DNA of 33,845 bases from Saprospiraceae bacterium (lineage in GTDB: Bacteria; Bacteroidota; Bacteroidia; Chitinophagales; Saprospiraceae). Position numbers and translations under genes: made by a program. Below are positions 1 through 33,845 of this stretch, one piece after another. The notes under the pieces were generated by a model. The model did not search any database. It saw nothing but the letters and a program-made list of their open reading frames with translations, and was not told where the DNA came from. The DNA is taken from positions 1 to 33,845 of the forward strand of contig JAHDDF010000006.1 of the NCBI GenBank assembly GCA_020629475.1, read 5' to 3'. Numbering within the stretch: position 1 is the first letter of the stretch; each line of letters begins with the position of its first letter.

Positions 1-902
1 CCTACGGATTTGTTTTTCTTTCCTTCATTGGAAATGTAAAGGTTTCCGTCATTATCAAAAACGATTCCTTCCGGTTGGGCGTGGATACGCTTGTCTAATT
101 TGGTCATGTCCAGGATATCTCCTTGATCATTGCAAATCATTAGGAATTTTTCAGGAGAAGAAAGCAAATACCACTCGCCTGTTTTTGGATGTTGCGCCAC
201 ACCACACAAACCAAATCTAAATTCGTCCTCTTCTACAATTTTACGCACATCCTCCCTTCCTTGATTTAATAATTCCTTGGCGCGTCCTTGAATTTTCTCG
301 TTGGTAAAACCAAATAAGGATTCTTCCTGTAGCACCATTGAATTAATATCAAAACGGAAGACTAATCTTTCACCACCCTTCGGATCCTCTTCTCCCCCAC
401 CTTTAGCACCAAGGATCAAGGAATTACTTTTTTTATCGTATCCTAATCCTTCAATATCGTATGTATCATTCAGGAAGAACTTAAATTTCTCCACGTTTTG
501 CCCTTCTTGGTCCAGGTTCGAAATCTTATAAATGGTCCCCGTATTTTTTACCACGTAAACATCATCTCCTACCCTTTCGATCCCCTCATAGTCACCGGGT
601 TTGCGGAAGGGGATTTCTTTTACCTTTCCTTCTTGATCCACTTTAAAAATGGACCCCATCTCGTCTTGAATCGCTAGGATACTCCCGTCTTTAGCCATGG
701 TTAATCCTGAAATTTCCATAAGGGTAAAGGGAAGCTCCTTGGTATCATCCGGCTTTGCCAAATCATACGGTATACTCGATTTTGCCGGTTTTACGGCAGG
801 AGGAGATGTAGGTTCGGGCTGAGGCTCCGCGGTAATTTCGGTTTGTGTACCACAAGAACCCGCCATTACGAAAAGGCAAAGAATATAGAATATGAAGCGC
901 AT
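1..902 (-). CDS. SdiA-regulated-like (YjiK-type) lipoprotein, 3' end outside window
   Basis: I translated this by hand: an open frame begins with ATG at 902 and stays open to base 1, so about 300 residues are visible and the C-terminus is missing. The N-terminus is a lipoprotein signal (MRFIFYILCLFVMAGSC), with the lipobox Cys at residue 17, followed by a Pro/Glu-rich linker to about residue 45. The rest has repeated beta-propeller-like strands with motifs such as EISGLTMAKDGSILAIQDE, YDIEGLGYDKK and HAQPEGIVFDNDGNLYISNE, which match the SdiA-regulated/YjiK family (a calcium-binding propeller of unknown substrate). It would sit in the periplasm or outer membrane. It lies 71 bp downstream of the lolC-like gene on the same strand. 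Family assignment is from motif recall; the function is unknown. Confidence 0.8.
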   Translation of the reverse strand, partial: MRFIFYILCLFVMAGSCGTQTEITAEPQPEPTSPPAVKPAKSSIPYDLAKPDDTKELPFTLMEISGLTMAKDGSILAIQDEMGSIFKVDQEGKVKEIPFRKPGDYEGIERVGDDVYVVKNTGTIYKISNLDQEGQNVEKFKFFLNDTYDIEGLGYDKKSNSLILGAKGGGEEDPKGGERLVFRFDINSMVLQEESLFGFTNEKIQGRAKELLNQGREDVRKIVEEDEFRFGLCGVAQHPKTGEWYLLSSPEKFLMICNDQGDILDMTKLDKRIHAQPEGIVFDNDGNLYISNEGKKNKSV

Positions 903-973
903 GGTTAGAGGATATTAGATGTTGGAAGTAGACATTGCTTTACCCCATTTATATGATTCTGTCAATTAAAATC

Positions 974-2188
974 CTAATCATTCCTGACAAGGGACTTAAT
1001 CCTTGCCGCACGATTGGCCGGAAACAGGGAAAACAAGATACCGAAGGTGAATACGAAAACCAAGGTAACCAAGAAATCCGTCCATTGCAATTCTATGGGA
1101 TAAGCATCCACGATGAAGCCTTCCATCCGGATAATGCCAATGGTTTTTTGAAGAAAATATATCAACAAGGCAAGGGTAAAACCAAGGGCGATTCCTACGC
1201 CGGACATCCATAAACCCACGGTCATGAAAATTCTTCGAATCATTCCGGAATCAGCACCCATGGATTTAAGAATGGCGATGTCTTTTTTCTTTTCGTGGAC
1301 CACCATCAGCATACATCCTACCATGTTTACCACTACCAGGAGTAAAACAAGCCCGGTTATGGCGAATCCCATCCATTTTTCTACTTGCATGAGTTTAAAA
1401 AATGCCTCGTTTTGGCGGAAACGATCCTTGACCGTAAACTCGGGACCCAATACACCGGCGATTTTATTCATGGCTGATTCATGATCCACACCCTCCTTTA
1501 GACGGATTTCGATTTGTGATACTTCCCCGCCCTTGTAGGAACGAAGTCGTTGGGCAAAATCCAAACTTGATATTACGTAACGCTCATCAAACTGTTGTTG
1601 GATCATAAAGATTCCGGCGGGTTTGATGTATTGTGTTTTGAAAGGTTTTTCAAAAGGACTCGCTTTTTTCTTAAGCATGTACACGGACAAGTCCGTAAGG
1701 TAATCCTCTATACTTATCCCTAGCTTCCGGCGCATACCGTAACCGACGATACCGTAATCCAGGTTCCCTTTTGAAAGACGGTATTCCCCTGTATAAATCA
1801 CGGAATCCAAACGGGAAACATCCAACCAATTTTCATCAACGCCCTTAATGGTACCGAAGTGTTGCCCACCTTTATATTCGAAAAAGGCGATTTCCTCTAA
1901 ACTTTGTGCTACGAATTCAACTTCCTCAATGCCATCAAGTTTCGCAAACATCTCTTCCGTGGGAACGAAAACTTTTCCTTCAGCGGGTTTGACCATGATA
2001 TCCGGTTGGAAGGAGGAATATAAACCTTTGATCAGACCTTCAAAACCATTAAAAACAGAGGATACCAAGATCAGCGCCGCCGTACCGATGGAAATTCCCA
2101 ACACGGAAATGACAGCAATAATCCCCACCGCATTGAAGGAGAATATCCCGAAAAAATAGCGTTTACCGATTCTGTGTGCCGGGTTCAT
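974..2188 (-). CDS. ABC transporter permease, LolC/LolE (FtsX/MacB) family
   Basis: A 404-residue inner-membrane permease. It has an N-terminal membrane helix at about residues 22-45 (NAVGIIAVISVLGISIGTAA), a large periplasmic domain to about residue 270, then three helices near 275-300, 325-350 and 370-395 separated by the family's EKKKDIAILKSMGA coupling segment. This four-helix layout is that of LolC/LolE, which pull lipoproteins from the inner membrane for transfer to the outer membrane. No ATPase (LolD) gene is adjacent. rbfA lies directly upstream on the same strand with a 143-bp gap; the rbfA-permease neighbourhood is one I associate with Bacteroidota. Lipoprotein sorting is an inference; other MacB-like substrates are possible. 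Confidence 0.87.
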   Translation of the reverse strand: MNPAHRIGKRYFFGIFSFNAVGIIAVISVLGISIGTAALILVSSVFNGFEGLIKGLYSSFQPDIMVKPAEGKVFVPTEEMFAKLDGIEEVEFVAQSLEEIAFFEYKGGQHFGTIKGVDENWLDVSRLDSVIYTGEYRLSKGNLDYGIVGYGMRRKLGISIEDYLTDLSVYMLKKKASPFEKPFKTQYIKPAGIFMIQQQFDERYVISSLDFAQRLRSYKGGEVSQIEIRLKEGVDHESAMNKIAGVLGPEFTVKDRFRQNEAFFKLMQVEKWMGFAITGLVLLLVVVNMVGCMLMVVHEKKKDIAILKSMGADSGMIRRIFMTVGLWMSGVGIALGFTLALLIYFLQKTIGIIRMEGFIVDAYPIELQWTDFLVTLVFVFTFGILFSLFPANRAARIKSLVRND

Positions 2189-2288
2189 TGTGAGGAACGG
2201 AAATTTAAGCCGTAAGATAAGATTTATCCTTTGTTATAAACGGGAAAAGGCAAACAGGAGGTATCCCATTTGCCTAGCAAAATTTTAT

Positions 2289-2323
2289 GATACCCGCATC
2301 AAGGTAGTTTAGATGTGGGTATA
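2289..2323 (-). terminator. Stem-loop downstream of rbfA
   Basis: ATACCCGCATC (2290-2300) pairs with GATGTGGGTAT (2312-2322) through 11 base pairs, including one G-U, with an 11-nt loop. It begins 10 bases after the rbfA stop on the minus strand. The run of T after it is weak (CATAAAATTTT), so it may be only a partial terminator or a transcript-end structure between rbfA and the permease gene. Confidence 0.4.
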
Positions 2324-2331
2324 TATTTTCT

Positions 2332-2724
2332 TTATGATTCCTCTTCCTCGCTTTTTCCCATTTGGTTATCCGCCTCCAATTTCTTGAAAAGGGCATCTAC
2401 CCGGTACATTTCATCAAGGGTATCATCGATATAATAATCCAGATCCGGTACACGCCGAACGTGCTTCCTTACCCTTTGGTGAAGTTCATTGCGTAAACGG
2501 AAGGCGGACTCCTCGATTTTAGCGAGGATGATGTCCTTATCATCCGCATTGTAAATGCTGAGGTAAACTTTAGCGAGAAGAAGATCCGGGGAAACGTGAA
2601 CGCTGGTCACGGTTACCAATGCCCCTCCGTATATATAGGAACCTTCTTGTTGAAGGACCATTCCTAGATTTCTCTTTATTAACTCGGCAACTTGCTTTTG
2701 CCGTTTGGATTCGGTCTTTGCCAT
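2332..2724 (-). CDS. rbfA: 30S ribosome-binding factor A (RbfA)
   Basis: A 130-residue protein with the KH-like fold of RbfA, a cold-adaptation factor that binds the 30S subunit and supports late 16S rRNA 5' end maturation. Visible hallmarks are the N-terminal RQKQVAELIKRNLGMVLQ helix, the TVTSVHVSPDLLLAKVYLSI strand pair at about 40-60 and the RVPDLDYYIDDTLDEMYRVDALF segment at about 91-112. Length is usual for the family, with an acidic tail (EEEES). It starts 143 bp upstream of the permease gene on the same strand; a matching -7 promoter motif lies 45 bp upstream of its ATG. Confidence 0.95.
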   Translation of the reverse strand: MAKTESKRQKQVAELIKRNLGMVLQQEGSYIYGGALVTVTSVHVSPDLLLAKVYLSIYNADDKDIILAKIEESAFRLRNELHQRVRKHVRRVPDLDYYIDDTLDEMYRVDALFKKLEADNQMGKSEEEES

Positions 2725-2768
2725 AATCGTATTTCTCTGTCTTATGCGACGCTTGTGCCGCTATTATA

Positions 2769-2776
2769 CAAAGATA
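2769..2776 (-). promoter_or_regulatory. Bacteroidota -7 promoter motif for rbfA
   Basis: On the minus strand this reads TATCTTTG, an exact fit to the TAnnTTTG -7 element of the Bacteroidota primary sigma factor. It would place transcription start near 2762, about 38 nt before the rbfA ATG. I do not find a clear TTG -33 element at the right distance, so confidence is limited. Confidence 0.4.
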
Positions 2777-2867
2777 AGGCTTTTAAGAACCAGATGGTTC
2801 CCGGTTTTGATAATAGGTTGCCCCGAATGAGGTAATTCATTTAGAAATGAAACGAAACCTTAAGGTT

Positions 2868-3884
2868 TTATTCAATGATAAAGGAAAAATAAGAGTGCAT
2901 ATATAAGGGGGATTCATCCAAGGGAATTTCGGATACATCAGGATGATCGGAATCTTGAACGAAGATGCGAAGGAAGACATGATCCCCCGCTACGAAACCG
3001 TAATCCGCCGGATTGAAACTCAGCTTTTGGAAATGAGGTAATTCATTACTTCCGGAATCTTGACTAAAAACGGAATTTACCATATGCGGCGCTAAAGGAA
3101 ATACTTCCATTTGTAATTGGGGCGCGGTATTAAAACCATAAGGATTATTAGCGACACCTACCTTATTATATCCCAATACAAAACCGAATTGAAAATTACC
3201 TTCTTCATTATAATCCAATAAACCAAACCAAATTTCTAAATCCTTTCCTCCCGAAACATAAAAAGGATCAATATTAGATTCACCCCTATTCAAATCAACA
3301 CGAACGGTATCCGTTCCTTCAATTTCGTAGGCTACCAAACCATAGCTGGAAGGACGCAAACTTGTTTGAACGGGATCATTGCCGTAAATATCCTTCGCAC
3401 CATCCGTAATCCAATTTTCAATCAAGGCAACTTGATTTTCAGGAAGCGGGACGCCGCTTGACGGCATTATCTCAAAATTGGGTGGATTGTGTTCCGTAAT
3501 CCTTCTGTACATCATGGAACGGGAAGGATCTCCGGGCTCTACCCTGTAATCCAATTCATCCGTTTCAAAATTTTTAGTTATTGAGTGAAGAACCAAGGAG
3601 TTATACGCACTTTGTACGGTACGAAAATCCGGTTCGAAGGTACCGTCATGACAAGCGGGTTGGTTACACCTTTGGGAAAAAATATAGGTATGCAATCCAA
3701 GGAAAGATGCGGAATCCACGGGTACTCCCCCGCTTCCGTTATTGCCATAGGTAATGGTATCAAAGGGATTAAAAGGAGGTTCTTCCTCTGCCGGAATTTC
3801 CGTTACGGTAACGCTTTCCTTGCAAGAAAAAGCAAGAAAAAAAATGCCTAAAGAAAGTAATATTAATAAATAATTACGCTTCAT
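2868..3884 (-). CDS. Lipoprotein with cytochrome c-like CX4CH heme motif
   Basis: A 338-residue lipoprotein (signal peptide with FLAFSC, lipobox Cys21). After a short Pro/Glu linker there is a single cytochrome-like segment at about residues 60-165: CNQPACH at 73-79 is CX4CH rather than the usual CXXCH, followed by DGTFEPDFRTVQ and a candidate axial Met in FEIMP (Met140), then ENWITDGAKD, the usual final helix of planctomycete-type cytochrome domains. Residues 175-338 form a beta-rich domain I do not recognise. It is the last gene of a five-gene minus-strand block, 1 bp after the class V PLP gene. An extracytoplasmic redox or electron-relay role is inference; heme binding by CX4CH needs proof. 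Confidence 0.75.
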   Translation of the reverse strand: MKRNYLLILLSLGIFFLAFSCKESVTVTEIPAEEEPPFNPFDTITYGNNGSGGVPVDSASFLGLHTYIFSQRCNQPACHDGTFEPDFRTVQSAYNSLVLHSITKNFETDELDYRVEPGDPSRSMMYRRITEHNPPNFEIMPSSGVPLPENQVALIENWITDGAKDIYGNDPVQTSLRPSSYGLVAYEIEGTDTVRVDLNRGESNIDPFYVSGGKDLEIWFGLLDYNEEGNFQFGFVLGYNKVGVANNPYGFNTAPQLQMEVFPLAPHMVNSVFSQDSGSNELPHFQKLSFNPADYGFVAGDHVFLRIFVQDSDHPDVSEIPLDESPLYMHSYFSFIIE

Positions 3885-3885
3885 C

Positions 3886-4998
3886 TTATTGTAATATTAC
3901 CGAAGGAGATTCACTTTTATTTTTCAATTTCACCAACTTTGATATTAATATATCAATGTCATTTTTATTATTGTAAAAATGCGGTGAAACCCTTATTCCC
4001 GTTCCTCTATGGGATACATGAATTCCTTCATTTAATAAAGCGATTCTATCTTCATTAGAACCATCCAATATTGCGATTTGGGATCTAAATTCAGGAGCAT
4101 AATCCGAAATAATTTTTATCCCGGCGTCCTTGGCTTTTTGATATAAATAAGCCGAAAGATCCTTGAGTCTTATTTCAATATTACTTATTCCTATTTCATT
4201 AATCACGGACAAACCCTCCTCCATTCTAAAAAAGGATTCAGCTCTTTCATGACCAATTTCAAAACGCCTTGCCGAAGCAAAAACACCACCTTGATCCCAA
4301 GCACGATATTGCCAACAATGCTTTGACGGAAACTTCTCCAACAATTCCTTTTTTACGAAAACCACGCAATTCCCGAAGCCGTTCAACATCCATTTATAAC
4401 AACTTACCAGCATGATATCCACACCAATTTCCTTGACATCAATTTTGCAAGTGCCACCGGATTGGGTAGCATCGAGGATATAGATTTGATCATCATCCAA
4501 GCATTCCTTTCTCACTTTTACGGGATCAATCTTGAAACCGGTATGCCATTGTACATGACTTAGGGCAACGATTTCCGCTTGGGCTTTCTTGATTTGATCG
4601 TAGGAGAAAAAACCGTTCGGTTCCACGGGAATCTCTTCCATCGGAAAGCCGTGAAATTCAAATGGCGTATGTAAAGAAGGAAAATCACCATTGGGATAAG
4701 CTACCTTTCCTTGCCCCCTCAACATATCCGCGATCCAATTCAAGCCCGTGGACATATTGGGAACGAAGGCGATTTCAAAAGGATCCGCATTGAAAAATTC
4801 CGCGACATCCGCACGGACTTTTTCCATTTTGGGAACCCATGATTCCGCAGCGGCAGCTCCCAAGGAAGCGTGTTCCAAATAATGCGCCGCCATTCTTTCC
4901 CTTAGATTATCAGGTACAAGACCGGTAGCTGCGGTATTTATGTATATGGCTTCATCAAAAGCCCTAAACTTATTTCTTATTTGATTCCAGTCAGTCAT
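3886..4998 (-). CDS. Aminotransferase class V-fold PLP enzyme
   Basis: A 370-residue fold-type I PLP enzyme of the class V group (cysteine desulfurase, kynureninase and isopenicillin N epimerase relatives). Residues seen: YINTAATG near the N-terminus, the SHVQWHTG segment, LDATQSGG with Asp176 and Gln179 for the cofactor ring, and VSCYKWMLNGFG with Lys202 as the Schiff-base lysine. The C-terminal RGTGIRVSPHFYN segment has no catalytic cysteine loop, so it is unlikely to be a cysteine desulfurase. It has no signal peptide, so it is cytoplasmic, unlike its exported neighbours. Its ATG lies 1 bp after the stop of the Tat-exported gene and its stop is 1 bp before the cytochrome gene, so co-translation is likely. 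The substrate cannot be read from the sequence. Confidence 0.87.
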   Translation of the reverse strand: MTDWNQIRNKFRAFDEAIYINTAATGLVPDNLRERMAAHYLEHASLGAAAAESWVPKMEKVRADVAEFFNADPFEIAFVPNMSTGLNWIADMLRGQGKVAYPNGDFPSLHTPFEFHGFPMEEIPVEPNGFFSYDQIKKAQAEIVALSHVQWHTGFKIDPVKVRKECLDDDQIYILDATQSGGTCKIDVKEIGVDIMLVSCYKWMLNGFGNCVVFVKKELLEKFPSKHCWQYRAWDQGGVFASARRFEIGHERAESFFRMEEGLSVINEIGISNIEIRLKDLSAYLYQKAKDAGIKIISDYAPEFRSQIAILDGSNEDRIALLNEGIHVSHRGTGIRVSPHFYNNKNDIDILISKLVKLKNKSESPSVILQ

Positions 4999-4999
4999 T

Positions 5000-6334
5000 T
5001 TATACGAATGCTTCTTCTAGTACACGCCCTTGCATTAAGGAGCCGGAAATTTGATCGTCAAAGCCTAGTGCGTAGGCTATCGTTGGAACAATATCAATGG
5101 TTTCAGCAGCCGGATTACCTATACTCCCTAGTACTTGACCTTGATTTACAACACCTTGTGGTCCCGCAATTAAAGTAAAACACCTTCTTGAGTTATCATC
5201 TCCGGTATGGTCGTACGCCCTTAGACCATTAGCATCAGTAAGGGTGTTGGATTCAAGATTTCTTCCATGCTCAGGCATAGCAATGAGTATGGTATCATTT
5301 GCCATTGTCGGGTGACTTTGGATTTTATCCCATAACCATCCCACACCATAATCCGCACGATGGAGTGCATTAAGATAGTAACTGAAATTATTATGGCAAG
5401 CATCAACATTGAAGGTGGAGACTACCGTAAGTTCCGGGGCAAATTGATCCAAAACTTGCCAAGCTGTAGAAATGGTAGCAAGATCCCCATTCAAACCAAA
5501 GTAATTATTTCCGGGAACGGCAATGTCCAAACTTTGATTTTCAAAACCATTCAAGGTATTGGTAAGGAACTCCTTGATCCATTCCCTGTTATCCCCGGTA
5601 TTTTGGATCCCGGGAATGGCTTCACCCGAATTATTGAAATTATTATCCAACAATTGTTTCACACGGTTAATCCTTGCCACTTCCTCGGGGTGATAATCCG
5701 TAATGGATGAAAGTTGGCGTACACCTTCCTCACCGAATACGGTTTGGGGATGTAGATAATTGGCACCAAAACCTGCACCATAATTTGGGTGTCTACTGTA
5801 ATTCAAGGAAGGGTAAGGTCCTAGGCTTTCGGAAATCCACCAAGCATCCAAAGCCGTTTGATCAAGACCATTGTGTTTTCTGTAATATTCAAAAATGGTT
5901 GGAAATTCCGGATTGATAGCAAGGTTCAAACCCGTTTCCGTGTAATTTCCGGTAAGAGCAACCGTGTGTCCATTATAGTGTCCGGTAGGTCCTTGGGAAT
6001 AAATAACTTCCTTGAATAAAGTTCCTGAATTTTGAAGAGGTTGGGAAAGGACCGGATTCAAAGGATTATATAAACTGGTATAGTTGGTAGGTGCTGCACC
6101 CGCCAACATATTATTCATGATATTTCCCTCGGTGGTTAGTCCTTGGTTGGCAAGAAATTGTTGGTCTACCGCTTCTTGGTTTCTTACCCCTCCCGCAAAT
6201 AATACGAATACGACGTGATTTACCAAACGCTGTCCGGTGGGAGCGAATAATCTACCTGTAGGTAATATATACGGAGCGGAAATAATTCCACTTGTCGCAA
6301 TACTTGCCTTTTTTAAAAAATCTCTTCTATTCAT
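5000..6334 (-). CDS. Tat-exported DUF1501-like protein (alkaline phosphatase/sulfatase fold)
   Basis: A 444-residue protein with a twin-arginine signal (MNRRDFLKKASIATSG; RR at 3-4) and cleavage probably near residue 30. The mature part starts with NHVVFVLFAGGVRNQEAV, resembling the first strand of DUF1501 and alkaline-phosphatase-superfamily proteins. Late motifs PEHGRNLESNT and YDHTGDDNSRR, and the ETIDIVPTIAYALG ending, match the metal-site region and C-terminal helix of that superfamily. Substrate and catalytic activity are not evident. It sits between two module-rich lipoprotein genes upstream and a PLP enzyme gene downstream. DUF1501 proteins paired with DUF1549-type proteins are familiar from Planctomycetes, which supports the assignment. 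Confidence 0.75.
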   Translation of the reverse strand: MNRRDFLKKASIATSGIISAPYILPTGRLFAPTGQRLVNHVVFVLFAGGVRNQEAVDQQFLANQGLTTEGNIMNNMLAGAAPTNYTSLYNPLNPVLSQPLQNSGTLFKEVIYSQGPTGHYNGHTVALTGNYTETGLNLAINPEFPTIFEYYRKHNGLDQTALDAWWISESLGPYPSLNYSRHPNYGAGFGANYLHPQTVFGEEGVRQLSSITDYHPEEVARINRVKQLLDNNFNNSGEAIPGIQNTGDNREWIKEFLTNTLNGFENQSLDIAVPGNNYFGLNGDLATISTAWQVLDQFAPELTVVSTFNVDACHNNFSYYLNALHRADYGVGWLWDKIQSHPTMANDTILIAMPEHGRNLESNTLTDANGLRAYDHTGDDNSRRCFTLIAGPQGVVNQGQVLGSIGNPAAETIDIVPTIAYALGFDDQISGSLMQGRVLEEAFV

Positions 6335-6380
6335 GAATAATTAGATTAATAGTAAAAAAGAAATCATCTAAAAATTCTAT

Positions 6381-6902
6381 TTAATAGAACTTATATTCAT
6401 TTGAAATCGCGAAAGCGACATATACATCTTGAGGTGTCATATCAAGATCGGATTCAATTTCATCCCTAAGTTCATACCGTTCATATGCCGTTGGTAAACG
6501 TAAATAAAAACGGATATAAGTATCCTCAACAAATGCATCAAGATTATCACGCATTTGTTGGTTTGTTGGAATATTTACTTCAGGATTATTTACCAACCCA
6601 CTGATAATCAACTCATCAGCCATTTGTTTATCACCAATTGCATTCCGAATTAAAGAAAGGTCCGTCAAATCCGTTTGCGGAATCGTAGTCTGGAATAAAT
6701 TCGCGTATAAAATAGAAATAAATTGTTCCGTTGTTTTTTGCTTGGTTTTTTCCACGTTGGATTGATAAACAGGTTCACTGTTTACCGTATAAATATATCC
6801 GTCGATTACCTCCTCCCTAATTATTCTTGTTTCCTTTTTACAGGAAATAATTAAGAGTGGTAAAATGAATATTAGGAGTCTTGTTATTTTAATATCAAAC
6901 AT
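6381..6902 (-). CDS. Small lipoprotein with DUF4214/DUF1549-like modules
   Basis: A 173-residue lipoprotein (LLIISC, Cys21). Two helical modules are visible: about 57-108 (ISILYANLF ... LIISGLVNNPE) and about 121-173 (TYIRFYLRLPTAYERYELRD ... ISNEYKFY). The second ends in the same EYK(F/G) signature as its upstream neighbour and resembles DUF4214 and the N-terminal part of DUF1549 proteins, where a YxxLLxRxP helix is followed by an E and a late SxEY. It lies 45 bp downstream of the larger lipoprotein gene and 46 bp upstream of the Tat-exported gene. No catalytic residues are recognisable; a surface scaffold or binding role is a guess. Confidence 0.7.
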   Translation of the reverse strand: MFDIKITRLLIFILPLLIISCKKETRIIREEVIDGYIYTVNSEPVYQSNVEKTKQKTTEQFISILYANLFQTTIPQTDLTDLSLIRNAIGDKQMADELIISGLVNNPEVNIPTNQQMRDNLDAFVEDTYIRFYLRLPTAYERYELRDEIESDLDMTPQDVYVAFAISNEYKFY

Positions 6903-6947
6903 TTCGAATTGAAATTATTCGTTAGATATATTCATTTCTTATTGTAT

Positions 6948-7850
6948 TTAAAAACCTTTATACTCTTCGGTTTTAATTACCTCAAGTTGTAGCTCTTGAT
7001 AATCCATTTGCCCTGAATCCAAGACTTCCGTCCCTAATCCCATTTCAACGGAATCAGGATCACGTGCCAATAATTGACGATAAATATCAATTGTGATGCC
7101 TTGATAAAATTCAGGATTACTGGTCATGATTACCAAGAATTGTTCCTTGGATGCGCCGTCTTGTAATAGGAGCTGGGCAGGAAATCCATCTACCATTGTA
7201 ATGGCACTTTCTAATTCACTATCCGTGGGATATCGTTTAAAAAGATTTTCAAAACAGGATATAACGAAATTTTCCGTTCCCATATTAATTTGATCGTAAT
7301 AAAAGTTATTTGATATGATTGCCATTAAATCAGAAACTGAAATAATTCCGTTACGATAATTATCCGGGGCGTCAAGAAGTGCATTCAATTTATCTATTTC
7401 CCTTTGGAAATACAGTTGCTCCAGAGGATCTTGGGTAAGGGTAATTTGATATTGAAATGCATCGATAGTCAAGGCAATTTCTCCGGCAGTGGTAGAGTTT
7501 AGCATTGCCGCATTATAGATATCCAAAAACCGATCATAGTATTCCGATGAAGAGAGAAGTCCACTGACTAAATCTTCAATGGACGAATCAGACAATTCCC
7601 CTTGACGCAAATCCGCTTCCGCACTCGCCATTTCATTATCAAGCGGTTCCCTTCCAAGAAGATCAATATAAATTTTATTAATATAACTTCTCAGTTGGAC
7701 CGTGGTAACTCCATTGTATGGTGGGGGATCATTATCCTCTACTTCTTCCAAAACATGTTCATCTTCAAAGATTGCCTCTTTTTGAATACATGCCGGAAAA
7801 ATGAAAATCAATGAAAACAACGAATACAGTAAGAGTCTAAAACTCTTCAT
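6948..7850 (-). CDS. Lipoprotein with three tandem DUF4214/DUF1549-like modules
   Basis: A 300-residue lipoprotein (FPAC, Cys21) and the first gene of a five-gene block. Three related modules can be aligned by eye: about 55-108 (INKIYIDLLGREPLDNEM ... LSSSEYYDRF), about 193-251 (FENLFKRYPTDSELES ... TSNPEFYQG) and about 253-300 (IYRQLLARDPDSVEMG ... KTEEYKGF). Each has the pattern xxxLhxRxPxxxE, a helix, then a terminal S/T-x-E-aromatic. The first module looks like the start of DUF1549 proteins, the last like DUF4214. It would be anchored in the outer or inner membrane facing the periplasm or surface. Function is not known to me. Confidence 0.72.
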   Translation of the reverse strand: MKSFRLLLYSLFSLIFIFPACIQKEAIFEDEHVLEEVEDNDPPPYNGVTTVQLRSYINKIYIDLLGREPLDNEMASAEADLRQGELSDSSIEDLVSGLLSSSEYYDRFLDIYNAAMLNSTTAGEIALTIDAFQYQITLTQDPLEQLYFQREIDKLNALLDAPDNYRNGIISVSDLMAIISNNFYYDQINMGTENFVISCFENLFKRYPTDSELESAITMVDGFPAQLLLQDGASKEQFLVIMTSNPEFYQGITIDIYRQLLARDPDSVEMGLGTEVLDSGQMDYQELQLEVIKTEEYKGF

Positions 7851-7868
7851 GGACTTGATTTTATTTAG

Positions 7869-7901
7869 GTGCTTAAAAACTAAAGCACTAATTAGATTAG
7901 T
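7869..7901 (-). promoter_or_regulatory. Overlapping inverted repeats in the 5' leader of the five-gene block
   Basis: Two stems share their end bases: GTGCTT (7869-7874) pairs with AAGCAC (7883-7888), and ACTAAT (7887-7892) pairs with ATTAGT (7896-7901) around a 3-nt loop. The inner edge is 18 bases before the ATG at 7850. They could be a protein-binding dyad or an mRNA leader structure affecting translation start. I see no convincing -33/-7 promoter nearby. Confidence 0.35.
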
Positions 7902-8061
7902 CTCTTGAAAATAAATCTAAAGTCTGTTTAAGATTTAGTAAATGGTCTTCGAAACTTACTTTTCGATAATAAGGCCAAAATTTAAACAAACCCTCTAACT
8001 AATATCGGGGTTTCTTGTACCGAATGCAAAAAGCGGTGAGTTCTTGATTGGAAAAAATCGG

Positions 8062-8106
8062 ACAAAAAAAAGCATGGACGGATGCTGAGAGCATTACCGA
8101 CCATGC
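8062..8106 (-). terminator. Rho-independent terminator downstream of the hutH-pagL pair
   Basis: On the minus strand GCATGG-T-CGG-TA-ATGCT folds back on AGCAT-CCG-T-CCATGC across a 3-nt loop, giving about 14 base pairs with one mismatch and a 2-nt bulge. It is followed directly by eight T residues (plus-strand A run 8064-8071). This is a classic intrinsic terminator and separates the pagL-like transcript from the five-gene block. Confidence 0.75.
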
Positions 8107-8374
8107 CGGGCTTGAGAGTGATAGACTCTTAGGTATTTTGGAGTGAAGGAAATTTTTTAGTCCCCTTCCTCATATTTCGCTTGCGCAGGGAAAGACAAAA
8201 GTCTTTCATTTCCGTGTGTTCAAAAATTCACAATTGTATCTAGGGGTTTAGTATCTATCACTTCAAAAAACGGGTGACTCATTTGAGTCATAGGGTGTTC
8301 AATATATAAGACGCAAAAGGCAGTGGAATTCCACACGGGATCCACATCTTTTTTTATTTTTTTTCAAAAAAGAT

Positions 8375-9505
8375 TCAAAAGGATGCCCCGAACCCAAAAG
8401 CAATGTATTCCGCTACGGAGATGTGAGATTTTAAGTAAATGGCTCCGTAAAATCTTGTAGTCGGTTTTCCGACGGGAGGCAAGTAATATCTAACCGATAA
8501 TTTATTGTAAACGGAAAAAGGAGCTTGTTCTCCACGGTGTATATATGTCCCTAATTGTAACAATACACCTACATTCCCGAAGAGAAATTCATCCGCGGCG
8601 AAGACCATAATTTTTCTTGAATCCGAGCGTAGTTGTTTTTCGGATGTGGATGGGTCTAGGTGACGTTGAAAAAAATAGATGCCTACATTCTTTTCAATTT
8701 CCAAACCCAGTAAAACCCGGTTCACCTTATTTAAGGCAAAGCTTCCGGCAACGGAACCTATATATATAGGATAGCGAGGACCTCCGGATTCTTGGTATTC
8801 CCGGTATGCTAAATCCAAGTGCATTTGAAAACCCCATCTTTTTTCGGGGAGATTCAATTTATTCTTAAATGAAGATTCATCAATTTGATTTTCCGGTTGG
8901 AAGGAATAACGGAGGCCTAGGGAAACTTCGGGAATATTGATTCCGTAATTGGGCATTTGTGCCGCGCCATTGGAATAATGGGTTAAACCAAAACCCGCGT
9001 GAATGTTCCACGTTGAACCAATATTATATCCTCCGAAAAAATGGAAAGCCGTAATGTTGTTCCAATGTGAGCCGATGGCATTATTGATGGGATTATCATT
9101 GTAATCGAAGGGCTTTGATAAATATGCCAAGCCCGTCCCGAATTGAAAATCAATGAATCCGTTTTTCTTTCGAAGAATGGAGATATTCATATTCGGTCGT
9201 ATGCCAATGGCGAATCCGAATAGGTCATTATTTCCAAGGTGATGAAAATTCAGTGCTAGACCAAGTGCCGGATATTTTTGCCAGTGGTGCCATTCTTTTG
9301 TTCCGAGTGTTTGGAACTTGATATTGAACTCTTGCCCAAAGGTTGTTCCTAGCTGATCATTATCAAAATTGAGGATATCATTGTGTCTTACAATTTTTCC
9401 GAAGGAAGCCCTTGATTCCAAATTCCATTTTTGCTGCGCACATAATTTTTGCCCGAAAAGGGCAATGCAACAAAAAATCAGGAATACGGAACCAGGTTTA
9501 GGCAT
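8375..9505 (-). CDS. PagL-like acyloxyacyl hydrolase (lipid A 3-O-deacylase family)
   Basis: A 376-residue outer-membrane beta-barrel with a cleavable signal peptide ending near AQQK (residues 1-24). The segment GFGLTHYSNGAAQMPNYGIN contains His176, Ser178 and Asn179, matching the H-x-S-N catalytic signature of PagL, which removes the 3-O acyl chain from lipid A at the outer membrane. It is about twice the length of PagL from Pseudomonas, as is usual for the Bacteroidota form, whose C-terminal half forms extra strands. Its ATG overlaps the last 8 bases of the hutH-type gene, so the two are probably co-translated. The family call is fairly firm; actual lipid A activity is inferred. Confidence 0.83.
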   Translation of the reverse strand: MPKPGSVFLIFCCIALFGQKLCAQQKWNLESRASFGKIVRHNDILNFDNDQLGTTFGQEFNIKFQTLGTKEWHHWQKYPALGLALNFHHLGNNDLFGFAIGIRPNMNISILRKKNGFIDFQFGTGLAYLSKPFDYNDNPINNAIGSHWNNITAFHFFGGYNIGSTWNIHAGFGLTHYSNGAAQMPNYGINIPEVSLGLRYSFQPENQIDESSFKNKLNLPEKRWGFQMHLDLAYREYQESGGPRYPIYIGSVAGSFALNKVNRVLLGLEIEKNVGIYFFQRHLDPSTSEKQLRSDSRKIMVFAADEFLFGNVGVLLQLGTYIHRGEQAPFSVYNKLSVRYYLPPVGKPTTRFYGAIYLKSHISVAEYIAFGFGASF

Positions 9506-11021
9506 TTGGGATAAAATCTTCAGGTGAATGATCGTCCAGGAATTTTTCCGCCAATTTCATGTCCTTACTCATGATTCGGTCCCCTTCCAAGACCGGAACA
9601 TATTTTCTAAAGGCGGAATGAAAAGCTTCAATGGCAGGAGAGGATTTAGCGGGACGTCGAAATTCCAATCCTTGTGCCGCTACCATAAGCTCGATTGCTA
9701 ACAATGAATTTACATTTTTAACAACTTCAAACACTTGCCGTCCGGCATTTGCCGCCATACTTACATGATCCTCTTGACCATTACAAGAAACAATGGAATC
9801 CACGGATGCAGGTGTGCAAAGTTGCTTATTGGCGGAAGCCAATGATGCGGCGGTATATTGCGGAATCATAAAACCGGAATGGAGACCTGCTCCTTCCGTC
9901 AGGAAGCCCGGAAGATTTCGTTTTCCGGAAATGAGTTGGTAAACCCTTCTCTCGGAAATACTTCCTAACTCAGAAAGTGCAATGGCAAGAAAATCCGAGG
10001 CAAGGGCAAGAGGTTGTGCATGAAAATTACCACCGGATAGAATAGCATCCGAATCCGGGAAAATATTGGGGTTATCCGTAATTGAGTTTAATTCCGTTTC
10101 AACTACCGTGCGTACATAATCAATCGTGCTTTTGCTTGCCCCGTGCACTTGGGGAATACATCGGAAAGCATATGGATCTTGAACATCCGTTTTTTCACCC
10201 GGTAAGATTTCACTTCCCTTCAAAATTGATAAAACCCGTTTTGCCGTAAATCCCTGCCAAGTATGCGGTCGGTTATCATGGATTCTATGATCGAAGGGTT
10301 CAGCTTTGCAATTGAAGGCATCCAGAGAAAGTGAGGCGATGAGATCGGAATATTGGGAAAGTCGGTTGGATTGGATGGAAGACCAAAGGGCAAATGCCAA
10401 TGAAAATTGGGTCCCGTTCAAAAGTGCTAGTCCTTCCTTGGATTGTAAGACTAAAGGTTGGATTCCTAATTTTTGATGAGCTTTTTCGGCGCTCATTCGT
10501 TCCCCATGAAAATCCATTTCCCCTTCACCGATCAATGCTAAACTAACATGTGCCAATGGAGCTAGATCACCTGATGCTCCTAAAGATCCATATTTAAAAA
10601 TTACGGGAAGGGCGTCCTCATTGTAAAATTGGATCAATCGTTTCACGAGTAACAATCGGACACCGGAAAATCCGTAAGCAAGGCTTCTAATTTTGAGGAG
10701 TAAAATTAGGCGAGTCATTTCCTTAGGAATTTCATCGCCGGTTCCGCAGGCATGGCTTACGACCAGATTGCGCTGAAGATTTTCGATTTCAGTTTCGTCA
10801 ATCCGTACATTACACAAGGAACCAAAACCGGTATTGATACCATAATATAAGGTATCAGTCTCCTTGAGTTTTTTTTCCAGGTATGCCCTACCCTTCTTTA
10901 TATCTGATTCTACTTCAGAGGAAATTCCAATTTTCAGATTTTGCTCGACGATTCTCCGAACGTCAGCCGCGGTCATTTCCTCCTTGGTAATAATGAATTG
11001 CTCCATTACTTGATTTGCCAA
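9498..11021 (-). CDS. hutH: Histidine ammonia-lyase (aromatic amino acid lyase family)
   Basis: A 507-residue MIO-dependent lyase. The Ala149-Ser150-Gly151 triad in GSLGASGDLAPLAH forms the electrophilic MIO cofactor, and Tyr60 in YYGINTGFG is the catalytic tyrosine. The selectivity pair is Ser89-His90 (VVSHACG), as in histidine ammonia-lyases, rather than the His-Leu of tyrosine lyases, so conversion of histidine to urocanate is the best call. Length is normal for HAL. No other hut genes (hutU, hutI, hutG) are in the window, and the downstream partner is a lipid A deacylase, so its role here may differ from the standard degradation pathway. Confidence 0.88.
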   Translation of the reverse strand: MANQVMEQFIITKEEMTAADVRRIVEQNLKIGISSEVESDIKKGRAYLEKKLKETDTLYYGINTGFGSLCNVRIDETEIENLQRNLVVSHACGTGDEIPKEMTRLILLLKIRSLAYGFSGVRLLLVKRLIQFYNEDALPVIFKYGSLGASGDLAPLAHVSLALIGEGEMDFHGERMSAEKAHQKLGIQPLVLQSKEGLALLNGTQFSLAFALWSSIQSNRLSQYSDLIASLSLDAFNCKAEPFDHRIHDNRPHTWQGFTAKRVLSILKGSEILPGEKTDVQDPYAFRCIPQVHGASKSTIDYVRTVVETELNSITDNPNIFPDSDAILSGGNFHAQPLALASDFLAIALSELGSISERRVYQLISGKRNLPGFLTEGAGLHSGFMIPQYTAASLASANKQLCTPASVDSIVSCNGQEDHVSMAANAGRQVFEVVKNVNSLLAIELMVAAQGLEFRRPAKSSPAIEAFHSAFRKYVPVLEGDRIMSKDMKLAEKFLDDHSPEDFIPNA

Positions 11022-11179
11022 TTATTTGATTTAATTCGTTTCGTTTAGGATTCTAAAAATACAGGTTCCTTCAATGGTATGATAAAAGAAACGGGATTAT
11101 GTTAGGGATTATCCTTTTTTCCTTCGGCAGCAAGCCTTACATTGCCAATAAAGCACTGACTATCAACATGTTAAAACAT

Positions 11180-11211
11180 AAACTGCGCTAGGATTTCTCC
11201 TAGCGCAGTTT
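11180..11211 (-). terminator. Perfect-stem terminator downstream of the M1 peptidase gene
   Basis: AAACTGCGCTAGG (11180-11192) and CCTAGCGCAGTTT (11199-11211) form a perfect 13-bp stem with a 6-nt loop. It lies 25 bases after the M1 peptidase stop on the minus strand and is followed by ATGTTTTAAC, a modest T tract. The rest of the 215-bp gap 11022-11236 shows nothing else I recognise. Confidence 0.72.
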
Positions 11212-11236
11212 ATTAACCAACTCAACTTACTGACTA

Positions 11237-13570
11237 TCAAGGCTTTACCTTCTTAGCACGTTCCGCACGCTGCATTGGGTTTTCCCTTGGGCTATTATTG
11301 GATTTGAATAGCTCAAATCGTGATGGTTGATGACGCTCCGGATAATAGTTATTGCTTAAATCCGTATCCGCCGTTTCCAAGAATGGATCAAGAACGATAG
11401 CTTTCACTTCCTTCTTCTTCATGAATACCTTGGTTACTTTTTCATTTCTGCTTTTCCATATTTCTGCAGGAATTCTTTCCACCTCTTTTGTACCATCGGT
11501 GTATTCGAATTCAAGGATAACAGGCATAACCAAACCACCTACATTCTCGAATGTGATTTGATAGAAGTTCATACCTGAGTTAAGCATTTTCTTCTCCTCA
11601 GCGGATAATGATTCTACGTAACGCTTGTAATCTTGACGATCCAAAGCATCCGTGTCAAGTGGATCATAAGTAGAATAGAAATCACGAATACCTCTATCCA
11701 TCTCGTCTTGGGTTTGCTTGATCTCTTCCTTATTCTTCATCTTGGAATAATCACGTCCGTAGAAGTCTCGCTTCTCCTTTGCCTCCTTCTCACCAATACT
11801 TGGATCTTTGGTATCAATGCGGAACCACTCTACATCGGTCATTGCAATATCACAATGATCAGTAGTATAGAACCAACCTCTCCAGAACCAATCCAAATCT
11901 ACACCTGAAGCATCCTCCATGCTACGGAAAAAGTCTGCCGGCTCAGGATGTTTGAATGCCCATCTTTCACAGTACTCCTTGAAGGCATAGTCGAATAACT
12001 CACGACCCATTACTGTTTCGCGAAGAATATTCAATGCAGTTGCAGGCTTACCATAAGCATTATTCCCGAACTGAAGGATAGACTCGGAATTGGTCATAAT
12101 GGGAACAATATTTTCCTTATCCCCTTTCATGTAATTTACAATCTTATGTGCGGGACCACGACGGTGCGGATAATCCCTTTCCCATTGTACCTCGGTCAAA
12201 TATTGTACGAAAGTATTTAATCCTTCATCCATCCAAGTCCATTGTCTTTCATCGGAGTTGATGATCATCGGGAAGAAATTGTGCCCTACCTCATGGATGA
12301 TTACACCAATCATTCCGTACTTGGTACGTTGGGTATAGGTGCCATCTTTTTCAGGACGACCATAATTGAAGCAGATCATAGGATACTCCATACCGATTCT
12401 CTTGGTATGAATAGACCAAGCAACGGGATATGGATACTCTATCGTATAGTGGGAGAACCACTTTACGGTATGGGCAACAGCCTTAGTAGAGTACTGTTCC
12501 CATAGAGGATTCCCTTCTTTCGGGTACATGGACATAGCCATAACCGTTCTTCCATCCTTCATTTTCACACCCATTGCATCCCAAATAAACTTACGGGAAG
12601 ATGCAAAAGCGAAGTCACGAACGTTTTCCGCTTTAAATGTCCAGGTCTTTTTACCCTTCATTTTCTTCTTTTCCGCAGCTTCCGCCTCGGATTGAGAAAC
12701 GATAATTACGGGTTCATCGAAGGACTTTTGTGCTTGCTCATACTTTTGAATTTGCTTATCCGTAAGTACATCCTTAGGATTTTGAAGCGTTCCTGTCGCA
12801 GAAACTAGGTGATCTTCTGGTACTGTAATGCTTACTTCATAGTCCCCGAAGGTCAAAGCAAACTCCCCTCTACCTAGGAATTGCTTGTTTTGCCATCCGT
12901 TTACATCATCATAAACACACATTCTAGGGAAGAATTGCGCTATAGTATATAGGTAATTATCGTCTTCTTCAAAGTATTCATACCCTGAACGACCACCAAT
13001 TTTCATACGATCATTGATGTTATACCACCATTTTACTTGAAAAGTAAAGGACTCTCCTGTTTTCAAAGGCTTAGGCATTTCCACTCTCATCATGGTTTTA
13101 TTCACCGTAAATGGTAGTGCATTTCCGTTTGCATCCTTTACATGATCCAATTTAAACCCACCATCAAACTCATACATCATGCGTTTTAGTTGGTCAAATG
13201 ACATCTTATCATTCATTGAACCCGTCTGTACCTTATAAGTATCAGAGTCTTTTGCCCTCATATTTTGGTCCATTTGAACCCAGAGGTAGGTCAATTCATC
13301 AGGAGAATTATTGAAATAGGTGATGGTTTCATCGCCATAGACGCGTTGGTTTTCATCATCTAATTCAAGTTTCATCTTGTAATCCGCCTTTTGTTGCCAA
13401 TACGCATGACCGGGAGCACCCGATGCGGAGCGGTAACTATTAGGCGTTGGAAGTTCATGACCCAGTTGTTTGAACTTACTGGTGTTGGTATTCTCCTGTG
13501 CAACCATTAAAGATTGGTTAAACACAAGCAGAATAAAAGAAGAAATGATAATTTTAATCCACGTATTCAT
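11237..13570 (-). CDS. Secreted M1-family zinc metallopeptidase
   Basis: A 777-residue protein with an N-terminal signal peptide (about residues 1-25, ending MVAQ). The zinc site is complete: HEVGH at 426-430 and the third ligand Glu449 in TWMDEG, spaced 18 residues after the second His as in gluzincins. GMEYP at 393-397 takes the place of the aminopeptidase GAMEN loop. A beta-domain precedes it (about 65-260), with a lysine-rich insert around 300-310. The C-terminus ends in a basic stretch (PMQRAERAKKVKP). It probably trims peptides in the periplasm or outside the cell. It is divergent from the DUF6702 gene, a pairing I recall from Bacteroidota. Confidence 0.92.
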   Translation of the reverse strand: MNTWIKIIISSFILLVFNQSLMVAQENTNTSKFKQLGHELPTPNSYRSASGAPGHAYWQQKADYKMKLELDDENQRVYGDETITYFNNSPDELTYLWVQMDQNMRAKDSDTYKVQTGSMNDKMSFDQLKRMMYEFDGGFKLDHVKDANGNALPFTVNKTMMRVEMPKPLKTGESFTFQVKWWYNINDRMKIGGRSGYEYFEEDDNYLYTIAQFFPRMCVYDDVNGWQNKQFLGRGEFALTFGDYEVSITVPEDHLVSATGTLQNPKDVLTDKQIQKYEQAQKSFDEPVIIVSQSEAEAAEKKKMKGKKTWTFKAENVRDFAFASSRKFIWDAMGVKMKDGRTVMAMSMYPKEGNPLWEQYSTKAVAHTVKWFSHYTIEYPYPVAWSIHTKRIGMEYPMICFNYGRPEKDGTYTQRTKYGMIGVIIHEVGHNFFPMIINSDERQWTWMDEGLNTFVQYLTEVQWERDYPHRRGPAHKIVNYMKGDKENIVPIMTNSESILQFGNNAYGKPATALNILRETVMGRELFDYAFKEYCERWAFKHPEPADFFRSMEDASGVDLDWFWRGWFYTTDHCDIAMTDVEWFRIDTKDPSIGEKEAKEKRDFYGRDYSKMKNKEEIKQTQDEMDRGIRDFYSTYDPLDTDALDRQDYKRYVESLSAEEKKMLNSGMNFYQITFENVGGLVMPVILEFEYTDGTKEVERIPAEIWKSRNEKVTKVFMKKKEVKAIVLDPFLETADTDLSNNYYPERHQPSRFELFKSNNSPRENPMQRAERAKKVKP

Positions 13571-13686
13571 ACCGGTTTTACTATTTGATTTCGAGTAAAA
13601 TTAGTGATTTTTCTCATTCGTTTTATGTCAAATACGGGCTTTAATACGATATTAATCCCTGAAAATAAACCTGATTTCACCTTTAT

Positions 13687-13702
13687 TGTTTCACGTGAAA
13701 CC
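13687..13702. other. parS-like site 1 (15/16 match)
   Basis: TGTTTCACGTGAAACC differs only in its last base from the ParB-binding parS consensus TGTTTCACGTGAAACA. It lies just upstream of the probable ATG (13710) of the DUF6702 gene. ParB loaded here would organise and segregate the origin region; parB itself is not in the window. Confidence 0.8.
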
Positions 13703-13709
13703 ATTAAAA

Positions 13710-14198
13710 ATGAAGCTAGTTTTAAGCATTATCCTTGGCATTTGCACACTTCTACCCTACCATGACTACCACTTCAGCTTTACGGAAGTAGATTATAATA
13801 AGGACAATTCATCTTTGGAAACGTCTATTAAAGTCTTTACCGATGACCTAGACAAAGCACTATCAGAGATAAAAGGAGAAGAAATAAGACTCAACACTGT
13901 AAAAGAACATGAAGATGCTTCCCTTTATATCAATCAATACCTCAATAAATTCCTAGAATTTGAGGTAAATGGAAAGCAAAAACCCTATGATTTTATCGGC
14001 TATGAACACAAGGATGATGCTACTTGGCTATACGTAGAAGTACCAAAAGTGAAAAGAATCAAGGAGTTTAAGTTAAAAAATGCCCTATTGGTCACTACAT
14101 ATGATGACCAAAAAAACACCGTTTCCATTAATTTAGGTACAAAAAAGAAGGGTTTTATTCTTTCAAAAAGGAAAGACACTTGCAAAATGAAGCTCTAA
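13710..14198 (+). CDS. DUF6702 family protein
   Basis: I take ATG at 13710 as the start (162 residues) because it gives a clean signal-like N-terminus MKLVLSIILGICTLL; an in-frame TTG at 13686 would run through the parS site and is less likely. The features FSFTEVDYN, IKVFTDDLDKAL, FEFEVNGKQK-like spacing and TWLYVEVPKVKRIKEFKLKNALL fit DUF6702, a Bacteroidota family of exported proteins of unknown function. It is divergent from the M1 peptidase gene and convergent with thrC, ending 14 bp before a strong bidirectional terminator. The lysine-rich tail (KKKGFILSKRKDTCKMKL) is typical of surface or periplasmic small proteins, but no role can be assigned. Confidence 0.75.
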   Translation: MKLVLSIILGICTLLPYHDYHFSFTEVDYNKDNSSLETSIKVFTDDLDKALSEIKGEEIRLNTVKEHEDASLYINQYLNKFLEFEVNGKQKPYDFIGYEHKDDATWLYVEVPKVKRIKEFKLKNALLVTTYDDQKNTVSINLGTKKKGFILSKRKDTCKMKL

Positions 14199-14212
14199 CT
14201 ATAGGTAACGTC

Positions 14213-14258
14213 AATTAAAAAGCCCTTGTATTTGTGGAAATACAAGGGCTTTTTAATT
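14213..14258. terminator. Bidirectional terminator between DUF6702 and thrC
   Basis: A perfect 21-bp stem (14213-14233 with 14238-14258) closes on a GTGG loop. The GC core AGCCCTTGTA is flanked by A5 on the left and T5 on the right, so it can terminate both the plus-strand DUF6702 transcript and the minus-strand thrBC transcript. Its right end abuts parS site 2. Confidence 0.88.
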
Positions 14259-14273
14259 GTTTCACGTGAAACA
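14258..14273. other. parS site 2 (perfect consensus)
   Basis: TGTTTCACGTGAAACA is an exact 16/16 match to the bacterial chromosomal parS consensus. It lies in the 3' region between the terminator and the thrC stop. As a perfect copy between two near-copies, it anchors a three-site ParB-loading cluster. Confidence 0.9.
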
Positions 14274-14283
14274 AAACACAGTT

Positions 14284-15597
14284 TTAATAGTGTTTCAACA
14301 ACCAATTCTTGAATGGATCAAAGGATATACCTACAAAATGAGCCTCTTTTTTCTTATCAGACAACTCAGCCAAGCGCTTTGGTATGTGTGGTTCTTGTCC
14401 TAAAACCCTTACTACATCAGGCAAAAACTTAGAAGGGTGAGCTGTTTCCAGTATTATGGAAGTAGGGTTTCTTTCTAATTTTGACTCATATTCTTTCACA
14501 GCATTGTAACCTACCGCACCATGAGGGTCCATGATATAGGAATATTTCTCTAGAATCTCCTTCATTCCTAGTTCCGTTTCAGCATCATTATATGCAAAAC
14601 CAACCACATCATCCTTTAAATTGTTCCACGTGAAACCATACAAATCCTGCATCCTAGCAAAATTAGAAGGGTTTCCAACATCCATTGCATTGGAAATAGT
14701 GCGTACAGAAGGTCTTGGTTTATACTCCCCTGAGTCCAAATAAGCAGGAACTATGTCATTTGAATTGGTTGCCGCAATGAATTTATGTACAGGCAAACCC
14801 ATTTTCTTTGCCAATAATCCAGCTGTTAGGTTTCCAAAATTTCCTGAAGGAATACAAAAAACAACTTCCCCACCCTCTCTTACTTCTTTGGGCAGCTGCT
14901 TAAATGCCTCGAAATAGTAGAAAGATTGAGGAATAAGGCGTGCGATATTAATGGAATTAGCCGAGGTAAGTCTTATGGAATCATTTAATTCCTTATCCAG
15001 AAAAGCCTTTTTCACTAAAGCCTGGCAATCATCGAAGGTTCCATCAACTTCCAATGCCGTGATATTATGCCCTAATGTAGTCAACTGTTTCTCCTGAAGA
15101 TGACTGACCTTGCCACTAGGATATAAAATCACAACCTTGGTTCCGGGAGTTTTATAAAAACCAGCAGCTACAGCACCACCCGTATCACCCGATGTTGCTA
15201 CCAAAACAACTAATTCCTTATCATTTCCTTGATTGAAATACCCCATTAAACGAGCCATAAATCGAGCACCGAAATCCTTGAAAGCTAAAGATGGACCGTG
15301 GAATAATTCCAATACGTATCTATTATCATCCAGCTTTACGATGGGTGCAGGAAAATTTACCGTCTCCGAGCAAATGGTTCTAAGTATATCCTCAGGAATT
15401 ACACCCTTAAATAATGAGGAACAAACGTTATAGGCGATTTCCTCAAAGGAATAATCCGTTAAGTTTTGAATGAATTCCTTAGGTAATTGCGGTATATCCT
15501 CAGGCATGAAAAGACCATTATCCTCAGGTAAGCCTTTCATCACCGCCTCTTTTAGAGAGACGAATTTATCCTTGTTATTGGTACTGTATAATCTCAT
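14284..15597 (-). CDS. thrC: Threonine synthase
   Basis: A 437-residue PLP enzyme that converts O-phosphohomoserine to threonine, the last step of threonine synthesis. The N-terminus (MRLYSTNNKDKFVSLKEAV) is the long-form thrC start. Lys107 in GPSLAFKDFGARF is the Schiff-base lysine; VATSGDTGGAVAAGF and CIPSGNFGNLTAGL are the phosphate and substrate loops. Length fits the group I/short Bacteroidota form. It is 7 bp downstream of thrB, so the two form an operon. A parS-like site (14622-14637) lies inside the coding sequence. Confidence 0.96.
   Translation of the reverse strand: MRLYSTNNKDKFVSLKEAVMKGLPEDNGLFMPEDIPQLPKEFIQNLTDYSFEEIAYNVCSSLFKGVIPEDILRTICSETVNFPAPIVKLDDNRYVLELFHGPSLAFKDFGARFMARLMGYFNQGNDKELVVLVATSGDTGGAVAAGFYKTPGTKVVILYPSGKVSHLQEKQLTTLGHNITALEVDGTFDDCQALVKKAFLDKELNDSIRLTSANSINIARLIPQSFYYFEAFKQLPKEVREGGEVVFCIPSGNFGNLTAGLLAKKMGLPVHKFIAATNSNDIVPAYLDSGEYKPRPSVRTISNAMDVGNPSNFARMQDLYGFTWNNLKDDVVGFAYNDAETELGMKEILEKYSYIMDPHGAVGYNAVKEYESKLERNPTSIILETAHPSKFLPDVVRVLGQEPHIPKRLAELSDKKKEAHFVGISFDPFKNWLLKHY
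14622..14637. other. parS-like site 3 (15/16, inside thrC)
   Basis: TGTTCCACGTGAAACC matches TGTTNCACGTGAAACA at 15 of 16 positions and is embedded in the thrC coding region. In-gene parS sites near the origin are common in bacteria. It is 349 bp from site 2. Confidence 0.75.
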
Positions 15598-15604
15598 CTT
15601 ACTC

Positions 15605-16540
15605 CTAGAGTTTATATGCTCCTTCTTGATTAATGGTAGAAATAAATAATTCGGAATCTATCTTTAATTTCCGGAACACGGACTGCATGGCTTCACCCGT
15701 ATTTTCGGCAATTAAACTATTGCCCGAAAGGGCAACAATACTTGGACCCGCACCAGAAATACTACAACCCAATGCTCCCGCATTCATAGCTGCTTCTTGC
15801 ACTTCATAAAATCCGGGAATCATGGATGCTCGTTGTGGTTCAATAATTACATCCCGCAATGAGCGTCCAATCAAATCGAAATCCGACCTAAACAAACCGA
15901 TAATGAATCCACCTAGATTTCCTGCTTGCTCAATCTGTTTCTTCATGGAAACGGAATCACTAAGTACTCCCCTAGCATCAGCAGTTTTGATTTCAATCTT
16001 TGGATGAATGACTGTAGCATATAATCCCCTTGGAGCCGGAATTCTATGAACATCCAAAGTAGCATTATCGCGAGTAAAAATAATACCGCCCAATAATGAA
16101 GGCGCTACATTGTCAGCATGCAATGCCTTACTTGCTATTTGTTCTCCTTGGATTGCAAACTTCAAAAGTTGCCTTTTCTCCAATGGGCGTTTCAGCAATT
16201 CATTCACTGCCATTACACCAGCAACAGCTGATGCTGCACTAGACCCTAAGCCACTAGCAAATGGCATTTTCTTTCTGATCTCCAAATCGATTCCTCTATC
16301 CGATTCACCGATATGTTCCAAGAATCTCATTGCGGCAACACCCGCAGTATTCTTCTCAATCTCTTTTGGGATTCTTCCCTTAGCACCGGTAATTGTAGTA
16401 ATTCGCAATCCTTTCTTGTCAGAAAATTTTGCGATGATTTCATCACCCGGTTCATTCAGGGCAAGCCCCATAATATCAAAGCCCACAATGCAATTCCCTA
16501 CGGAAGCCGGGGCAAAGACCTTTATTCCTGTATTACTCAT
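15605..16540 (-). CDS. thrB: Homoserine kinase
   Basis: A 311-residue GHMP-family kinase that phosphorylates homoserine with ATP, making the substrate of ThrC. The GHMP ATP loop is PFASGLGSSAAS at about 93-104, the N-terminal motif is APASVGNCIVGFDIMGLAL, and the C-terminal motif 3 is GCSISGAGPSIVALS. The length is normal. It is followed by thrC after 7 bp. The fused aspartokinase-homoserine dehydrogenase gene (thrA), which usually precedes it in Bacteroidota, is absent: upstream is a divergent capA-like gene. Confidence 0.96.
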   Translation of the reverse strand: MSNTGIKVFAPASVGNCIVGFDIMGLALNEPGDEIIAKFSDKKGLRITTITGAKGRIPKEIEKNTAGVAAMRFLEHIGESDRGIDLEIRKKMPFASGLGSSAASAVAGVMAVNELLKRPLEKRQLLKFAIQGEQIASKALHADNVAPSLLGGIIFTRDNATLDVHRIPAPRGLYATVIHPKIEIKTADARGVLSDSVSMKKQIEQAGNLGGFIIGLFRSDFDLIGRSLRDVIIEPQRASMIPGFYEVQEAAMNAGALGCSISGAGPSIVALSGNSLIAENTGEAMQSVFRKLKIDSELFISTINQEGAYKL

Positions 16541-16558
16541 CTGAATTTTATAACAATA

Positions 16559-16595
16559 CTTTTACGTAAAAGCATTTTTTGTTCGCCCAAAGATA
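16559..16595 (-). promoter_or_regulatory. thrB leader: palindrome and -7 motif
   Basis: CTTTTACGTAAAAG (16559-16572) is a perfect 14-bp palindrome 18 bp before the thrB ATG, and TATCTTTG on the minus strand (16588-16595) fits the TAnnTTTG -7 element. The palindrome lies in the expected 5' leader, as an operator would. I see no clear threonine leader peptide or attenuator. Confidence 0.4.
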
Positions 16596-16607
16596 ACCAA
16601 GTGGGTA

Positions 16608-16623
16608 GAGTATATTTATACTC
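16608..16623. promoter_or_regulatory. Dyad GAGTATA-TT-TATACTC between thrB and capA
   Basis: A perfect 7-bp inverted repeat around TT in the 98-bp divergent region, 15 bp before the capA-like ATG. It is placed to act as an operator for the capA-like gene, the thrBC operon, or both. No regulator gene is nearby. Confidence 0.35.
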
Positions 16624-16638
16624 CAAAGTCAAGACACG

Positions 16639-17823
16639 ATGAATTTTAAACGAAACACGGTTTCTCTCCTTTTTCTGATCTTTCTTATTGCTTCATGTGG
16701 AACAAATCAAGAACCACAAGAACAAATGGAAACGGAAATTGAAAATCCCAAAGTCGACACGATGCGTCTCTTATTTGTAGGAGACATTATGGGACATGGT
16801 CCATTTGTTAGATCAACGGAAGTCATCAAAAATGTACAATACAATTATGAGCCATGCTTCCAATATATCAAACCCATTGTTAGTGATGCTGATTTTGCCA
16901 TCGGCAATTTAGAAGTCACGCTTCCCGGCAAACCACCATATAAAGGTTACCCAAGATTTCGAAGCCCGGATGATCTTGCCTACCATTTAAGGGAAGCCGG
17001 TTTCGATATGTTGGTTACAGCCAACAACCATTCCAATGATGCCAATGGTTCAGGCGTAGTCCATACTCTTGATGTTTTGGAGGAACAAGGATTTTATTAC
17101 ACCGGGACATTTTATGATAAGGACGACAAAAATCTCAACTATCCCCTAGTTGTATATAAAGATGGATTCAAGATGGTATTCTTGAATTACACTTATGACA
17201 CCAATGGAATCCCTACTGAATATCCGACCATGGTCAATGAAATTGACGAAGTACAAATTCAAGCGGATATGGAAGTCGCGAAGAAAATGAATCCGGATTT
17301 TTTAATCGTAGTAATGCATTGGGGATATGAATACAATATTGAGGAAAGTGATGTCCAATCCGGCTTGGCTGAAAAAATCAGGAATTGGGGAGCTGACCTA
17401 ATTGTTGGTGCTCACCCACACGTAGTCCAGCCAATTAAAGAATTTAATGACAAAACTGATTCTTCAGAAATAGTAGTGGCATACTCATTGGGAAATTTTA
17501 TTTCCAATCAAAAAAAGCCTTTGACTGATGGTGGCATCATGTTCGAAATCGATTTAGTCAAAAATTACGAAACGGGAGAAAACTATACTGCGGATCATTA
17601 TTATATCCCCGTTTGGCGATATATACATAGGGACAAAAAATCCGGAAAGAAAACATACCACGCAGTTCCTATTTCTGCCTTCGAAAATGGTGGCGAGCAA
17701 AAATTAGATATGACGGAAAATGACTCTACAAGAATGTCAAAGTACGCAAAGCATGTGCGTAGTCATTTAGGTAAATCAGATAGTCAAGAAAGAATCATTA
17801 GTCGTGAGGAAATCGGATATTAG
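16639..17823 (+). CDS. CapA/YwtB-family lipoprotein (metallophosphatase fold)
   Basis: A 394-residue lipoprotein (FLIASC, Cys20) of the CapA/PgsA family. Metal-site motifs of the calcineurin-like fold are visible: VGDIMGHG (Asp49, His53), GNLEVTLPG, TANNHSNDAN, VMHWGYEYN and GAHPHVVQP. Family members are linked to poly-gamma-glutamate capsule synthesis, but many homologues outside capsule operons are of unknown function and no capB or capC lies here. It leads a plus-strand run with folA 37 bp downstream. Confidence 0.88.
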   Translation: MNFKRNTVSLLFLIFLIASCGTNQEPQEQMETEIENPKVDTMRLLFVGDIMGHGPFVRSTEVIKNVQYNYEPCFQYIKPIVSDADFAIGNLEVTLPGKPPYKGYPRFRSPDDLAYHLREAGFDMLVTANNHSNDANGSGVVHTLDVLEEQGFYYTGTFYDKDDKNLNYPLVVYKDGFKMVFLNYTYDTNGIPTEYPTMVNEIDEVQIQADMEVAKKMNPDFLIVVMHWGYEYNIEESDVQSGLAEKIRNWGADLIVGAHPHVVQPIKEFNDKTDSSEIVVAYSLGNFISNQKKPLTDGGIMFEIDLVKNYETGENYTADHYYIPVWRYIHRDKKSGKKTYHAVPISAFENGGEQKLDMTENDSTRMSKYAKHVRSHLGKSDSQERIISREEIGY

Positions 17824-17829
17824 AAGTCT

Positions 17830-17837
17830 TACCTTTG
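17830..17837 (+). promoter_or_regulatory. -7 promoter motif before folA
   Basis: TACCTTTG fits TAnnTTTG exactly and would start transcription near 17844, 17 nt before the folA ATG. It lies just after the capA stop. No clear -33 TTG is seen, so it may be a secondary promoter inside an operon. Confidence 0.35.
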
Positions 17838-17860
17838 CAATTGATTAAATCCAAAATCGA

Positions 17861-18373
17861 ATGACCGTATCCGCTATAGTTGCAGTAGCCAAAAATAACG
17901 TGATGGGCAGGGACAATGATATCCCTTGGTACTTGCCCGCGGATTTAAAATATTTCAAGAAGACCACCTTGAACCGACACATCATTATGGGTCGGAAAAC
18001 ATTTCAGTCTATTGGTCGACCACTTCCGAAGAGAACCAATATTGTTGTTACTCGTCAACCGTATTTTATTGCAACAGGAATCATTACCGCACACTCAGTT
18101 GATCAAGCTTTGGAAATGGCTTATGATAACGGAGAGGAAGAAGTGTTCATTATCGGGGGTGCTCAAATTTACGAGGCAACGATGCAATACTGGGATCGAC
18201 TTTATCTTACACAAGTTGACTTGACCGTGGACGGCGATACCTTTTTCCCTGAAGTCGATTTTTCAGAGTGGAAACAAATCATCAATGATCCCCATGAGCC
18301 GGATGAAAAAAACGAACATCCATTTACATTCAAGATTTTTGAAAAAATCCATTCCGATAAGGACATTAAATAA
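17861..18373 (+). CDS. folA: Dihydrofolate reductase
   Basis: A 170-residue DHFR that reduces dihydrofolate to tetrahydrofolate with NADPH. The N-terminus has the standard VSAIVAVAKNNVMG, the Met20-loop-like segment RDNDIPWYLPADLKYFKK with catalytic Asp28, then HIIMGRKTFQSIGRPLP and the VFIIGGAQIYE nucleotide-binding strand. Length is standard for chromosomal DHFR. thyA, often next to folA, is not in the window. The following Omp85 gene starts 3 bp after its stop, so they are co-transcribed. Confidence 0.96.
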   Translation: MTVSAIVAVAKNNVMGRDNDIPWYLPADLKYFKKTTLNRHIIMGRKTFQSIGRPLPKRTNIVVTRQPYFIATGIITAHSVDQALEMAYDNGEEEVFIIGGAQIYEATMQYWDRLYLTQVDLTVDGDTFFPEVDFSEWKQIINDPHEPDEKNEHPFTFKIFEKIHSDKDIK

Positions 18374-18376
18374 TTA

Positions 18377-19792
18377 ATGACATTACCCAAACTCATAAGT
18401 ACGCTTCTCCTTGTTTTCGGGATTACGATTTTTCTTCAAGCCCAGGAAGGAAGTGACTATGTCATTATTGAAAATTTTGAATTTGAAGGAAATAAAAAAA
18501 CACGGGAAAAAACCATTACCCGCGAAATGGATTTTGGGATTGGGGACACCTTATCCTTTAAAGACCTTCAAACCCGATTAGAAAAAAACCAAGTCCTACT
18601 TCTCAATACCGGTTTATTCTATGAAGTAGATTTAACCGTCAGAAGTTGGGCGGAAGATAATAGGGTGAGTATCTCGGTTAAGGTTCGTGAAGCTTGGTAT
18701 ATCTACCCCATCCCGATTTTTGAATTAGCCGACCGAAATTTCAACGTTTGGTGGGTCCAGCAAAATAGATCCCTGAAACGGATCAATTTTGGGGTGAGAA
18801 TGTATTATGCTAATATTACCGGAAGGAAGGATTTACTGAAAGGTGTATTGCAATTCGGGTACACCCAAAAGTACGAGCTTGAATATACCATGCCTTTTAT
18901 CAATGAGGCACAAACCCTCGGATTTACGACTAACTTTTTAGTAACCCGAAATCGGGAAGTAGGATTAAGGACCATCAATAATGATGTTGACTTTTATCGA
19001 GAAGATGATGACTTCATGCTTCGGCGATATCGTTACGGATTCGGATTGACTTACCGTCCGGGTTTATACCAACAGCACAAACTTGAAGCTTCATATTTCC
19101 ACCGGGTAGTTGCTGATACCGTAGCTTTTCAAAATCCTGATTTTTTATTGGACGGAAATACCAAACAACGCTACCCTGCCATTGGCTATACTTTCAAGCA
19201 TGACCAACGAGATTTGAAAGCATATCCCATGAGTGGATTTTATGCCGAAGCTGAAATTACCAAAGAGGGCTTTGGTTTATTCAAGGATCACAATCGTTTA
19301 TTCTTAACCGGAACCTATGCCCAATTTATCCCGATTGGTGAAAAGAAAAAATACGGCATCGGGTTAATCGGAAAAGGAAGGGTTCAGATGTTGCGAAATA
19401 AACCCGCCTATTATTCCAATCGTGCCTTGGGGTATGAAGAAGACTATATTCGAGGTTACGAGTTTTATGTAATTGATGGATCGGACTTTGGTTATTTAAA
19501 AACTAGTGTCCGATACGAAATATTCAAGAAGAGAATTAATTGGAAAAAGGCAATGCCCTTCAAGGCGTTTAAAATTATGCCTTTCCGAATTTTCTTGGTT
19601 ACCAATTTCGACATGGGTTACGTGAATGACCCACATTACGATTTCGAAAATCCATTGGCAAATGATTTATTGCTAGGTGGCGGAGTAGGATTGGATTTCG
19701 TAATTTACGTAGACAAAGTAATTCAAATAGAATATAGCGTAAATCGCCTTGGAGAGAAAGGTGTATTTTTACATTACAACCTTTCCTTCTAA
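18377..19792 (+). CDS. Omp85/BamA-like outer-membrane barrel protein with one POTRA domain
   Basis: A 471-residue protein with a signal peptide (about 1-22, ending LQAQ), one POTRA-like domain at about 25-100 (IENFEFEGNKKTREKTITREMD) and a C-terminal barrel ending in an aromatic (HYNLSF), which is the outer-membrane insertion signature. It is much shorter than BamA (several POTRA domains), closer to the single-POTRA Omp85 members common in Bacteroidota. The substrate is unknown. It lies between folA and nadK with gaps of 3 and 10 bp. Confidence 0.83.
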   Translation: MTLPKLISTLLLVFGITIFLQAQEGSDYVIIENFEFEGNKKTREKTITREMDFGIGDTLSFKDLQTRLEKNQVLLLNTGLFYEVDLTVRSWAEDNRVSISVKVREAWYIYPIPIFELADRNFNVWWVQQNRSLKRINFGVRMYYANITGRKDLLKGVLQFGYTQKYELEYTMPFINEAQTLGFTTNFLVTRNREVGLRTINNDVDFYREDDDFMLRRYRYGFGLTYRPGLYQQHKLEASYFHRVVADTVAFQNPDFLLDGNTKQRYPAIGYTFKHDQRDLKAYPMSGFYAEAEITKEGFGLFKDHNRLFLTGTYAQFIPIGEKKKYGIGLIGKGRVQMLRNKPAYYSNRALGYEEDYIRGYEFYVIDGSDFGYLKTSVRYEIFKKRINWKKAMPFKAFKIMPFRIFLVTNFDMGYVNDPHYDFENPLANDLLLGGGVGLDFVIYVDKVIQIEYSVNRLGEKGVFLHYNLSF

Positions 19793-19802
19793 AATCAATT
19801 AA

Positions 19803-20690
19803 TTGCAAGTAGTATTATATAGTAGGTTATTAAAGGAAAAAGATATTCCGGCTGTCCAACAACTCTTAGAGTCTTTGGATCAATTTGATATTACTGCTTT
19901 AGTGCACACTCCGTATTTGGAGCAATTACAAGGAAAAATTAATTTCCCCAGGCCCGTCGGAAAATTTGATAATCACCTTGATTTTAAATTAAGGAAAATA
20001 GATTTCTTCATTTCCTTAGGTGGCGACGGTACTATTTTGGATGCGGCTACGATTGTCCGGGATTATGAAATTCCTATCGTTGGTATTAATTTAGGAAGGC
20101 TTGGTTTTTTAACCAGTGTAAGTAAAGAATATATTCATACAGCCGTTTCACATTTAATTACGAAAAATTACTCCCTTGATAAAAGGCGGCTTTTACATTT
20201 AGATAATAACCAAGGAAAATTATTCGGGGATAGTCCATTTGCATTAAATGATTTTACGATTTTAAAAAGGGATACCTCCTCCATGATCACCATTCATACA
20301 TATATAAATGGTGAGTTCCTGAATTCATATTGGGCGGATGGAATTATTGTTGCCACACCTACCGGCTCCACCGGTTATTCCTTGAGTTGTGGTGGTCCTA
20401 TTATTTTTCCGGATTCCGGAAATTTTATCATCACACCGGTTGCCCCACATAATTTGAATGTAAGACCCATCGTTATCTCCGATGAATCCATTATCTCTTT
20501 TGAAGTAGAGGGACGAACGGATAATTTCTTATGTACCCTGGATTCCAGGTTTGAAACGGTGGGTGAAGAATATCGATTCGCTATACGAAAAGCGAAGTTT
20601 ACCATTTCCATCGTCAAGTTCCCGGACCGTGAATTTCTATGGACGATAAGAAATAAGTTAAATTGGGGTAAGGACGGCAGAAACTCTTAG
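19803..20690 (+). CDS. nadK: NAD kinase
   Basis: A 295-residue NAD kinase that makes NADP from NAD. GGDGT (about 73-77), NLGRLGFLTS (about 96-105) and TPTGSTGYSLSCGGP are the three family signatures; the NE motif appears as ALNDFTI. The start is TTG at 19803 because no ATG lies before the first conserved strand (QVVLYSR), 10 bp after the Omp85 gene. It ends 389 bp before the terminator shared with the opposite strand. Confidence 0.94.
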   Translation: MQVVLYSRLLKEKDIPAVQQLLESLDQFDITALVHTPYLEQLQGKINFPRPVGKFDNHLDFKLRKIDFFISLGGDGTILDAATIVRDYEIPIVGINLGRLGFLTSVSKEYIHTAVSHLITKNYSLDKRRLLHLDNNQGKLFGDSPFALNDFTILKRDTSSMITIHTYINGEFLNSYWADGIIVATPTGSTGYSLSCGGPIIFPDSGNFIITPVAPHNLNVRPIVISDESIISFEVEGRTDNFLCTLDSRFETVGEEYRFAIRKAKFTISIVKFPDREFLWTIRNKLNWGKDGRNS

Positions 20691-20925
20691 GCTCAACACT
20701 TGACAAGTATTCATAATTTATTCTACATTTAGGAAATCATACTTTTCGAGAAATCTTCCAAGCAAGCAAGATGGAGTGTTAAAATTGTTCTTTCCCGAAA
20801 ATTTGGGTAGACAATTTAAACCTACATTAAAACAATGAGTCATATCATTTAAACATTGGCATATTTTATGAAATAAAACAAAAACACATACGAAGTAATT
20901 TTCTATGAATTAAACAGTATAAAGT

Positions 20926-21048
20926 ATGATGGTTTGTTTTTCAAAATCGAACAAAAAAAGCAAACCGAAACAAGGCACGAAAACAAAGCCGTCAACTAAA
21001 AAATCCGGTGGAAGTTCCACTCACATTTTAGAACCACGGCCTTGGTAA
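20926..21048 (+). CDS. Unrecognised small basic ORF (40 codons)
   Basis: ATGATG at 20926 opens a 40-residue frame ending with TAA at 21048. The product is strongly basic: about ten Lys in residues 7-27, then KKSGGSST and the tail HILEPRPW. It has no signal peptide or membrane segment. A terminator hairpin follows 30 bp later, and codon use is like the neighbours, so transcription is likely, but coding status is unproven. It could be a short DNA- or RNA-binding or ribosome-associated protein. I do not recognise a family. Confidence 0.4.
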   Translation: MMVCFSKSNKKSKPKQGTKTKPSTKKSGGSSTHILEPRPW

Positions 21049-21078
21049 ATTTATTTTTCACAACCACATTAAAGGAAA

Positions 21079-21110
21079 AAAGCGTATTTCGAAAATTCGG
21101 AATACGCTTT
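21079..21110. terminator. Bidirectional terminator between the small ORF and speA
   Basis: AAAGCGTATT (21079-21088) pairs with AATACGCTTT (21101-21110), extended inward by a U-G pair and CGAA/TTCG, giving about 14 pairs. Both flanks are A- or T-rich, so it can end the plus-strand (nadK or small ORF) and minus-strand (speA) transcripts. Confidence 0.75.
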
Positions 21111-21146
21111 CTTATCTAAATACAAAAAAGTAATATTACAATAAGG

Positions 21147-22550
21147 TTATTTATAATATCCCAATATATTCATCATGTCCTCTACCTTTTGACTTGAATA
21201 TTCAAGCTTATATTTTAATTCCCCATCCTTTTCTTTTATTGTAATATGAGCCGGCGACGGAATCAAACAATGTTTCAAACCTCCATACCCGGATATATTA
21301 TCTTGATATGCACCGGTATGGAAAAAACCTAGGTACAATGGGGTTTTTGCATCCTTTCTAACCTTGGGTAAAAACAGTTGACTAATATGTGCTTCCGAAT
21401 TATAATAGTCGGAATTATCACAAGTAATACCTCCGATATTTACACGGGTAACTTCATTATTCCATTTATTTAATGGCAATAATAAAAAGCGTTGATCAAT
21501 TCCCCAGGTGTCCGGAAGCGTCGTCATTAATGAATTATTAATCATATACCAAAGCTCCGAATCATTTTGCTGTTTGGAACCAATAACCGAAAATAAAACA
21601 GCGCCACTTTCCCCTACGGTAAAGGTCCCGAATTCCGTATAAATATTAGGAACGGGAATATTATTCTCATCACATGCCTCCTTGATGATTCTGATCATTT
21701 CCCCAATCATGTAGGAATAATCATAATTAAAACCAAGGGATTGCTGTACGGGTAAACCGCCTCCTATATTTAATGAATTTAATGTAGGGCAAATGGATTT
21801 TAATTTGGTATATAATTTAATGCTACGTTTAAATCCATTCCAAAAATAAATGCTATCACGGATTCCTGCATCCATAAAAAAGTGAAGCATTTTTAATTCG
21901 AACTTTGGATTGTCTTTGATCTTATCCCTATAAAAGGAGAGAATTTGATCCCGACGCATTCCTAAGCGAGAAGTATAAAACTGGAATTTAGGTTCCTCTT
22001 CCGTAGCGGCACGAATTCCTAATTCGCATTTTTCACCATCAAAATTTTGCGCCAAATAATCAAACTCGGAAGCATTATCCAAAACAGGCACTACCCTATT
22101 GTAGCCCTTGTGCATTAATTCCAGAATTTTCTCCAGATACCCTTGCGGCTTAAAGCCATTGCAAATGATAATCTTATCCTTGGGAATTTTTCCGTTTTGC
22201 CAAAGGTGTTTAATAATATCAATATCAAACGCGGAAGATATCTCAAGATGCACGTCATGCTGAAGGACTTCCTCTAAAACAAAACTAAAATGTGAACTTT
22301 TGGTACAATAGCAATATTGATAATTACCATCATAAACGTATTGCGCCATAGCGTCCCGGAACAATTCCTTCGCCTTATTTATTTGTTTTCCGATAGACGG
22401 CAAATAAGTAATGCGCAATGGAGAACCATACTCCTCCAACAATGCCACCAAATCAATTCCATGGTAGCGCAATGAATCATCTTGTAAACCAAAGCCCCTC
22501 TGCGGGAAGTCAAAGGTTTGTTCAATAAGATTCAGATAGGTATTCTTCAT
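21147..22550 (-). CDS. speA: Biosynthetic arginine decarboxylase, Bacteroidota type
   Basis: A 467-residue fold-type III PLP decarboxylase that makes agmatine from arginine for polyamine synthesis. YQYCYCTKSSHFSF carries the PLP-binding Lys84, and EISSAFDIDI, ICNGFKPQGY and LNIGGGLPVQQSLGFNYDYS are further conserved blocks. It is shorter than E. coli SpeA (over 600 residues), but this length is the usual Bacteroidota form. It is the last gene of a minus-strand run, 51 bp after the M50 protease gene. Related diaminopimelate or ornithine decarboxylases differ in the first block, so the call is fairly firm. Confidence 0.86.
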   Translation of the reverse strand: MKNTYLNLIEQTFDFPQRGFGLQDDSLRYHGIDLVALLEEYGSPLRITYLPSIGKQINKAKELFRDAMAQYVYDGNYQYCYCTKSSHFSFVLEEVLQHDVHLEISSAFDIDIIKHLWQNGKIPKDKIIICNGFKPQGYLEKILELMHKGYNRVVPVLDNASEFDYLAQNFDGEKCELGIRAATEEEPKFQFYTSRLGMRRDQILSFYRDKIKDNPKFELKMLHFFMDAGIRDSIYFWNGFKRSIKLYTKLKSICPTLNSLNIGGGLPVQQSLGFNYDYSYMIGEMIRIIKEACDENNIPVPNIYTEFGTFTVGESGAVLFSVIGSKQQNDSELWYMINNSLMTTLPDTWGIDQRFLLLPLNKWNNEVTRVNIGGITCDNSDYYNSEAHISQLFLPKVRKDAKTPLYLGFFHTGAYQDNISGYGGLKHCLIPSPAHITIKEKDGELKYKLEYSSQKVEDMMNILGYYK

Positions 22551-22601
22551 CCAAGAAAATTAAGAATGCAATTTTCAGAATTTTCTCGAATTAGTAAATA
22601 C

Positions 22602-23744
22602 TTAGCTTCTTAATTTTTTCCTGAATTTCAAAAATTCAAAGACGCTGTCGGAATCAATTAACCCGATGCTTTTGTCTTCCATCAAAACGGGAAGCATTCC
22701 AAGTTCCGAATTCCTCATATTGGTGATGACCTTATCCAAGGAAATATCAGGTGTGAGATAAATAAAATCACGGCGTACAAATATCTCAATATCATTTCCA
22801 ACACCTGAATTAGGGGTATTAAACCAACGTGCCAATTCATTTTCCGTAAGGATTCCGCTTAATTTTCCTTCATTATCAAAAACGGCAAAATTACGCTCGA
22901 AGCCCCTATCCATCAATTCCTTGACCTCGGTTCGGGTACTGAATGAATTCAAGGGTGTATAATTGGTTTTTACTACTTCCGCAAGAGTAAATTGTTTACG
23001 GAAAGTCTCTTCACGGGTTACCCGTAATTCTTGCCCGGACATAATAAATATAAATGCGGCTAGAATCGCGAGTACCCACTGCCCCGTAAAATATGCAACG
23101 CCAAACAATAGAATCACGAACATCTGTGCCACGAAAGTAGCAATACGCGTAGCGGTAAGTTTATCCGTAAAAATACTCAGTCCGGCACGGAACATCCTTC
23201 CCCCGTCCATAGGCAAGGCCGGTACTAAATTAAATACTACCAAAACCAAATTGATAATGAAAAGAATAGCCATTCCCAATTCAAAACGCGCGGCATTTTC
23301 CAGGCCCGGAAGGTTGGCTTTTCCTTGGAGGGCATCAGTTAATCCGGTGGAAATTTGCTCAACCGTAGTAGGGGCAAAAACCAATAGGTATCCTGCCAAA
23401 AAAATACAAATCACAAGATTCACCAATGGACCGGCTGCCGCTACCCAAAATTCACGGGTCGGGGCTTCGGGCATTTGCCGGATCCTTGCTACGCCAAATA
23501 AAGGGGAAAGAATAATATCATCCGTTTTTATCCCGAAACGTTTCGCCATTACAGCATGGCCCAACTCATGGAGAATCACGCATACGGTAAGCAGAATAAA
23601 AAGAATACTAAAGAAAATGATGGCATCCGTCCCCAAACCATCTTGCGTCCATATCATGTAAACCGCCGGTAACACTAGGATATAGGTCCAGTGCAACTTG
23701 ATCGGAATCCCGAAAATCCGGGCTATTTGAATGGCTCTTCCCAT
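22602..23744 (-). CDS. Site-2 protease (M50) with CBS domains
   Basis: A 380-residue membrane metalloprotease. HELGH at 59-63 supplies two zinc ligands, and NLVPALPMDGGRMF (about 172-185, Asp180) the third. Transmembrane helices surround both motifs (about 21-35, 45-63, 100-127, 155-175, 200-240). Residues about 270-378 form a CBS pair that could sense adenine nucleotides, as in the SpoIVFB-like rhomboid-free M50 group. It may cut a membrane-bound regulator; no anti-sigma target is in the window. It is 79 bp after mazG and 51 bp before speA. Confidence 0.9.
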   Translation of the reverse strand: MGRAIQIARIFGIPIKLHWTYILVLPAVYMIWTQDGLGTDAIIFFSILFILLTVCVILHELGHAVMAKRFGIKTDDIILSPLFGVARIRQMPEAPTREFWVAAAGPLVNLVICIFLAGYLLVFAPTTVEQISTGLTDALQGKANLPGLENAARFELGMAILFIINLVLVVFNLVPALPMDGGRMFRAGLSIFTDKLTATRIATFVAQMFVILLFGVAYFTGQWVLAILAAFIFIMSGQELRVTREETFRKQFTLAEVVKTNYTPLNSFSTRTEVKELMDRGFERNFAVFDNEGKLSGILTENELARWFNTPNSGVGNDIEIFVRRDFIYLTPDISLDKVITNMRNSELGMLPVLMEDKSIGLIDSDSVFEFLKFRKKLRS

Positions 23745-23823
23745 GAATGAGATTTAGAGGAATAACGCTAAGGAAAAGATAATTGTTACCGAGGTATCCT
23801 TTAGTGCTTGTTGAATAGATGCC

Positions 23824-24162
23824 TTATTTCAATTTTTGGTTGTTCGCGTGCCTTTCCTTGTCCCGCTTCGTTTTTTTATCCAAGCTTTTTTTCAAGGCAT
23901 CCGTGAGATCAATTCCCGTTTGGTTCGCCAAGCAAATCAAAACAAAAAGCACGTCAGCCATTTCCGCACCTAAATCATCCATGGCGGAATCTTCCTGCTC
24001 CTTGGTTTTGAAGGATTGTTCACCATAAATCCTAGCCATTAATCGTGCCACCTCCCCTACTTCTTCAGTAAGGATAGCCGTGTTGGTCAATTCATTATAG
24101 TATCGGATACCAACGGAATTGATCCATTCATCTACTATTTTCTGTGCCTCTTTAATCGTCAT
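23824..24162 (-). CDS. MazG-like nucleotide pyrophosphohydrolase
   Basis: A 112-residue all-alpha NTP pyrophosphohydrolase of the MazG/dUTPase superfamily. The metal-binding set is visible as LTEEVGEVARLM (Glu33, Glu34, Glu37) and DLGAEMADVLFVLICLAN (Glu and Asp of ExxD), which hydrolyses non-canonical NTPs to NMP and pyrophosphate. It is a single-domain form, not full-length MazG. Its start codon overlaps the dtd stop by one base (TAATG), so the two are translationally coupled; both are house-cleaning enzymes. Confidence 0.88.
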   Translation of the reverse strand: MTIKEAQKIVDEWINSVGIRYYNELTNTAILTEEVGEVARLMARIYGEQSFKTKEQEDSAMDDLGAEMADVLFVLICLANQTGIDLTDALKKSLDKKTKRDKERHANNQKLK

Positions 24163-24614
24163 TATTCCTTGTTTTTACTGTCCATCCAAATCGTGACGGG
24201 ACCATCGTTCATCAAACGCACTTTCATATCCGCACCAAAGGAACCCGTCCCGACCTTCTTACCAATCGTAAACTCCAATGATTTCACGAATTGTTCATAC
24301 AAAGGGATTGCTACATCCGGTTTTGCCGCTTTGATATAGCTCGGTCTGTTCCCCTTCTTTGTTGAGGCATGCAAGGTAAATTGGCTCACTACGATAATAT
24401 CACCATCTACATCCATAACGGATTTATTCATGACTCCGTTTTCATCATTGAATATCCTTAGGTTCGCGATTTTCCGGCAAAGCCATTCTATATCCTCTTT
24501 TCCGTCCTCATTTTCTATTCCCAATAAAACAAGCAAACCATTTTCAATCTCGGAAATGATTTCACCGTCTACCGTTACGGAGGCACTACCCGTTCTTTGA
24601 ATCAATACACGCAT
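24162..24614 (-). CDS. dtd: D-aminoacyl-tRNA deacylase
   Basis: A 150-residue DTD that hydrolyses D-amino acids from tRNA and so protects translation. The SQFTLHAST motif at about 77-85 and the NDGPVTIWMDS motif with the Gly-cis-Pro loop are the active-site signatures, and GSFGADMKVRL is also conserved. The length is standard. It lies 56 bp after the SRAP gene and overlaps mazG by one base. Confidence 0.95.
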   Translation of the reverse strand: MRVLIQRTGSASVTVDGEIISEIENGLLVLLGIENEDGKEDIEWLCRKIANLRIFNDENGVMNKSVMDVDGDIIVVSQFTLHASTKKGNRPSYIKAAKPDVAIPLYEQFVKSLEFTIGKKVGTGSFGADMKVRLMNDGPVTIWMDSKNKE

Positions 24615-24670
24615 GATGTAGCATTATTAAGGAGGAAAGATAAAACCTCTTTCTTCATAAAATTACAATC

Positions 24671-25330
24671 TCAAAACAAAGTAGGTTGTTCAGGCAATTC
24701 TCGATGAAGTTCCGGGTAATTGTTCGTCCGTTTATTTACGGCATTTGACACCTTATATATATGTAGGCTATCATCAGGGAGTGGACGCATGAGTTCGGAA
24801 ATGCGGGAAGCAGGAATATTTTCCAGCCATTCCATTTGATCATCTCCTTGTAATAAAACCGGTGCACGGTTATGGACGGTACTCATTTCAGCATTGGGTT
24901 CCGTAGTAAGAATTACGCAAGATTGGAGCAACATTCCCCCTTCAACTTTCTCCTTGTAAATGCCACCAAAAACCAAGGGTTCTTCTTGATTTTTCCACAG
25001 GATACGGTAAGGCATTTTATCCTTTCCTTCCCGTTTCCATTCATAAAATGAATCAGCGATGATCAAACATCGTCGAGGTAAAATATCATACTTAAAAGAT
25101 GCTTTTTCAAAAACGGTTTCGCTTCTGGCGTTGATCAATAGTTTTCCGGAACCATAAGCAGGAAATCCCCAAGTCATCAATCCCAATTGTTTTTTACCTT
25201 GGGCTACACCATGAACGGCTTGGGTAGGACAAACATTGTAACTAATAATGGGCTCAAAATTAATTTCAATATCAGGAAGCTTCTTCTTCAAGCCTTCCTT
25301 TTTAAAAGAAAAAGACATCCTACCGCACAT
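24671..25330 (-). CDS. SRAP domain protein (YedK/HMCES family)
   Basis: A 219-residue SOS-response-associated peptidase-like protein. Cys2 in MCGRMSF is the catalytic residue that becomes N-terminal after Met removal and forms a thiazolidine link to abasic sites in single-stranded DNA. INARSET, IIADSFYEWK (the Glu) and TVHNRAPVLL (the His) complete the active site. Length is standard. It lies 7 bp after the hydrolase gene. It is a DNA-damage protein in the same window as a disrupted recA, and no LexA box was identified. Confidence 0.93.
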   Translation of the reverse strand: MCGRMSFSFKKEGLKKKLPDIEINFEPIISYNVCPTQAVHGVAQGKKQLGLMTWGFPAYGSGKLLINARSETVFEKASFKYDILPRRCLIIADSFYEWKREGKDKMPYRILWKNQEEPLVFGGIYKEKVEGGMLLQSCVILTTEPNAEMSTVHNRAPVLLQGDDQMEWLENIPASRISELMRPLPDDSLHIYKVSNAVNKRTNNYPELHRELPEQPTLF

Positions 25331-25337
25331 GGTGATC

Positions 25338-26282
25338 TTAATTAAAGAATGTCGAAATCAATTTAGCCACATCTTCCGGTTTTTCCTCCGCAATAAAGTG
25401 ATGGGTTCCCGGAACAATGTGTTTGTTCTCCGCTGAAACCCCGAAGCTCTCAGCAATATTATCCATAATTTTATCGGCAGGAAGAAAAGGATCATCCTCA
25501 CCCCAAACCAAGGAAACCGGAATTCCCGAAGCCTTCATATAAGAATGATAGGTTTCCAAATTTTTAAGCGTATTGTCAAAATCGGTAAAGAAGGCATAAA
25601 TTGCTTTGTTTCCTCCTTCACGCATGGGTGTCCAATATGCTAATTTCTCTTCCTTGGAAAACTTCATTTTCCCGCTTCCCTTCTTCAATGTATTCCCCAT
25701 TATCATCTTTCCCGGAAAACGAGTCTTATATCGAGACAAAATAAATTTGCCCCAAGCCTTATCCTTTTTGAAATTCACCGGCGGTTCAAATCCCTTACCG
25801 ATGGTATTCAAAACCGTCATTCTTTTAATGGATTTTGGATGCTTTCCGATCAACTCCCAAGTCCATAATCCACCGGCATCATGAAGTACGTGATTCCATT
25901 CTTTGATTCCGAGATGATCCATTAATCCCTTCAGTCTTTCGGCATGTCTTGCCGGTGAATATATTTCGTATCCTTCCGGTTTATCACTTCCGCCATAGCC
26001 CAACATATCAGGCATGATAACGCGGTAACCTTCCGCAACTAAAATCCGGGCGACCTTTCGGTACATAAAAGATGATGTGGGAACACCATGCAATAAAAGA
26101 ATCGGTTCACCTTTACCTATATCTATGTAGGCAATCTTTCCGTCCGCATGGTCAAAGTACTTTTGAAAGGAGCGATGCTCCGAAAGATTTTCCGCTTTGT
26201 ACATGGATTCATTTTGACCGGTTAAGGCAGGGCAAGCTGCCAATAGTGTGAATAACACTAGGAAAATACGTGATTTCAACAT
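25338..26282 (-). CDS. Exported alpha/beta hydrolase, haloalkane dehalogenase-like
   Basis: A 314-residue alpha/beta hydrolase with a signal peptide or lipoprotein signal (LLAACPALTGQ; possible lipobox Cys17). HGVPTSSFMYR carries the oxyanion His-Gly (65-66). The nucleophile elbow is HDAGG with Asp135, as in the haloalkane dehalogenase and epoxide hydrolase group, not Ser. WGEDDPFLP gives the acid and GTHHFI the histidine. Substrate cannot be told from the sequence. It is the first gene of a compact minus-strand run and borders the putative origin. Confidence 0.82.
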   Translation of the reverse strand: MLKSRIFLVLFTLLAACPALTGQNESMYKAENLSEHRSFQKYFDHADGKIAYIDIGKGEPILLLHGVPTSSFMYRKVARILVAEGYRVIMPDMLGYGGSDKPEGYEIYSPARHAERLKGLMDHLGIKEWNHVLHDAGGLWTWELIGKHPKSIKRMTVLNTIGKGFEPPVNFKKDKAWGKFILSRYKTRFPGKMIMGNTLKKGSGKMKFSKEEKLAYWTPMREGGNKAIYAFFTDFDNTLKNLETYHSYMKASGIPVSLVWGEDDPFLPADKIMDNIAESFGVSAENKHIVPGTHHFIAEEKPEDVAKLISTFFN

Positions 26283-26985
26283 GGTTTATATAAAGTATAA
26301 GCTGTAATGCAATAGCACGACAATATCCAAACCGGAAACGATATTTAGGATAAGATGTTTGTTAATGATCAATGATTCCGGTTTACCAACACCGGAATAT
26401 ATTTACCAACGGGATTCCAAAACAAATCCGTGCATACGTGGATAATTGCTTCTCCACAAAATACTTTAAATTAATTTACATATAATTAATTACTAGCAAC
26501 TTATGTCGTGGATTTACTAACATTAAATATGTGGAGGAATGTCCGGAAACCTACACGTTTCCCACAGCATTCCACAAAAGAAACTAAGGAAAAGCAAGTC
26601 AACATATCCATACTGCTAATTTTGGTGGATATCCACTATCGTTTTCCACGATAAAAAAGACTTACCGGTTTTCCCCATTAAAAAAGTTACCGGGTTAGTA
26701 GTTTTTCCACAGGCTGTTGATAACCCTGTTAATTACTCTCTTTCAGCACTTTTTGATGTTAACTTTCCGGTAGGATAAAAACGTGGATTGTTCAAACCGG
26801 CTTTACAAAAGAAATTTCCCGTTTTCTTTCCACGAACTAACACTACTGATGATAAGAGGCTTTTTTAAAATTTAAAAACATTCTTAATTATCATAGATCA
26901 TTATAGAGAGCGTGTTGGAGAAAACAAAATGATTTTGTTTTCCTTGATCTTTGTGTTGTATCCGGAATTGAATTATCTAAGTTGA
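26283..26985. other. oriC: Putative chromosomal replication origin (oriC)
   Basis: A 703-bp AT-rich gap. Between 26437 and 26835 there are roughly ten TCCAC(A/G) motifs on both strands. The ones closest to the DnaA box TTATCCACA, with one mismatch each, are TTATCCACG (minus, 26437-26445), TTCTCCACA (26450-26458), TTTTCCACA (26703-26711) and the facing TGTTGATAA (26715-26723). Other elements are the palindrome GTGGATATCCAC (26625-26636), ATTCCGGT-8-ACCGGAAT (26375-26398), the direct repeat TTTACCAAC (26382 and 26402), and AT-only tracts at 26464-26493 and 26864-26890 that could be unwinding elements. Genes diverge from it and parS sites lie 12 kb away. Confidence 0.65.
26920..26942. repeat. 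23-bp palindrome upstream of ctaA
   Basis: GAAAACAAAAT and ATTTTGTTTTC form a perfect 11-bp inverted repeat around a single G. It lies 44 bp upstream of the ctaA ATG. It could be a regulatory operator for ctaA or part of the origin's right flank. Confidence 0.45.
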
Positions 26986-28110
26986 ATGAGTATGGGAATT
27001 TTAAATAATATTGAACTACAGGACAAGGGACGGAAAATTGTATCCGCTTGGTTATTGGTGGGGATGATACTTGTTCTTGGACAAATCGTTGTCGGCGGCA
27101 TAACCCGTTTAACGGATTCCGGTTTATCCATTACGGAATGGGAGGTAGTAAAAGGAACCCTGCCGCCACTAAACACGGATGACTGGAATATCGCCTTCGA
27201 GAAATACAAGGAGGGCGCCAAGCATCAATACGAGATTAAGAACCCGGATATGACGCTTGGGGAATTTAAGGTTATCTATTTCTGGGAATGGTTTCATCGC
27301 TTTTGGGCGCGTTCCATGGGGCTTATATTTTTCTTCCCGTTTATGTATTTCCTTTTTCGTGGGTATTTCTCCAAGAAAATACTGCTTAGATTGGGCATTG
27401 TCATCCTTTTAGCCGCCTCGGCGGCAATAATGGGGTGGTTGATGGTGGATAGCGGCATACAAAACACCCAAAGCGAGCTGGAGTCCGAGATATTGCGTAC
27501 ACGGGTTAGTGCCTATAGGCTTATTGCTCACTTGACCATTGCTACCCTTCTCTTTGGTTATTTATGGTGGACTTATTTATTGCAACGTTTTCCTGAAAGA
27601 CCGTTGAAAAACATGTTGAAAACCCGAAGACTAGCTTTTTGGGTAGGAGGCGTTCTAGTTTTACAAATTCTCCTTGGTGGATTAATGGCAGGAACAAAAG
27701 CAGGGCTGGTTCATCCACATTTTCCGTTTTTTGTTGAGGGAGATCAATTGTATCATCAATTGTTGAATAATAAGCAGATAGGTGTGGATAACTTTGTTGA
27801 TTATGAGAAGTATACTACTCCGCAAGCATGGATTCAAGTATTCCATAGAGGTACAGCTTATTTGCTGACAATCATGATTTTAGTGTTATTTTTTAGAATT
27901 AGGAAGGAGAATCCAAGTGAAAGATTATCCAAAGGGAATGTAGTGTTAGTAATTTTGTTAGGAATCCAGTTTTTCCTAGGAGTCATTACCGTTCTGAATT
28001 CAATAGGCTCTATTCCTGTTGTTTACGGTGTATTACATCAAGCTTTTGCCTTGATTCTTTTTGGTGCCTTACTTTATGTGACATATTGGCTGCGAAAGCC
28101 GAATTATTAA
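26986..28110 (+). CDS. ctaA: Heme A synthase (COX15/CtaA)
   Basis: A 374-residue integral membrane protein with about eight transmembrane helices. It oxidises heme O to heme A for aa3-type cytochrome oxidases. Four expected heme-binding or structural histidines are visible: His104 (EWFHRFWARS), His182 (RLIAHLT), His287 (VFHRGTAYLL) and His351 (VLHQAFAL). The GGITRLTDSGLSITEW motif at about 38-52 is typical of the COX15 type. No oxidase subunit genes are adjacent; it stands alone between the origin candidate and recX. Confidence 0.94.
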   Translation: MSMGILNNIELQDKGRKIVSAWLLVGMILVLGQIVVGGITRLTDSGLSITEWEVVKGTLPPLNTDDWNIAFEKYKEGAKHQYEIKNPDMTLGEFKVIYFWEWFHRFWARSMGLIFFFPFMYFLFRGYFSKKILLRLGIVILLAASAAIMGWLMVDSGIQNTQSELESEILRTRVSAYRLIAHLTIATLLFGYLWWTYLLQRFPERPLKNMLKTRRLAFWVGGVLVLQILLGGLMAGTKAGLVHPHFPFFVEGDQLYHQLLNNKQIGVDNFVDYEKYTTPQAWIQVFHRGTAYLLTIMILVLFFRIRKENPSERLSKGNVVLVILLGIQFFLGVITVLNSIGSIPVVYGVLHQAFALILFGALLYVTYWLRKPNY

Positions 28111-28114
28111 CAAT

Positions 28115-28256
28115 TGTGGAAAAACTTGTTAATAAGATCACCGGATTATGAATTATCCGCAAATGAATCATTCGTAAAGCACTGAACGTCTGTTATTGAC
28201 TAAGTGTTAGTATTATCGGATAAAGGATATTCCTGAAATTGCCCCATTGTGGAAAA
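28115..28256. other. Second group of DnaA-box-like motifs after ctaA
   Basis: In the 138-bp ctaA-recX gap there are TGTGGAAAA (28115-28123), TTATCCGCA (28153-28161), TTATCGGATAA (28213-28223) and TGTGGAAAA (28248-28256, overlapping the recX start). The first, second and fourth are one base from TTATCCACA or its complement. They could form a second DnaA-binding patch flanking ctaA, or simply echo the main cluster. Confidence 0.4.
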
Positions 28257-28731
28257 GAAAAATAAGAAAGGATACGTAGGTAAAACTACCGCCTTGGAGA
28301 AATTGCAGCGCTATTGTGCTTATCAGGATCGTTGCCACAAGGAAGTACGTTCCAAGCTTCTGGATCTAGGAATGTATGGTGACGATCTTGAGGACATTAT
28401 AGTATCCCTGATTCAAGATGATTTTTTAAATGAGGAACGTTTCGCACGTAGTTATGCCCGAGGCAAGTTTAGGATGAAGAAATGGGGAAGAGTAAAAATT
28501 ACAAGGGAGCTTAAGTTCAGGAATATCTCACCTTATTGTTTAAAGAAAGGATTATCCGAAATTAATGAAGAGGAATACCTGGGGGTTTTGATGGAGCTTC
28601 TTGTGAAAAAAAGCGGGAGTTTGAGAGAAAAAGACCGGTATAAGAAAAGAAAAAAGCTCTTTGATTACGCTTTAAATAAGGGATTTGAGACAGAATTGAT
28701 ACGAATTTGCTTAAAGGACTTGACAGATTAG
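28249..28731 (+). CDS. recX: Regulatory protein RecX
   Basis: A 160-residue all-helical RecX that binds and caps RecA filaments. The block DDFLNEERFARSYARGKFRMKKWG is the family signature, followed by VKITRELKFRNIS. The start is GTG at 28249. The length is normal. recA lies 1.9 kb away on the opposite strand beyond rpoN rather than directly adjacent as in many bacteria; recA here is frame-disrupted, so the partner relationship is worth checking. Confidence 0.9.
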   Translation: MEKKNKKGYVGKTTALEKLQRYCAYQDRCHKEVRSKLLDLGMYGDDLEDIIVSLIQDDFLNEERFARSYARGKFRMKKWGRVKITRELKFRNISPYCLKKGLSEINEEEYLGVLMELLVKKSGSLREKDRYKKRKKLFDYALNKGFETELIRICLKDLTD

Positions 28732-28894
28732 AATGAAGTGCATATATTTATGGCATGGTTTTTGATGTTAGAGCGAAATTTTTAAATATCTGATTAATTT
28801 TTAATTCTTTTTTAACTGTTAATCAGTGTGGAATTAGCCCAACTATCCATCTTATACCAAGAACACCATTTTACAGATTGTTTTTACATCGTCA

Positions 28895-28930
28895 CGTTAC
28901 ACTAAAAAGTATCAAAACTTCATTGTAACG
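28895..28930. promoter_or_regulatory. Inverted repeat upstream of rpoN
   Basis: CGTTACA (28895-28901) and TGTAACG (28924-28930) are perfect complements 22 nt apart, ending 17 bp before the rpoN ATG. They could form an operator dyad or a leader hairpin. The rest of the 216-bp recX-rpoN gap is AT-rich without a clear promoter. Confidence 0.3.
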
Positions 28931-28947
28931 CTATCAAATTCCGCGCC

Positions 28948-30513
28948 ATGATCAAACAGGTACAGAAAACTGCAATCATACAGAAACTCTCCCCGCAGCA
29001 GATTCAACTCATGAAGTTGTTGCAGATTCCTACGGCTACTTTGGAGCAAAGAATCAAGGAGGAGTTAGAGGCTAATCCTGCCTTGGAGGAAAGTGAGGAA
29101 GGGGAAAACTCCCTCTCGGAATCCTCATCTGATGATCTCAGGGATGACGAACGTTTCATGAAAGGGGAAAAGGAGTCCAAGGAGGACGGTGAACCCGCTC
29201 CTGACGAATTCGAGGCACCCAAGGATGATTCCATTGAGTTGGATGAATACATCAACGACTATCTGGAGGATGATGTGGCATCCTATAAGCTAAACATTAA
29301 TAATTACTCCCCCGACGACGAGGATAAGACCATGCCCATGGCGGTAGAAAATACCTTCCATGAACATTTGATTCGTCAATTGGGGCTACTGCGTTTGAAT
29401 GATGAGCGTGAAATCACAATCGCAAAGCAAGTAGTAGGTAGTATTGATGATGATGGCTACCTCCGTCGTGAACCCATTTCCATAGTGGATGATCTAATGT
29501 TCGGGCAAAATATTTTTGCTACCGAAGAGGAAATCATGGCAATGATTAAAAAGGTGCAAACCTTTGATCCCCCGGGTGTAGGGGCTAGAAATCTTCAAGA
29601 GGCCTTGGTTTTGCAATTAGAAAGAAAAAATGACTCCGAGGTGTTCACTTTTGAGGAAAAAGCGCCCATTCGTTTAGCGCTTCGTATACTTTCCGAGCAT
29701 TTCAACGAATTCAGCAAGAAACATTATGCCCGTCTTCAACGCCAACTAAACATCAACGAGCGTCAGCTTAAACGAGCGATTGAAGCAATCCTAAAATTAA
29801 ATCCTAAGCCCGCTAGTGGTTATTCTTCCGGAAGCAATTCCCGTGCGGTGCATTATATCGTTCCCGATTTTACCATTACCAATCGTGACGGTGAACTAGA
29901 TCTGGAACTTAATTCCCGCAATGCTCCCGATCTTAGGATCAATGATCACTACAAGGATATGCTTACGTCCTACCAAGGAAACAAGAAAATGGGTAGACGT
30001 ACGGATAAGAAGCAGAAGGATGCCGTGATGTTCATCAAGCAAAAAATAGATTCCGCAAAGTGGTTCATTGATGCCATCAAGCAGCGTCAGGCAACCATGT
30101 ATAAAACCATGTACGCCATCCTTCAGTTGCAATATGACTTTTTCCTTACCGGGGATCAACGTAAACTACGACCGATGATCTTAAAGGATATCGCGGAAAT
30201 GACGGGCTTGGATATCTCCACCGTTTCCCGTGTGGCAAATTCCAAGTATGTTCAAACGGAATTCGGGACCAAGCGTTTGAAGGATTTCTTCTCGGAATCC
30301 CTACAAACCAAATCCGGAGAGGAGGTATCCACTTTGGAGGTGAAAAAGATCCTTACGGATATTATTGCCAATGAAAACAAGCGCAAGCCGCTTTCCGATG
30401 AAAAACTCAAGGAGTTATTAACGGAGCGTGGTTACAACATCGCCCGTAGAACCGTGGCAAAGTACAGGGAGCAATTGAATGTTCCCGTAGCAAGACTAAG
30501 AAAAGAGTTATAA
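28948..30513 (+). CDS. rpoN: RNA polymerase sigma-54 factor
   Basis: A 521-residue sigma-54. The N-terminal activator-contact region is Gln/Leu-rich (KLSPQQIQLMKLLQIPTATLEQRI, ELEANPALEE), followed by an acidic linker (about 50-120), the core-binding domain, a helix-turn-helix near 405-425 (DISTVSRVANSKYVQTEFG) and the intact RpoN box ARRTVAKYRE at 499-508. It lets the cell use -24/-12 promoters with enhancer-binding activators, which are not present here. It ends at a strong terminator. Confidence 0.97.
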   Translation: MIKQVQKTAIIQKLSPQQIQLMKLLQIPTATLEQRIKEELEANPALEESEEGENSLSESSSDDLRDDERFMKGEKESKEDGEPAPDEFEAPKDDSIELDEYINDYLEDDVASYKLNINNYSPDDEDKTMPMAVENTFHEHLIRQLGLLRLNDEREITIAKQVVGSIDDDGYLRREPISIVDDLMFGQNIFATEEEIMAMIKKVQTFDPPGVGARNLQEALVLQLERKNDSEVFTFEEKAPIRLALRILSEHFNEFSKKHYARLQRQLNINERQLKRAIEAILKLNPKPASGYSSGSNSRAVHYIVPDFTITNRDGELDLELNSRNAPDLRINDHYKDMLTSYQGNKKMGRRTDKKQKDAVMFIKQKIDSAKWFIDAIKQRQATMYKTMYAILQLQYDFFLTGDQRKLRPMILKDIAEMTGLDISTVSRVANSKYVQTEFGTKRLKDFFSESLQTKSGEEVSTLEVKKILTDIIANENKRKPLSDEKLKELLTERGYNIARRTVAKYREQLNVPVARLRKEL

Positions 30514-30542
30514 GATAAGTAGAAGATATACGTTCAACAGGA

Positions 30543-30583
30543 AACGCCCCGCTAGCATATGCCGGCGGGGCGTTCCTTTTTTT
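30543..30583 (+). terminator. Rho-independent terminator of rpoN
   Basis: AACGCCCCGC (30543-30552) pairs with GCGGGGCGTT (30565-30574), a perfect 10-bp GC-rich stem with a 12-nt loop, followed by CC and a run of seven T. It is the strongest terminator in the window by GC content and prevents readthrough into the convergent recA region. Confidence 0.92.
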
Positions 30584-30618
30584 GAAAGCTTGATTAAGCT
30601 TTCATCTATTAGAAAGGA

Positions 30619-31681
30619 TTATGCTTTAGCAGTCTCTGTCGTTTCCTTGGTTTTTCCTTGGACTTCCTCCAAGGAGATACCTTTTACTTTCGCAATGATT
30701 TTTTGCTCTACCTCAAGGGCGACTTCCGGATTGTCACGGAAGAAGTTTTTCGCCGCTTCGCGGCCTTGGGCAATCTTGGCGTCATCATAAGCGTACCAAG
30801 CACCGGATTTTTTCACCACTTCGTATTGTACACCCAAATCAACGATTTCACCCGTCTTAGAGATCACCGTACATGATGTCAAATTCCGCAATACGGAATG
30901 GAGGGGCTAGTTTGTTTTTCACTACTTTCACCTTTACGTGGTTACCCACTACATTTCCTTCCTTATCCTTGATAGCGGAACCGGAACGGCGAATATCCAA
31001 ACGCTGGGAAGCGTAGAATTTAAGAGCGTTACCACCGGTGGTAGTCTCGGGATTACCGAACATTACACCGATTTTCTCACGCAATTGGTTGATGAAAATA
31101 CAGCAAGTATTATGCGCACCAATGGTACCCGTAAGTTTACGAAGCGCTTGGGACATCAAACGAGCTTGAAGACCCATTTTGGACTCACCCATTTCACCTT
31201 CTAATTCCGCACGAGGAACCAATGCCGCAACGGAGTCAATCACCAAAATATCGATAGCACCGGAACGGATTAGGTGTTCCGCGATTTCAAGTGCTTGCTC
31301 ACCGTAACTGGGTTGCGCAATAAGAAGCTCGTCGGTATTAACACCTAAAGCTTCCGCGTAGGTACGATCGAATGCGTGCTCAGCATCAATAAAAGCGGCA
31401 ATACCACCGTCCTTTTGTGCCTCGGCAATGGCATGGATAGCCAAAGTTGTTTTACCGGAGGATTCAGGACCGTAAATTTCAACTACACGTCCCCTGGCAA
31501 AACCACCTATCCCCAAAGCGAGGTTTAAGGTTAAGGAGCCGGTTGATATTTTATCGGACTCGACCACTTGCTTGTCGCCGAGCTTCATTACCGTACCTTT
31601 TCCGTAGGTACGATCTAGTTTTTCTACCGTGAGCTGTAAAGCCTTGAGTTTAGCGCTTTGCTCTTTTGATTCTTTTGCCAT
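30619..31681 (-). pseudogene. recA: recA, split by a net 5-nt deletion (RecA recombinase)
   Basis: The first frame (31681 to 30857, 274 aa) is a normal RecA core: Walker [26 protein letters not shown] and the [19 protein letters not shown] loops are all intact. It then stops at DIMYGD-L-stop where the family continues YGEGISK. The expected continuation [21 protein letters not shown] lies in the +1 frame from 30864 and stays open to 30619 (TAA), giving the missing C-terminal domain of about 80 residues. About two residues (Glu-Gly) are missing at the junction, so 5 nt are missing, not one homopolymer base. It may be a true frameshift, an assembly error or, less likely, programmed frameshifting. 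As drawn, the core lacks its C-terminal domain. Confidence 0.85.
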
Positions 31682-31796
31682 CTGTAAATAAGGATGTTTG
31701 AAACTAAAATGAAGGGATTTTTCCTCTTCAATCTAAAATTACAAAAAAGGAAAGCACTTAATTTTCCATGTAGGCATTTCCTTTAAACTTTACGCA

Positions 31797-31825
31797 ATTA
31801 TAAATCATTTGTTTTTAATTGTCAA
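31797..31825 (-). promoter_or_regulatory. recA promoter, perfect TTGACA-17-TATAAT
   Basis: On the minus strand TTGACA (31825-31820) and TATAAT (31802-31797) are separated by exactly 17 bp, the ideal E. coli sigma-70 promoter, and the -10 also reads TATAATTG, one base from the Bacteroidota TAnnTTTG. Start would be near 31790, about 110 nt before the recA ATG. No SOS/LexA operator was recognised next to it. Confidence 0.6.
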
Positions 31826-32105
31826 GCAGGGAACGATTTTTTTTAATTTTTTGTTTTAAAAATGTTTTAATCCATTTCTGCATCTTAACACCTATATCAT
31901 AGATGAAAAAAGAGAAAAATGTGAGCGTGTAATGTGTTTTTTTCAACAAAAATATTTTTTAATAATAAGGAACTGACAGGGCGTAAGTATTATTTATGAA
32001 AAAAGAATATGTGTATTTGTGGTTTTTGTAAATGATTATGTATTGATATTCTGTTTTTTTGACATAACTCTATGTTATTCGGTGAGTTATGCAAGAAATT
32101 AATAT

Positions 32106-32136
32106 AAAAAAAAGTACTCCCGGATGCGGAAGTATT
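32106..32136 (-). terminator. Minus-strand terminator behind the SUKH gene, beyond the peptide gene
   Basis: AGTACTCCCG (32113-32122) pairs with CGGAAGTATT (32127-32136) around GATG, nine pairs with one mismatch. On the minus strand it is followed by seven T (plus A run 32106-32112). The only minus-strand gene upstream that it could serve is the SUKH gene ending at 32420, so the predicted transcript end crosses the whole peptide gene. Confidence 0.65.
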
Positions 32137-32221
32137 GCCATTTTCAAATAACTTAGTATCAGCGAAACGATTATATACTGATTGCATACTGAGATTTCAC
32201 GAAACAAAACGTGGAAAACCA

Positions 32222-32395
32222 ATGAAAAAAGCCAAAAGCATACTTAGCTTCCTTAGAGGAGGCAAGAAAGAGGAATCTAAGCCAAAACTTAATATTAAAG
32301 TTTTGGATAAGGATGAGATGTCCAACGTAAAAGGTGGACGCAAGAACATTCCCCCACGGGATTATTCCGGTTGTGGTGGTATGATTCCGCAATAG
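32222..32395 (+). CDS. GG-leader RiPP-like precursor peptide
   Basis: A 57-residue peptide: MKKAKSILSF, basic middle, then LNIKVLDKDEMSNVKGG (to residue 39) and a short C-terminal core RKNIPPRDYSGCGGMIPQ. The leader pattern Leu-x-Lys-x-Glu-Met-x-x-Val-Lys-Gly-Gly is that of Bacteroidota natural-product precursors (TIGR04149-like), which are cut after GG by a peptidase-containing ABC transporter. The core has a single Cys, two Pro and CGG. The start is ATG at 32222; an upstream in-frame ATG (32135) lies in the terminator hairpin and is less likely. No modifying enzyme or exporter is inside the window. It faces a SUKH gene 24 bp away. Confidence 0.6.
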   Translation: MKKAKSILSFLRGGKKEESKPKLNIKVLDKDEMSNVKGGRKNIPPRDYSGCGGMIPQ

Positions 32396-32419
32396 AGAAG
32401 TATAAGCCTAGGAAATGTT

Positions 32420-33385
32420 TTAATTCCCTAAGGCTCCCAATAAGATATCCAGGTAGTCGAAAGGCAAATCCTCCAAGGGTTTGTCTTTTTGCCATTTATG
32501 GAGGTAGCTACTATTTTCACCGGGTTCCGCAATATCCATTAAAATAGCCGTTCGGGTTTCCTTGTTAATGAAAACGGGAAGCATTCCTTCCGCTCGCTCC
32601 TTAAAACCTTTTTCGTAAAGTGCCATGGAGTCCTCAAGGCTAACCATGGAGTAATCCATACCATCAATATTAAAAATTCCTTTATCCTCGATTTGACCGT
32701 TATGGCATTTCCGGTAAGTGGTATCAAAATGCTCGTTTACGTCAACCGTGAGTAAGCCGTCAAAATGTGTATTGAGGAAATCTTGGAACCGGTGCCTAAG
32801 TTCAGGAAGTTCGGAATAAGGCGGTCGGAAATTGGATATGAAGGTTTTGTTGTTTCTCAGTTCCGTCCAGATTACATCAACCGTGGTATTTTGCAATACG
32901 CCAAAATCCCCGATTCTATATCGCCCCGCCTCAAGGCAATCGGCAATTAAATCCAAATATGCTGAAAGGGAGGAATAAGTATAGTAATCGGATTCCAGGG
33001 AAACGGTATGTAATTCCCCGTTTGATAAATCCATAAACATATACCCCGTAGGAAACTTAAAAATGGGCGCGCGCTTTTCGGGGAATTCGGTTTCCTCTTC
33101 CCCATCCATGCTTCGCCAAATTTTCAGGAATTGCTCCGCTTGTTCCTCGGAGTCAATCATCTGCTCTGCGGATAACAATACGAAGGAATCAACACCATCA
33201 AACAGGATTGGGACGTCTTCTTTTTGACCATTATGGATAGCCAAGCAATCTTTTAATTCTTGGGGAACTTCCCCGAATCTTCGTTCTAATTTTTTGATGT
33301 CCCTTTCATCGGCACCGTTAGCAAAATCCCCGAGTTCTTTCCCCTCCAACCAACTGTCTAATCTATTCCAAATATCCTGCATCAT
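32420..33385 (-). CDS. SMI1/KNR4 (SUKH) family protein
   Basis: I place the start at ATG 33385 (321 residues), not the longer frame, because this ATG overlaps the upstream stop as ATGA. The N-terminal half has the SUKH signature GADERDIKKLERRFGEVPQ and AIHNGQ, common in immunity proteins that neutralise nuclease or other toxins and in peptide-system accessory proteins; FDGVDSFVLLSAEQ and IFKFPTGYMFMDLSNG follow. The C-terminal half (about 165-321) is not recognised. Next to a precursor peptide, immunity is a reasonable inference, not shown. The upstream membrane gene is translationally coupled. Confidence 0.78.
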   Translation of the reverse strand: MMQDIWNRLDSWLEGKELGDFANGADERDIKKLERRFGEVPQELKDCLAIHNGQKEDVPILFDGVDSFVLLSAEQMIDSEEQAEQFLKIWRSMDGEEETEFPEKRAPIFKFPTGYMFMDLSNGELHTVSLESDYYTYSSLSAYLDLIADCLEAGRYRIGDFGVLQNTTVDVIWTELRNNKTFISNFRPPYSELPELRHRFQDFLNTHFDGLLTVDVNEHFDTTYRKCHNGQIEDKGIFNIDGMDYSMVSLEDSMALYEKGFKERAEGMLPVFINKETRTAILMDIAEPGENSSYLHKWQKDKPLEDLPFDYLDILLGALGN

Positions 33386-33845
33386 GTTTTGATTCTTCTG
33401 TTTAGCACCTTCTTTGAACCGAAGGCAAGTATCATGGTCGTTATAATCAATAAGTATACGATGATTTTTTGTCCCGCTACTTGAATTATCAAGGCTTGTT
33501 CGGATTCTCCGGGTTTTGGACCCAGTTTTAAAAGAAGTATATAACCTACAAGAACCAAACAAACCATTATCATATAATGCCCGTACCCCTTAGGAAAATC
33601 ATGGCTGAGGTAAATATTTACCATAAAAAGGACGCAAGCCAAAAGCAGGCAATAAAATCCGAGATCCACGCAAAAAACATGTTGCGGAAAGTATAAATCC
33701 CAAGGAGTAAGCCCTACGCCAATAAATCCGATTCCTGAAGCTAGACCGGCTATCAACATTAGCACGGAAAGCACCTTATTGATCGATTTTTGAAAAAAAA
33801 TTCCGCCTGCGGCGGAGAAAAAAACGGCGGTAGCGAATCCTGTTA
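33382..33845 (-). CDS. Membrane protein (DUF998-like), 5' end outside window
   Basis: The minus-strand frame is open from its TGA at 33382 to the window edge, at least 154 codons, so the start is not visible. Hydrophobic segments continue beyond the nearest GTG (33774): TGFATAVFFSAAGGIFF, then KVLSVLMLIAGLASGIGFIGVGLTP, CLLLACVLFMVNIYL, YMIMVCLVLVGYILLL and VYLLIITTMILAFG. The VGLTPWDLYFPQHVF motif resembles DUF998-type proteins. Its stop overlaps the SUKH start (ATGA). Caution: a GC-rich hairpin with a T run on this strand (33793-33816) sits inside the frame, so a start at GTG 33774 remains possible. Confidence 0.65.
   Translation of the reverse strand, partial: TGFATAVFFSAAGGIFFQKSINKVLSVLMLIAGLASGIGFIGVGLTPWDLYFPQHVFCVDLGFYCLLLACVLFMVNIYLSHDFPKGYGHYMIMVCLVLVGYILLLKLGPKPGESEQALIIQVAGQKIIVYLLIITTMILAFGSKKVLNRRIKT

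What the first reader, a model, noticed from the sequence alone, without database searches (positions are those of the whole stretch)
26283..26985. Probable chromosome origin with dense DnaA-box-like motifs
Roughly ten TCCAC(A/G) cores lie within 400 bp on both strands, where fewer than one would be expected by my rough base-composition estimate. Four are one base from TTATCCACA, including the facing pair at 26703-26723. AT-only tracts, a long inverted repeat and a direct repeat accompany them. Genes to the right (ctaA, recX, rpoN) run away from it, the run to the left faces the other way, and parS sites are 12 kb off.
Basis: partly seen in the sequence, partly recalled or inferred. Interest (0 to 1): 0.75.

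Follow-up and report, generated by a model that had tools for sequence, protein, structure and literature searches.

The report
Saprospiraceae chromosome replication origin (oriC)
This stretch beside the ctaA gene is almost certainly where this Saprospiraceae bacterium starts copying its chromosome. It carries a DNA-opening signal found at the same place in about a hundred related genomes, far from the dnaA gene where deposited genomes usually place their start.

Summary
The 703-bp gap carries 11 TCCAC cores (shuffles 0.98; 0 of 2000 reach 11) and four boxes one base from TTATCCACA. Flanking genes diverge, and three parS-like sites lie 12-13 kb away.

The origin reading is strongly supported. 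The window's cumulative GC skew is lowest at base 26846, and third-codon skew changes sign there on both gene strands. In a same-genus relative (583-kb contig) all 16 samples left of this locus are negative and all 3 right are positive. Closed or near-closed relatives G087 and G195 switch skew at the same locus, with dnaA 1.5-2.4 Mb away. parS lies 6-32 kb from the locus in ten genomes, with no chromosomal site near dnaA.

Not noticed before: the unwinding module is at 26826-26878 (tandem DnaA boxes, spacer, DnaA-trios, AT tract). It aligns without gaps across 60 related loci, is single-copy, and lies 29-622 bp upstream of ctaA in 113 of 114 genomes. It stays at this locus in genomes lacking ctaA, so it is not a ctaA regulator.

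Verdict: an ordinary but well-resolved oriC, a new member of a known kind. That Bacteroidetes oriC lies far from dnaA was already reported. DnaA binding and initiation remain inferred.

The parts
26283..26985 (.). intergenic oriC region between the divergent abhydrolase gene and ctaA
   Evidence: ORF table; 11 TCCAC cores; cumulative GC-skew minimum of the window at 26846
26437..26458 (.). left DnaA-box pair: TTATCCACG (26437-26445, -) and TTCTCCACA (26450-26458, +)
   Evidence: each one mismatch from TTATCCACA
26556..26576 (+). conserved box block GTTTCCCACAGCATTCCACAA
   Evidence: alignment with same-genus G008 (GTTTTCCACAGCTTTCCACAC)
26622..26650 (.). conserved palindromic box pair plus third box: TTGGTGGATATCCACTATCGTTTTCCACG
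   Evidence: alignment; the block is nearly identical in G008
26703..26723 (.). facing pair TTTTCCACA-GGC-TGTTGATAA
26826..26834 (+). unwinding module, DnaA box 1 (CTTTCCACG; family consensus TTnTCCAC)
   Evidence: ungapped 60-locus alignment
26834..26842 (+). unwinding module, divergent box 2 (GAACTAACA; TTATCCACA in some relatives)
   Evidence: its A-C columns invariant in 57 of 57 distinct sequences
26843..26854 (+). DnaA-trio run CTA CTG ATG ATA (complementary strand 3'-GAT GAC TAC TAT-5')
   Evidence: the middle T of the first in-register trio is conserved in 56 of 57, of the second in 53 of 57
26860..26909 (.). AT-rich unwinding tract (CTTTTTTAAAATTTAAAAAC...)
   Evidence: fifth least stable separate 50-bp stretch of the window by nearest-neighbour energy
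26923..26955 (+). conserved block AACAAAATGATTTTGTTTTCCTTGATCTTTGTG, probable ctaA promoter (Bacteroidota -33/-7 type), not part of the origin core
   Evidence: alignment; promoter reading is inference from the known Bacteroidota consensus
26986..28110 (+). ctaA (COX15/CtaA haem A synthase), right-hand neighbour and synteny anchor
   Evidence: PF02628, 6.5e-82
28249..30513 (+). recX and rpoN, transcribed away from the origin
21147..26282 (-). left-hand gene run transcribed away from the origin (abhydrolase, SRAP, dtd, mazG, M50-CBS, decarboxylase)
   Evidence: mazG-dtd keeps this place in relatives that lack ctaA
13687..14637 (.). three parS-like sites at 13687, 14258 and 14622
   Evidence: chance 0.10 per window at up to 2 mismatches; the only three in the genome at up to 1 mismatch

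Best explanation
The interval is the chromosomal replication origin, oriC. DnaA loads on the dispersed boxes (26437-26834). From the right-hand boxes it extends as a filament onto the DnaA-trio strand at 26843-26854. It melts the AT tract at about 26860-26909, and helicases are loaded so that two forks leave, one through ctaA-recX-rpoN and one through the leftward gene run. Shown here: the site cluster, the skew switch, parS proximity, single copy, and deep conservation of the module and its place. Inferred from studied origins: DnaA binding, melting and helicase loading. dnaA itself lies elsewhere.
For: Box cluster far above chance. Cumulative GC-skew minimum at 26846; third-codon skew negative left and positive right on both gene strands. 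Same-genus G006: 16/16 samples left negative, 3/3 right positive, turning in the 2-kb bins beside ctaA. G195: 10/10 negative on one side, 10/10 positive on the other, switch between 6.06 and 6.15 Mb with the module at 6.094 Mb. G087: 9/10 and 8/10, switch between 2.27 and 2.43 Mb with the module at 2.349 Mb. parS within 6-32 kb of the module in ten genomes, and no chromosomal parS site near dnaA. Unwinding module aligned without gaps in 60 loci; hits in 153 of 198 family genomes; 113 of 114 placed directly upstream of ctaA; retained without ctaA; single significant hit in the own genome, 1.9e-11 against 0.12 for the next.
Against: The assembly has 870 contigs, so whole-genome skew and read depth could not be tested in this organism itself. 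Skew is too weak to judge in G084 and G134. The AT tract is not uniquely unstable within the window.
Confidence: 0.96

Rival explanations
1. The boxes and conserved module are a DnaA-dependent promoter or regulator of ctaA (or of the abhydrolase gene), not an origin.
For: In 113 of 114 genomes the module lies just upstream of ctaA on the same strand, and a promoter-like block follows it.
Against: In G072, G078, G154, G089 and G065, where no ctaA was found, the module remains at the same locus beside mazG-dtd. It is absent upstream of ctaA in 50 Flavobacterium loci. It coincides with skew reversal and parS. In other Bacteroidia it sits beside unrelated genes.
Confidence: 0.02
2. A DnaA-titration or reactivation site (datA- or DARS-like) rather than the origin.
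For: Dense boxes alone could serve titration.
Against: Titration sites need no trio or AT tract, do not mark the skew minimum and are not single family-wide loci with parS.
Confidence: 0.01
3. An origin of an integrated element or of a second replicon.
For: The contig is 33.8 kb and not joined to dnaA.
Against: Flanks are ordinary chromosomal genes (thrB, thrC, nadK, dtd, recX, rpoN, recA), and much of their order is shared with the 583-kb contig of G006. In G087 the whole genome is one contig with the module in it.
Confidence: 0.01

Closest known systems
DnaA-dependent bacterial oriC, as in Bacteroidetes (e.g. Prevotella intermedia OMA14, PMC4755523)
   Same: Box cluster in an intergenic region at the skew switch, dnaA not nearby; that paper states Bacteroidetes oriC is commonly far from dnaA
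   Different: Different neighbours (ctaA/recX/rpoN and mazG/dtd); here located by a conserved unwinding module as well
Basal unwinding system (BUS) of Bacillus subtilis and other bacteria (PMC6669920, PMC8287927, PMC10721633)
   Same: Tandem DnaA boxes, short spacer (GC-rich in many relatives), repeated trios with conserved middle A, AT tract, same order and polarity; in G151: TTATCCACTTATCCACA-GCC-CTAATGATAATAA
   Different: In the window's genus both boxes have drifted (CTTTCCACG, GAACTAACA) and the GC spacer is CTA; not tested biochemically
Helicobacter pylori oriC2 unwinding element (PMC8235120)
   Same: Boxes, GC-rich spacer, trio, AT tract
   Different: H. pylori origin is bipartite; unrelated sequence

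Membership tests
Bacterial chromosomal oriC (DnaA-dependent) | Cluster of DnaA boxes in an intergenic region, above chance | tested here: met
   11 TCCAC cores against 0.98; 0 of 2000 shuffles
Bacterial chromosomal oriC (DnaA-dependent) | GC-skew sign switch at the site | tested here: met
   window minimum 26846; relatives G006, G195, G087; own whole genome not testable (870 contigs)
Bacterial chromosomal oriC (DnaA-dependent) | One copy per chromosome | tested here: met
Bacterial chromosomal oriC (DnaA-dependent) | parS close to the origin (usual companion) | tested here: met
   12-13 kb in the window; 6-32 kb in nine relatives
Bacterial chromosomal oriC (DnaA-dependent) | DnaA binding, replication start (footprint, marker frequency) | not testable with these tools
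   no reads, no protein
Basal unwinding system (BUS) | DnaA box with at most 2 mismatches (published search rule) | tested here: not met
   window boxes 3 and 5 mismatches; 28 of 57 distinct homologues meet the box and trio rule together
Basal unwinding system (BUS) | At least three trios (3'-NAN-5') within 16 bp of the box | tested here: met
   CTG ATG ATA in register 11 bp after box 1; CTA precedes them
Basal unwinding system (BUS) | AT-rich tract after the trios | tested here: met
   26860-26909
Basal unwinding system (BUS) | DnaA-dependent strand separation needing boxes and trios | not testable with these tools
   needs purified DnaA

The most novel reading that the evidence does not exclude
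A homologous 57-bp unwinding module marks oriC across much of the class Bacteroidia while the genes around it differ by family (mazG-dtd/ctaA here, ppiD/nadA, an acyl-CoA synthetase, metK elsewhere). This would mean the origin core keeps its sequence while its neighbourhood is replaced, and in some lineages box 2 has become a TAACA-type site matched by a changed DnaA.
Probability: 0.4. Interest if true: 0.6.

Novelty: new member of a known kind. Interest (0 to 1): 0.45.

Why it matters
Origins in Bacteroidota are hard to place because dnaA is no guide. Closed Saprospiraceae chromosomes in the collection mostly start at dnaA, 1.2-3.8 Mb from where the evidence puts the origin. The 57-bp module gives a sequence-only marker that places oriC even in fragmented metagenome assemblies. 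It would help growth-rate estimates from read depth for these bacteria and offers a natural series of diverged unwinding modules for testing what DnaA needs.

Tried and rejected
Skew in G084 and G134 was too weak to use. TCCAC density alone was misleading: G006 has no dense cluster upstream of ctaA although skew and module are there. Repeat structure led nowhere. A ctaA-regulator reading was rejected because the module persists without ctaA. Literature searches for a described Saprospiraceae oriC found none in the open library; DoriC itself could not be consulted and may hold predictions.

Full report
What was checked. The window is contig C573 (33,845 bp) of a 4.94-Mb, 870-contig genome; dnaA is on another contig, C266. 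Nearest named relatives are Saprospiraceae metagenome genomes. The interval 26283-26985 is a 703-bp gap, 34% G+C, between an abhydrolase gene on the minus strand and ctaA on the plus strand.

Observation. Eleven TCCAC cores lie between 26438 and 26833. Shuffled copies of the gap give 0.98 on average, and none of 2000 reaches 11. Of the letter permutations of TCCAC, the next most frequent occurs 3 times. Four boxes are one base from TTATCCACA. The divergent gene runs and the parS-like sites are real.

Skew in the window. The cumulative GC-skew minimum of the whole 33.8-kb window falls on base 26846. Gene direction does not explain it. At third codon positions, genes left of the site have negative skew whichever strand they are on (-0.17, -0.05), and genes right of it have positive skew on both strands (+0.14, +0.11).

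Skew in relatives. In the same-genus genome G006 the ctaA locus lies on a 583-kb contig. All 16 samples left of it are negative and all three to the right are positive, and the 2-kb bins turn from -0.10 to +0.21 at ctaA. In G195, 20 samples round the 7.58-Mb chromosome split 10 negative and 10 positive; one switch lies between 6.06 and 6.15 Mb, and the ctaA locus is at 6.095 Mb. In the single-contig 7.5-Mb G087 the split is 9 of 10 negative and 8 of 10 positive, with the switch between 2.27 and 2.43 Mb and ctaA at 2.348 Mb. dnaA is at about 0.5 kb in both records. G084 and G134 have too little skew to judge.

parS. With at most one mismatch, the own genome has three parS sites, all in this window. 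In nine relatives, sites lie 6-32 kb from the locus, including G084 and G134 where skew was silent. No chromosomal parS site was found near dnaA; a few stray single-mismatch sites are on other contigs or far away.

The unwinding module. Comparing ctaA upstream regions showed a conserved element at 26826-26878. Sixty loci align without internal gaps. In G151 it reads TTATCCAC-TTATCCACA-GCC-CTA ATG ATA ATA AG, then an AT tract. This is the order described for the basal unwinding system: tandem DnaA boxes, GC-rich spacer, DnaA-trios (3'-GAT-5' consensus, conserved middle A, seen as CTA on the other strand), AT tract (PMC8287927, PMC8235120). Across 57 distinct sequences the middle T of the first trio is kept in 56 and of the second in 53. 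In the window the parts are CTTTCCACG, GAACTAACA, CTA, CTG ATG ATA. The two boxes are 3 and 5 mismatches from consensus, so the window copy itself misses the published box threshold; 28 of 57 homologues meet the box and trio rule. I therefore say that it works like, and is homologous to, such modules, and do not claim strict membership for this copy.

Conservation of place. A sequence-only model of the module (R1) matches 153 of 198 family genomes at E up to 0.01. Note that many of the training sequences came from these genomes. In the own genome the window copy scores 1.9e-11 and the next hit 0.12. Of 114 genomes with both a listed ctaA and a strong hit, 113 have the module 29-622 bp (median 140) upstream of ctaA on the same strand. 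Five genomes in which no ctaA was found (G072, G078, G154, G089, G065) still carry the module at this locus beside mazG-dtd, in two of them followed by the M1 peptidase and thrC. Fifty Flavobacterium ctaA upstream regions have no convincing match.

Beyond the family. In 197 Bacteroidia genomes the model gave 13 with E up to 0.001, 11 of them outside the family. Those inspected sit beside other genes (ppiD-nadA, an acyl-CoA synthetase, nadD/metK), most inside box clusters. parS lies within 1-17 kb in G056, G250, G300, G317, G329, G343, G370 and G315, but not on the same contig in G420, G410 or G390. The G390 hit lies inside a coding frame and is probably chance. Skew there could not be sampled.

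Known or new. That Bacteroidetes origins are commonly far from dnaA is stated in PMC4755523, and PMC10197239 found that the origin does not systematically go with dnaA. No description of a Saprospiraceae origin was found in the open library. The record G202 has exactly the chromosome length published for Saprospira grandis WH-T (4,250,550 bp, PMC10508125); its dnaA is at 0.5 kb and the module at 1.99 Mb.

Conclusion. This is an oriC, with confidence 0.96. The steps of DnaA binding, melting and helicase loading are inferred from other origins. It is a new member of a known kind, useful because the module places origins in fragmented genomes.

Noticed in passing
window 30600-31681 (-): recA reads as 274 aa ending at a stop at about 30858; the usual C-terminal part continues in another frame (30619-30891). 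Frameshift or assembly error; not mended.
   Followed up: partly
L117, L118, L119, L123 (genus g76, Saprospira), about 6.4 kb right of ctaA start: A second, denser TCCAC cluster (22-23 cores in 450 bp) besides the module; possible second DnaA-binding region.
   Followed up: no
Neolewinella-type loci L021, L044, L046, L052, L053, L055-L058, about 300 bp upstream of ctaA: A second tandem box pair of the type TTATCCACATTTCCACAGC without trios, at a nearly fixed distance from the unwinding module.
   Followed up: no
G084, G087, G134, G183, G195, G202 chromosome records: Records begin at dnaA although skew and/or parS and the module put the origin 1.5-3.8 Mb away.
   Followed up: partly
   Followed up: no
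L301, L302, L303, L304, L306, L307, L308: Module homologues in other Bacteroidia families beside nadA/ppiD, an acyl-CoA synthetase gene, or nadD/metK, most with parS nearby.
   Followed up: partly
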